This document shows positions 1 to 64,000 of a stretch of DNA of 64,000 bases, piece after piece (positions within the stretch are counted from its first letter, which is position 1; each line of letters begins with the position of its first letter). Below the pieces are notes generated by a model, which had not been told where the DNA came from, ran no database searches, and was given only the letters and a program-made list of their open reading frames with translations. The translations under genes were made by a program, and so were the position numbers. The stretch spans positions 7,120,501 to 7,184,500 of the forward strand of contig JAPNXP010000001.1 in the NCBI GenBank assembly GCA_028753945.1, given 5' to 3'. Source of the stretch: Hexactinellida sp. DTS-2022 (taxonomy: Eukaryota > Porifera > Hexactinellida).

Positions 1-393
1 AAAGTAGCACCAGGATGAGGAGTTTATCTTAGTGCCGGCCATACATCGGTTGAGGAGCCAAGGTGCTTGCAGTTTTATTCGATTTAGGTGCCGGGTTGGC
101 ACTTTTTGGGTGCCGAGTTGGCACTTAAATTAGGTGCCATGTTGGCATTTAAATATGATCAATATCTCTAATTACTTGGTAAAGAATACACGATTATAAT
201 AATAATTTAGAAATGAAAATTTCACATGACACGTCAACGTCTTGGACTCTCTTTCCATTTGTAATATACTTTGTCAATTAACGAACGAACCTTTTTCGAA
301 TATTCGTTCGTTTGGATGCTAAGCATTAGATCAATTTCATGAGACAAATAAATTGGAAAATAGGTTTTTGATGATGCTACAATGGTATAATAA
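1..393. other. No gene seen; AT-rich spacer
   Basis: I see no coding region or defined element here. A short GC-richer patch at about 30-150 repeats the phrase GGTGCC..TTGGCA several times, which looks like the edge of a degenerate repeat cut by the window start. Confidence 0.5.
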
Positions 394-755
394 GGCCACT
401 GTTAAAATGTTAATGACAATATTGTTTCAGCTCCACACGAAGTCTATCTGAGGATGCGGGCGGGCGGGCGGCATCTCATTATCATTATCTCATTATTTGA
501 TGACGACATAGTTAATAATTATCTGAGCAAATATTCTAATTTGCGAGTGCTATTGATAAAATATGCAATCGTTGGATAATAATGCTTGTTAAGTTGTTAT
601 AGATTCTGATTTTGTTACTAGCTAATTATGGCTATTTTAGGTGTGTCCTACCATAAAATTGGCAACGAAATGTAGGTATAATAATGGAAATAATGACAAT
701 ATTCGTGCGGGACGCGGGCGGTGGAGCTGAAACAAGATTCCAACAAATAGTGGCC
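394..755. mobile_element. PIF/Harbinger-like MITE, copy 1
   Basis: The element starts with GGCCACTGTT and ends with the inverse (AACAAATAGTGGCC). It is flanked on both sides by TAA, and a three-base TWA duplication with GG-type termini is the PIF/Harbinger pattern. A close copy lies at 31553-31936, which confirms a mobile repeat family. No transposase is present. The superfamily call is inference from ends and flank only. Confidence 0.6.
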
Positions 756-834
756 TAATAGTTACAAAGTGTATACAAGTTAACTAATAATCAACTAGTT
801 TAGGTAGGAATGTATATTTTCGATATCTCTAAGC

Positions 835-966
835 CAGGGGTTCTTAAACTGGGGGGCCCCCCCCCTAGGGGGGCGTAAAGGTATTGTAGTGGGGGCGTGA
901 TACCCTTAGAAAATGCAAACTCGTCAACCAAGGGAGGCATGGGGTGAAAAAGTTTAAGAACTCCTG
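835..966. mobile_element. hAT-type MITE with exact 8-bp target duplication
   Basis: A 132-bp element with inverted ends CAGGGGTTCTTAAAC and GTTTAAGAACTCCTG. It is flanked by the perfect 8-bp direct repeat CTCTAAGC at 827-834 and 967-974. CAG-type termini with an 8-bp duplication are the hallmark of the hAT superfamily. It is non-coding. Confidence 0.85.
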
Positions 967-1110
967 CTCTAAGCTATACAAAAGTTATGTTTATGTCCAA
1001 AGTAGTCAACGAATATCCGTTTCAATCTAATATTCGTCCAAACGAACGAATATTCGTTCAATCATTTCGAACGAATATTCAAATATTCGGTATATTCGTT
1101 TCAGCCCTAC

Positions 1111-1478
1111 TAAATAGTCAAATTTAACAATGTGAAATTTTAGTGATTACGTCATCATCCGATAATTAGTAAGCATATTGGCAATCTGGTGTGACCAACG
1201 TGTCCGCATCATTAATGTACATGTTCTATTAAATTTTCAGATTTCTATCTCTTAAAGGGCGCGAATTATGTGCGATTAAGTGAATTTCAGGGTTTTCGAA
1301 ATGTGACAATAGCGTCATAACTTGTCGAGGTGTGAGAAATTTTTAGTGGAAACCTCAACTCGGTGGCGGGTGCCAAAAGTTACCCTATATGCCAAAAATC
1401 ACATTTGGAAACCGTCCAGTTTCTTCGATCAACTCGGAACATACAAATAAATATATATATATATATACATAGGTTTGT
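1111..1478 (-). mobile_element. Helitron-family relic, reversed, lacking its 3' tail
   Basis: This stretch matches the Helitron copies at 22736-23198 and 42852-47505 in reverse orientation, including the shared core about TATGACGTCA and the GTATGTTCCGAG-type 5' region. The GC-rich hairpin and CTAG 3' end of the family are missing. The 5' side runs into a TA microsatellite at about 1450-1468. Confidence 0.7.
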
Positions 1479-1488
1479 GGTTTAATAG

Positions 1489-2350
1489 GGGGCTGACTGA
1501 ATAGTGGAATCTAGTGGAATCTAGTGGAACCTAGTGGAATCTAGTGGAATCTAGGGTGACTGAATGGTGGAATCTAGTGGAATCTAGTGGAATTACTAAA
1601 TTTTAGTGGAATTGACTGAACGGTAGATTCGAGTGGATTTTCTAAAAACCGACTGATCAGTGGAATCGAGTGGAATCTTTGACTGAATAGTGGAATCGAG
1701 TGGAATTTGACTGAATAGTGGAATCGAGTGGAATTTGATTAAATTGTTAAACACTACGTATATGCTATAAGCTACGTGTGTATCATATTACGTTAATTTT
1801 CGCCCATGTAAAATTGTTTGCAACGATTGAACTAGTGTTGTGCATGAAGTGACACAATAGGATTTATTAGTTAGGCTTTGTTCCATGTTATTTAGACACA
1901 TCTTATTAACATTATTTATCAACAATTCCTTATCAAATCCAGTTGGTATTCATTGGGCAGTTCAATAGAGATGATTAGTAAGAATACTAATATAGTATCA
2001 TATTGTGCCACTTCATGCACAACACTAGTTTAATCATTGCAAAAATTTTACATGGGCGAAAATTAACGTAATATGATACACACGTAGCTTATAGCATATA
2101 CGTAGTGTTTAACAATTTAATCAAATTCCACTCGATTCCACTATTCAGTCAAATTCCACTCGATTCCACTATTCAGTCAAAGATTCCACTCGATTCCACT
2201 GATCAGTCGGTTTTTAGAAAATCCACTCGAATCTACCGTTCAGTCAATTCCACTAAAATTTAGTAATTCCACTAGATTCCACTAGATTCCACCATTCAGT
2301 CACCCTAGATTCCACTAGATTCCACTAGATTCGACTATTCAGTCAGCCCC
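1489..2350. mobile_element. Foldback element with 9-bp target duplication (Mutator-like size)
   Basis: An 862-bp near-palindrome. The two arms (about 1489-1860 and 1990-2350) are inverted copies, and only about 130 bp separates them. The outer part of each arm is built from short tandem units of the type GTGGAATCTAGTGGAATC punctuated by GACTGAATAG. The ends are GGGGCTGACTGAATA and its inverse, and the exact 9-bp repeat GTTTAATAG flanks the element at 1480-1488 and 2351-2359. A 9-bp duplication fits Mutator-like elements, and long arms made of tandem units fit foldback elements. No ORF is present, so mobility would depend on a transposase in trans. Confidence 0.85.
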
Positions 2351-2359
2351 GTTTAATAG

Positions 2360-2989
2360 TATCGATAGATGTATTGTAAATTAATTTTGAAATCATGAAA
2401 AATTGGCCTGTATTAATCAGAAAAAGGAACGGGCTATTGCTAAAAAATCTACGATCCGATACGGATCACGATCCTAGTTTGCAAAAGGTTCTACGGTCAC
2501 AATCCTACGAAAAGATCGGGATCCGGATCGCGCGATAATGATCTAAAGATCCGATATAATACTTACAAACAGTTGGATAGGGCATTAGGATTTATACAAA
2601 CAATTTAGTTAGAATAAAATTGGGGAGCTATAGTTGAGGTTCATGATCTTATAGAGATGAGATTTAATGCGTTTAAATCTTTAGCGCCTGATTTAAATGC
2701 AGTTTCATCAGGTGGGGGAATAACATAAATTTACGTATAGGCGGTTAAAATTAGAAACTCTTCATATATAGCCCTTGCGCATAGCAATAAAATTTCAACA
2801 GGTTGTTTATTTTTTGATAAAGCACAAAAATTTGTACACAGGTACTTTGTAGTCCGAATATTTTTGGATATTGAGGCAATTGAAAGAGTGCCTTTATCGG
2901 CCATGAGAGGTCGCCAAAGTTACTACGTCCGATAGTGTTCCATGCAACACTGTCAAAAATTCAATTCACAAATTGTGTACTTACCCAAT
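2360..2989. other. No gene seen; degenerate repeat fragments
   Basis: About 2440-2550 has scrambled CGATCCG/CGGATC palindromic phrases resembling the eroded repeats near 47520-48700. The remainder is AT-rich without recognisable coding content. Confidence 0.4.
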
Positions 2990-2997
2990 CAAGTGAC

Positions 2998-3325
2998 CAG
3001 AGATGGAACCGGTCGGGATTTTCATGACCCGACCCGACCGGTGCAGTTTGAAATTTGACCCGACCCAACCGGCCGGTCAACCGGTCAATCATAGCTAGCA
3101 ATAATTTATAAATAATAGATTAGGAATCTACTGTTGTGTCATGTCATAGAATTTTGGAATAAATATTATGGCCATAGACCATTTAAGGAAGCCTCCTTTA
3201 AGACTACTAAGCTCTCAAGGGCTATTGGAGGCAGATTCAATCAAAACAAATTATGATATTATGACATCGAATAGATCATATAGAGATCTCGACCGGCCGG
3301 TCAGACCCGACCGGTTCCGTCTCTG
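2998..3325. mobile_element. hAT-type MITE, CAGAGATGG family, copy 1
   Basis: A 328-bp element with ends CAGAGATGGAACCGGTCGGG and the inverse, and internal GACCGGCCGGTC palindromes. The flanks CAAGTGAC (2990-2997) and CAACTGAC (3326-3333) agree at 7 of 8 bases, an eroded 8-bp target duplication. The second copy is at 5278-5548. Confidence 0.8.
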
Positions 3326-3333
3326 CAACTGAC

Positions 3334-4270
3334 CCCCCTTTCGACTGTATTCAGCTACCTAGGTATTGAATAGCCTTCAAAGCAATCTTCAAACATGGGG
3401 AAAACAATTGTCTTGTCATGATCGCGGAAGTTTAGCCAATTATTACGAATTGATTTTATTATATGGACTACATCAAAAAGTAATATTAGATACTCTCTAA
3501 AACGTGATTTGATAAAATTATTAGAGATTTACCATAAATATCGAATAATTTTTTGTAATTACGCGGGAAAATTATGATTTAATTAAATTACAGTCAGATT
3601 ATTTTATTATGGACATTTAAAGGATCAAAATTGTGTTCATAATAGAGAATAATAAGCGAACTCAACTTAAAAGTCTATGTAAGTTGTTATTAGTTAAACT
3701 GTAAAATTTGTTGCAACAATGTTATTAGCTAATTTAGCGTCCATTATTGTCAATTTTATTTTTGGTATTAATTGTATATTAGTATCTCTTCAATAATTAT
3801 TAACAACATCATCAATAGATAACTCGTATTTCAGTAGAAACGATGTAGATTTCTTGAACTGAGCGCTATCTTGAAGTTCCCTTATAGATTAATCGATGGC
3901 TAATTGTAGCTTCAGTGAGATAGGTAAATCATAGAGTTCGAGTGAGTTTGTGAGCTTGATTCCTCCATAGTATTACTTCCTGTGACAAGTTTCCTTCCTC
4001 ATCCACTTCCTGGTTCAAATAATATATTATGAATAAAGGATTCGCATCAATGAAGAGCTTTTACCAATAACAAAATCTATCATAATTCCTGAATTGTACT
4101 CAATCCCGAATAAAAATGCGACGGGATCCTGGGATTAAAACCCAAATTGAATCCTTACAGACAAGTCGATAATATCATCAGTTTTTAGGTTAAAGTTAAG
4201 TCAAATTCCTGAAGAAAGAGCTTTCTGTTGGAATACCAGAGCTGAACTAATTAACACATAGTAGATTAAT
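3334..4270. other. No gene recognised; AT-rich
   Basis: No convincing coding or structured element. It may hold eroded 5' sequence of the reverse-transcriptase relic that follows, but I could not read any motif in it. Confidence 0.35.
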
Positions 4271-4274
4271 ATTA

Positions 4275-4863
4275 TAGGAGAGTACGTTTCTGTAACCAGT
4301 GGAAATCCACAAGGATCAGTACTAGGGCCCATCCTTTTCTTAATACTATCAACTCTCGTTATAACGAAGGCTTGGGAACTGTAGATTCCTTCGTCCGGAT
4401 ATTCGTTATAAGCGGATAATAATTGATGTATTTAGTGCTCTGGCGGAAAATCTCCATCTGTTATAATCGCTTTTTTCGTTATATCCGACTTCGTTATAAC
4501 GGTTCACTGTATATACATACATTTGACATCCAATCTAATTGATCTAAATCGTTCTATTGCAAACTTCCACTTGATAATAGTGTATATAGTATTTCTTCCT
4601 TTGCTGATGATACAAAGTATTATTCTGATGCGGACTTGGATAACAACTACCTTAAACTCGAATCTACATTAGCCTCGCTACTGAATTGGTCAGAAAGAAA
4701 TTATATGTCTGTCAGTATGGATAAGTGTAATTCTTCACCTTGGTAAAAGATTACATCAAATTTACTCATACTCTATCGACACAAGTACTCTTCACCATAT
4801 TTCACTAATAAAATATATGGGTGTATTGATGGATAACCAGCTCACCTTCACAGCGCATATAAT
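4275..4863 (+). pseudogene. LINE-type reverse transcriptase relic, split by a MITE
   Basis: Frame-by-frame reading recovers three conserved blocks of a non-LTR retrotransposon reverse transcriptase, in the right order. At about 4283-4345 there is a GNPQGSVLGPILFLI block. At about 4594-4620 there is the catalytic SFADDTK block (the YADD-type box). At about 4808-4857 there is a KYMGVLMDNQLTF block. Frameshifts and stop codons separate the pieces, so the copy is dead. A pogo-like MITE (4346-4509) sits exactly between the FLI and Y codons of the first block; removing it together with one TA restores a plausible FLIYI reading. The clade is unknown (Jockey/CR1-like are candidates). Confidence 0.8.
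4346..4509. mobile_element. pogo-like MITE inserted in the LINE relic
   Basis: Member of a family with ends related to CAGTGAACTCCCGTTATAAC and flanking TA dinucleotides (4344-4345 and 4510-4511). The other copies are at 16113-16265 and 27246-27416. The internal GGATATTCGTTATA and CTCTGG..GAAAATCTCCAT segments are shared by all three. The left end is diverged. TA target sites and CAGT ends fit pogo/Tigger-like elements of the Tc1/mariner superfamily. Confidence 0.75.
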
Positions 4864-4867
4864 ATAA

Positions 4868-4964
4868 TCTATATATTTATATATATTTGTTTGTATGTTC
4901 CGCGAATCGGTTGGTGTGTGGTTGTGTTCTGCCGCGAAGCGACCTAGCAAGCGAAGCGCGTTAG
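4868..4964 (+). mobile_element. Miniature Helitron, 5' segment joined to 3' tail
   Basis: Only about 100 bp long. It consists of the family's 5' phrase TTTGTTTGTATGTTCCG joined directly to the 3' tail (hairpin remnant GGTTGGTGTG, then GCCGCGAAGCGACC and AGCGAAGCGCG). Roughly 400 bp of family interior is missing. The terminal tetranucleotide reads TTAG rather than CTAG. Confidence 0.65.
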
Positions 4965-5269
4965 TATATATAAATATATTGCTAAAACCTCACTTGAATG
5001 AAATAGAGGAACATTGGGTTTTATTAAACAGACTTTTGTCTACATAACGCCAAATATAGTATTAATTATGCGTAAACCAGTCAATAGAAAAGAAGAAAAG
5101 TCCAGAAAAGGGTGGTTTTTCCACCTCAACCGGTCTTTTCTAAAAAGGGCGTTTTTTCCGAACACTGACTTCAGCACGAGGGAAGTTTTTTGAGCCTTCC
5201 CAATGACTGTCTAGTCTACCTTAGAATGTGGATATAGACGGAGCTGTAACAGTTTCATTTGGTAGTTTG
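4965..5269. other. No gene seen
   Basis: AT-rich spacer with a short inverted GGTTTTTCC..GGTCTTTTC patch near 5115-5155. Nothing else is recognisable. Confidence 0.35.
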
Positions 5270-5277
5270 GTCCATAT

Positions 5278-5548
5278 CAGAGATGGAACCGGTCGGGATT
5301 TTAATGACCCGACCCGACCGGTGCAGTTGGAAATTTGACCCGACCCGACCGGCCGGTCGACCAGTCAATCATAGCTAGCAATAATTTATAAATAATAGAA
5401 AACAAACTATGATATTATGATATCGAATAGATCATATAGAGATCTCGACCGGCCGGTCAGGGTTCGACCGGCCGGTCAAGGTTCCGACCGGTACCCGACC
5501 CGACCCGACCCGACCGGTGCCGGTCAGACCCGACCGGTTCCGTCTCTG
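5278..5548. mobile_element. hAT-type MITE, CAGAGATGG family, copy 2
   Basis: A 271-bp element with ends CAGAGATGGAACCGG and CCGGTTCCGTCTCTG. It is flanked by the exact 8-bp repeat GTCCATAT (5270-5277 and 5549-5556). The centre is rich in GACCGGCCGGTC palindromes. It is clearly related to 2998-3325. Confidence 0.9.
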
Positions 5549-5556
5549 GTCCATAT

Positions 5557-6089
5557 ACTCACAATTATTACGGTGAAAACTTTATCCCTTATTCTTGTGT
5601 TAGACGGCAGGTTTGAAGGGGTAATTAAGTTAAAGAACTACCACGGAGATAACCACTTAAAGGGTTAAATAGATTCGGTTGCAGGATATGTAATTTATGT
5701 ATTTCCCACAAAAGAATTAAGCCACCGCAATTCCTTCTTATCCCTAGACAAGTTAACCCTAATAATTCCAATCTAATACGATAGGGGAGAAGTTTCATGT
5801 CCTGGACACATTTAGTGGCTCTCCTTTGGATTTTTTATAGTTTTTGTATCTTTAAAGAGGAAGGGTGACCAGATCTGACTAGCGTATTCAAGTGACAGTG
5901 TGGATACTATTTTACTGTCTACAGTCAATTAAATGCTTATTCTACAACTCTTTCACATGGTTAGAGGTAATCACTTTGAATTCCTAAATACGGTGGAAGC
6001 CGGTTATAAGAACATCGTTGGGAACTGCACTTTGATGTGCTTATAACCGGAATGTTCTTATACGACATCTACTGTACCACACTTCAGTT
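5557..6089. other. Spacer with fragment of a TA-site MITE
   Basis: About 5987-6082 carries inverted GGTTATAAGAACATC and GTGCTTATAACCGG phrases between TACGGTGG and CTACTGTA. Related sequences occur near 27430-27570 and 50250-50640, so this is another short inverted-repeat family. No coding potential is seen. Confidence 0.4.
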
Positions 6090-6097
6090 AGTTATCA

Positions 6098-6781
6098 TTA
6101 GGGGTTACAATCCCCGGGACCCGGTGTTTTTTTTACTCCGGGATTGGATCCCGGATTTGTTTCTCAAATCCCGAATCCTGCTTTTGCAATCCCGGGATTC
6201 CCTTCTCAATCTCGGGATCCCAAAATTTTTATTGTTATGTCTATCGTACCTTATGTTTGAAAATATTGTACAAACATTGGACCCTATCAAATAGCAGTTG
6301 AGGCTTTGTATAGAAGAGATGCAAAATTTAGCACTACAGAAGCAACGATAAAGATTTTACTTGATGACATGCAAAATTCTGGTTCAACAGAAGTACAACC
6401 TACTTCTGTTGAATCAGAGAGAATCTTCTCATCTTGCGCCTATATCTGTAATAAGTTTAGGAGTCGTCTCAGCGACACAACATTAAATACTATTTGCATA
6501 ATTAGGACAATAAAAAATAGTTAGTGATATCGTGACCTACGGTGATATTTAAATTATTAATCAGAAAGTAAGAATATTTTGTTTGTGTTTGCCAAGATAT
6601 CTTCCTTCTCTAAATTTCCAAATTGCACATTCACAAAAATTTTGCTCACAAGATACAATCCCTAAACATACTCGAATTCCGGGATTCGAAATATCTTGAA
6701 TCCCGGAATCCCGGGAGTAGATAAGTATCAATCTCGAAATCCCGGGATAAAAAAATATGCCCGGGATTGTAATTACCCACT
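6098..6781. mobile_element. Internally deleted hAT transposon
   Basis: A 684-bp element with ends related to AGTGGGTAATTACAATCC. It is flanked by the exact 8-bp duplication AGTTATCA (6090-6097 and 6782-6789). Repeated AATCCCGGGAT phrases fill both subterminal regions, which is typical of hAT transposase-binding repeats. The interior keeps only the end of the transposase gene. Confidence 0.9.
6270..6524 (+). pseudogene. hAT transposase C-terminal fragment
   Basis: The reading frame (approximately from 6270, ending at a TAG at 6522-6524) contains the hAT dimerisation signature: TSVESERIFSSC, a short spacer, then RSRLSDTTLNTICIIRT. In hAT transposases this region mediates dimerisation near the C terminus. 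All catalytic parts are missing, so it is a remnant inside the deleted element 6098-6781. There is no start codon of its own. Confidence 0.85.
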
Positions 6782-7191
6782 AGTTATCAGCGTTCATCTT
6801 TGGTATATATCGTTGGTTTGTTTAACATTGGGTACCACTCTCAAAGGTCTTAAATTCAACAATCGGTGGTGATTCTTATGAATATCTGTCTCTTGGATAT
6901 AGAAGTTGTAGGATTTCTTTAGAATATCTGTATCTTGGATATAGAAGCTGACCATAAATGGGCCTGGAGTGTTGCCATATATGTATATGTCAAGTGTTTT
7001 TTCCAAATTCACTGCCCTTTTCCTGGGTGGTCTTTTCTGGCAAACACTGGCTGTTGTTACAAACCTTAAAATTTTACCGTTATAGCACATTTTATACTAA
7101 ATACATGTCAAATAAAGGAAACAATCCTTCGGAGATGTTGTTGTTGTTGTCGCAGAATAACTCCCGCTCAAATTGCTAATTCCCTGTACCT

Positions 7192-7389
7192 CTGCGTTTC
7201 TCAACCTTTTTCAGTCTGTCGCCCCCTTAGATTAGCGAATCGCGGCAGTTCCCATCGCCCCCCCTCCGATTTTATTATATTGCCCTGACCGAGGGCGGGT
7301 TCTATTTATAAGTCAAACCGCCGTTTTATCTCCCCTCGAATCTCTTATTGGTCCCTAGGGGGCGATATCAACCACGTTGAGAAACACTG
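7192..7389. mobile_element. hAT-like MITE with GTTTCTCAAC ends
   Basis: A C-rich element with inverted ends CTGCGTTTCTCAACC and ACGTTGAGAAACACTG. The CAGTGTTTCTCAAC type of end is common among Charlie-like hAT elements. I could not find a convincing flanking duplication, so the left boundary is approximate. Confidence 0.55.
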
Positions 7390-7975
7390 CTCAACCTGAA
7401 TATTGCGGGAAAAGTATCCCTGGTTATAAACTTATAGTAATAGAGGTAAGTAAACTGTCATGGCAAGTAAACGTCATACACAATTTTATTTGTATTGCAG
7501 GTGTGCGGAAGCAGTTATAGAGTGGTCAGGCCATGGCTTGACTGGCTTGACTAGTGACGTTGCTTTAAGTTGAGTTCGCTTATTATGAAGTCTCTATTTT
7601 GAATATAATTTTTAGTCAATTAAATGTTCATGATGAAGAATCTCGCTGTTATTTAAACCATAATTTTTGCGCCATTTTGACTTAAATAAAACAAAAAATT
7701 ATGATTATACGTATATGTTTGGTAGCATAGAAATTTCCAATTATAAATGTTATGTTGAGTGACATAAGATAGTATTTTAATTAAAAACTCAAAAGATGAT
7801 GCTAAAATACAAATACAACACAAGTACGATATTGAGTTATTGTAACCAGACACAGACATCAAATCTAACTAGTAGTAAAACTAGCTACAGTATAAATTTC
7901 CACTTAAAATCTGATAAAATATAATACAGGCTGTCTAGTAGCAATAAAATCAGATTATAATACAAACGCTGTAGG
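7390..7975. other. Intergenic, 3' flank of the first gene
   Basis: AT-rich, no element recognised. It should contain the 3' UTR of the minus-strand gene that ends at 7976. Confidence 0.4.
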
Positions 7976-9172
7976 CTAATTCTTTTCCACCCATCCATAG
8001 GCAGGGGGCGCTCCTATATTGGGGTTGGCGGGTGGAGGCATAAAAGATCCGGAGGGGGCGGAGGGGGGCGGGGCTTCAGTAACGAGGGGCGCCCTCTCGA
8101 CTGGGGCTGTATTCGCATTCTTCTTCTTGAAATAGAGAATTAGCACAGTCGCTACTGTAATAGCAACACTAATGAGCATGACTATAACGCCTGTGATAAC
8201 GAGTAGGTACACCCAAGTGTGAATTGCGAACGCACTACTGCATTTCCATGAGTAGCTAACCTCGTCGGTCCAGGACCCACTTCCCGGGGGGTCTCCAGTC
8301 CTCACCACTGGGTAGAGGGAGGGAGAGGAGGGCACAGAGAGCGAGCAGGAAGCCGTGCAGTTAGAGAAAATGCTAGTCGGATCTATAACGAATATCTTCT
8401 TCTGTATATCTAGTGTGTTTTGCACAGTATCAGAATAGTACTGTGCGTAGAACAGGAAGTAGTACTCGTCATCCGTGCTTACGTCATAGCTATATTGACA
8501 AGGGCTGGATGGTTGTGTGGATGTGCAAGTATCAGATAGCTCAGAAGAATGGTATTCGTCCTTGTCAAACTTCTTGAACTGACTCTTGGTTAGAATCATC
8601 ACATTCACGGAGCGACTAGCTACATACAGACTGAGAGAGGCTGTGGATCCCTTGAGCAAGTAGAAGTTGTAGTACCTGTAATTCCCTCGGTAAAGATACC
8701 AGCTGTTGGTTAACTGGAAGCTGTCTCCGTCCGTGGTGCCGGGGGGCTGGCTCAGTAGGTAGAGGAGCACCGGGTATCGGCCCTGAGAGCTGGACAGGTC
8801 GATGCTTCCGCACGAACCCTGGCTGTAGGAGAGTCTACGGTCGTCCTGAGGGGAGGCGACGACAGAGTTAACTGAGGGGCCAGAAAAGAATTGGGCCATG
8901 CCGATAACCAACAGGACGAATCCCAACACAATAACACTCACCAGCAGGATTATCCCTCTGTAGAACCAGCGGAAGGGGCTATAGTATAGCGGACCAATGT
9001 GTCTCTGGGCGTAGTACCGGTTGTGTCCGTAATAGTGGTGCTGGTGCCCCCCATGATGATACCCTCCCCCATGATGATGCCCTCCTCCCCCATGATGATG
9101 CCCTCCTCCCCCATGATGGTGCCCTCCCGAATGATGACCTCCTCCCCCATGATGACCTCCTCCTACTGGCAT
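7976..9172 (-). CDS. Two-pass membrane protein with His/Gly-rich N terminus and PPxY tail (paralog A)
   Basis: Intronless, 398 residues, ATG start. Residues 1-50 are a His/Gly-rich tract of GGGHHHGG repeats, seen in DNA as 21-bp tandem units. A transmembrane helix follows at about 73-96, then an ectodomain of about 225 residues with paired cysteines and several N-glycosylation sequons. A second helix lies at about 322-347, and a short proline-rich cytosolic tail contains PPAY (389-392), a PPxY motif of the kind bound by WW domains. The ectodomain aligns with the protein at 11152-12243 (the CG.DLS block, the YLL pairs, the Y.W.C motif before helix 2). I do not recognise a named family. The two-helix layout resembles plant APD-type membrane ligases, but no RING is present. 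His tracts could bind metal; that is inference. Confidence 0.85.
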   Translation of the reverse strand: MPVGGGHHGGGGHHSGGHHHGGGGHHHGGGGHHHGGGYHHGGHQHHYYGHNRYYAQRHIGPLYYSPFRWFYRGIILLVSVIVLGFVLLVIGMAQFFSGPSVNSVVASPQDDRRLSYSQGSCGSIDLSSSQGRYPVLLYLLSQPPGTTDGDSFQLTNSWYLYRGNYRYYNFYLLKGSTASLSLYVASRSVNVMILTKSQFKKFDKDEYHSSELSDTCTSTQPSSPCQYSYDVSTDDEYYFLFYAQYYSDTVQNTLDIQKKIFVIDPTSIFSNCTASCSLSVPSSPSLYPVVRTGDPPGSGSWTDEVSYSWKCSSAFAIHTWVYLLVITGVIVMLISVAITVATVLILYFKKKNANTAPVERAPLVTEAPPPSAPSGSFMPPPANPNIGAPPAYGWVEKN

Positions 9173-9640
9173 GTCTATTCAGATACCAATACTTTGAGAA
9201 TTGAGAATACATTTTATTAATCTTTCAAAGTTCATAATTTTTGATATTCTTAACTTATTAATTAATTAAAATAAAGGTTATAAATTTACACTTATTGATG
9301 CAGTCTCGTGGTTTATATTATTTGAGCAAACCTACAGATTTAACAAAACAGGGACCATTCCTGGAAAGGAAAATCAAACAATATAGAACTTCAAAATTGT
9401 GTATTCCTGCCTCCAACAACTAACATTGTATTATGGCCTATTTGGTTAGAGGATATCAAGACATTATTTTAATGACAATTAAATAATTATTAGCAATTTA
9501 TATTTCAGATATCTGGTGTGCCCTTGAGCACGAGTACATCTAATTGAATGGATCTGGTTACTATACTAAGTAACTAAGTATATACTGCTATTTGACTAGC
9601 TGTAGATTGTCTTGTAACAGAACATGTAATAAATTGAGTA
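9173..9640. other. Upstream region of paralog A; nothing specific seen
   Basis: AT-rich 5' flank of the minus-strand gene at 7976-9172. No clear TATA box or repeat is seen. It should hold its promoter. Confidence 0.35.
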
Positions 9641-9824
9641 CAGTGGAACCTCCACAAACGGGGCCTGTGGAAACGGGGATCCTCTGAAAATTGAGTAAAC
9701 AAAAATGTAGCAAATTCCTAGTCCCACATAAATGAACCTTCACAAACGGGGAATCTGCAGAAATGGGGAATCGGGGTGGCTAAGACCTTGCGTCCCTGGC
9801 ACCCCGTTTCTGCAGGTTCCACTG
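9641..9824. mobile_element. pogo-like MITE, CAGTGGAACCTCC family
   Basis: A 184-bp element with inverted ends CAGTGGAACCTCC and GGTTCCACTG, flanked by TA (9639-9640 and 9825-9826). The interior has three AAACGGGG/AAATGGGG units next to each end. CAGTGGAACCTC ends with a TA target are typical of pogo/Tigger-type elements. Confidence 0.85.
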
Positions 9825-9826
9825 TA

Positions 9827-10446
9827 CCTAGTTTACTGTGTCGTAATAAGTACTAATTAATTAACATTGAATAATCTCCAAATTGTTATGAATGGCGGAT
9901 AACTTCCCCAGAATCTCGTCCATGGAATCTTGGTCGAATAGAATTAGAATTTGACAAAATTAGTGTGAGGACCAATTCTATGTGGCCGTTATAGACAGGT
10001 AACCGCGATAGAGTGACCCTTATTCGTAGACAAGTTCTACTGTATTATGTGTAATAGAAGTGAAACAGATAAAGTTGCATGAATTAACAGCATCCAACTC
10101 AAAATTCAAACAATTTTTTCAACTTTCGAATTTGACTCCCAACGAAATCGAGGCGTGTGACTAAATATCACGTTGTTAGAACCTAAAGCAATATAATTAT
10201 ATAAAACACTGAAATAAGTAAATCTTCAGGACTGAATATTAAGACCTATTTTAAGGTGCTGTTGATGAGTAGATACATGCTACCATTAATTAAAGTCCTA
10301 TCTTCAGTGTGTATAAATATCTTCGGACAAAACTTCCATGGACGAAATACTCGCATCGGTAATATGTCAAGTTCATAGTTAGAGACGCTGTTATCTCTTT
10401 AACCTTGATTTTGTATAAATTTAAAGTATTGTTATAGTTAAACACG
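9827..10446. other. No gene seen
   Basis: AT-rich spacer with no recognisable coding region or defined repeat. Confidence 0.35.
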
Positions 10447-10757
10447 TTATCGGAAAATTGGTCGCTTGGAAAATTGGTCGCCGGAAAATTGGTCGCATGG
10501 AAAATAAGTCGCGTGTTCAATGGGTGCAAGGTTGTTTATTTATTTTTCTTCGATAATATGGTTTCTTCAATTGAGTGCTAAAAACAGCAATTCTAATTAT
10601 CCATTTATCATTTAATTCTATTATCTAATATGGATTCGTCACTTTCCTTTATTTGGATGTGTTTCCGTTAAAGTGACCCAAGAGTCAACTATATATTAGA
10701 AGAATTGTCCCTGCGACCAATTTTCCGGCGACCAATTTTCCAAGCGACGAATTTTCC
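10447..10757. repeat. Inverted repeat made of GGAAAATTGGTCGC units
   Basis: Three to four tandem units of GGAAAATTGGTCGC at 10453-10513 are repeated in inverted order as GCGACCAATTTTCC at 10700-10757, enclosing about 190 bp. This is a foldback-type MITE. Flanks do not show a clear target duplication. Confidence 0.75.
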
Positions 10758-11151
10758 GCCATTCAGTTAAACAAGCTTAGTCCCCACTTTTCATTTTGGT
10801 GGCTAAACCCCACCATTTGACACTCCCTGTGGGAAATCTAGATGTATAAAGGTTTGGTGAGTCTCCGAATTCCACCATTGCTGATTATTAGAAGTAGATA
10901 AAGTAGTGAGAAGTAATAGCAAGCAAAAACATTCATTATAAATGTAAATAAAACAATATAAACCCAATACTCCAGGTAGAACAGAAAGTAATGGGTAATT
11001 AATTAACTAATTAATTAATCAATTAATGCATGTTAACTGATATGAGAGGTAAACCACTCGGTTCAGCTCAAAATAGTCTTTTAAAATAATCCAATTAAAA
11101 GGCCGCACACGAATAAACACAACTAATGCAGTTAAAAATGCTTATAAACAA
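10758..11151. other. 3' flank of paralog B
   Basis: AT-rich, with a run of AATTAATTAATTAA near 11000-11025. No element defined. It should contain the 3' UTR of the gene ending at 11152. Confidence 0.4.
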
Positions 11152-12243
11152 TCACTTGTCTCCATCCGGCAGGGGCTCAGATGATTCAGTGTAGGGGGGA
11201 GGGGCCCGGAGGGAGTTCTCTGAGACCGCGGTGTACTGCGGGGGCGGGGCGGTTCCGGACTGGACCGGACTGCCGCGAATATACGGCTGTATGAGAGGCT
11301 CGGTATCCTCAAGGTCAGTCCCCTTTCTAACGCACAGAACGACACACAGCGCAACTATAAACCCGATGCTCAGCATAATGAGGAACATTCCCACTAGCAT
11401 CACGAAGCTAACCCACACACCCACGGGCCGTATGTCCGTACACAGCCATATGTACTGCACCCGGTCCTCTCTGTTCTCCGGATCAGTAACATTGCTCGTG
11501 GTAACCACTATGGTGTCAGAGTCTCTGTAGTCTATCTTCCTGCTGCAGGGAGCTTCGCAGGAAGACCGGATGTTGCCTCCGTGTATCTCGTAGCTGTACC
11601 TGTTGAGGACTCCAGTTATCTGCCCTCTTACGTACGATTTGCTGGAGGATTGGAAAGAGAAAGACAGGTAGTGCGGACCCTCGCAGCTCGCTGTAAGCCT
11701 CCTAGCACAAGGGGAGCCCGGAGACACGTTGTAGCATATCGCCTCAGACTCGGGCTCTGCGTACCCAGCATTGTATAGGTATATGGACAGCTGGAGGTCC
11801 ACAGGACCGCCGCCGGAGAAGGGGTCCACTGATACCGTCAGATCAAAATTAGACCCCTCCACCAAGTATAGCTTGTACTCAGTTAGCACGTCAGCATTGG
11901 TGAAGAGCTCGTACGAGCTGAGCAGGCTGTAGCTAGCGGCTAGATGGGTATTAGTGGGTCTGTCGTACAGGAGATACAGCATCACTTCCACCAGCTCAGA
12001 GTCCGTAGACAGACTGAGGTCCCCGCAGTTATACCTCTCCACACTCACGATACGCGTGTCCAGGGGCAGCGTGTCCACTGCGTGCTCGGTGGGCGGAGCG
12101 AAGTAGCTGCCCATCCCAACGGAAAAGCATAAGAGTCCGAATACGAGAAGCAGCACGAAGCAACAGATAGAGGTACAGAGACAGCTGCATACGGACTGGG
12201 CGGGTCTGCAGGGTGTGTCAGCGTTCCGACACCTTGATGCCAT
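11152..12243 (-). CDS. Two-pass membrane protein with two PPxY motifs (paralog B)
   Basis: Intronless, 363 residues, ATG start. A Cys-rich N terminus (possible palmitoylation; inference) leads to a transmembrane helix at about 24-46, an ectodomain of about 230 residues with sequons and paired cysteines, a second helix at about 277-305 and a cytosolic tail. The tail contains PPQY (334-337) and PPPY (348-351), two PPxY motifs that in other membrane adaptors recruit NEDD4-type WW-domain ubiquitin ligases. It shares ectodomain pattern and topology with the protein at 7976-9172 but lacks its His/Gly tract. The two genes are in the same orientation about 2 kb apart, consistent with tandem duplication followed by strong divergence. 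No named family recognised. Confidence 0.85.
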   Translation of the reverse strand: MASRCRNADTPCRPAQSVCSCLCTSICCFVLLLVFGLLCFSVGMGSYFAPPTEHAVDTLPLDTRIVSVERYNCGDLSLSTDSELVEVMLYLLYDRPTNTHLAASYSLLSSYELFTNADVLTEYKLYLVEGSNFDLTVSVDPFSGGGPVDLQLSIYLYNAGYAEPESEAICYNVSPGSPCARRLTASCEGPHYLSFSFQSSSKSYVRGQITGVLNRYSYEIHGGNIRSSCEAPCSRKIDYRDSDTIVVTTSNVTDPENREDRVQYIWLCTDIRPVGVWVSFVMLVGMFLIMLSIGFIVALCVVLCVRKGTDLEDTEPLIQPYIRGSPVQSGTAPPPQYTAVSENSLRAPPPYTESSEPLPDGDK

Positions 12244-12531
12244 ATGTGTAGCTAATTTAATTAATATATAACATTATAAAGGAGTAATTCCCATAGCATA
12301 TACAAACGCATGCAAGTAATTCCGGTTAATTAAAATGTGTTCCAATTTGATAATGTATAGGAAAACTTCTAATAATTTAGTGTGTGTGCTTATTCGCATC
12401 CGTAGGTACAGGATTTCGCAAAGAACGATGTATAAAAGTATCAGGTGCTCTAATTAAATATCACTATTCCTGAGAAAAATACACCTCATAACTGCCGTAG
12501 TGACTAACTAGGTTACATGGAATGCACTCAG

Positions 12532-13305
12532 CTAGTTCTTGCCCCCTATGGCCGCTTTGCCTCGGATCCCCTTCCCCGCTTGAATGGGGGCGTGTGTGGG
12601 GACACTGATGTTCCCAACCGAGCCTTCGTCCATGTCTGCCACCTTAAGGGCGGAGCGAATGGCCTCTATCTCACTTTCCAAAGCCTTTTTCTGTTCGTTA
12701 TGAATCTCCTTGCGTCTGTTGGCAGCAGTGGCCTGTCTCTCGAGAGATACGAGTATCCCATGGCAGTTCTCGCACCAGCTGTCCAGCTTCTCTATGAGAG
12801 GGTCGAGTGCGTTAGCCACATCCATATCGATATCGCGTCCTATGCTGAATATGATCTCTATGACCTGTTGCTCCTGGTCCAGCTTGCCCCGGATTATCCC
12901 GGCGTATATAGCCTCTATGACGGTATCCTCCAGGCCCCGCATGTTGTCGATCTCCAGACGCTCCATCACAGCGGAGTAACGGAGCCGCTTAGACTCGGAG
13001 GCCAGAGACACCAGGGATAGCAGCTTCAGCTTGCTCAGCATGCGGGCAGTTAGCTCCGGGAAGGAGGCGGGGTCAGCCCTGTAGTCGCAGAGGGTACCAA
13101 AGGCGAACAGTCTCAGCAGCCTCAGGTATCCCTCGTCTGGAGACCCGGCGAGGGATTGGATGCTTTCCATCTGTAGAAGTTCGGCGAATATATAGACGCC
13201 TGGCGCCTCCACGCACTGCCGTATAACCTCAACAGCTGATTCTCCCGACGCGCTCTGAGCCAGCTGCAAGAAAGGAAGCAGGCTAGTGTTGCCGACCTCA
13301 CTCAT
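12532..13305 (-). CDS. COPS7: COP9 signalosome subunit 7
   Basis: Intronless, 257 residues. The start is set at ATG 13305; the frame runs on to 13323 but without an ATG. The protein has the CSN7 layout: an N-terminal helical repeat, a PCI domain with the winged-helix segment around residues 100-150 (YSAVMERLEIDNMRGLEDTV is characteristic), and a charged coiled-coil tail from about 170 onward ending in a short basic, Gly-rich segment. CSN7 is a structural PCI subunit of the COP9 signalosome, the complex that removes NEDD8 from cullins. Vertebrates have two copies (A and B); only one is seen here. The length matches the family (about 260-275). Confidence 0.93.
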   Translation of the reverse strand: MSEVGNTSLLPFLQLAQSASGESAVEVIRQCVEAPGVYIFAELLQMESIQSLAGSPDEGYLRLLRLFAFGTLCDYRADPASFPELTARMLSKLKLLSLVSLASESKRLRYSAVMERLEIDNMRGLEDTVIEAIYAGIIRGKLDQEQQVIEIIFSIGRDIDMDVANALDPLIEKLDSWCENCHGILVSLERQATAANRRKEIHNEQKKALESEIEAIRSALKVADMDEGSVGNISVPTHAPIQAGKGIRGKAAIGGKN

Positions 13306-13560
13306 ACTCGCTAAGCCAATCAATAAACCTAGTATATTAAGTGGACTCTATTGCATGCAGAGAGCATATATAGTACAGTACCTAGTAGTACTGTTGTGAA
13401 TTTAAAAGGGCTAACTAAAGGTTTTCCGACACCTTTCAATATAAAAAGCCAGCTCAAAGGCGATATTTTATGTTAAAAATGACCTTGCTAGTTTCTAAAA
13501 TAAATTATTAATTATCTCACATACATTTGTACAATACTTAATTACCAGAGTATGTTGGAG

Positions 13561-14463
13561 TCAATCTGAGGGAGAGTCACAGAAAGGTGTGAAGTCATAA
13601 TCACAGTTTATTTTAGCGTTCACTAGCATACAGGGATATCCGTCGAATGTGAGTTCATGCACCTTGTAGCTCTGTACCGAGGAGAGGGCGGTATCCAGCC
13701 CGCTGGTACGGTCTCTGCGGAAACTGACAACTCTCTGGTTGAAGTACTGCTTAGAGTCCCTCTTCCTGTCCTGCAGGTGGTTGTGGTAGAAGGTCTCGCG
13801 GCCAGTGGTGATGCCCTGGGGCCGGGAGACCTGCAGCCCCGCCTCTCTCACCCGCAGATAGAACTCGTCATCTTCCCGCCCCCACCCCCAGAACACGTTG
13901 GAGAACCCGTTGGCCAGTCGGTAGTGCCTGTTTGACAGCTGCACCACTCCGCCGAAGAACTTCTCGTAGTGGTATATGGGGTGCAGCTCCGGACTGGTCA
14001 GGTGCACTGGCCCGGCCCCGGGGAACCTGTAGCTGATGTTGTGGTTGAGAGGGAGGAGGTCCACGTCATGGAGACTGATGTACTCACAGGAATTCGAAGC
14101 CAGGATGAAGCCGAGGTTGAAGAGGACTCCCTTGTTGAAACGGTGACTGTCGACTTGATTCAGCACCCAAATAGTAAACGGGATCTTCTGTAGCATGAGG
14201 AAGTCCGACAGGTAAGGCACTATCTCTACCAACTCGCGAAACCGGTCTTTGTGGGGGATAAGAACCGCGAGTCTCTCCGGCTGCCATCCCTTCCTCTGCT
14301 CATGAACAGCTGGCCTTAGCTTGCGGCTGAGAAGAGGGACGCTCTCGCATTGGGGACACGAGACAGGAGTGAGTCTACGAGAGTCTGGGGAGAAGAGAGA
14401 AGGCAGGAGGAGGATGTTCAATGCGACTATAATTGCTAGTATTATTTTGAATAATGTCTTCAT
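13561..14463 (-). CDS. B4GALT7: Beta-1,4-galactosyltransferase 7 (xylosylprotein galactosyltransferase I)
   Basis: Intronless, 300 residues, ATG start. Residues about 5-23 form a signal anchor, giving a type II Golgi protein. The catalytic domain has the family sequences in order: LNQVD, the metal-binding HDVDLLP motif, SPELHPIYHYEKFFGG, and FWGWGREDDEFYLR, whose W and DD are part of the donor and acceptor site. It ends with paired cysteines. In animals this enzyme adds the first galactose to xylose in the tetrasaccharide linker of heparan and chondroitin sulfate. Human B4GALT7 is only slightly longer. The distinctive SPELHP and GITTG segments separate it from the other B4GALTs. Its presence supports an animal origin of the window. 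Confidence 0.96.
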   Translation of the reverse strand: MKTLFKIILAIIVALNILLLPSLFSPDSRRLTPVSCPQCESVPLLSRKLRPAVHEQRKGWQPERLAVLIPHKDRFRELVEIVPYLSDFLMLQKIPFTIWVLNQVDSHRFNKGVLFNLGFILASNSCEYISLHDVDLLPLNHNISYRFPGAGPVHLTSPELHPIYHYEKFFGGVVQLSNRHYRLANGFSNVFWGWGREDDEFYLRVREAGLQVSRPQGITTGRETFYHNHLQDRKRDSKQYFNQRVVSFRRDRTSGLDTALSSVQSYKVHELTFDGYPCMLVNAKINCDYDFTPFCDSPSD

Positions 14464-14859
14464 TGAATCTGAAATTAGTGTAATTGGTATTTCAACATAA
14501 TTAATTCACCAATCTTACATAATCAACTAAAAATGTAAACGTGCAGAGGTATCCTTGGTATTATAAAGTGTAGGTTTTATGAATTGTTAATTAATTAAGA
14601 AATCAAGGATTCTCAGAGACTGTTAATTAGAGGCACGCAAATCTAAACAGAATCTGAATTCGTCCTTCCAATCTACAAATAGCGACTAGCTTATCCGGAT
14701 TGCTACAGCTACAGCAGCCGAGGTAGTCGTATCTCATAGGCTACCTGTATAATTATGACAAGATAGCATTTAAATAATTAATAAGTACGTAAGTATAATA
14801 ACGCAATAAGATAGGATAGGATACGGTACAGTGAGAAGTGATCGGGCTAGCTCACTGCG

Positions 14860-16086
14860 CTAGCAAGGGGCCTCTATAGGGACTGATACGAATGCGTTCC
14901 TAGGCGTGGCCTCGCTCTTGGGGGTGATCCTTTCCATGAGCAGCCTTTCCCTGGAGCTGTCGGAGCAGGCGGGCAGACGGGGGCACTTCGAGGCGAACAC
15001 ACTCGCACTCCCATTCTTGTCCTGCGCACTGCTCCATCTGTCCACGTTGTACCTGCCCGCCCCCACGGCGTTGTTGGCCTGAGTGAAGTCGTTCCAGAAG
15101 CGCTTGTCGGTTCGATCTGTGGAGGAGCAGAAGGGCTTGTTGCTGGAGGTGGGCCTGGAGAGCTGCCGCACGGAGTACAGGGTGGGGCCGGGATCCGTGA
15201 GGGGGCGCGGGCACTGGGAGATGGTGCTGCAGTAGATCCTCTCGGAGGGCTGCTTGTTGAAATGGTCCAGCGTACTGAACCTACCCTTTCTCGTGTGCTC
15301 ATCGTCCCACTCTTGCACAAAGGACTTGATAGAGTAGTGCCCGGGGCCCAGCGCATTCCACTTGACCTGCTCGGCAGCTAGGTGTCCGTTGGGCACAGGA
15401 TCCGTCCGCTTGCCGGTGAACAGGTCGTAGGGCCCTCTCCGGCTGGTTCGGGTGCGCACACATTCGTCTATGGAGCTCTCGATACCGTACAGCGCCGGGC
15501 TGAGTCCGCTTCCGAGCGGCAGCTGCAGCTCCCGTCCCTTCCCGCCGTTGTTAAGCATTCCAACCGTCCCCGGGGACTGCTTGGACCTGTCCTCCCGACA
15601 GGAGGCGGGGATCCCGTCCTCTCCGTAGGAGCCTGGGGCCGGATTCCGGACGAGGTCCTTGCTGACGGGGAAGAGGCGCGGACCCGTGGTGTCGCAGATG
15701 CCGCGGGTGCTGCGGGGCCGGCTGTTCATGTCGTCTATGAAGGATAGGTTGTGGTACATCCCTGGTCCCCTGCTCTCATTCAGGACATGGTTCCTGCTCC
15801 ACTGGTCTCTGTAGGCGTGGCGGGGCTGTTTGGCAGCGGACTCGGTCAGGTACATGGTCCTCCAGTCCATGCCGCGGATCTCCGGTGGGTCCTTGGACCG
15901 GATGGAGTCCCGCCCGATGTTATAGGTCCCGGGGCCGAGCTTGGCGTTATTCGGACTGGTGAGCTTCTTGCAGTAGGGAACCTGTGTGAAGGTACCCGGC
16001 ACCTTCCTCTGCGGGTGCACCCCGGACACGTCGAACCTAGCAGTCTGCGTGCCGAAGGGGGCTCCTCCGAACTTCTTCTCAGCCAT
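14860..16086 (-). CDS. CIMAP2: CIMAP2/LEXM-type ciliary microtubule-associated protein
   Basis: Intronless, 408 residues, ATG start. The N terminus (KKFGGAPFGTQTARFD, then VPGTFTQVPYCKK) is characteristic of lymphocyte expansion molecule, now called ciliary microtubule-associated protein 2. The body contains at least seven degenerate GPGxY-type repeats (LGPGTYNI, RGPGMYHN, APGSYGE, LGPGHYSI, DPGPTLYSV, VGAGRYNV and similar), the sperm-tail PG-rich repeats found in proteins associated with axonemal microtubules. The gene is GC-richer than its surroundings. A pogo-like MITE begins 26 bp upstream of the ATG, so the promoter or 5' UTR contains transposon sequence. Confidence 0.85.
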   Translation of the reverse strand: MAEKKFGGAPFGTQTARFDVSGVHPQRKVPGTFTQVPYCKKLTSPNNAKLGPGTYNIGRDSIRSKDPPEIRGMDWRTMYLTESAAKQPRHAYRDQWSRNHVLNESRGPGMYHNLSFIDDMNSRPRSTRGICDTTGPRLFPVSKDLVRNPAPGSYGEDGIPASCREDRSKQSPGTVGMLNNGGKGRELQLPLGSGLSPALYGIESSIDECVRTRTSRRGPYDLFTGKRTDPVPNGHLAAEQVKWNALGPGHYSIKSFVQEWDDEHTRKGRFSTLDHFNKQPSERIYCSTISQCPRPLTDPGPTLYSVRQLSRPTSSNKPFCSSTDRTDKRFWNDFTQANNAVGAGRYNVDRWSSAQDKNGSASVFASKCPRLPACSDSSRERLLMERITPKSEATPRNAFVSVPIEAPC

Positions 16087-16112
16087 CCCAACTGCGTTAT
16101 AACTTATAAATA

Positions 16113-16265
16113 CAGTGAACTCCCGTTACAACCAAGTCGGATATAACGAAATGGAGATTTTCCTCCAGAGCACTAAATGCATTAATTATTTTCCGTTATA
16201 GCAAATATCCGGATATAACGAAGGAATTTACAGGTCCCAAGTACTTCGTTATAACGAGTTATATC
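16113..16265. mobile_element. pogo-like MITE at the CIMAP2 start
   Basis: The left end CAGTGAACTCCCGTTA follows a TA at 16111-16112. The right part reads ACTTCGTTATAACGAG, a degenerate inverse end. Same family as 4346-4509 and 27246-27416. It lies immediately upstream of the CIMAP2 start codon. Confidence 0.75.
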
Positions 16266-17282
16266 AGCCAACACCCAACACCATAGTAATGTATTTTCCA
16301 GGCACTGGCAACTGGCAAGTCATTATTTAATGTAAAAATTACCTTTGCAAATCCGAATTTTTCATCTTGAAAAGCTGTTATAGTAGGGTCAAAATCTAAG
16401 ATTGCGTGAGCAAGTGAAGTTTTATGCCTGATTCTGATACTTAAGGGTATATCTCGCGATTTAAGCGAGAGATATACCCTTAGGTATCCAGCGCTTTCCC
16501 GTCCCTAAAACGCTAGCAATTTAGGGATCAATTCAGTGATATAGGGACCCCACCCAAGGCCACCCATATAGAACCTAAGGCTCAAGGCATAGTCTTCTAT
16601 ATAGTATTGCACAAATCCTTCACTATCTTTAGTTTTTTATGATGACTTCTAACGATGGAGAGGAAGATAAGCGAACCTACTCGGAGATCTACCGTAGGAA
16701 TTATAATTACCTATCTATATATCATCAACTCAGTAGTCAATAATCATAGGTACCTTTAATTTAGAATATACTGACTTTATGTAAACTTAGGTCCATAAAT
16801 CTCTAGTAAGTCCTGGGGCGAAGCCCCTGGAAGCCAGATACGATAGAGTGCTATTTGCCCAATTTCAGATACATACCTAACAACTGCGATACTTAGATCA
16901 TTCTGGACATTTCGAAAATTCACGAGACTATATGCTACACTGTACACTGTACAGTGTACACCAAGGAAATCCTAGCAAGGGTTCTGGAGGGATAGCTATG
17001 TAAGATCCCTCCATTTGGGTCAACGAGGGATTTATTAATTAAAGTCAATACGTAATAGTTGCTGAGCAATTTATGCAGTATAAATAATAATTTAATGAAA
17101 ATATCAGTAATTTGTAAAATAATCACATAATATTAGATGTTGGGATCTCGAATGGAGGGAATTAAAAAGCATCTGGCACAACTGCACACAGAGTATAGTG
17201 GAAATCAAAGGTCAATAATCAGAGGTCATTTAAAATCAAAGGGGGGGTTGTAACCACCCCAACACCCCCTGGATCCGCCACT

Positions 17283-17847
17283 GTAGCTGCACTGAAATTT
17301 CAACTCAATCAGAACTATACTTTTATTGTAATAGCCTTTTGAAGATTCCAAACCTCATTGTCACCATGGGAGGTCCATTCTTTAACTATTTTTTAAGGGA
17401 TTTGAAGCATATCTTGTCCTATATATACATACAATTACCTTATAACTGGCTAAGTAGTATGTATCCATTTAAATCTCGGCAATAAACCAAATTTTGCACT
17501 TTTACTATACAAAAATTCAAAAATCAAGTCCATTGACATCAAAAATATGATAAAAGTGGGCGAAAAAAACGATTATGGGTCATTTTTTTCGCTTCGCCAC
17601 CCCCATGTGAGATCCCCAGAAGAGTTAGAGTGGAAAATTCTGGTCTGTTACCGAAATTTCCATGGAGACATACTAAGCTAGTTAAAGGTAATTGTATGTT
17701 TATAGTTTTTAGGACAAGAAATGCTTCAAATCCCTTAAAAAAATAGTTAATTAATGGACCTCCCATGGTGACAATGAGGTTTGGAATTACAATAAAAGTT
17801 TAGTTATGAATCTCTGATTGAGTTGAAATTTTAAATGCAGCTACCAC
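17283..17847. repeat. Nested inverted repeat
   Basis: Arms of about 170 bp (17283-17450 and 17680-17847) are inverted copies. Examples are CACCATGGGAGGTCCATT near 17365 with its inverse near 17765, and GTAGCTGCACTGAAATTTCA near 17283 with the inverse at 17847. About 230 bp separates the arms. It lies inside the 16381-19191 element. Confidence 0.75.
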
Positions 17848-18112
17848 TTATTGTATACTGTCCAAAACACTCAAATCTCAATCTATGAAATGTTCAGAGA
17901 GGGGACTTAATTTTTCAAAATGATTGCCGGAGGCCTTTTGAATTTGTCGCTTTAAAAAAGTTAGCCCAAATTTTCGAGGCCGGTGTAAGCGCGTTTTAGG
18001 TAACCAGCGATATAGGGATCCCCGTCCCTAAATCGCTAGCGTTTTAGGGACCCCTTGTATCCCAAAAACGCTAGGGATATAGGGATCAATTCAGTGATAT
18101 AGGGATCCCACC

Positions 18113-18358
18113 CATAGCTGCCGAAAGTGGGGGGGTCAGGGAGGGTGTCACCCCCCTGGCCGAGGAGAAGTCAGGGAGAAAAATGGAAAATTATTGATTC
18201 CATGATGAGTTTGTATAAATATCAGTGGATGATGTATATATCTTTACAATTATGCCCATCCAACATGGATTTTATCCCCATACGCATTGTTTTTTGAACT
18301 TTTACATTTGAATATTACGTCACACCCCCCCTAGCGTTTGAGAGTTTCGGCGCCCATG
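18113..18358. mobile_element. hAT-type MITE, CATRGGCGCCGAAA family, copy 1
   Basis: Ends CATAGCTGCCGAAAG and TTTCGGCGCCCATG. The flanks ATCCCACC and ACCCCACC match at 7 of 8 bases. The body is the reverse complement of the element at 47584-47828, including the GGGGGTCAGGGAGGGTGTCA and GACGTAATATTCAAATG-type segments. Confidence 0.75.
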
Positions 18359-18534
18359 ACCCCACCCAAGGCCACCCATATAGAATCTATAGGCTCAATG
18401 CATACCACCCCTGGCCCAAATCCTTCACTATCTTCAGTTTTTGTATGAAAAATAGTGAAAAATAGAAAGTGAAAATGAAAAATAGAAAATAGAAAGAGAA
18501 AATTATTTCTAAGTTCAAAAATAGAAGAGGATCG

Positions 18535-18702
18535 ATATTTTTTGTAAATGCCGTACTCAAGAAGGAGGCAAAATGTACAATGCAATGTGCGGATTGTCAA
18601 GAATGGTTTCACGAAGAAAGTATGCGGATCGCCGAATTCCGATACTGGCGTGGATAGGCCAAAACTATAAGTGGGCGTGTGAAATTTGCAAAGAAATGTA
18701 GT
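18535..18702 (+). pseudogene. Broken PHD-finger fragment
   Basis: Translation gives KCTMQCADCQEWFHEESM, the central part of a PHD-type zinc finger (paired Cys, then W-F-H and a downstream Cys or His). An in-frame stop at about 18654 and a frameshift follow, and then the closing block YKWACEICKEM and a stop. The closing block has the W-x-C-x-x-C ending of PHD fingers. It lies in the TIR element 16381-19191 and is probably the tail of a dead transposase; the transposase at 24333-26204 also ends in a PHD finger. Confidence 0.65.
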
Positions 18703-19194
18703 AGGCCAGATAATTACCTATCTACACAAGACTACGTAACTGTGACCTATCTATATCAAGTAGTCACATAATCAGGTACTTTAGACCTTTAATTTAGGAT
18801 ATTCTCACTTTATGTAAACTTAGGTAACTAATCTCTAGTAATTTAGGGCACAGAAACGAGGATACTCAAAACACTGGCGTACCTGTATCACTAGCGATTT
18901 AGGGACCCCGCGACCACAAAACGCTAGCTATATAGGGACCCCACGACCACAAAACGCTAGCGATATAGGGATCCCCGTCCCTATATCGCTAGTGTTTCAG
19001 GGACCCAGAGGGCCCAAAACGCTAGCGTTTTAGGGACGGGGATCCCTAAATCGCTGGATACCCAAAACGCGCTTACACCGGCATTGGAACATAAATTGCG
19101 AGATATACCCTAAAGTATCAGAATCAGACATAAAACTTAACTTGCCAGAGGTTGGTCAGTGGTCACGCAATCTTAGATTTTGACCCTACTATTA

Positions 19195-20241
19195 GCTAAT
19201 CTGAATTAAGACCAAATTGTAATTAATCACACATAGAATCAACTAGATCTAACAACCGAGTGAAAATTCGTGAAATAAGTTATATTAGATTGTCCAACAT
19301 GGTCATAACCACAATGACAACAGTATAATTGTCTGCGGGTCACTTTTTTAACAAGGCTATGAAAGATGTTATATTTTGGATCACGTTGGAACGCACAATA
19401 GTAAACTTAGACCCAACACAAGAAATAGTTACGCGGTTGACAATGGGGTCATTTTAGACTCCATCACTTATTAATGCTTGGGATCAATTTTGCTCATGAA
19501 TCTAAGTTCCTTCAATTTTTCACGTTTAAAAATGTCTAATATGAAACATTTATTTGTTGTTTACAAAAATAGATAAACAAATTAATGACATATAGAATGA
19601 ACCTAGAGGCTAGCTTCAATCGGGGATTATTTATAGGTAAACAAGTATGCTGAACACGAATTTTGAATTATCTAATTTATAATATGAATATTATTGTTGT
19701 TGTTGACCACGCTTGTCAAAAGTTTGAGTGTTCTGAGGCTTTTGTAAAGACCTGAACTGACCTGAGTTAACAAAACCGAGATCTCGTAGTGTTTGAATTA
19801 TCTGTCGCGAAGCGACCGAGACCGATGTACTCGTATATCATATATATAAATTATTAACACAATTCAGACAAACAAATAATAATCTACTCAACTAACTAGG
19901 TCTAAGCGCCATTGCATTGGTCGGTATTTGCAAAATGGATGTGCCACCAAGGCACCAACCCAGAATTGCGGTTACACAACATTTAATATTAGTATATTAC
20001 ACTAATTCAATACAAATTATCAAGGAACTCTGGAATGTTTGCGAGCCATAATTAGAGAATATAATCAATAATTACACATTCTTCAAAGATACATATTCGG
20101 TAAACCAAATAGGAGATTCGGTTGAAGCGGTTTCAACGAGACTTTCAACCTAGGTATTTATGTATAACCAGGGTAATTGTAAACAAATACAGAATGTCAA
20201 CTGCCAGCTTCAGCTGATTGCAAATAACAAACACTCATATT
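19195..20241. other. Intergenic, 5' flank of the TTL-like gene
   Basis: About 19800-19850 resembles the tail of the Helitron family (TCGCGAAGCGACCGAGACC). The remainder is AT-rich unique-looking DNA and should contain the promoter of the plus-strand gene starting at 20242. No TATA box is certain. Confidence 0.4.
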
Positions 20242-21771
20242 ATGTATAAACAGCTCCTCAAGTATAGGAAAGTTGCACTATGTTCTCTGTTACTAATATC
20301 AGCATCATTCGTTACACTAATATATAACTCCAGAAGCAAACAGGTTTCTTACGAAGGAGAGGAGAATTCAAGGAGAGAGATCAGCACGCAGGATAGGAAT
20401 GCGAGGAATTTAGCTGGATTACAGGGATTGCTGGCAAGTGGAGAAAGACCTAAGGTAGTTAGGTTCAAGTGGTACTTCCAGGAAGGAGGTCCACAAATCG
20501 AAGGGTACAGCGGTCCTACAGCAGTGGAGGTGTTCAGACCGTTCGGTTTTTTGGAGACTGATAAAGATGATTGGGACCTACTGTGGTCCATGGTCCCCCA
20601 GTGGGGCCACTTGCCAGATGGGCTTCCTAAGAAGTGGCAGGTTCACAACCATTGTCTGACACTATCAAACTACAAAGGAATATCGGGAGACAAGATCTCT
20701 CAGTGGGAGAAGTACCGCTGTATGCGGGACAAGTTCGGGACGGAATCCTACGGTTACATGCCGGACAGCTTCGTCCCGTCGCCCCAAGACTCCACCCCTG
20801 GGGAAGAGGACGGCGTTGCCTGGATACTCAAGCCGTCTGTCGGGAAGAAGGGACTGGGAGTTAAAATATTCAACAGCACCATGGATGTGTACAGATATGT
20901 ACAGGCAGGTTCGGCAGGAAGAGTAATTGTTCAGAGATACGTGGATAACCCGTTCTTAATCGGAGGCAGAAAGTTCCATCTCCGTCTCTACCTCGTGATA
21001 ACTAGCCTAGTTCCGCTGAGGGCGCTGCTGCACAGAGAAGGACTTGTGCTATTCGCCAGCAGAGAGTACGCGTGGGGCAGTGAACAGGACCTGAGAGACA
21101 TGTCCAAACAGCTGACTAACGCAGCGGTAGCAGACCGCTTGCAGAGAAGTAGCCGTGTTAACTCTATGCTGTTCTCAGAGCTGCTCGCAATCATGGCTAC
21201 AGAGTACGGAGCTGATACGCATCAGCTGATCAGAGATATCGAGGACCTGATGACCAAGCTAGTGCTCAGCCAGCAGTGCGACAGAGAGTACGAGTACCAT
21301 TCTACTGGCACCTGCTTTGACATTATCGGGATAGACGTGCTGCTAGACTCCAACCTAAAGCCCCACCTGCTAGAGTCCAACAACGGGCCCGAGATGTACA
21401 CAGCTGATCCAGACACGAGAAGAGCCAACGACCTAGCACACAAGGCTCTCCTGAATGACGTCATTCCGCTCGTGATGAAGACACACAAATCTAGTCACTG
21501 GGAGAAGACGGAGTTTGTCGATCGGGTCGGTAGGTTTATGGACAGACACGACTATAGGAGCTGCTCAGAGGGGACCGGAGTCATAGGAGAGAGGTGTCTG
21601 AGTGATCAGGATCTGCTAGAACTGTGGGTCTCCTTCTACCAAGAGAGACACCTCAACAACTTCACTCTCCTCTACCCCAGCCCCAGGTCTGTGGAGACCT
21701 ATCGGAGGTACTGGGTGCAGGAGCAGTCGGATTACGACAAGCTACTCACTCTGTGGGTACACTCTGCTTAG
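20242..21771 (+). CDS. Membrane-anchored tubulin-tyrosine-ligase-like enzyme
   Basis: Intronless, 509 residues. The start is the ATG at 20242; the frame opens slightly earlier but without an ATG. Residues about 11-28 are a hydrophobic signal anchor, so the catalytic part should face the lumen or outside. The TTL (ATP-grasp) fold is visible: [17 protein letters not shown] at about 193 (ATP-binding lysines and Gly loop), [20 protein letters not shown] at about 229, and [20 protein letters not shown] at about 361 followed by NNGP, which keeps the D, E and N magnesium ligands. TTL family enzymes attach amino acids to tubulin or other proteins. A lumenal TTL enzyme would need a non-tubulin substrate; that is inference. 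The subfamily is not assigned. Confidence 0.88.
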
Positions 21772-21950
21772 ATTGAATATACTAATGTTCTTACCCATCT
21801 ACCTCAGTTATTCGATTTAACATCTATTAGCATAAAAACTTTATTTACGATTTAAAGTGAGTAAGCTACATATTCAGAGAATTTCCTCTAAAAGCAGTAC
21901 CGTGCTTTTTCCACATTGTCCCAAATGTAGGATATTATCGATGATTAGAG

Positions 21951-22302
21951 GCCGAACTAATCAGTGACCAGTGGAATCGATTTGATGTGTGGAAATTCAT
22001 GGGGCAATATTTCAAAATATGTTTCTGCAAATTTCGATGTTTCCAGTGAAAAGGAATCCAATAAAAGGAAATGGTGCTTCTAACTATGAATTTATTAGGC
22101 TTCGAGGGTATAAAGGATAATTCAGAATTTATGTCCTGAAAATTTAACAATCCCTAGTTAGAAGAACTATTTCCTTTTATGAGAGGTGAATTACTGAAAT
22201 TCCTTTTTTTCTGGAACAGCGAAATATGTTAAGAAACATACTTTGAAAAAATGTCCATTGATTCCGCCCATTAAACCGATACTAGTCGCTGATTAGTTCG
22301 GC
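21951..22302. mobile_element. MITE with GCCGAACTAATCAG ends
   Basis: Inverted ends GCCGAACTAATCAGTGACCA and the matching TAGTCGCTGATTAGTTCGGC enclose about 310 bp. The inner TTTCAAAATATGTTTCTGC and AGAAACATACTTTGAAAAA parts also pair. No flanking duplication is evident. It lies just downstream of the TTL-like gene. Confidence 0.65.
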
Positions 22303-22735
22303 TCATTTTTCATCAATCTTAAAATTGGAACTTTCATATGTGGCTAGAAATATTGGTGAATGGGCAATTCCTTGAAATACTTGTGAGTAGATCAGTTAGG
22401 TCCGGTAATCCAACCCACTGCTATCTTCATACACAACTGTATGCGATATTAGGAGGAGAACTTCCTCTTTTTCTGATCATTAAATTTTGTTTGTTTTTGG
22501 TGTCTCTTGAGCATTACACTTCACTTGTTTACAAATATGAGTTATAATACTCGATGTGTATTTATCTGGTAACTCAATAACTACATAGAATTTGATTCAT
22601 CACTTAAATATACAATTATTTTTTTAATTTGCCCAATAACTCACATCGACAGCCTTCCCAATTATTATGAAATCAGAAATATGAAAGAAATATACTAAAT
22701 ACACTTAATAGGCTAAAGTTATAATTTATTTAATA

Positions 22736-23198
22736 AGTAGCGCGCTTCGCTTGCTAGGTCGCTTCGCGGCAGAACACAACTATATACTTATATACTCCTA
22801 ATATTGATTGTAAAGCGTAAATAGGCTTAAATAGTCAAATTTAACAATGTGAAATTTTAATGATTACGTCATCATGCGATAATGAGTTAGCATAGTGGCA
22901 ATCTGGTGTGACCACCATGTCCGCATCCTTAATGTGCATGTTCTATTAAATTTTCAGATTTTTTGTCTTAGAGGGCGCAATTATGTGCGATTAAGTGAAT
23001 TTTCAGGGTTCGCGAAATGTGACATTGACGTCATAACTTGTCGAGGTGTGTGAAATTTTGAGTGGAAACCTCAACTTGTTGGCGGGTGCCAAAAGTTACC
23101 CCTATATGCCAAAAATCACATTTGGAAACCGTCCACTTTCTTCAATCAACTCGGAACATACAAACAAATATATACACACACACAAATATATATATATG
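22736..23198 (-). mobile_element. Helitron-type element, reversed, near full length
   Basis: Read on the minus strand it runs from a 5' region with TTTGTTTGTATGTTCCGAG, through the conserved core (GGCATATAGGGGTAACTTTT, TTATGACGTCA), to the 3' tail GCCGCGAAGCGACC..GCGAAGCGCG ending in CTAC. It has the same architecture as 42852-47505 and is non-coding. Confidence 0.75.
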
Positions 23199-23348
23199 TT
23201 GCTGTATTAGAGAACTTAGTGAGAACGCGTACACACCATTTTAGTTTGGTGTGTACGCGTACTCACTACACAGTTTGGTGAGTACGCGTACACACCAAAC
23301 TTAAATGGTGTGTACGCGTACTCACTAAGTTCTCTAATACACTGCAAC
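23199..23348. repeat. 150-bp palindrome built from four GTGAGTACGCGTACACACCA units
   Basis: The two halves are near-perfect inverted copies about a centre near 23270. Each half is itself a hairpin, because the 20-base unit GTGAGTACGCGTACACACCA occurs four times in alternating orientation. The ends read TGTATTAGAGAACTTAGTGA and its inverse. In single-stranded form it could fold as one long hairpin or as two side-by-side hairpins. Confidence 0.85.
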
Positions 23349-23778
23349 AGAGGTGGGGGGGGGGGGGTAAAGTAGAGTTTAGGGAATGTGAGGGGGGCCG
23401 GCTTCAGCATTGATCAATGTATTTTTTCAAATCCCAAGGGGGGCACTTAGGAAAAAAAAATTGCTGTAGTTATTAAATAAATTATAACTTTAGCCTATTA
23501 AGTGTATTTAGTATATTTCTTTCATATTTCTGATTTCATAATAATTGGGAAGGCTGTCGATGGGAGTTATTGGGCAAATTAAAAAAATAATTGTATATTT
23601 AAGTGATCAATCAAATTCTATGTCCCCCTAGAAAAAACCCTGCCATATTTGGTGGAATTAGATTAATAACTTTAGTCGTTCACGACACAGCCTTCCATTA
23701 ACTAAACTCTCCCTTCAGGATGGTATGTAACTCCATTCTATCCTAGCTATGTAATTCTATACTACACATCGACAAAAA

Positions 23779-24295
23779 TTGCTGTTATACAAATCTAAGC
23801 GATCGAAAGAACTGTTTGAAAATGCGGCGTCTAAACTGCATCTGTATCATGCGATGCTAAATATCCCGTCCCATTACATATTTATCTCTTCAAGAGGAAG
23901 ACTGATTGGAACTGCGGCGTCTAAACTGCATCTATATCATGCGATGCTAAATCTCCCGTCCCATTACATATTTATTTCTTCTACGATGAAGACTGATTGG
24001 AAATGCGGCGTCTAAACTGCATCTGTATCATGCGATGCTAAATATCCCGTCCCATTACAGATCCGTTCAGAGCGAAATGCAGAATGGCACTCAATACGTT
24101 GCAGATAAATCTATGGATAAAGCCGAGAAAGAACTCTGTCTTATGCACAACACTGAACCAACAGATCAGGCCCTAAGAAAGCTCCAAATTACTACTGGAC
24201 CGGGCAAAATACTTGATGAGCTAAATATGACCCCCATACAAATAAAAAAAATCAACAGCATGTTCTCCATCAGGAGGAAATATTATTTCCGCTAA
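23779..24295 (+). pseudogene. Transposase N-terminal relic with tandem partial duplication
   Basis: Three tandem copies of a unit of about 90 bp (phase marker GCGGCGT at 23824, 23914 and 24005) each encode ASKLHLYHAMLNIPSHY. After the last copy the frame continues to 24295 with QYVADKSMDKAEKELCLMH. This matches the intact transposase on the other strand: YHSFLNIPG and VADECMNMAVHELRALHS, in the same order and spacing. It is therefore a diverged N-terminal piece of the same transposase family, in opposite orientation to and directly abutting the intact gene. The catalytic domain is absent. Confidence 0.7.
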
Positions 24296-24332
24296 CAAAC
24301 TAAAAACTAATACACAACAAACAATAAAGACA

Positions 24333-26204
24333 TTAGCAGGCGGGGCAATAGAATTCCTCTCCTAAGTCCTCCGAATCATCTATGTTGAGGCAGAGAAAAT
24401 GGAACCATAATGAGCACTTGCTGCACTGCACCCATATAACTTCTTCATCTATTATCTTGAGGCCGAGTCCAAATCCTACAAGACCGTTAGCTGCGGTTCC
24501 GAGGCAAATGGTGCAGGGTTCCAAAGAAGTGTCTGTGGAAGAGGTGGCAGCTGGAGTGGAAGAGGTAGCAGCTGGAGTGGAAGAGGTAGCAGCTGGACTA
24601 GCACGGGTGGTCCCAGCGTCCATTTCTTCGTCCGATGAAGATTGTCTGTCAAATTTCGATTGGGCCCCAGAATAAGCCCCAGAAAGATAAGGAGCGGAAC
24701 CTTTGGAAAGCTGCTTCGAAGTTTTTGTTCCTCTCCGCTGCTTCTTCAAAAATCTCTTCCTTTGTTCCCTAATTACATTGACTCTTTGTGCAGCCCTTGT
24801 TTCATCGAGAGATTGAAATGCTGCCTGTAATCGTGTGCTGACCTCGATAGAAAGCATATGACAGAGCTTCTCTATACCATCAAAGCCACGATTATAACGA
24901 ATCACAGAGAGCGCTGCGGCGAGGTCCATAATGTCTTTTCCAACGGCATCTGTATTGTGCACCATTGTAAAAAGAAGTGAATGAATGGCCTCATTATGGT
25001 TAGAAGATAGGCCTTGTGAGATCTTCAGTACAAAATCTTCGGAGTCGTAGCCAAACTCCTCAAACACGTCTAGAATTATAGAAGTGGCTTCTGGACCAAG
25101 GTAGTTCGGATGAGAGGGCGGGGTCTCAGATTTAAATTTGGCCTGCTGGAATCTACACCAGGAATCCGAGCTGAATGGGCAAAATTGATGATTATCCTCT
25201 GCGTTTTGGTCTGTCGCAGAGAGATGAAGAGGAATGGATTTGATTGCGGCCAATATATCAGGTACATCCCTGGCGTTACGCTGTACCGCCATTCTATAAT
25301 ATGATGCGACTTGACCGCAGAGAGCTAGGCTGAGGTGGCGAATTTCCTCCGCAGGCTTACTATCCCAGGACTCCCTCCCTTTACTGGATCGCTGTAGCAT
25401 TCCCCTAAATACAGGATCTACTTTCTTGCTGACTTCTTTCTTCCCCAAGCCACTCCTCGATAAAGTGCGAGAAATTGCTGACTTATCAGCCCTTGCCGTC
25501 TTCAGGACTTTGTCTTGGCGCTTGTGAAGATTAGTCTTCATCCGCTTCGCCACATGCGCAATGCACTCGAACCGTTGGATAGTGGGAGCGTTATGGATAT
25601 CGGTATAGAGCCCAGCCTTAGAAATTACGTCATGGGTCTTGTTGTCGCCGTCCGATACTATGGCAGTGAATAGGACCCCACGTTCCAGCGCATCACGAAT
25701 TACCTTTGGAGCGATTGCAGATTCCAATTGGACAGATGAATAAGCCTTATGTTCTGCACGGCAATCAGGCTTGTGGAGGGACATCTTGATTTCGTGTTCT
25801 TCGGTAGAGATTACTGAGTCGCGCAGCTTGTTATCAATTGTGTTGCAGAGAGCACAACTGTTACAAGCCACTCCATATGAAAGAACTTTTCCGGTCTCAG
25901 CAGAAATCGCTGCAGCAAAGCAGTATCGGGAAAAGCCCCCTCCAGATTTACCAGAACGCTGCTGGTATGCCCCGTCGAAAGTACCGATTACCTCCACATA
26001 TTGACAACTGGAGTCAACAGAATGAAGGGCTCTCAGCTCATGGACTGCCATGTTCATACACTCATCCGCAACAACCCTAGCCGCTACGAGGAGATCAGCT
26101 TGTGCTAGGGAGAAGTTACGTTTGGATATGGGTCCAGGGATATTCAAAAAAGAATGGTATGTGGAGTTTTGACCATCCAATCCCCATAATACGGGCAGCC
26201 AACA
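24333..26204 (-). CDS. Mutator-like DDE transposase with C-terminal PHD finger (3' exon)
   Basis: An uninterrupted frame of about 620 codons. There is no ATG at its head. Instead a good acceptor (TACTCTTCAG) precedes TGTTGGCTG at 26204 and an in-frame TGA lies just upstream, so the N terminus is on an unseen exon. Numbering from 26180, the catalytic region has GTFDGAYQQR (D69), the paired cysteines CNSCALC (106-112), SDGDNK (177-181), FECIAHVAKRM (204-214), FCPFSSDSWCRFQ and NHNEAIHS, the layout of the invertebrate Mutator-like transposase domain (Kolobok is the alternative). Residues 556-615 are a PHD finger: C-x2-C, C-x2-C, WFHFLC, C-x2-C. A Ser/Thr/Pro-Ala repeat joins the two. The intact frame suggests recent activity or domestication. 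Confidence 0.8.
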   Translation of the reverse strand, partial: CWLPVLWGLDGQNSTYHSFLNIPGPISKRNFSLAQADLLVAARVVADECMNMAVHELRALHSVDSSCQYVEVIGTFDGAYQQRSGKSGGGFSRYCFAAAISAETGKVLSYGVACNSCALCNTIDNKLRDSVISTEEHEIKMSLHKPDCRAEHKAYSSVQLESAIAPKVIRDALERGVLFTAIVSDGDNKTHDVISKAGLYTDIHNAPTIQRFECIAHVAKRMKTNLHKRQDKVLKTARADKSAISRTLSRSGLGKKEVSKKVDPVFRGMLQRSSKGRESWDSKPAEEIRHLSLALCGQVASYYRMAVQRNARDVPDILAAIKSIPLHLSATDQNAEDNHQFCPFSSDSWCRFQQAKFKSETPPSHPNYLGPEATSIILDVFEEFGYDSEDFVLKISQGLSSNHNEAIHSLLFTMVHNTDAVGKDIMDLAAALSVIRYNRGFDGIEKLCHMLSIEVSTRLQAAFQSLDETRAAQRVNVIREQRKRFLKKQRRGTKTSKQLSKGSAPYLSGAYSGAQSKFDRQSSSDEEMDAGTTRASPAATSSTPAATSSTPAATSSTDTSLEPCTICLGTAANGLVGFGLGLKIIDEEVIWVQCSKCSLWFHFLCLNIDDSEDLGEEFYCPAC

Positions 26205-26827
26205 CTGAAGAGTAGATCAAGAGCGAAATGAGTTCTAATTATTCGGTAATTGGAATGGAAAATATTAAGTATAGAATTGAAATAAAATAAATGGAATGCG
26301 CTCTAAATGTGCTCTTTTAATTCAATATAACATTACGAATATACCGAAATAGATACTAGATAGTTAAGTCCTGACAAGCCCATGACAAGCCCATGAAATT
26401 AACAAATAATAAAATTAGTTAAAAATCTCAGTACGAACTACTAATTTAATCCTGTCTTTGAAATAACGCACTGAATTTATGCGCCTATAATGATGCTTTC
26501 GTATTACGTTCGTCTATATGACTCTATGGAGTGTTTATTACAATTTCTACACGCCTACAGTCAACTCACCATAATTGTTGCACCTCAATACACATACCGC
26601 GCGCGCGCATATAGTTGCAAAGCTGAGTTAAACGATACAAGTAATTTTTTGATAAAGTCTATCATAGTGCATGTTCCTATTAATAAATCGTTTGTCACTA
26701 GAAGAAGCACGCGCCATTGTACACGTTCCAAGACAATCCAAGTACACTCCCTATCCATATAAGGAGCGACTTCTTTAACGCTCTGGCCTTAAAATGATAC
26801 AGCAGTGTAATATCATATTAAAGAATG
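26205..26827. other. Intergenic between transposase and TADA3
   Basis: AT-rich. No coding region or clear inverted repeat seen. It should include the start of the transposase transcript and the TADA3 3' UTR. Confidence 0.35.
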
Positions 26828-27197
26828 TCAAGTAGCTAATCTCTTAACCAACTCCTGTCTCTGCTCGACGAGTGCAGAAATCTGATCTCTCTCTTTCTTG
26901 CTGAGCGGCTTCTTCTTCTGTCTGGTGGAGCTGAGCTTCTTCCAGGCCTCGCATATCTCGCTGTCTAGCTGCTGCAGCCGGAGTCTCAGCTCCTGAGTCT
27001 GGATCTCCTTCTGAGCGTCCCCGATGAGCTCCTTCCTTTGTCTGCGCATCTGCTGTGTAGTTACCTGCAGCTCCATTTGCTTACGCTTTATTTCAGCTAA
27101 GATCTCGTCTTCCTGGCCTGTCTCTGTGAAAAAGTCGGTCTCTTCTAGAACGCCAAAGTTAACCAGCTCACTCCTAGCACGCATAGAGAGTGATAGA
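26828..27197 (-). CDS. TADA3: TADA3, 3' exon
   Basis: Second coding exon of transcriptional adaptor 3. The acceptor CTAATCCAG (27198-27200 is the AG side) is followed by TCTATCACTC. Joining to the upstream exon gives an in-frame SLSLSMRARSELVNFGVL, which fits the conserved SLE.RI..EL..GLL stretch of the family. The rest is the Lys/Gln-rich coiled coil with the KKKPLSKKERDQI block that closes all Ada3 proteins. This half binds Ada2 and the acetyltransferase module. Stop codon at 26828-26830. Confidence 0.9.
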
Positions 27198-27793
27198 CTG
27201 GATTAGTTACGAAATGAATCATAAGCTTTAGGGAATCAAAAAATATAGTGAACTCTCATTATAACGAGGAGCCTGGGACCTGTAGATCCCATTGTGTATC
27301 CGGATATTCGTTAAAAGCTGATAATAATGAATGCATTTAGTCCTCTGGGGGAATCTCCATTTCGTTTTAAGTGGGTATTTCGTTATATCGAACTTGGTTA
27401 TAACGGGAGTTTACTGTACTCATTTTATGAATAAATAAATTTACAGTGGCTACGGATTATAAAAAACATATTCTGGGAAACTGGCCAAAAAGTATCGCTT
27501 ATAAGAATAGATCCGATATAAAAACATATTTTTCTACTCCCAACGATGCTCTGTTAATCGCTACCCACCGTAGCGATGACTATCATTCCCAGACACGGAA
27601 AATGAAGTGTGTGTACATAATTTGAAACACTTGGTAGATCTCATTTTGCGAATTAACAGCAGTTTTCTCGGCGAACAAAATAAATAATGGAAATTCGGTA
27701 TTTTACGTACTAGATGTACTGGACAATAATAATCATTAAAACCCGCTCTGTTTCTATCCAACTGACCTTACTCAATGTTATCTCAATACTCAC
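27198..27793 (-). other. TADA3 intron containing MITEs
   Basis: Phase-2 intron of 596 bp with donor GTGAGTATTG and acceptor CTAATCCAG. It contains a complete pogo-like MITE (27246-27416) and, from about 27430 to 27570, a fragment related to the TTATAAGAACATC repeats near 5990 and 50500. Confidence 0.85.
27246..27416. mobile_element. pogo-like MITE in the TADA3 intron
   Basis: A 171-bp element with ends TAGTGAACTCTCATTATAAC and TTATAACGGGAGTTTACTG, flanked by TA (27244-27245 and 27417-27418). It is the best-preserved copy of the family also seen at 4346 and 16113. Confidence 0.85.
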
Positions 27794-28518
27794 CTAACAT
27801 TATTTTCAATGCTCTCGAATGATATGTCCTCCCCCGCCCCTGCGGGCAGGTAGTCTGAGAGGGAGCTCCCGGGGTCCTGTATCAGACTGCCCAGCAGTCT
27901 CAGCGTGAGAGGCCCGAACCCGTAAGTCGGGACAGGGGGCGCGGGGCTCTCCTCCTCCTCGCCCCAGCGCAGGAAGTAGTGCCTCCCCAGGGGCGGGGTA
28001 TCGTACCATTCGTCCTCCAGACTCCGCTTGGAGAGTCTCTTCATGGCCGAGACATCCTCTTGAGTGACACTCTTGTAGAAGTCGTCCACTCGGTCCCACA
28101 GGTCCCCCGCGTTCCTCACGGCCAGGGAGGGGGTGGGAGATTGGATGTCCTCAGTTTCTAGAATATTCTCTAATGTGTCCGCCTCAAACACGTCTGGTTC
28201 CAGTTTGGGACGCTTGGCCTCTCTCACTTTCCTATCCTTACTGGTCCTAGCTAGTTTGGACTTATCCTTGCTATTCTTACAGGAGCCGTGTCTCTCCTGT
28301 GCGTGGGAGTCCTGGTGCAAAAGATAGGCACTCGAGACGCCCTCCAGAGCCTCCTGCAGCTCTCTGCGCAGCTCCTGGAGCTCAGACTTACAGCTCAGCT
28401 CCCCGCCCCCATACACGCGGCGTATGGAAGGGAACTCCTCTAGAATGCGAACCAGGTGCAGGTCTCTCAGCTGAGCAGGGGGGCGGGGCTTATCGGAGCT
28501 TCTGCAAACTTGTTCCAT
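27794..28518 (-). CDS. TADA3: TADA3, 5' exon
   Basis: First coding exon, ATG at 28518, ending ..AATGTTAG before the donor GTGAGT. It encodes about 241 residues. Family landmarks are the N-terminal LEEFPSIRRVYGGGE-to-LQELRRELQE region, the basic linker KLARTSKDRKVREAKRPKLE, an LWDRVDDFYKSVTQEDV block, the PPLGRHYFLRWGEEEE motif and YGFGPLTLRLLGSLI, all of which occur in this order in animal Ada3. TADA3 is a core subunit of the histone acetyltransferase module of SAGA and ATAC, linking Ada2/GCN5 to the complex. The whole protein is about 364 residues, shorter than vertebrate TADA3 (about 430). The exon is GC-rich compared with its surroundings. Confidence 0.92.
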
Positions 28519-28845
28519 TCTAAATCAGCTGATTAGTTGGGCAATATAGGTTAAACAAATGCAATTCTGTAAATTATATACAACTACGTAGGTATAATGA
28601 GAAAGAGAAATTCATTACAATTATAAGTTACCTCCGCTATTTGAATTCTTGTCGCAAGGATTTTAAAGTTCCCATATACTAAGCCCATTGCAGTGCAGCC
28701 AATCTAGATCATTCTCGTAGCGGGGGAATCTTACTCCATCAACGCGGTGGTATAATATTAGTAGATAACAGAACTTACAACTTGAAGACACATGCAAAAG
28801 TAAAAAAGCATACCATAGTACGTAGCAGTGCTCGACAAATTAGGT
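28519..28845. other. TADA3 5' flank
   Basis: AT-rich region upstream of the TADA3 start. It presumably holds its promoter. No defined motif seen. Confidence 0.35.
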
Positions 28846-28880
28846 GGATTGGTGGCGTTAGCCAACAAAATCTTTGTTAG

Positions 28881-29090
28881 CCACCAAAATTTTTCCTTTG
28901 GTGGCTTTAACTAATCTACCATAAATTGTAGAATATCTGACTTAGTGTAGATTCTATTTTTCGTTTCATTCTTTGTTATTAAGCCCACCAAAATTTTTCC
29001 TTTGGTGGCTTTAACTAATCTACCATAAATTGTAGAATATCTGACTTTGTGTAGATTCTATTTTTCGTTTCATTCTTTGTTATTAATGTT
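28881..29090. repeat. Two tandem copies of a 104-bp unit
   Basis: The sequence starting CCACCAAAATTTTTCCTTTG at 28881 recurs at 28985 with only one or two differences over about 104 bp. A partial inverse (GGTGGCGTTAGCCAAC) lies just upstream at 28853, so the pair may be part of an inverted-repeat element. Confidence 0.85.
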
Positions 29091-29103
29091 AGTGTCGTTT
29101 TAC

Positions 29104-29307
29104 AGTAGTGGCGGGCAACCAAAATCCTAAGTGGGCCTCAAAATTTATCAGTTCTTGCGACGACTAATGCTCCTAAGTAAGATATGGAATATATAAATTT
29201 GTATTACCATTACTGATTATCACGCGGGCGGCGGGCCCCATATAGAGTTTGAACAGAGGTCGGCGGGCCCCATAATTTTGTCTCGCGGACCCCGCGTTGC
29301 CCGCCGC
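29104..29307. mobile_element. MITE with CAGTAGTGGCGGGCAAC-type ends
   Basis: Inverted ends GTGGCGGGCAACC (about 29108) and GTTGCCCGCCGC (to 29307) flank a body with repeated GGCGGGCCCCAT units. The ends are of hAT type. No clean duplication found. Confidence 0.6.
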
Positions 29308-29733
29308 TTTTTTACGGCATCAGAAGTTTGTTAAGCCTTCAGTGGTTTGTTAAACCGGCCGTTGTATATTCCTTAGCTACCAGAAAAAGTGAGATGGTGG
29401 CACCATCAAATATTAATTTTATTGAGCAGTGGTACATGGTGCAAATTAATAACTTAGAATTAGAAGACAAATCTTCATTTAACAGCTGTAAAGATGAGCT
29501 GGTCATGTTATTATGAGACCTCTAAGCCCTAAATGGCCAGACAATACACAACGTGACCTAGAATATGAGCATAGCAGAGGGGCAACGCAACTCTGCCGAA
29601 GATAGCTAGTAGCAGTAAATCAATTTGAGATAATCTGTTAGTAACACCATTCAAATCTGATGATCAGCATTGTCGTTTTTCATAAATAAAACAAGAACTA
29701 CAGTGAACTCCGTTATATTTATAGACAATAAAA
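29308..29733. other. No gene recognised
   Basis: A 62-codon open frame lies at 29328-29516 but matches nothing I know and has no start context. A fragment GTGAACTCCGTTATA near 29703 is a partial pogo-like end. Confidence 0.3.
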
Positions 29734-30009
29734 CAGGGTTGATAAAAATCAAGATTTTTTGAAAAAATCAAAAAAGTCTGACTTTTTTATTTAAATCAGA
29801 ATTTTGATTTTAATTGTTTTTTTGCAATCTATATCTCACACTGGCGTATATTATTTGGCTAATAGATTAATTACATTGATAATGACTCATTATCAATGTA
29901 TTTCTTTTCTTTTCGCAAAAAACAATAGACATAAAAAATCTGATTTAAATAAAAAAAGTCAGACTTTTTTGATTAAAATCTGATTTTTGATTTAAATCAA
30001 ACAACCCTG
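29734..30009. mobile_element. AT-rich MITE with CAGGGTTG ends
   Basis: Ends CAGGGTTGATAAAAATCAAG and the inverse ATTTAAATCAAACAACCCTG. Inner AAAAAAGTCTGACTTTTTT blocks are also inverted. The flanks CAATAAAA and CTGAATAAAA are similar but contain a 2-base difference, so the 8-bp duplication is only suggested. Confidence 0.7.
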
Positions 30010-30357
30010 CTGAATAAAATTAATCTATTGTTTGTATGTATAATAATTGAATTTCTGTAATTCGTGGTTGTTTTATTAGAAAAAGTGGTGTACGAAAAGA
30101 ATAAGCGTCAGGATCTTAATCTGGGAAAGACAGTATGTATAAAATAATACGTACAACAGTTTTCGCCTAATAGCAATTGCTCTATTAGCAAGTTATTTTT
30201 TGTCCCCAAACGAGCATATCATGTTAATTTTTGTTCCACTAACAGCAAGTTCGGTAATTGCAAACAAATTTCGTGCAAAATGCGACTTACTATTAGGCGA
30301 ACACCACCACTGTAGTATATCAAATAGAACGATATAGTACGTATATCTTTAATGAAG
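30010..30357. other. 3' flank of UQCC3-like copy A, with a short inverted repeat
   Basis: About 30155-30305 holds inverted phrases CGCCTAATAGCAATTGC and GCGACTTACTATTAGGCGA, another small inverted-repeat element. No coding region seen. Confidence 0.45.
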
Positions 30358-30790
30358 CTACAACTTATCGGAACTAGAACTATGCTTAATGTCACTTCTC
30401 TTCTTCCTCTCCTCCATTCTCTTCTTTAGTTCCACATTGCGCTGACTTAGTTCCAACTGTGCCTTACTAGGCACTGCATCTTTAGGCGATACAGGCGGGA
30501 GTTTGGGCAGAGATTCCAGTTTCCAAATAGGATTATTGGATCTGGCATTTATTTGCAAGAATCTCATTGTTTGAGCTGAGTAACTTTCTCTCTCTTGCCT
30601 ATCTCCAGCCGAGAGGGGACCTTGTATCTGTTTAAAATGTATAATATAGGCTATAGGACACGATATGCCGCTAACCTACCCGTGTGACCTCAGATGGTGT
30701 CGGGGTGGCAACCTTCATGCTAGCATATGCTAACAACACAACACCAGATATCAGTGCAACTGGTTTAGCTAATTTGGACAAACTCTCCAT
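30358..30790 (-). CDS. UQCC3: UQCC3-like mitochondrial membrane protein, copy A (two exons)
   Basis: Exon 1 is 30680-30790 (ATG, 37 codons), the intron 30628-30679 is only 52 bp (donor GTAGGT, acceptor TTTAAACAG), and exon 2 is 30358-30627. The product is 126 residues: an N-terminal hydrophobic segment (about residues 10-28), then MKVATPTPSEVTR, a charged stretch, RFLQINARSNNPIWK and a basic Lys/Arg-rich tail. A short membrane anchor followed by TP and later NPIWK matches UQCC3/CBP4, a small inner-membrane factor for cytochrome b and complex III assembly. The family call is tentative because these proteins are short. The neighbouring gene is a paralog with identical structure. Confidence 0.6.
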
Positions 30791-30971
30791 ATGTACTTGC
30801 TATGTTGCCATTAATGAAAATAATATTATGATATTAATCAGTAGTTCCTTTAAATTAAAGAAACTACTGAAATAACAAATTGGATTACTGGACCATGGAT
30901 AATAATAAAGTATTCAACCATGATTAAAACATTTGCCAGAACAGTATTCTGAAGTAGTATATATGATACAA

Positions 30972-31431
30972 TTATTCGAACTTAGTAGACTGAATATCCT
31001 GTAACATTTTATGTGAGCTAGACCCTTGTTTAGCATTCCTGTTCTTCAGTTCTTCACTTCTCTTCCTCAGTTCGATATTACGCTCAGTTAGTTGCGATTG
31101 CACCTTACTGGGTGTTAAGTTCTTATGCGATAAAGATGTCATCTGAGGAGGAGGGTCAAATTTCCAAATTGGGTTATCTGACATTGCATTTGCTTTTAAG
31201 AATCTCATCAACTGGGCGTTGTGTTTGGCTTTAGCTTGCTTTTCTTCGGGTGACATAGGTCCGTATTTCTATTCAGAGAAGTGTTCAATAGGACTATACA
31301 TTAGTATGCTGTTAGCTTACCCGTGTGATGTCGGACGGGGTCGGGGTTATGACCTTCATACTCACATATCCCAGAAGTAACATGCCGGATAGCAGAGCAA
31401 CTGGTGTAGCTATTTTCAGCACAGTCTCCAT
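30972..31431 (-). CDS. UQCC3: UQCC3-like mitochondrial membrane protein, copy B (two exons)
   Basis: Exon 1 is 31321-31431 (ATG, 37 codons), the intron 31269-31320 is 52 bp (donor GTAAGC, acceptor ATTCTGAATAG when read on the minus strand from 31275), and exon 2 is 30972-31268. The product is 135 residues: a hydrophobic segment, MKVITPTPSDITR, KYGPMSPEEKQAKAKHNAQL, MRFLKANAMSDNPIWK, and a charged tail. Exon 1 has exactly the same length as in copy A, and the splice site falls after the same TR residues, so the two genes arose by tandem duplication. Copy B keeps the family pattern better and may be the ancestral-function copy; that is inference. Confidence 0.62.
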
Positions 31432-31552
31432 CTGTGATTGATACTAATTACAGTATTCTGTTATTTGGATAGTAAACAGATACAAACAAAGCAAACATTG
31501 CATCAATTAAAATATACTATTTTAGAAGAAATAAAGTAAATACTTAGGCCTA

Positions 31553-31936
31553 GGCCACTGTTAATGACAATATTGTTTCAGCTCCACACGAAGTCTATCA
31601 GAGGATGCGGGCGGGCGGCATCCCATTGTCATTATCTCATTATTTATGACGACATAGTTAATAATTATCTGAGCAAATATTCTAATTTGCGAGTGCTTAT
31701 TGATAAAATATGCAATCGTTGGGTAATAATGCTTGTTATAGGTTCTGATTTTGTTACTAGCTAATTATGGCTATTTTATTGAGTGTGTCCTACAATAAAA
31801 TTGGCAACGAACAGAGGCCTTACTTGAAATGTAGGTGTATAATAATGGGAATAATGACAATATTGACAATATTCGTGCGGGAGTGAAATCTAACGCGGGC
31901 GGTGGAGCTGAAACAAGATTCCAACAAACAGTGGTC
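31553..31936. mobile_element. PIF/Harbinger-like MITE, copy 2
   Basis: Ends GGCCACTGTTA and CAAACAGTGGTC; nearly the same sequence throughout as 394-755. The flanks CTA and TTA resemble a mutated 3-bp TWA target. It sits about 120 bp upstream of UQCC3-like copy B, hence in or next to its promoter. Confidence 0.7.
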
Positions 31937-32124
31937 TTACCTTATTATTATTATATTGAGAGCTATTCTACATCCTAGAATACTGAGAATGTCTATTTGG
32001 TTATAGGAGGTACATGGGCCTAAGGTAGTAGCCGGTGTCAAAGTAGATCCCATAACCACGAAAATGATTGTCAGACTCCAAACAAAATTTTCAGGAAACA
32101 AGATCCTTCTATTAAATAAGGCGT

Positions 32125-32290
32125 TCATGACATGTCGAAAAATCCAAAATTGCAGCTTGTGCCGAAGGTATTTCGCTTTGGAGGCGCTACTAGTTACCCA
32201 ACCACCAAATGTAGTGCTCCAAAGGGAAATGCGCCGGCACAGGCTGCAATTTGGGATTTTTACTGTGCCGACTATACTATACTATAGTGG
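32125..32290. mobile_element. MITE with AATCCAAAATTGCAGC arms
   Basis: Arms AAAAATCCAAAATTGCAGC and GCTGCAATTTGGGATTTTT enclose a palindromic centre. The right side carries GTGCCGACTATACTATA. Related copies occur twice inside the hAT element at about 43270-43420 and 44815-44960. Confidence 0.65.
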
Positions 32291-32903
32291 GCCAGTATTG
32301 AAATCACTGCCTTTAAATCTAAATGGTTTGTTTTTTTGTTTGTTGTTTGTTTGTTCGGAATTGATTGAGAAACTGGGTAAGAGCTACAGACTTGAAATTT
32401 GTCAGGGAGGTGGGTAACTACGTATCTAGAAACAAGTTCTAATATCAAAGAAAAATATTCACATCTTCAATCTCAAAAGGTAACAAAACCTTTAGCCAAT
32501 TAAATTCGATCGTGGCACATTATGGATTAGCAGCTAGCATTCAATTAGTATAAATTGATTTAGTGTCTCTAACATTTGTTAAGCGTGCATTATAGAATGC
32601 CAATCTGAAACTGCAATTTAATTGGGCGAGAGAAAAATAATAAATCCAATCAATTATTTGTAATTTACATGTTTTAAAGGGTCGTGGCCGCTTACTTCCA
32701 ACGACTATACATATATGGAGTAATTAAGTAAGCTGATTCCAAATATGATGTTGTTAACAACCCATGTGTATATATTTGTTGTTTAGATGTAGACGTTATA
32801 AGGAATTTACATACGTTACTTCTGTTATTTGTTGGTTGGGATATATGAGGCACCAGAAGGGTGCTCTCTGCAGCCGCGCAGCGAAAGCAAGCGAAGCGCG
32901 CTT
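32291..32903. other. No gene seen; Helitron-like fragments
   Basis: Near 32340-32420 there is TTTGTTTGTTCGGAATTGAT-type sequence similar to the Helitron 5' region. Near 32872-32903 there is an AGCAAGCGAAGCGCG tail remnant. No coding region recognised. Confidence 0.45.
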
Positions 32904-33570
32904 GTATATGTTGCAGGCCAAATGCGTTTCCAGGCGAAACGCGTTTCGCCTAGGCCAAACGCGTTTCGCCTGAGAAAAGACGCCAAACGCGTTTCGCCTA
33001 GGCCAATCGCGTTTCCATTTTAATATAATCCTCATGGGTGTCTATTATTAGATATTGAAATCACTATATGCTATTTATCGTTGATGTGGTAATTAGAGGC
33101 TATTATTAAGCAGTTAATTAAGATCATCCAAGCTCTTCCTTTTCATTCATACACGTATTTAATTATTATTTATTTATACGAATTAACCTAACCTTCGTTA
33201 TAGTATAGTATTTTATTATTATAATTCATTATTAATTAAGGATCAATACAATTTACACAAATTTTAATACTGAGTACTGTGAGTAGCGAATTTTTATATC
33301 TAAGTGGCCGATTTTGTGATTAGTATCTTATGTGACTTATTAACTTATTAATTTTCCAAGTTTGGTTGATTGCTTGTTATGCTAAATGTTTGGGGCAATT
33401 GGGGCCGTCGACATTTCAAAAGTGGCCTGCATATTCCTACCATGTTCCACTTGTGGCACAGGTGGCACAAATTTAAAGTGACTAAGTTAAAAACTAATTG
33501 TAGGAATATTTATTGTAAGGTGTCTCAAGTAATTTATTTGTCAACAGTATGACATTTAATGGGTGTACAA

Positions 33571-34714
33571 CAGTGGCGTAGCCAGGGAGGGGCCAGACGG
33601 GGCCAGGCCCCGGTTAGCGCGGTTGAGGCTTGGGGCCCGACCGGCTCAGGATTTCAATCCTGGGACGCTGCTGAAATACATAGTCAGGGCCTGCTGCAAA
33701 GGCGCATCTAGGACAAGGAAACATATTCTTCGTGGATACCGTTACTTTACTGTCCTATTATTGTTCAAACCAAATACTCTCGTTCAAAATCTAATTACTC
33801 TCATACTTTCTCGAGCTTTTCTTTTCAAAAGTGTGCAACCTCTATTATCCGAACTATGTACAGTACCCTACCAAAAGTATTCGTACGCCGCCGATAAATT
33901 CTGAATTTTAATTATAGATTTGCTGTCGAATGAAATCATACAATTAGCTAAAGGCTCGCACAAGGGTGGGGTTGGTTAACCGATGAAGCTACGGTTACAA
34001 TTCGATTTCTCGCCACGGTTAACTGGTAAACCGCCCATCCTACTCAATACTATAAATCCTTTATAAATTTTGATTATACTACAGAATAAGACTCAGCTCA
34101 GGCTCAGCTGTATATAGTATAACCGCATAAGTATAATAACTGATACATTTCGTGCTTTAGATAAATTTAAATCAATGTTTTCTAAGAAAATTTATAAGTG
34201 GTGATGAGAATAGATTTTGGACTACATATTCTGATAAAATTCAAAAAGATTTAATACTCTATACATTAATTTCCCAATAACTCTGCTGATATTCAACAGA
34301 CCGGCTAACTGGTTAATAAAATCTCTAACCGTTAACCGAATCCAGCCTTGCCTGCAGGAGCAGGTGCGGCAGGTGTGGCCTTGACTGCAACAATATTTTA
34401 GAAAGCCGCATCAATATTCGGGTACCATTTTGAGTCAAACTGAGATTCAATAACTCGACGTCACTTCGCCGCACCAATAATAATTTCCTTGCTATGAGCC
34501 TGTATGAGATTGTGCTTAATAATGGAAGGTAATTATTGTATCTGTAATAACTGCACACAAATTACGAGAGTTGTTGAGATTAGTACCACAGAACAACCGT
34601 GAAGCGGTTGCTCTGTGGAAATTAGAGGTGTCGAAGCGACCGAGCAAGCGTTGTACGCTAGTATTATATAATATTATAGTTAAAATACTTTGTTGTATGG
34701 GATGCCGTATCCCC

Positions 34715-34762
<48 letters not shown>

Positions 34763-34990
34763 GAATGATTGTATGACTAGTAGCAGCAAGAACAATAATG
34801 CCCTGGTTTTCACATAAACTCTATGAAAGATTTTACGGGGGGTTAGGGTCACACCCCCAAGCCCACTCTAGATCGCTCGCTACGCTCGCTGCGATAAAAT
34901 TTTGACTCCCCTAGATTTTCTTCTGGATACGCATGGGTGAGTGCCCCATGTATGTGCCCAGGTTGACCTCAAGGTCTGGCTACGCCACTG
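33571..34990. mobile_element. hAT-type element with CAGTGGCGTAGCCAG ends
   Basis: A 1.42-kb element inside the foldback. Ends are CAGTGGCGTAGCCAG and CTGGCTACGCCACTG. The flanks GTGTACAA (33563-33570) and GTGTACTA (34991-34998) match at 7 of 8 bases. It includes a TAT microsatellite and Helitron-tail-like GCGACCGAGCAAGCG near 34636. No transposase frame is seen. Confidence 0.8.
34712..34763. repeat. (TAT)n microsatellite
   Basis: About 17 uninterrupted trinucleotide units. Confidence 0.95.
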
Positions 34991-34999
34991 GTGTACTAT

Positions 35000-35985
35000 G
35001 AGACCTATCTAATAGCTGTGTTCTGGATACACAACTAACGCAACCATGATTCAAAGCGGATCATCGCCCTGTGTAGCATCCCAGATTATACCCCCACCAG
35101 AATATACCCGGTGTATAACTAGCCCTAGCCTAGTTTGTACCCCAGGGGTTAAACTGGGCTAGCCCAGAATATTCCTCCTATCTTCGTTTATAATAGCATG
35201 TGCAAAATATAGATTGTTTGGTGTAATCTATGATAGCATTATGTTGTATAAGTTACGGACTGTCTCATAAATAGGAAACCGCCTCAGAGTTCATTCAGTC
35301 GACAATATATATTTACTAAGTTGATTAATCTTAAGATCGATCTTAAGTCTTAAGGTCGATCTTAAGTCTTAAGACCGATCTTAGTTAAGATCGATCTTAG
35401 TGAATACTGCAGCTGACTGTACTTGTTTACCTTATTTAACTTTTGGAAGTTAGTTATATCTCAAATTTAAATTCGGTTTCTATTCTCCTAACGCTTTAAT
35501 ACAATGCGAATAACAAACACAGATGTCCTCCCGACAGCAATTATCCCATATCCTAACAGCTGACACAGTATCAGGGTGTTATCCAGGCGTGCTGCGTGCG
35601 CCCAAAGGAGCTTAATTTGGCAGGATTTTTATCTAGGCGTACAATATCGAGAGTTCCTCCCATAGACTTAATACAAGTTGACTAATCTAGGCGTACTAAA
35701 TGAAAACTGAACGAGCTCTAACAAAATCTAGGAGCGGGGTAATTTTTCCTGGATGAAAGCCTGCACAGTATCATGTTGAAAACTATAGAATCGCTACAAT
35801 AACTACATATATTACTTACAAATCTATTTCACTAGCATCATCTTATGCCATCTCTCTAAGTCCATTTTCCGTGGCATTTTTGATGGAGGAAAAACATAGT
35901 TACTAAACAAAGACTAAAGTGATAGAAATGTATAATATTGGGATGATATGCAAACACTTAAAATTAGTTGTCAGTATGTAATAGT
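35000..35985. other. Foldback interior, right part; palindrome cluster
   Basis: Part of the interior of the 32904-36420 element. At 35322-35400 there is a cluster of CTTAAGATCGATCTTAAG-type palindromes (four interlocking units). No coding region recognised. Confidence 0.5.
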
Positions 35986-36586
35986 AATGCTACATAAGTC
36001 AAATAAGTCACATCGGCCACTTAGATATAAAAATTCGCTACTCACAGTACTCAGTATTAAAATTTGTGTAGATTGTATTGATCCTTAATTAATAATGAAT
36101 TATAATAATAAAATACTATACTATAACGAAGGTTAGGTTAATTCGTATAAATAAATAATAATTAAATACGTGTATGAATGAAAAGGAAGAGCTTGGATGA
36201 TCTTAATTAACTGCTTAATAATAGCCTCTAATTACCACATCAACGATAAATAGCATATAGTGATTTCAATATCTAATAATAGACACCCATGAGGATTATA
36301 TTAAAATGGAAACGCGATTGGCCTAGGCGAAACGCGTTTGGCGTCTTTTCTCAGGCGAAACGCGTTTGGCCTAGGCGAAACGCGTTTCGCCTGGAAACGC
36401 ATATGGCCTGCAACATATACATAATAATAATAATAATACACATACAACGTTATTTGGCAATAATTTAGCAGGGGGGTATGTCCGGGGCACGAAATCTTAC
36501 CAGGGGGGCATTGCCCCGGGGCGAGGAATTCTACCAGGGGGGGGCATTGCCCCCCTATGCCCCCCCCGTGGCGACGTCCCTGACAC

Positions 36587-36654
36587 CAACCGCGAAGCGG
36601 TTGGTGTGTGGTTGTGTTCTGCCGCGAAGCGACCTAGCAAGCGAAGCGCGCTAG
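36587..36654 (+). mobile_element. Helitron 3' terminus with perfect hairpin
   Basis: A hairpin with stem CACCAACCGC / GCGGTTGGTG and loop GAA (36587-36609) is followed by the tail GCCGCGAAGCGACC, AGCAAGCGAAGCGCG and a terminal CTAG at 36651-36654 before a T. A subterminal hairpin and CTRR end are diagnostic of Helitrons. The body upstream is not the family core, so it is truncated or rearranged. Confidence 0.75.
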
Positions 36655-37218
36655 TACTATTAAAACACAAACATTTATGTGTGTATAATACATGGATGTG
36701 AAGTTAGCAGCGAGAATAGCAGCGAATAACGAGCATCATATTCACACTCATAACTTCCCAATGCATTATTAGATTGTGCTGAAATTTTATTCCCACACAT
36801 TTCACGAGTGTAGCTTTGCACCATTTCAATTGTTAATACATACCATCCCAAACCACGTGACAGTGACTATGCAAAAATGGCCAATATTTACTATATATTC
36901 CCCACTCAAGTCGAGTGAGCATGATATTCACACTCATAACTTCCCAATGCATTATCAGATTGTGCTGAAATTGTATTCCCACACATTTCACGAGTGTAGC
37001 TTTGCACCATTTCAATTGTTAACACATACCATCCCAAACCACGTGACAGTGACTATGCAAATTTACATGAAATTTCTATTGTAATGTAATATTGCCTATT
37101 AATTAGTGTGACTGTTTAATAGTCGTACATAAGCGAAAAATCATTTGATACTAATGTTACTTGTATTTCTACATGATATACTCATACTACACTACTTCTA
37201 AAGATAGATAAAATACTT

Positions 37219-39518
37219 TCATTTATTACTAAATTTAGGTATTTCTTTGACCTTGACCACTGGTTGAAAATGACTCATATACAACCTCAAATAAATCCTG
37301 CTTTCAGTCAATTCATGAACAGAATGCCGGTCGTTAAAGCCATATCCTGAAAATTTCATCCAATTCTCGGCAATGGCATTAGTATATGTCATGCTTGGAT
37401 AGTTAGGATATAATTGTGGACCTAGTATTAATCCTGACCAGAGAGGACATATTGGCATGTAATACGTGACTAAAAATTTCGGGAAATCAGGTAGAAAATG
37501 CAAATTAGTTTGAATGTTATGTACCCGCTTTTTGCTTTCTAATTTTGAAATTACTTGTATGCAATTTTGTAATTCACTTTGAAAATGTATACCGAAAGGC
37601 GATCTCGTTCTATATGTATTACCATCCCCTAAACTATTAGGAAGTTCTTCATCTAGCTCTGGTAAATATTCTAGATCGACATTAAACTCTTCACTGCTAA
37701 TGCTGATAGCATTGTCGAGTTTGTCGAAATATTTTTGGATCTCAGGATATAAATTCTTACTTAGACTTATCATACAAAGGGAAATAAAAAGTTGATTCAT
37801 TTCATCGAATATTGTACAACTAACCATTCGAGCCATTATAAACATAATTTTTTGCTTCCGTTGTTTGTCTAATTGAAAGTTATGCCCCAGTTTATAACTA
37901 AAGCGATTCATAACGTGTGCTGTACAAATATGAATTATAGTTTTGGGAGAATGAGTACTTGATGAATGTGTCTGAATATATTGCCAACAAGTATTGAGAT
38001 AATTTTCTAAAGTTTCTTTGCAGAAACTGTAGCAAACGCTGTGAAGCATTGCCCAACTATAATCAACTTCAATATGATTGGGCACTATTAGTTTATTAGT
38101 AACTTTTTTGACATCATATAACCATCGATTAAGAAAATTTGAAATTTCTACATTTGTTTGTTCACTGGATATCATTTCGGCAAGTGGTATTGGGCTGACC
38201 CTGGCTTCGGGATGTTTTACTGACAAAGCATAGTACAAGATCTTTTTCTGAAATTTATCTAACTTTCTGATTACAGAACCAGTTGCATCGAAATGCAAAG
38301 TTAAACACCCTTTTTCCAAGTATTTCAACAACAGGATCTGTTCTTCACTATATAAGTGAATCATTAATGGAGTATGGCAGAGCATTTGGACATAGCCATT
38401 GAGATGATTTCCTACGATAGTACTTGCATATGACATTTTGGTAATAACTATATCTTGCCATGGATCGTTGTCTAATCTCGACTTTGCTAAGTGTTGAGAT
38501 TTTACTTTTCTAAGTAGATCAGTTGAATGTAAATAATTGAAGTTTCCATGTTTTGCAACAGATATTTTTTCTGAATCAGTGAATAGTGAATAATGATAAT
38601 TAGAGGGACTAGAATTTTCAAGTTGTTTTGCTACAACCTCTCTATTATCACCTACTAAAAGACGGCTATATGAACAACGATGAGAAAAATGCTCCATTGA
38701 AATTGATCCGGTAACAACATACTTTATCCTCAAACCTTTGTTTTCTAACGTTTCAGGCGTTTCCATTACAAATTTAAAGCTAAAACATTTGCTAAATTTG
38801 CAGGTTGCTGCTGCAACAAAAAATGGACAATTCCGTACCATATACCTTTTGTTGATCCTGTTGTATAAAAATTTGATTACACAAATAGGGTAATAACTTG
38901 CAATTTTATCATTAAAAATATTCGTCCATCCTGGTTTTAGCGTATTTTTTGACCATTTTGGATAAATAAGGTCCCATTCTTGCCTGGATAATTCAAATTC
39001 TCCTCGTTTTATTTCTTCAACATCATCAAGTGAATCTAGATTTATACCATCACTGTTTGCACTAGTCGGTAAATCTAGTGATGAAGATTCAAATTCTCTA
39101 ATTGATTTCGAACAATTGACTTTTTCTAATTCTATAACCTCATTATCCAAGCTAATCTTTGGAATTTTTGATACTTCGGAGGATGAAATAATTTCGAATT
39201 GTGAAGAAATTATATGAGGTAAATTAGAAATTGGAATGCTAATGGGTAAAGTCAATGTATTTGCATGGAAGATTCTCTTTACCTGTGATTGAATATTGTA
39301 TCTGTTGTTTCGCCATAAATTCATAAGCTTTGCACGCAGTTCTAAGCGATTTCGTCCATATACTAATTTACACCACTTTCCCCAAATGGAATAGGGATCA
39401 CGCCAATTTCGACAGTCAAGGTTATCTATGTTCTGAAATTCATCTGATATTAATATTTGCATGGCATTAATAATCTTGGCTGGTGCATTATGGCATGGAA
39501 TAGATCTCTCAAACTTTT
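37219..39518 (-). CDS. Mutator-like (FB-NOF type) transposase, main exon
   Basis: An uninterrupted frame of about 765 codons. The ATG at 39462 is possible, but coding-like sequence (KFERSIPCHNAPAKIINAM) continues upstream to an acceptor TATTAATAG at 39519-39521, so the exon probably starts at 39518. Numbering from 39462, a Cys-rich segment (CPFFVAAATCKFSKC, about 210-225) precedes the catalytic core: LHFDATGSVI at about 388 (first D), NHIEVDYSWAMLHSV at about 463 (second D) and IHICTAHVMNRF at about 508, matching the D-x-D plus C-x2-H layout of Mutator-like transposases. A YTNAIAENWMK block near 695 is a candidate for the final Glu region. No stop or frameshift is seen, so it may be functional. 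Confidence 0.8.
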
Positions 39519-39608
39519 CTATTAATAAAAATATGATTAAATCACTAATTAGTTCTAATTAAGCCACAATGTAAAATTCAGCAATTTATTAATTTACACA
39601 TTACTTAC

Positions 39609-39644
39609 CACGATTCATTGGTCCAGGATTCAATTCAATATCTC
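39609..39644 (-). CDS. Candidate upstream mini-exon of the MULE transposase with a 2A-like motif
   Basis: Between an acceptor TTATTTGTAG and a donor GTAAGT (39603-39608), the sequence reads A-GAT-ATT-GAA..CGT-G, giving DIELNPGPMNR. The phase matches the next exon (the split codon becomes GAA), so the joined peptide reads DIELNPGPMNREKFERSIP. DIELNPGP fits the D-V/I-E-x-N-P-G-P ribosome-skipping consensus. The exon is short and further upstream exons were not found, so this is tentative. Confidence 0.45.
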
Positions 39645-40682
39645 TACAAATAATCGAAAATTTTGAGAATAGTATTAAATATAATTATGCGATGTTAAGT
39701 TGAAAAATAGTGGGTAATCAAAATTATTATTTATATACTAGTACACGTAGTACTAAATATGATACTATTAATAATCATCACGAAACCATACAAAATACTT
39801 ATCTGTAAATAATAATAGCAGTCAATGAAACCAAAGTAATGATATCGTATGGAATTATCACCATTGGTATCCAAATCTGATGAAATTTTATTAATAGAAA
39901 TTTCATTCTAATTTACATAGTAACTGCAGTTGCGTCGGAAGCTCATGAATAGTGGGGCGGCCATTTTCAGTATGGTAATAAAAAGTGGAGCGGCTCAGCT
40001 AGCTCACTAGCCATAGAACTAACATTATTTCTTAGAAATAGTGCTTTAATTCTAATAAATATTCTTATAAATAGTGCCTTTCTAATAAATAAAGCCGCTG
40101 CAGCTCAAACGCCTATGAACTGTCACGTGGTTTGGGATGGTATGTGTTAACAATTGAAATGGTGCAAAGCTACACTCGTGAAATGTGTGTGAATAAAATT
40201 TCAGCACAATCTGATAATGCATTGGGAAGTTATGAGTGTGAATATCATGCTCACTCGACTTGAGTGGGGAATATATAGTAAATATTGGCCATTTTTGCAT
40301 AGTCACTGTCACGTGGTTTGGGATGGTATGTATTAACAATTGAAATGGTGCAAAGCTACACTCGTGAAATGTTGGGGAATAAAATTTCAGCACAATCTGA
40401 TAATGCATTGGGAAGTTATGAGTGTGAATATCATGCTCACTCGACTTGAGTGGGGAATATATAGTAAATATTGGCCATTTTTGCATAGTCACTGTCACGT
40501 GGTTTGGGATGGTATGTATTAACAATTGAAATGGTGCAAAGCTACACTCGTGAAATGTGTGGGAATAAAATTTCAGCACAATCTAATAATGCATTGGGAA
40601 GTTATGAGTGTGAATATCATGCTCGTTATTCGCTGCTATTCTCGCTGCTAACTTCACATCCATGTATAATACTGTATATGTA

Positions 40683-40936
40683 CAGGTAAACCTCCCAAAG
40701 CGGGACCTCCGAGTAGCGGCAACCTCCGAGAAGCGGCACAAAATCATTCTCCCGATGGGTGCCGCTTTGGGACAGGGGCGTCGCACGGCTAAGAAAAGTC
40801 TCCGGCCCAACAGTTAAAGTGGTCCGGCTAAAGCAGGACCCTCCTATTATATAATATAGTACAAGAAAAGAAAACTGGTCCGGCCAAAGCCGGACCTGCC
40901 GGACCGCGTGCTACGCCTGTGTGGGAGGTTTACCTG
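40683..40936. mobile_element. pogo-like MITE, CAGGTAAACCTCCC family
   Basis: A 254-bp element with ends CAGGTAAACCTCCC and GGGAGGTTTACCTG, flanked by TA (40681-40682 and 40937-40938). The interior has AAGCGGGACC and AAGCCGGACC units. It is inserted in the split Helitron. Confidence 0.85.
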
Positions 40937-41185
40937 TATATATATTTGTATGTATGTTCCGAGTTTGTTGAAGAAACTGGACGGTTTTCAAATGTGATTT
41001 TTGGCATATAGGGATAACTTTTGGCACCCGCCAACGAGTTGAGGTTTCCATCGAAATTTCTCACACCTCGACAAGTTATGACGTCATTGTCACATTTCGA
41101 AAAGCTTGAAAATTCACTTAATCGCACATAATTCGCGCCCTTTAATTAAGAGATAAAAATCTGAAAATTTAATAGAACATGTAGA

Positions 41186-41957
41186 TTAAAAATTGCAAAT
41201 AATAAATTAATATAACCGATTATAATCTAGAAATTTGACAAATATGATTGGACACATTGTTATTTAGTTATTGTTCAAAAGTTCACATTTTAGCGACCCA
41301 TTATCTAAGATATATATTTCCAGTGCGTTTACACTGGTGTATATGCACTTAATTAATTAAAAGTGACTTCTCAAAGTGATATACACCAGTGTATACGTAT
41401 ACATATGCATGTACACCGAAAGTGCATATACACTGTAAAAATTAATTAATGTGTCCAGTTTTGTGCATTTTAATCTAGCAACCCTATTTAAAAGGCAACA
41501 AGTGTTTATGAGTCCAAATAAAACCCTGTTAGAACTTTATTTCCTATCTCTGGTACTAAATTCTTATAACCAATTAATATATAACTAGAAAGACCACAAT
41601 AAAGTGCGCAAGTCATAAAAGTTCTCATCAAGTAATTAAAATGACAACCATTCCATCTTTTGGAATATGTAATAATTTAATATGTATTAAGGACACATTT
41701 AGGAATTTTGGTTTTAATAAATTCCATTTATTGACTAAGTAATATAAGCAATTCATAGTTACCAATGATCCCTTAGGAATGCTGTAATATTATATTAGTG
41801 CAGTAATTAATTAAATTCATAGTTACCAATGATCCCTTAGGAATGCTGAATATTATATTAGTACAATAATTAATTAAATTCTGAACACCACTCAGATGCA
41901 TCATGCATTCCTGAGTAGATAAGAGGTTTCTATGAATAACTGCTGGCTTTAAAATAC
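41186..41957. other. Spacer with hairpin and short tandem duplication
   Basis: About 41331-41393 forms a hairpin with stem ACACTGGTGTATAT..CACTT. Around 41755-41880 a unit of about 65 bp containing ACCAATGATCCCTTAGGAAT is tandemly duplicated. No protein-coding region recognised. Confidence 0.5.
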
Positions 41958-41965
41958 TATAAAAG
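41958..41965 (+). promoter_or_regulatory. TATA box upstream of the hairpin pair
   Basis: TATAAAAG, 45 bp before the first hairpin. With the usual 25-30 bp spacing, transcription would begin near 41988-41995, just ahead of the hairpin. Confidence 0.45.
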
Positions 41966-42002
41966 CAGAAGTTTGTACCAAATTATCAGTTAATTCTACC
42001 AG

Positions 42003-42090
42003 CACGCTCTCAACTCAAAGTGATCGGGTTGCCGTCTGAGAATGTGAAATCCTCATGGGTCAACCTGACTACTTAGAGATGGGAGCGTGT
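42003..42090 (+). ncRNA. microRNA-like hairpin 1
   Basis: A lower stem of about 10 bp (CACGCTCTCA with TGGGAGCGTG), then a small internal loop (ACTCA/AGAGA), then an upper stem of about 22 bp. The 5' arm AAGTGATCGGGTTG (42018-42031) pairs with CAACCTGACTACTT (42061-42074) through Watson-Crick and G-U pairs with one mismatch, and CTGAG pairs with CTCAT at the top. The loop is about 10 nt. Overall this resembles an animal microRNA precursor. No match to a named microRNA is claimed. Confidence 0.5.
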
Positions 42091-42137
42091 CAGCAGCTGA
42101 GAGGACACAAGGACACATTCTGATGCACAGCTGTTTC

Positions 42138-42196
42138 AAAGTGATCGGGTTGCCATCTGAGTTGTGTTGTGCTCAGCGGTCAACCCGATCACTTAG
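42138..42196 (+). ncRNA. microRNA-like hairpin 2
   Basis: The same 5' arm as hairpin 1 (AAGTGATCGGGTTGCC, 42139-42154) pairs without error over 14 bp with CAACCCGATCACTT (42181-42194), followed by a small internal loop, CTGAG/CTCAG and a 10-nt loop. The arm on the 3' side has changed along with pairing. The lower stem is weaker than in hairpin 1. It lies about 120 bp downstream of hairpin 1, as in clustered microRNAs. Confidence 0.5.
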
Positions 42197-42262
42197 ATAC
42201 TAAACATAGGTACATACTACTATGAATCAGCGTTACAATAAATTGATGCATTTGCGTTATAT

Positions 42263-42616
42263 ACCTTATTATAGGAAATTAACGCTCCATGAAATTAACG
42301 CGAATTGGAGCTGAACATTTCAAATACATGAAATTAACGCGAATAAAAAATTCAGGATTATTAATCTCCTGATTAATGATTAAATACTATTTATTGTACC
42401 CAAATAGGCTTCCAATCTACTTGATAGACATGGTATATCCTCTAAAACTAGTTGCACATCTGAAAATATGTTTGTCCATCCATTGTATAATTTTGCTAAA
42501 TAGCAGGAAATTAAGGTCATGTGAATTAACGCTCCATGAAATTATCGCGAAGGAAATTAACGCGATTTGGAGAAATTCGCGTTAATTTAATGGCGCGTTA
42601 ATTTCCTATAATAAGG
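42263..42616. mobile_element. MITE with ACCTTATTATAGGAAATTAAC ends
   Basis: Inverted ends ACCTTATTATAGGAAATTAA and the inverse, with repeated GAAATTAACGCGAA and CGCTCCATGAAATTA units inside each end. No coding region; no clear target duplication. Confidence 0.75.
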
Positions 42617-43027
42617 TAATTAATCTCTGATTAAGCAACTAAAGGGAGAAATCCTTAAATCTTGGTTAGTCGTTTATATCTATATCAGTTTGACCTTTGC
42701 AAGTATATACGTAGTACAATCCCAGCGTAATTAGAATCAAAACACTCATCTGAGGAACAATGAAGTATAAAGTTCCAGCTCAGATCCAGAGGGCCTCGAG
42801 GGTCCGAATGGATCGGAACCCGTATCCATATCAGCTCCATAATCCATCTCATCTATACTATTAAAACACAAGGCTGGGTGTATATGTGTGTGTATATATA
42901 TATTTGTTTGTATGTTCCGAGTTGATTGAAGAAAGTGGACGGTTTCCAAATCTGATTTTTGGCATATAGGGGTAACTTTTGGCACCCGCCAACAAGTTGA
43001 GGTTTCCACTCAAAATTTCTCACACCT

Positions 43028-46000
43028 CAGTGCTGCCAAGTCTCCGTAAATTTACGTAGACTACGTAAATATACCCCTATCTACGTGTCTACGTATGAAG
43101 ACTTATTTCTACGTATTTCTAGCGAAATATATTTAAGACTTCTTGTTTAACATATAACTGCGTTTTGTTTTTACTATATCATTATTTATGTTTTATAATA
43201 TGTTAAATAATATCATAGTGATGAATTATTCCAATCGCAGAATACTCTTGATTAAAACAGTTGCACAATTAAAATCCAAAATTGCAGCCTGTGCCGACGC
43301 ATGTTCCTTGGTGGCACTATATTTTGGTGGTGGTCTATTGATAGTGCCTCCAATGGAACATTCTGTCGCACAGCTGCAATTTTGGATTTTTTTTTCACCA
43401 TGTCATGAACGCCTCATGGTGTTGAGACTCATTTAACAAGTAGTTACGGGACAAAGGAACGATTGTTGAATTTGAAGTGTATTTCTATCTAGAACCATCT
43501 TGAGTTTAATGCTATTCATTCATTATGTATTGATAATAAATTATATTATTTAGTTAATTATTTTATCGATGTTATCCACTGTGAGTTGAGTTAAGTAAAT
43601 AAATTTCCAATTTAATTTAATTTGCTTTAATCCATTGAATATTAATATACTGTTTAAAATTGGAAATCAGCATACTTGTTTACTTAGAATGACAAAAGGG
43701 ATCTAGTTTATATTCCTATTATAACCCCCTATCACTCTAATACAATTCGGGCACCAAACACGCACACAGACGAATAGTCATTTAATAGATATTCCAATTC
43801 ATTAATCCATTGTTTGTATATCAGTCATCGTTTTAAAATTGAAATCAGCATACTCGCTTACTTTGAATTACATATGGGATTAAGTTTATATTTCCATTAT
43901 TAATGCGTTATAAACCCCCCCTTATACTCTAATACATTTCGGGCACCAAGCACACACATAGACAAATATTTATACAAATAGATATTCCATCTCATTAATC
44001 CATTGTTTGAATATCAGAAATCGTTCTGAAATTGAATAACTGTTGAGTGTAATTGAATTTTCATTTAGGAGAAAACTTTAATACAACTATGTATTAGAAA
44101 TCGATTTATATAGTAGCAGCTATTGAATCAAATTGGATTATTCATTTACAATATAATACTTTATTGTAACTATGATATCAGAAATTGATTTGTATAGTAA
44201 TAGCTATTGAATGTAAATTAATTATTCATATACGTACTATAATTCTTTATTGTAATTATAATATCAACAATAACTTGAATCGAAATAACACTGAATCTAA
44301 TTGAATTATTCATAAATAGTAGATCTTCATCGAAACCACGAAATAATTGCATAATTGAATATTAATGAATTTACGATTTTAGAAAGTTAAGGGTGAATTG
44401 TGGCAACTTTGAGCCTAATTCTCAGGAAAATGAGGACTGATTAAAAAAATCGTGAAGAGCTATCAGTTGCAAAATACTTTTCTGATACTAATGATTAAAA
44501 AAAGAAATTTGTTATTGCATTTATTTTCTTGTTGGACAAAAAAAGCTAAAAGTCCCGTTAAAAAATTTCTCAAGTCGAAATTGAAAAATCAGGCCACGAA
44601 GTGCACATTAATCAACAACCAGACACCTATCCTGAAAATATCAGAGCTCTAGCACTTATGGTTTAGCCTGAGGAGGCGACACGGAGAAAAAAACAAACCA
44701 AAGCAGTAAGATTAGAACTGGGCCACTATACTATAGTATAGTCGGCACAGTAAAAAATCCAAGGCACTAAGACCAATACTGGGCCACTATACTATAGTAT
44801 AGTCGGCACAGTAAAAAAAAAATCCAAAATTGCAGCTGTGCCGACGCATGTTCCTTTTGTGGCACTATATTTTGGTGGTGGTTTATTGATAGTGCCTCCA
44901 AAGGAATACGCTTGTGGCACAGCTGCAATTTTGGATTTTTTTCGCCATGTCATGAACACCTCATAGTGTTTAGTCTCATTTAACAAATTGTACGGGACAA
45001 AGGAACCATTGTTGATTTTAAATTATTTCTATCTTGAACCATCTTGGGTTTAATGCCATTCATTCATTATGTATAGATAATAAATGATATAAATAGTTAA
45101 TTATTTTAGCAATGTGAGTTGAGTTGAGTTAAGTAAACAAATTTCCAATTTAATTTAATTTGCTTTAATCCATTGAATATTAATATACTGTTTAAAATTG
45201 GAAATCAGCATACTTGTTTACTTAGAATGACAAAAGGGATCTAGTTTATATTCCTATTATAACCCCCTATCACTCTAATACAATTCGACCACCAAACACG
45301 CACACAGACGAATAGTCATTTAATAGATATTCCATTTCATTAATCCATTGTTTGTATATCAGTCATCGTTTTAAAATTTAAATCAACATACTCGCTTACT
45401 TTGAATGACATATGGGATTAAGTTTATATTTCCATTATACGTAAATGCTTTAAAACCCCCCCCCCCCTACACTCTAATACATTTCGGGCACCAAGCACAC
45501 AAATAGACAAATATTTATACAAATAGATATTCCATCTCATTAATCCATTGTTTGAAAATCAGAAATCGTTCTGAAATTGAATAACTGTTGAGTGAAATTG
45601 AATTTTCATATAGGAGAAAACTTTAATACAACTATTGTACTAGAAATCGATTTATATACTATTGAATCAAATTGAATTATTCATATAAATAGAATAAATT
45701 ATTGTAACTATGATATCAGAAATTGATTTGTATAGTAATAGCTATTGAATGTAAATTTATTATTCATATATACTAGAATTCTTTATTGTGATTATAATAT
45801 CAACAATAACTTGAATCGAAATAACACTGAATCAATTGAATTATTCATAAATAGTAGATCTTCATCGAAACCACGAAATAATTGCATAATTGAATATTAA
45901 TGAATTTACGATTTTAGAAAGTTAAGGGTGAATTGTGGCAACTTTGAGCCTAATTCTCAGGAAAATGAGGACGGATTAGTAAAATCGTGAAGAGCTATCA

Positions 46001-46613
46001 GTTTCAAAATACTTTTCTGATACTAATGATTCGACAAATTTTTCTTGTTATTGCATTTATTTTCTTGTGGGACAAAAAAAGCTCAAAGTCCCGTTAAAAA
46101 TTTTCTCAAGTCGAAATTGAAAAATCAGGCCACGAAGTGCACATTAATCAACAACCAGACACCTATCCTGAAAATCTCAGAGCTCTAGCACTTATGGTTT
46201 AGCCTGGGGAGGCGACACGGAGAAAAAACAAAACAAACCAAAGCACTAAGACCAATACTGGGCCACTATACTATAGTATAGTCGGCACAGTAACAACCAA
46301 AGCACTAAGACCAATACTGGGCCACTATACTATAGTATAGTCGGCACAGTAAAAATTAGTTAAATTAAATCTTACTTTGATAGTTTGATACATACTATTA
46401 GTGAGTATATCTTATTGTTACAAGCGCGAAAGCGTCCATATCCCCTTTATAAATGATTATTCATACAAAATAGTTAGTTTATATGATTTGAAAAAGCAAA
46501 TTAAGAACTATTGGGTCGCAGAGGGAATTTTAGCATGCTCCGTAAAAACTTTTGTTTCTCCGTAATTTATGGTCAATCTCCAGGAATTTATCTGAACTCA
46601 CTTGGCAGCACTG
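43028..46613. mobile_element. Large non-autonomous hAT element with internal duplication
   Basis: A 3586-bp element with ends CAGTGCTGCCAAGT and ACTTGGCAGCACTG. It has an exact 8-bp duplication TCACACCT (43020-43027 and 46614-46621) of Helitron sequence. Its interior is largely a direct tandem duplication with a 1538-bp period (for example TTTGCTTTAATCCATTGAA at 43621 and 45159). The palindrome CTATACTATAGTATAG with GTCGGCACAGTA occurs four times at the duplication ends. No transposase frame survives. Confidence 0.9.
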
Positions 46614-46635
46614 TCACACCTCGACAATATATGAC

Positions 46636-47178
46636 CAGTGCTGCCAACCTAATATATATATAAAGTGGGACCTGTGGCGGGAGTTTCATCTAAAAGCGGG
46701 AGGTAGATACTCTAAAAGCGGGAGGTGAGTATTTTAGTTAAATTAGCAAGAATACCTGAATAAAAGGCATTATAAAAAACATTTCTCTATCTATCAATTA
46801 GTTTCTACCCTCTCATATTGAAATATAAGGTAGCAGTGAGCATTTTATTATTATTATAAAATATATAAATAAATAAAAATTTCCCAAATGAAGTGTTATA
46901 AAAATTTCCTAAATGATGTGTCAGATGGAAAATTGGAAATACAAGATAATATACAGAATTATGGTATTTAAAAGAGACAAATTTGTTTCTGGGGTTAGAG
47001 TAAATTAGTTAAGTGAAGACTTCTAAAATATATTGCTTGTAATTATAAAATTATGATTCTAATATTTACATATACAATCAACCAAAAAGCGGGAGGTTTG
47101 AGAGGGGAGGCGGGAGAGCGGGAGGAAACATCAAAAAGCGGGACCCTCCCGCCGAAAGCGGGAGGGTTGGCAGCACTG
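46636..47178. mobile_element. MITE with CAGTGCTGCCAACC ends, rich in GCGGGAGG
   Basis: A 543-bp element with ends CAGTGCTGCCAACCT and GGGTTGGCAGCACTG. It is flanked by the exact 6-bp repeat TATGAC (46630-46635 and 47179-47184). AAAGCGGGAGG units lie near both ends. The terminal 12 bases equal those of the neighbouring hAT element, but the duplication is 6 bp instead of 8. Confidence 0.85.
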
Positions 47179-47583
47179 TATGACGTCATTGTCACATTTA
47201 GGGAACCCTGAAAATTCACTTAATCGCACATAATTCTCGCCCTCTAAGAGATAGAAATCTGAAAATTTAATAGAACATGGACATTAATGATGCGGACACG
47301 TTGGTCACACCAGATTACCACTATGTTAACTCATTATCGCATGATGACGTAATCATTAACATTTCACATTGTTAAATTTGACTATTTAGGCCTATTTACG
47401 CTTTGTAATCAATATTAGGAGTATATAAACCACACATAAACCGCGAAGTGGTTGGTGTGTAGTCGTGTTCTGCCGCGAAGCGACCTAGCAAGCGAAGCGC
47501 GCTAGTCTAGAATTAAAATTCCAAATCCGTTCCATATACGTAAATTACGGATTTGGAACCCGTAAATCCGTAATCCATATGGA

Positions 47584-47828
47584 CATGGGAGCCGAAACTC
47601 AAACGCTAGGGGGGGTGTGACGTAATATTCAAATGTTAAAGTTGAAAAAACAATGCGTATGGGATAAAATCAATGTTGGATGGGCATAATTGTATAGATA
47701 TATACATCATCAACTGAAATTTACACGAACTCATTATGAAATCAATAATTTTCCATTTTTCTTCCCTGACTTCTCCTCGGCCAGGGGGGGTGACACCCTC
47801 CCTGACCCCCCCACTTTCGGCGCCTATG
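47584..47828. mobile_element. hAT-type MITE, CATRGGCGCCGAAA family, copy 2
   Basis: A 245-bp element with ends CATGGGAGCCGAAA and TTTCGGCGCCTATG and the exact 8-bp duplication CATATGGA (47576-47583 and 47829-47836). Inverted relative to the copy at 18113-18358. Confidence 0.9.
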
Positions 47829-47961
47829 CATATGGACCTTGTCCATATCTGATTTTTACATTCAAATAAAATCCATATGTATGCCCAATTCATTTTGAAT
47901 TGCATATACATACAGATATCTAGATCCAGAAGGTTGGTTTAGAAGTCTTTCTAGTATATAT

Positions 47962-48314
47962 CAGGCTTGGACCGGGTCACCGGGTCAACCGGGTTACAAT
48001 ATTCGCTAAAACTCCGGGTCACTACCGGTTCCGGCTTGGACTGGGTCACCGGATACCGGGTCACTTAATTTTGATTTTACCCGATTCTTCACAGTAATGC
48101 TAATTAAATTTTATTGGTTTGTAGAATTATAACTAAAAAGATTCATTTAATATAGTAAGTCGTTTAATATTTATGACATAGTACTTCAATTGAAATTTCT
48201 TTGGTATCGCTGGTTACTGTATACTTACTTACCGGGTCAACCGGGTCACCGGGTCAGAACTTACTGGGTCAGCAGGGTCACCGGGTCATGAAATCTTGAC
48301 CCGGTCCAAGCCTG
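47962..48314. mobile_element. hAT-type MITE with CAGGCTTGGACCGGGTCA ends
   Basis: Inverted ends CAGGCTTGGACCGGGTCA and the inverse, with several CACCGGGTCAACCGGGT units. The flanks GTATATAT and GTATCTAT agree at 7 of 8 bases. It resembles the CCGGTCGGG-rich MITEs at 2998 and 5278 in style but not in end sequence. Confidence 0.8.
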
Positions 48315-48358
48315 GTATCTATCATGTTATATGTATTTAAATTAGGAGGTACAAAGTA

Positions 48359-48544
48359 CAGTTGAAACCGGTTTTTTTAACCATTTCTTTTCAGATAAAA
48401 ATAGTAAGAAAAAACCGATAGTTAGAAAAAAAACCGATGAAAAATAATAGTAAAGTTGGAATTCCTTACAAGATTGCATCACTAATAGTTAGAATAAACC
48501 GATAAGTTAGAATAACCCGAGTAAGAATAAACCGGTTTCGACTG
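48359..48544. mobile_element. pogo-like MITE, CAGTTGAAACCGGTTT family
   Basis: A 186-bp element with ends CAGTTGAAACCGGTTT and AAACCGGTTTCGACTG, flanked by TA (48357-48358 and 48545-48546). Confidence 0.85.
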
Positions 48545-48664
48545 TACATTCTCGATCAAAAAATCCTTTACCATATACCATAAAGGATTTTGGAACGGAT
48601 TTGGAAATTTTTCCTAATCCGTTCCAAAATCCGTGAATTACGGATTTGACGGATTCCAAATCCG

Positions 48665-48902
48665 TAATCTGTAAATCCGTAATCCATCCGGATCCTCTGT
48701 CCAGATCGTATATCGTTATGCTCATTGGATTGTTGTTAACAATGAAACAATTTTCATTTATTTCCACACAAGTACCTCCAAGGAGACCATCAGAACTGAG
48801 ATGAGCTATAAAAGAGTAGGAATTTTCATCTTTCCATAGAAATGGTTGGAGCAGATAAAAAACCGGCCTTAGTTTCATCATTGTGAAGCTTAGCAGCCAC
48901 AT
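48665..48902 (-). pseudogene. Unidentified coding-like fragment
   Basis: From an ATG at 48902, about 75 codons look like genuine protein (LSSDGLLGGTCVEINENCFI, then NNNPMSITIYDLDRG), weakly recalling a kelch-type repeat. The open frame continues to 48507, but that part is read through CGGATTT/AATCCG repeats and the right end of a MITE, so it is unlikely to be native. A MITE starts 12 bp upstream of the ATG. I read this as a captured or truncated gene piece; identity unknown. Confidence 0.3.
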
Positions 48903-48914
48903 TTATTGAATATA

Positions 48915-49104
48915 CAGTAGAACTTCGTTAGTACGCACACGGATAATACGAATTTCCGGATAATACGAACAAACAGTCCCACAAATTCAGGTACCTACCT
49001 ACATTGGCTAATCAATGGGTAATAATCCGGTTAATACGAACTCCGGATAAAAAGAAAACAAATTTTTACTGACGTTGGTGTTCGTATTAACGAGGTTCTA
49101 CATG
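48915..49104. mobile_element. pogo/Tigger-like MITE, CAGTAGAAC family
   Basis: Ends CAGTAGAACTTCGTTAGTAC and TCGTATTAACGAGGTTCTAC. A TA lies on each side (48913-48914 and about 49105-49106). The interior has GGATAATACGAA units. A diverged relative is visible at about 51040-51135. Confidence 0.75.
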
Positions 49105-49106
49105 TA

Positions 49107-49655
49107 TGTACAATGATTGAGTTATATTTTAGAAATAAGCAATAGAACCCCACAATCCCTAATAAAAGGCAAATTAGAGGCCCAAAATGGGCTTCTAATT
49201 TTTCTCAATGGGCCTCTACTTTTTAACGTGCTAAGTACTCAATATCATGAAATGTAGGGTGAGGGCCTCTAATTGTTGGTAGGGCCCTCTAAGCAAATCC
49301 TTAAAAAAACATTGGACCCATTATAAGTTTCTATTCCTTAGTTCATAATTATTAATGCTGTTAGATTTATAGTTAACTCCGAATGTTGTGCTTCCAAGAG
49401 TAGGATCTATTGACTATCATACAAAATTAATCTAAGTATTATGGATTTTGAATCCATTATCCATCCGGATCGTTTCAAACGAACTCGCTTATATCAAACT
49501 AGCATTGCAGTTGAATAGTAATTAATCAAATTAAACTGCATTGTGAAATAAAAACTATTGCAATATTACCCATAATAATACAAATACAAATGTTTTAAAC
49601 GTAATGTATAATGCGTTCAGTAAATATAAAAATAACTTATCAGTTAAAAAACATA
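49107..49655. other. 3' flank of the giant gene
   Basis: AT-rich, with eroded GGCCTCTAATT repeats at about 49160-49290 that are partly inverted. It should contain the 3' UTR of the gene ending at 49656. Confidence 0.4.
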
Positions 49656-50239
49656 CTATTGTTGGTATTTTATTAGATATCCAGGATATGCAAGTCCATT
49701 CTCGTAGAGAATGAATACTGTAGTCCCAGCAGGATGGTTGCCATAGATAGAATGGTAGCCTTTAGGGGGCCCACGTAAACTATAATTAGGAACTCTGTAT
49801 TTGGCATTCCCAACAAATACTTTTGAGAGAAACATTGAACAATTACCAGCTCTATCTGTATGTGCAAAGGTATGTGAATATGAAGCATTGACAGCAAAAT
49901 ATAATCCACTACCCCACATCCCCTCACATGCATACTTTATATTGAATCCCACAGCATCTCGTATTATAACTTCAGGATCTGTGTGAGAGGAGCCGTGAAA
50001 AAGCGGTTTGATAAGAAGAGTATTCTCTTTATATTCTGAGCCCTCAGAAGCGCCAGAGTTAATACCAACTTTCTGCTTGACTTTCTGAACAAAGTTTTCC
50101 CAGCAAGTTCTGTTATGTATCTTTGTAATACTTAGAATTGTAGCTTTAGGCAGAGTATTTAGGAAGTTTCTAGCGACTGCAGAGAACTCATCACTTTCAT
50201 ACGCTAACTCTTCTTTGGTAAGGATAGGTTCTATATGGA
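49656..50239 (-). CDS. PARP (ADP-ribosyltransferase) catalytic domain, 3' exon of the sacsin gene
   Basis: Continuous frame of 194 codons including the stop (49656-49658). There is no initiating ATG at its head. It opens with TC CAT ATA after the acceptor CTTTCTTCAG (AG at 50240-50241). The order of PARP landmarks is intact: ILSITKIHNRTCWENF, LFHGSSHTDPEVIIRDAVGF (first triad residue His), MWGSGLYFAVNASYS (Tyr), MFLSKVFVGNAKY, and a close AYPGYLIKY in which Leu occupies the place of the PARP1 glutamate. H-Y-L is the mono-ADP-ribosyltransferase pattern seen in PARP14/15-like enzymes. The phase matches the donor at 51163, so it is most simply the last exon of the giant gene. The alternative is an orphan pseudogene. 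Confidence 0.85.
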
Positions 50240-51163
50240 CTGAAGAAAGATAAGGATTTGGGATACAGCGGGTACAGTTATAAGAACATCAGGGTTCTCG
50301 CTAGGCATCTTCAAAGGGTACATGTCCTTTTTGAAAGCTATTGTATTGTACCCTTTATTCACATGTTGTAAGTAGGCATGTACCCTTTGAGTCAATATTA
50401 TTATTTGAAGGTTTCATTAAAATCATTGACATTAAGTAATATCTCACTCTCATGTACCCTTACAACGAAAATCCTGGCGAGAACTCTGAAGAACATCATT
50501 GGGAGTAGTGAATATGTTCTTATAACATATACTTTTTCAATTCAAATAAATAGAACCGTTTCCCAGAATATGTTTTTTATAACCGGCATGCTCTTAAAAC
50601 ATGTGTTCTTATAACCGATATTTCTTTACCGTCACGAAGCGACCAGGACCAAATGGTTCGTTAAAGAATAAATTGCTTAATACATTCTTGCATGTTAAAA
50701 AGGCTTGACATATAGCATTCAAATAATAGTTTCAAGATTTTTACTGTAACAACTATTCTATACTTTAGTGGCCCATTTGTGAAATAATTGCCTTGGATTT
50801 TTTTCGTTTGATTTCGATATTCGTTTTAGCAAAAAATTAATTAATTAATACAGAAATCTCCCCCCCCCCATGTAAGCATAAAATCTTCATTGAGTTTCCC
50901 TCTGAAACCCCTCTGCCCCCCCCCCCCAGTGCCCCCCCTGCCGAAAAATCCTGGCTCCGCCTCTGACCTGGATTAGAAAACTTCAGCTTAGTACGTACTA
51001 CTATTTTAACCAAGTTTATTATGCAGTATGTAGTAGTATATAAATGTAGGGTATATTCGGTTAGTATGTACACTCGGATAATACGTACATATTTTCCATT
51101 CCCCAGGGGCTACGTTATAACCGAGTTCTACTGCAATGTATTGATATTAACAGTATAACTTAC
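50240..51163 (-). other. Predicted 924-bp intron joining HEPN and PARP exons
   Basis: Donor GTAAGT at 51158-51163 and acceptor CTTTCTTCAG at 50240. The intron is phase 1: T from the upstream exon plus TC gives a Phe codon. It contains a hAT MITE (50290-50488), remnants of the TTATAAGAACATC repeat, C-rich sequence at 50860-50940 and a pogo-like remnant at about 51040-51135. No other coding exon is visible in it. Confidence 0.75.
50290..50488. mobile_element. hAT-type MITE in the sacsin/PARP intron
   Basis: A 199-bp element with ends CAGGGTTCTCGC and GCGAGAACTCTG and the exact 8-bp duplication AAGAACAT (50282-50289 and 50489-50496). The interior pairs AAGGGTACATG with CATGTACCCTT. It landed inside an older TTATAAGAACATC-type repeat. 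Confidence 0.9.
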
Positions 51164-54100
51164 AAAGTTCCAGTTGGGTCATCATAAGAGATCGAGCTGT
51201 AGGACGTACCCACACTTTATCATTATCTCGAAACATCAACTCAGTGAAAGCAGGAAACTCGCTTTTCACTATTTCCAGTAAATTGGAGGCGCTAGCAACT
51301 GCCTCTTTAGCTGTAGTTACAGAGATTTGCTCCATAGGCAGACAGCAACCAATCCCTGGAGTCATTAGCGGGTTTTTGGCAGATTCATCAAAGTTGATAA
51401 GAGAAACGCAATTAGAACTGAAACTTTCATAAGTTCCATTTGGTGGGAAGAAGCGCTTGACAGTATCCAATAGGATATCTAGATTCCGCTGACAAGATAT
51501 ATTAGCCTCACTGTATCTGTTAATGTAGAGAATGGCAATACAAGTCTTCATTGCACATTCAAAGCAGTTTGCACAAGAATGAGGAGGAAATACTGGATAC
51601 GTATTGTCCTCATAAATAAGCTTTCTGGCTGCCAACAAGTCACATTGTGCAGTGCGAATCCACAGTTTAGCTATGAACTTGTCTTGTACAGACAGAGTAG
51701 CAGTGGGATTAGGGATAACACTGATTGGAGAGACAGGAGGAGGAGGTGTGTTAATGATCTGAAGTAACCTTCCTCTGGTCACACCTGAAGTACGGATAAT
51801 GCTAGAACTAGGAGCGCTATGGGGAATTACAGTAGCGGGTAGCACTGCAGCTGGTCTAGATATAGACTGTGGTAAGGGGATATCGTCAGTGAAGGGACAG
51901 GCCTGAATATTAAAAGAATCCAATTTATGCGTGATATGAGCTGGGTCCCCACAAGATAAGCAGAGCTGCAGGGCAAATAGTATGTCACTAAATAGGTTAC
52001 CAAGGTGGAGATTCAGTGCATACGTGAGGTCATTGAAGAAATTAACATATGTAGTGCTTCCGCCCTTAGCATACAGAACTGAGTTCTCAATAAAACAACT
52101 GTAAATGTCATCTTTGTTAACCACGCAACCAGTAATACCGTTAGTTATTCGCAATGATATTGAATTTATAACTTTGACAATAAGATTCTGAAGAATTAAG
52201 AAAATCGTTGAAAAATGAGAATCATTGGCAATCCCTGGTTCCTTGCTGATATCCCTAACGGTGTTATCTGAACTGATTCGGATATGATTTAGATTACCAC
52301 TGCCATTAGCTTTGGTAGAATGGTAGTAGATGCGAATCAAACCTTTAGCAAACTCACTACTCTTCAGCAGTTGTGTTAATTCTTTAGATTCATTTTGGAA
52401 CTTGCCTATAGCAGGAGCATTAGCTAAGGTGGTATCCAGATTCTCGTGTATGAGCGCACTCAAGTGCCTAACCTGGAGAGAAGGAGGAGGCTCGCAGGAC
52501 CCCAGGGAGTTAGGCGGGAGTTCAAGCAGGAACTGGAGGCTAGAAAGGTCGGGGAAATCTACCACATGGATCTTGAGTCTTGTATTGTCTATATACACGA
52601 CTTGATCCAAACGTACAATATTGAATTCGTCAGACAATACCATTGTGGAAGCAATATCTAGGACAATAGCAGTAACTGACTCTTCAGCTCTTCGGAGAGA
52701 ATAAATGAACAATTTAAATGCACTCCTACTAATTTCCTTTCTTCTCTCGTCAGTTAAAGAATTGTCCCGTGAAATATCGCCCATAACAGCAGCGTAGTGT
52801 TGATAAGTAGGAGAATCGGATACCCCAACAAGGTTAAGGAATGTGTGATACTCATTCAGCGCATCGGGTACTTTAAAAAGATAATCCATCAATATCGTGT
52901 CAAGGGAGAAAACAATGTTTCTGGGATAGAAGAGTTTGTCATTATACAGGATACATTTCATTGTCTCAAACTTTTCAAGGACACTCCTCTGGTTACACTG
53001 TTCCTGCAGGAACTTGTATGTCTTAAAGAATAGATTCTTAACAATACTGGGATGGTTTCTAGATAGTTGGGAGAAGCTTTGGCAAATTATCTTCAAGTGC
53101 TCAATAACAGTATGATTTATTGGCTTGTATCTGATTCCTAAATGTGATACAAACGAATTAGGGTCAATCTGTGAAACTAAGGGATCATGAACGTAAGAAG
53201 CAGTACAGCAGGTAAGATCGTATTCTGACAGCTCAGCTTCACTGAACGAGGAAACGTGTCCTCGCATTCGGTTGATATTTGGTACACATTTCCAAACAGG
53301 TAGAAATCTAATTGTAGCCAATTTCTGCAAGAGAGATATGTTTGTAGTATTACTGAGCACGAAATTACTGTTTAACAACTGAACTAGAGCACAGAGAGGG
53401 ACCTTATTCTGATCCGAATTCAGAACAATTCTCTCGTTCTCCACCATCTCAGCTGCCCTTAGTATAGACTCTAAGTCTGCTTTGTTGTGCAATCCCACTC
53501 CACACAATACATTGTGATAATTCTTATCAGTGTCGGACCAATCTGATGGCAAGAGATGTTCAGAGAAGAATATCGTGAATAATTGAACTGCAGGGGAATA
53601 AAACTCACTCACAGATAATTTGATGTTTGATACGGGATTACGAATAAACTTAACTGGCCTCAGTTGGTAAATAAACTGCTGCTTATAAGGCTTTGAAGAG
53701 GACTCGATATAATTAAGTATTCCTTGTTGCTCTTTGATGTCTAATTCAACAAAACACGGTATAACGTACCCCATGAATATGTCCTGTTCACTAATCATGT
53801 TTATGCTCAAAACAGATGTGATTCGTTGTATTAATGCATTTTGTTTAGGGTTAGCACAGAATATAGTAACGCTCTTCTTGGACAGAAACCCAATCAACAG
53901 AGGACCGAAATTAATAACTGAATTGTTAATAAAACAGTTTCGGAATTCAGTCACAGAACATAGCTTCGATTGATGAGACTGGAATATTTTAAGTTTGGAG
54001 ATTATTTGGATTTCTTCCATAGATATTTGTGAAATGTCAGAGGAAGAAAATAAATCAATGAGCGCATTAGCTTCATAAATAGAAAAGCTAACTGAATCCA

Positions 54101-57100
54101 ATTTAAAGCTTGATAACTTTATTGCTGACATGAGTGCATGATACGTGATATTACTATAAATAGTTAGTGGTCTTAGATAGCTGCCTAGTGAAATTAAATC
54201 TAGCTTTTTTGGTATATTAAACTGATTGAGAGACAATTCAAAACAATTTAATTTTACTAAGGAACTGAGTAGACATCTTTGGGGTTGATGAGAGATAGGC
54301 GATACTCTCTGATTGAGAATAGCTGGTAGATTTGATATCAATGTTAGAGATTTAGTTGATTGTGTCTTAACTGGAATTAAAGCTAATTGTCCGAACTTTT
54401 TGATCAAATCATGACATTGGTAATTGGATTCGAGTATGAATTGCCAAAATAAACAACATTCTTGTAACTTTAATATTTTACAGCACAAACTACTTGATAG
54501 AAACTCAACATCCAATTTTTGGATAAAATTATTTTTAGAAAGTTGAACAATGCTTGATTCAGGGAAATTTGAGAATATGAATCTGTCTGCACAGTTTGGA
54601 AGTAACTCTGCGTATTCAGCTCGGAAGGTACACTCTTCTTTCGTAAAACAACAAAATCTACCATTGTAATCAATCTTCAGAGGAATGGTTCGATAGGAAC
54701 TCAATACATCAGTGTTTGCATTAAATATATAAGTTAACAGTATTTCTATATCTTTCATATTTAGCAACGAATGAGAGATGTTTTTGTTAGTAAATATATC
54801 CCTATTATTATTGAGAAATGCAAGCAAGTAACTTTGGTCGAGCCTTCGTAAGTTAAGTGAAAACCTCTTAAAACTAGCTTCCACATAGTCTGGAGCACAA
54901 GTTAAACGTAATTGTACCTTATTTAGGGTAGAATAGAGAATATTCTCTTCCTTATAAAGTTTGGGGAACTTGGTGAGACGAGTAGAACCAACGCAAGAAA
55001 GATGGTCGGAACAAGCGGTAGTGATTCTCGATTTAGGATCAGAAGTATCTGGGAATACACCTTCAGTTGCACCTCGTAGACAGTACCATTCCTTGTAGGT
55101 CTGATCAATAAGAATCCTCTCATTGCATTTGTAAAGAAGCGAATAGAACTGCTCGCACAAGGCGTACAGGAAGTTATTATACGTCTGGTTGTCATTAATA
55201 AGCTGCTCCATGTCAGGGAATAGTGAATAGTACCAATTATAGTAGCAATAATCACACGACCCAAAATCAGCAACAGTCGAGTGTCTCTGTCTAAGGTATA
55301 GTATTAAAGAGACAAATAGAGGCGTTAACACTTGCTCTATTATGGCAGAATGCCAGACGTCTTCCCACTCCTTTCTCCCTGGCTTATCTCCACGGATATC
55401 TTTGAATCGAATATGTTGTCTTTCAGGCTCAAGTATAAAAGGCGCATTAATCACAACCGGAAAGTGCATAGTCCGATCATCTCCGATGGGAAGATACGAA
55501 TACAAACAGCTCCCTGATGCTGGCGCAGTATTTGTACCACTTGGGATTCTAACTGCTATTCCCCCATACACTCGATGTGTCAGCTTCTCCTTCTCATACG
55601 TGCTTTTGTATTCTTTAATGGCAGAACAACACTTCTCAAGTTCTTCGATGGACCCGCTGTGTGTGAACAAGAGCCAGATAGATTTCTCTGGCGAGGCCCT
55701 CGTTCTTTTCCCAAGAGTTCTAGATGGATGTGGTCTAGGATTCTTTTCAATAGCTATTTCTCTAACGGAAATGTTAACATCTTTCACATAATGAGACTGG
55801 AGTAAGTCCATTGGAAAGAAAGGATTCGCTTCTCTTGGGAAGCTAATACTAAGATCCATGGTGCCTAGTAAACTTGCGTGGCCATCCTTGTTACGCTTGT
55901 ATATAGAAATGCGTTTAATATTTTCTAAGAAGAGATTAATATTAGCTGATTGAAGAAGAAATGAGGACAATATTTCATCTACCTTCTGTTCCTCATCTGG
56001 ATTCATTAATGGGATTCTGAAGAGGGTATAATCGCCTTCAGTTAGTGGAGGGAAACAAATCACTCCCGATTGATTCAGAGACTCTAAGCAGTAAGGACTA
56101 AATTGATCGGGGAATTCATTAATTTTGTTAGAATTGAAACTGAGCTTCATTCCGGGTAACTCTCGAGGATCCAGTTTTAAGTACTTACGAAAAGGATCGA
56201 AGATACAAAATGAGATTAAGTTATCAGTGTTTCTCCTAGTTAGTAGGCAGGGGGAATCTGTGAGATGATACACTGCGTTAAATCCAAGTCCAAATTTACC
56301 AATGGTATGTCTGTCCTTCTTTCCGCCGAGACCTAAAAGCTGGATTCCTTCTAAGTCTTGCTCACTGAATGAACTATTGTTGTAGACAAGCAGAGAGGGA
56401 CACAGCTGGTACTTGTGCCAATCTGGCTGTTCCATTTCACTGAAGCAAAGAGAGCTAGTCTGAGACGAATAGTTTTTGTAGTCCAGTATGAATGCTACCT
56501 CCGTAGCCCCCGCATCCTCTGCATTCTGTAATAGCTCTTTCAGAATGGTGGTACCAGAGGGGAACCCGCGCTTAAGGCTGCTAATCCTGTCTGCTATATC
56601 TTCATGTTGCCCGAAATTACAACGAGTAAAATGCTCTCTCGTGAAGCACTCACTCCGAACGCTTCTCGCACCGAGGTTAAACGCGACAGTAGGATGAATC
56701 AATGAATGGACAAATGAGTTTGATGTACTTAATGAGTAGGATCCTTTCTTTCCCTTACGCCATGGCATATCGTCTATTTTCAATTCACTTGGCTGACAAA
56801 GTTTTAAGCCCGAAGATAAGAGCATAGGCATTGTGTAAGATCTTACTCTATCATTGAAAAATGAATTTGTAATTACTATAATCAGATCTTTAAGGAGAGT
56901 TTCTGAGGATTTAATCATAATACCATGTTCACTTGCAATTTGTGACAATACACCACAAGCTATTTCTGAGGTAATATCCTCTTTAATACCTAATGCTGTC
57001 AAGAATTTACTTTTATATTGAATATCATTGGTTAACTTGTAAGGAAATGTTGAAAGGAATTTATTTTTGTAACACGAATATTTATGAGAACTGACCACAG

Positions 57101-60100
57101 ACGAAACATGACAAAAACATTTAGTATCCTCATGCCAGATCCACTTCAGGTCACTAAGTTTATCATTTACTGAAAAGTCTCCACTACGTATACAGGAATA
57201 CCACTCAACGAATAATTGACTGTATATGTCCTGTGCCCTCTCTGATAACTCAGTTTGTAGGTTTAGGAGAATAATTTTATTTTCGTTCTGTTTCAGACAT
57301 TTCAATAGCGAGATCGGCATGTCAATAGTGATAGAATCATTGCTATGTTCCAGGCCGAGGAAAGTATTGAGCTGTGTTGTATCCACTTCTTCAATGACAG
57401 CATAATAATCAGGAGAAATGGCGTACCGAAGAGCATAAGGAAAACACTTATTGGGGCTAGAGAACTCTACAGATGACTGTAATTTCAGACTAATTAGAAG
57501 ATGATCTCTACAGACAGGAATAAAAGCTATTTTTAACAGTTCTCTTTTCAATTTATTCCGTTCCCCTATTTGATAGTACTTGGAAGAAGCCACATATTTA
57601 TTATTAAGGTATTTTAGGATAACCATACAATGATCTTTCCTTTCAGGATTAACAAACTGTTCCTGACATTTGCAACGGTCGATAACATCTTCCACTGGTA
57701 GTATGGTTTCAATCATATTCAGCGATTTCATTGCCTTGTAATGAACTGATTTCTTAGCAAATAACTCAACCAAATCGGGATGCAGAGTTCTCTTGTCAAT
57801 AGGGCGGTATAGCTCAGCTAAATATGAATGGGGACTAACAACAGAAGAGGGTAATACTAATTCATAGTTATTCTTACTACCACATGGAATGCACTCACTT
57901 GTTGAGAAGAGCTTTTTTATCCAATCCTGACCAGTAATCTGAACAATTGGTAACATAGCAGTTAACACTAGCTTAATGTCTGGGATGGATAAAGTGTGGA
58001 AATGTGGGAAAAGCAATGTACAACAAATTATCTCTAAGGAATAGATTTTAGTTGAATTTTTGTAGAATTCCTGAAATAATTTGGAAGATTGAACATCATT
58101 AGGAAGCTCGATAAAATGAATAGCTGAAATTAAGCATCGTTGTCTGACAAAGAGGAAAAAGTCATCCAATTTATTTTTCGAATAATAGTGCTCGGATAAG
58201 AAAAAGTTTGCATCTTTATAACTTACCCATTCAACAGATATCAATTCACTGTAAAACATGGGTGTATTCAGTTCCATAAGTCTCGTAGCAAATGAACAAG
58301 GAAATCCTTTCCACACCACAGATTGTTGCTCTTGGAGAGGCCACAGGTTATAAAATTGTGAAATTGTTTTCCGATTAAAATTTCCTCTAAGGTGTGTTAA
58401 TAGGTTGATGAGTGCATTGACTAGTGCATCATTGATGAGAGCCTGGTTCCATTTAGTTCTTTCACTGTCATCCTCAGTGCAGGCGATCCCTCTACGAGAT
58501 TGGTCCAATGCAAAGCAACCGTTTATGAACATGGGATAGGGCGAAGTGGTAGGGAGGGGCAGATAGCAATACATATTGCATCGGGCGGTAGAAACAGGAG
58601 AATTCGCTAAAACGGTGCTCTCTCGAAGAGCAATCGAAGCAACTGGTGTATAGTCCGAAGTTTTTCTATTCGTATTCTCACGAATAAAATCAGCACACTG
58701 TTTTGTGCCAGTGGAGTAGGATACAAAATATTTTTTCTTATCAGTGTGATCAGAAAAAATATTTTGTATACTACTCCTGGTTATAGAAATAAGTTGATGA
58801 TAGGAATCAGGACTAACTTCTGACTTTAAGGGAATTCTATCAAAATGTTCGAGGTTCTTCGAAATGAAAGTTCCATGTTTGGGGAAAGGATTCGTTTCTT
58901 CTTTCTTAGACACGAACAACAGCGGTACTTCTTTCAAATCTTTGGTCCTCTCGTATATCCTAATACTGGTTATGTGCTGGAGGAAGAGAATATATGATTC
59001 AGTTTCCTCCTTTATACTAGCCACCAGCTGCTCTATTTGAGAATTGTCGTATTCCTTGTAGGAAATAAGAGAAGAAACATCGCTTGATCGAAATGGTAAC
59101 CGGAACAACGTTCCTTTGAATGTTTTTTTGTTAAAAACATCGCAGTTGAAAAGTTTTAAATTAAAAACATTAAATTGGTCACGGTACTGTAGAATACTCT
59201 CTCTGTTAAGAATAAAATCTACCCTAATCCCTGGAGGCGAGTTCTCGTCAACAAGATACTTCCTATGCGGGTCCAGCATATAGATGTACTTGCCACTTAC
59301 AAAGCTAGGCAAATCTGTCAAATGGTAGACAGTGTTAAAACCTAAACCAAACTTTCCAATCTTACTTTTATCATGGAGTTTTGTTTCACCGAAAATCTGC
59401 ATGATATTCTTAAAATCATTATCAGTAAACTCTGCATCATTGTAAAAGTACAAAGCAGGACCTTGCCAGTGTCTCATAGAGGGCTCTATCAAAGACACCG
59501 CTGGAAACTTATAATAGTCAATTAGAACAGTGACAGTACTGGCTTTGGCATCATCCGCATTCTGGATAAGCTCTTTAAATACGTCAATACTAGACTCATA
59601 GTCTTTTAGAATGCTTTTCAGTCTGGTGGTCAGATGTTCATACTGACCTACACACTCGAAAATACCACCAGTATTCCCTAAAAGAGTTAGTTTGAGCGAA
59701 TTTGCTCCAAATTTACTAGCCACAGAACTTGAAATATTTGAATTTACAACAAAGTATATTTTATTATCCTTCTCTACTTCAGTTTTGTTCCCGCCGTTAC
59801 CAGAGCCGTAGAACCCACACTCAGTCGCCAGGTGCAGGAAATTGTCTGCCCCAAGTAGGTAATATATTCCCAAAAATAATTCATTTTCAGACAAGTAATA
59901 AATAATATTAAGCACCATGTCCTTTTGTTTTGATATTACCCCCAATTGATTTTCGTATAAATTCTTCAGTATATCATTCAATTGCTGAGGAATAATGGCA
60001 TTACATGCTCCACGCTGTAGGAATAGTATCCAGACTTTGTCAGAATAGTTTAGCTTCTCAAAAGAATAATAATATGGCTCCAGGGAGAAATTCAAGTTAA

Positions 60101-63100
60101 ACACAATCTGTGTTGCAGCAACAAATATATTCTTGGCTTTCACATAAACAAAATCATTAACAATAGAATCTTTTAGACTTAGAATTTTAGGGCTAGCATA
60201 GATTGCGTTCAGTAGAGCGTGAAGCATTTGTGAGTCAGATCGCTCAGTTTTAGTTTTAGATATCTTGTGCAGTTGTTCGACTAGCATCTCACCAGTCACA
60301 CTCGTATGACAATTGAGTTGTGTCAGGATAGGTTCGAAGGTAGTTGACGGATTGGAAAAATAAGAAGATGTGAACAGAGGCACGCACTGCCTAACGCTAG
60401 CAATTAGCGGCACTTCTGCCAAAGTACAGAACACTACTGACTTTAACTTGCATAGCTTTCTGACTCCAAGGAAGGGAAGGGAACGTGGATACGCCTCCGG
60501 TCTGGTGCATAAGGGTAATGCTATTGCACTGTTAAGTAAGGAATTAGAAACAGTACTGATATCAATACGAGATGAGTTAAGGAACTTAAGAAAAAATGAA
60601 AATCGATTTTCCCAATCTTTTTCAACAAGAGAAAAACTGGCAACAGCTAACCCTATTACTTCTTTAAACAAATGCTGATTAGGTATCTCCGAGGAGCTGA
60701 GAAACAGCTGTTTGCTCTTCAGAGTGTGAGAATAAGCACCGTAATCTCTGTGAGGAAAGAATTTAGATCGGGCGGGTAGGATTTGCATCATAATAGGATC
60801 ATCTGGATAAAACAGCTCACCAGCCTTACGGTAGTCTGCACACTTAGAAAGTGAAAGATTGGAGTTATCAACAATCCACTCAAACTCCCTCAGATCCCGG
60901 ATGTCATCAGAAGATAGTTTGTTAATGTTGTCTAACAACCATTTGCTAAGCAAGGAATGTTTCACACAGTTTGTATTTCGACTCAAAGATTGCATAAATG
61001 TCATTAAATGTTGTGTAACGAAATTGCCCATATCCTGACTAGTAACTCCTAACTTATCATAGAGTGTGTTCAGGTTGTTACAGTCTGGCGAGAGAAAGCT
61101 AGTTGGATACGGAACGCCTGTAGGCAAGCTAATGCCAGCAGGGACTCTGACATGTGGAGAAGATAAAGAGAGATTGCCTCCAGCCATGCTAGAGAATATC
61201 GGTAGCTTCAGAATAATATTACTTTTTTGCCTAACAACAAATAGTGTATGAGTGTTGAGGATATCAACAATAATACTGAGTAGGGCTTTGTTCTTAGTTA
61301 AATTGAGTTGGCAGATAAAATGTGCTAAAATGGTAGTATTCTTCTCCAATAGAGTCAGCAATCCATTTGGAAGCTGTTTGATGGTTAAACTCTCTAAACA
61401 CTCGATGAAATGGCTCGGATAAATGAATATAGCACCGGAAGCGCCCAAAAGCTTTTCAAGCGCTAAGTATTCCTCCTCATTGGAGCAGAGAATATAGGAA
61501 ATTGTGTTGGAAGGAATTATAGGGAACAACTCATTGTTAACAAAGATGTTTTCCTTTGGAAGGAGTGGGAGGGTTCCTAGCGACCTAACCAGCTTTTCAT
61601 CTGACCCTAAAAAGGACCATACGCGTTTTATCCAATCTAAGCTAAAGGGCGCTTTAGGGCTCCAGCTGATAGCTTTGTCAATACTATGAAAGGTAGACAT
61701 AAGAGATAGTTGGAACAGCCGAGTCAGTAGACTCATATCTGTCTTAAGACAGTTGGAAATATCCCTGATGTTGAAGTTACAAGTCTGGGCTTGAGATATG
61801 CTCAAGAGCCGGGAGTGTATCTCAACAGGAATATCTGTGCTTACGAACGAGTGCTCTACCCCAGGGAAGAGGTGGATGAAATTCAAATCCAATTTATAGA
61901 TATAAAGAGGAGAATAAACATCCCCCGAGAACTTGGATATATTATGAGAAGCATTGATGAGAAGAGGAACATCTCTAAGATATACATTCGCGTTAGTATA
62001 AGGAAATTGCAGATCTGATAGAATGAAACTTAGAATAACAAGAGTGTCTTTTTGGAGATTCTCACGAAAATAATCCGTTAATGCATTATCATTAGACTCC
62101 TTTCTCAACAACTTACGAATGACTTTAGGTGTAATCCGGTTTTGATCAATAATAATTTTAATCGAACTTATTCTACCCAGTACAGCCAACACAGAGTTAG
62201 GGAGATATACTAACGGCTCTTTTATGCACTTCATTAGATTCTCAATAGCAGTTTCGGTTTGGGAAGAAGTATATTTAATGTTTACATACTGTGTGGAGTG
62301 ATACAAAGCTTCACTAATTTTAACCCATTTATTTAACACAGTGGAATATACAATCTGAGCGTTGGCCAATTTCTCTAATCCCTGGTTAACTAATATATTC
62401 GGCAAAGAATTTGGAATAGTATTTCCTTCACCAAATAGCCTGTAATGGTAGATTTCAGGAGTATCATGTTGAAAACAGTGTATAAGAACACGATAGAAAA
62501 TAGCGTAGGCACTGACGCCAATTTGTTCAATCAACAGTCTATTCCAGTTAGAGTCTGTGTCGTCAGAGTCCAGGGTAGGCCACTTGATGCGACGCCTGTC
62601 ATTAGACAGAGAAAAGTAGCCGTGGAAGCTAACTGGCAGATGCGAGAGCTCAGGCGTTGGTAGGAAGCAAAACAACTTTCCACTGTTCACTGCTAGTGTG
62701 TACTCGTTTGGCACTTTGAATCGAAACGTTAACTGAGAAAGAACTTTATCGATAAAACTCAAAATGTCAGTCCCATTCCAATCATAATGGAAACTCAATT
62801 TAACTGATTTTTTCAGATCATTTCCTACTATCCCAGTTTCCATTGCTATCCCAATCCATGGTAGATAGTCTAGGTTGTTATCATTATAGAATTCCTTGAG
62901 ATTCGAGGGAAACAAGGGAAATCCGATCATGTTCAATACCAGCATCACCTTGTTCTGCTGACAAGTTGAGATGGGATACAAATTGATTGTTACCTTTATG
63001 TTATTATGGAATTTCTTATCCGTCACATGACAAGATAACTGTCGATAACAGAGTTCCACCCCCGGAAGATAATTCTCCGGAATCTCAACGGAGAATATAC

Positions 63101-63472
63101 AAGTATAGAGTTTGCCTTTCTTTTCGAATAGTTTAATGGCTTTCACTTTCTTAAGGAACAACAGTATATTGTCTGCCTCTGCCTTGAGAGGTTCGAACAG
63201 AGTCTTCATGACACGGCTAGTGTCGTAGAGCCCATCAGGCTTGATTTGAGAATTTGATTCTTTGGTTCTAAGAGGAAATCTGAAAATAGTTCCGTCATAA
63301 GTATCACTTCCGTTGCAATTAAAGTATTTTAAGAAACAGCTGCTATGTCCGGAGTATTGCCTCTCTCTGAAGAACCAGTTTAATCCTATCTTAATACCAG
63401 GCCTGCCTTGGTATATTCTCTCCTGTGGGTCCAATATTCCAACACTCCCATCGCTCAGTACAATGGGGACAT
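51164..63472 (-). CDS. SACS: Sacsin-family giant protein, main 12.3-kb exon
   Basis: One exon with about 4102 codons. It has no ATG start: the frame is entered through an acceptor (CTAATCTCTTAG) at 63472 that completes a D codon in a (T)DVPIVLSDGSVGILDPQE context, the middle of an HSP90-type ATPase, so earlier exons lie beyond the window. Numbering from 63434, a second ATPase begins at about 1260 (ELIQNADDAKAS at 1287, IGKFGLGFNTVYHLTDLPSF at 1360) and a third at about 2275 (ELLQNAEDAGAT at 2298, GKFGLGFNAVYHLTDSP at 2376), each followed by a long sacsin internal repeat. Residues about 3915-4070 form a HEPN domain (LWIRTAQCDLLAARK). No J-domain HPD motif is seen before it; a proline-rich linker stands there. 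Vertebrate sacsin is a chaperone-like protein. The frame seems to end at 51147, but a GTAAGT donor at 51163 precedes that stop. Confidence 0.93.
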
Positions 63473-64000
63473 CTAAGAGATTAGTTAATAGTATAGTATT
63501 TCACTGAAAAAGCACTGCTGGCGTTAATGTAAAATTGCCAATTTATTGAGCTGTGATATTATGGGGTTACTTTTATGTTGGCAAAGGTAATGCGGAAATG
63601 GTTCGATTTTTCAAAATAGGAAATAGTTCGACTTTCATTTTTGTATTGTAGGACCATGGATTCAATCCGGCTTTTCCTCATATCCATGGTGTAGCAACAC
63701 TAAAAAATCGAACTCTGTCCTATTTTGGTTTTTCGAACAATTTCCGGTTTATGTTTTTTGAACCATTTCCACCATACCGTTGGCAAACACCTTTTCTATA
63801 TAATAACCTTGTTAAGTAAAGGTGAATATTTTTTGTTATAAATGACCATGCCAGTCCCTGATAATCTCATTACAAAAGGTATTGGCTTATAGTGGGGCAG
63901 CATAACAATAAAATTGTTCAATTTTGATACAAGCATAAAAATTGGGACAGACATAGATAAATACGTATATTACAAAAAGATATGGATATGGAGGCATAAC
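63473..64000. other. Intron 5' of the giant exon, with a MITE
   Basis: It should be intron of the sacsin gene. No ATPase exon (no FGLGF or QNADDA frame) is seen here, so the next exon is outside. About 63579-63790 is an inverted-repeat MITE: GCAAAGGTAATGCGGAAATG with the inverse CATTTCCACCATACCGTTGG-type end, and inner TTTTTCAAAATAGGA with TCCTATTTTGGTTTTT. Confidence 0.6.

Follow-up and report, generated by a model that had tools for sequence, protein, structure and literature searches.

The sacsin-type and PARP reading frames on the minus strand of the window (the whole 64,000-base stretch analysed, C1:7120501-7184500, from the glass sponge Hexactinellida sp. DTS-2022) are, with a probability of about 90% as judged from the sequence, two coding exons of a single gene, cis-spliced across a phase-1 intron of 924 bases. 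The predicted product would carry SACS repeats, a long middle region, a HEPN domain and a PARP domain, in this order, an arrangement that the sequence supports. The same exon junction was found at eight loci of this genome, comprising the window and seven paralogues, as expected from the proposal in the preliminary description that a sacsin-HEPN-PARP protein is made by splicing.

Anatomy of the predicted gene

The giant minus-strand frame at 51147-63500 comprises 4,117 codons, with SACS repeats inside it and a HEPN-fold domain at its end. As a coding exon it would span 51164..63500, where 63500 is the stop-to-stop limit of the frame and not a mapped exon start. Three SACS stretches were detected by Pfam in this frame (E 7.2e-143), whose protein is referred to as P0001. 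Of the first SACS (sacsin, Hsp90-like ATPase) repeat, the second half lies at 63123..63482 on the minus strand (PF25794, C1:7183623-7183982), and the first half was located upstream of the window, at C1:7188704-7188964, by the genome-wide search with the Pfam SACS family PF25794. The second repeat occupies 58929..59639 (minus strand; C1:7179429-7180139; PF25794 E 4.9e-73; residues 1288-1524 of P0001) and the third 55881..56606 (minus strand; C1:7176381-7177106; PF25794 E 6.7e-49). The exon closes with the HEPN-type domain at 51165..51677 (minus strand), an interval that includes the C-terminal stretch past the HEPN fold.

At its end the giant frame reads GAA CTT T|GTAAGTTATACTGTTAA, which places the donor at 51164|51163. 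The phase-1 intron (GTAAGT...TTCTTCAG; 50240..51163, minus strand) is closed by the acceptor CTTTCTTCAG|TCCATA at 50240|50239, where CAG|TC matches the phase of the donor and opens an intact PARP frame. A donor just before a stop and an in-phase acceptor 924 bases on had been described previously and are borne out by the sequence, but the stop said to come 11 bases later had been misplaced, since the TAA of the retained intron (51147-51149) begins 14 bases past the donor. The last exon (49656..50239, minus strand; Pfam PARP E 2.6e-18) indeed holds an undamaged PARP frame, in which the split Phe is followed by 193 whole codons and TAG. It also has no start of its own, as had been claimed: no in-frame Met occurs before residue 107, which lies past the triad His.

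Within the intron, runs of 7, 12 and 10 G in the minus-strand reading were observed at 50850-50970, near AGGCGGAGCCAGGATTTTTCGGCAGG, and look like possible remains of a repeat element. Other long frames in the window are found at 37219-39558 (779 codons), 24333-26216 (627 codons) and 20218-21771 (517 codons).

The exon pair is repeated across the genome

When a 283-residue stretch from the end of the giant frame (the tail) was used as query against the genome (112.4 Mb in 18 contigs), eight matches were obtained, the window included. All eight are followed downstream, on the same strand, by a match to the window PARP. A search with the PARP frame returned 33 matches, headed by the window's own, and the PARP exons of the eight tail loci are the top eight among them. 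The eight loci lie at C1:7.17 Mb (the window, intron of 924 bases), C1:12.27 Mb (C1b, 16,088 bases), C2:5.36 Mb (C2a, 823 bases), C4:5.30 Mb (C4, 223 bases), C2:0.87 Mb (C2b, 677 bases), C15:3.41 Mb (C15, 861 bases), C1:0.540 Mb (C1c, 535 bases) and C1:0.547 Mb (C1d, 528 bases). In every copy a phase-1 [T/A]|GTAAGT donor is present at the homologous column together with a phase-1 acceptor, which in most copies was taken as the AG at the homologous place among several AG candidates in various phases before the PARP. The codon split by the junction encodes Phe in seven copies and Ile in one. The family has thus been duplicated repeatedly in this genome, and C2b/C15 and C1c/C1d are recent duplicates, so that the eight copies amount to approximately six independent lineages. 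The PARP frame of C2b breaks early.

The two halves of the pair appear to have diverged together. Pairwise distances of tail and PARP were correlated (r 0.968; reached in none of 20,000 permutations) across nine rows, comprising the eight copies and the Oopsacas minuta protein described below. The correlation among the seven rows left after removal of C2b and C1d was 0.933, a value reached by 2 of 5,040 permutations, and the trees of tail and PARP agree where they are resolved. Between the window and its nearest paralogue, dN/dS values were 0.243/1.209 for HEPN and 0.266/1.379 for PARP; in more distant pairs of copies dS is mostly saturated. The PARP exons of the tandem pair C1c/C1d differ by few changes (dN 0.034, dS 0.048), and their high dN/dS hints at relaxed constraint there.

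The nearest paralogue of the window, C1b (C1:12257000-12276999), contains within its 16,088-base tail-to-PARP intron an 891-codon frame resembling a transposase (TNP-like RNase H, E 1.2e-12) as well as another of 1,047 codons with no clear Pfam match. Because of the length of this intron and its transposase-like frame, the two parts of C1b may no longer be joined. In addition, a decayed copy was observed at C18:5386000-5395999, in which pieces of SACS, tail and PARP keep the same order and are split by inserted sequence bearing long frames on the other strand.

The fusion in Oopsacas minuta and other database relatives

A protein search with residues 3700-4115 of P0001 (416 residues) yielded ten relatives. 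Related genomes had been proposed as the place to look for sacsin repeats and PARP in one gene model, and such a model was found in Oopsacas minuta: P0006, deposited as a single chain of 4,433 aa, contains a PARP domain besides three SACS stretches, and the residue at the join is the same as in the window. It is 63% identical to the 416-residue tail query, and its junction (QIEN-F-DLYPTLTKEEL) aligns with that of the spliced window product (QLEL-F-HIEPILTKEEL), so that the two are in exact register across the join. Architecture and junction residue being the same, no substantial difference was seen between P0006 and the window gene. P0006 is a gene model and therefore itself a prediction; for O. 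minuta, Braker/Augustus was used for gene prediction after RNA-seq reads had been mapped to the scaffolds (PMC10280926).

The preliminary description stated that no sacsin with a PARP tail had been described. This holds for the literature searched, as the protein is undescribed in the portions covered of open-licence PMC main texts, and none of PMC8195603, PMC3710099, PMC10280926, PMC10282587, PMC8745260, PMC4245714 and PMC6208414 describes it in the parts consulted. A term search of the main text of the O. minuta genome paper (PMC10280926) found neither the word sacsin nor the word PARP. It does not hold for the databases, in which the protein has been deposited as 'Sacsin-like', with the UniRef name 'Poly [ADP-ribose] polymerase'. 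The modules are therefore known ones in a combination absent from the literature sections searched, and the fusion itself is already in databases, unremarked, by virtue of the deposited O. minuta model.

The other nine of the ten relatives have no PARP and end, past the same column, in C/S-K/E followed by a short stretch of unrelated sequence. These endings read like a retained GTAAG or GTGAG donor, and the nine proteins would accordingly be unspliced calls. Three of them agree exactly with a PARP-exon protein in the length of the longest contig (P0009 with P0018, P0010 with P0019 and P0011 with P0025), which suggests that sacsin and PARP are linked in other assemblies as well; the other six found no partner by this criterion. 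P0003, with a sacsin tail 93% identical, has no equally close PARP partner, the best hit in the protein search with the PARP being 77%. When other giant proteins carrying this PARP were sought by a word-limited search, P0006 itself was the sole one among 206 word-sharing candidates. Gene calls made without splicing may thus hide the PARP tail, since nine of the ten relatives end just past the donor.

Alternative readings of the exon pair

The PARP exon could instead be part of another gene downstream, which would have a promoter of its own or receive a leader by trans-splicing of an operon-like transcript at the AG at 50240. The glass sponge Aphrocallistes vastus is reported to have a trans-spliced leader (PMC10282587), a pyrimidine-rich acceptor would be just as suitable for trans-splicing, and in six of the eight PARP exons the triad His is preceded by an in-frame Met (residue 2 in C2a and C4; residue 29 in C2b, C15, C1c and C1d). 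However, the PARP exons of the window and C1b have none, P0006 is one chain, and a separate gene would leave unexplained both the phase-1 GTAAGT donor, which occupies one and the same column in eight of eight copies, and the matched phase. The conserved donor is what makes us disfavour a separate trans-spliced PARP gene, which we consider very improbable. Mere chance adjacency, in which an unrelated PARP fragment or dead relic lies beside a sacsin gene, might be entertained in a genome with many PARP exons and with a decayed copy of the same pair on C18, but it is rejected on account of the matched phase and donor column in all eight copies and deserves practically no credence: the pairing recurs each time, both exons of the window are open and under similar constraint, and the tail and PARP trees agree wherever they are resolved.

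Cis-splicing of the two exons into one message, the reading preferred here, leaves room for a variant in which both forms are made under regulation, the fused protein by splicing and a PARP-less sacsin by intron retention. A clean short form would always be possible, because past the donor the frames of the copies reach a stop within 5-116 bases in eight of eight cases. These frames diverge, however: the residues they encode differ from copy to copy, and selection on the short tail itself is therefore not visible. Regulated production of both forms is regarded as rather unlikely, though well ahead of the two preceding alternatives.

The PARP domain

Among solved structures, the best sequence match of the window PARP was PARP12 (E 6.2e-13), and structure comparison gave PARP12, 14 and 15 as best folds, starting from a structure model of modest confidence (mean pLDDT 62.3). 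The triad was read from an alignment of 20 rows, which excluded the broken copy C2b. Its His (exon residue 81; 49995..49997, minus strand) and Tyr (exon residue 113; 49899..49901, minus strand) are conserved in 20 of 20 rows. The third position, assigned from the alignment with PARP12, is a Val in the window (exon residue 174; 49716..49718, minus strand) and corresponds to an Ile of human PARP12, which we take to be the residue belonging to the catalytic triad; it is occupied by V in 14 rows, I in four, A in two and E in none. The catalytic Glu that marks the H-Y-E triad of a poly-ADP-ribose polymerase proper is thus not present. The window PARP is best read as a putative mono-ADP-ribosyltransferase of PARP12/14 type, resembling the clade-3 mono-ADP-ribosyltransferases PARP12/14/15, in which the third triad residue is likewise not Glu. 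PARP12, PARP14 and PARP15 carry zinc-finger, WWE or macro domains. They are not known to carry a sacsin body, whereas the window PARP would be attached to one.

The sacsin body and the HEPN domain

SACS repeats, of which sacsins usually have three, and a C-terminal HEPN are both features of the sacsin family, and both were found here. The window HEPN was not called by Pfam alone, but was identified from Pfam matches on paralogues together with the fold. A sequence profile of it gave nothing significant against solved structures (the best match, to a histone, had E 0.9, and 1wol had E 1.6), and Foldseek on the tail gave weak matches, the best being 1wol, an archaeal HEPN homologue (E 0.037). 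An R-x4-6-H string is absent in three of the eight tails, including that of the window, and occurs at differing places in the other five; none of these strings appears to be conserved.

Vertebrate sacsin ends with its HEPN domain. The human protein comprises Ubl, three SIRPT, XPCB, J-domain and HEPN (PMC8745260). In contrast to vertebrate sacsin, with its J-domain before HEPN, P0001 and P0006 are without DnaJ by Pfam (no match at E 0.01 in P0001 and none at E 0.5 in P0006), and a PARP follows their HEPN. Since no DnaJ was found, the protein is termed sacsin-type and not a vertebrate-type sacsin. An N-terminal ubiquitin-like domain was not found in O. minuta P0006, and the window does not reach the first exons of its own sacsin-type gene.

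Possible function of the fused protein

If the protein is made as predicted, the SACS ATPase array could act as a nucleotide-driven chaperone or sensor scaffold, and the HEPN, in which no conserved RNase motif is apparent, as a nucleotide- or RNA-binding module, perhaps a dimerising one. The PARP would then mono-ADP-ribosylate proteins (or nucleic acid) captured or sensed by the scaffold. A protein made from an intron-retaining transcript would lack the PARP and end just past the HEPN, so that splicing could act as an on-off switch for the enzyme. HEPN domains have been suggested to dimerise and form a GTP-binding site (review, PMC8745260), and action of sacsin at the RNA level in stress was proposed by authors writing on HEPN (PMC3710099). 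An enzyme fixed to the sacsin tail would offer a direct handle, because the proteins modified by the PARP should be those held by the sacsin body.

Sacsin and PARP modules have likewise been recruited into other multi-domain proteins. Amphimedon has sacsin-like proteins fused to DEATH domains (PMC3710099), and in marine invertebrates TRADD-N is fused to sacsin and also occurs with Macro, PARP and HEPN (PMC8195603), in both cases with proposed immune roles. These fusions differ from the one reported here in that the partner of sacsin is DEATH or TRADD-N and that of PARP is TRADD-N, with Macro and HEPN; a sacsin-PARP protein is named in neither PMC3710099 nor PMC8195603, in the parts consulted. 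By analogy with the Amphimedon sacsin-DEATH and TRADD-N fusions, and considering the duplication of the sacsin-HEPN-PARP family, we would guess at a role in stress or innate (antiviral) defence. With the fusion, a chaperone-type scaffold would join the bodies known to carry PARP effectors. A more specific and speculative scheme, which we hold to be doubtful, is that the expanded and diverging sacsin-HEPN-PARP family of glass sponges constitutes an NLR-type defence machine, in which the ATPase array would sense or capture aggregated, viral or foreign protein or RNA, the activated mono-ADP-ribosyltransferase would mark the target or shut down host processes, and intron retention would provide a PARP-less regulator.

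Sacsins without a nearby PARP match and other PARP genes

Two further giant sacsin frames were found in the SACS family search, at C18:1217000-1232200 (4,866 codons) and C4:4377400-4392300 (4,855 codons). Both end just before the point where HEPN begins in the others. Neither the C18 (1.22 Mb) nor the C4 (4.38 Mb) frame was matched by the window tail query in the genome search, and neither has a nearby match in the genome-wide Pfam PARP or window-PARP searches. The PARP tail is therefore not common to every sacsin in this genome; PARP tails appear to accompany the sacsin copies that have a HEPN tail, and the two giant frames possibly represent a second sacsin subfamily.

PARP-domain exons are numerous in this genome, with 53 Pfam matches besides the 33 matches to the window PARP. 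At C6:2100145-2147601, nine identically scoring PARP-domain frames of 207-229 codons lie within 47 kb, and equal-scoring copies also occur on C3, C4 and C12; together they would represent a PARP gene or mobile unit that was amplified recently. Two PARP14-like frames, ordinary relatives, lie in long single exons: that at C16:5115267 is accompanied by macro and WWE domains (Pfam), and that at C18:583220 was read by eye.
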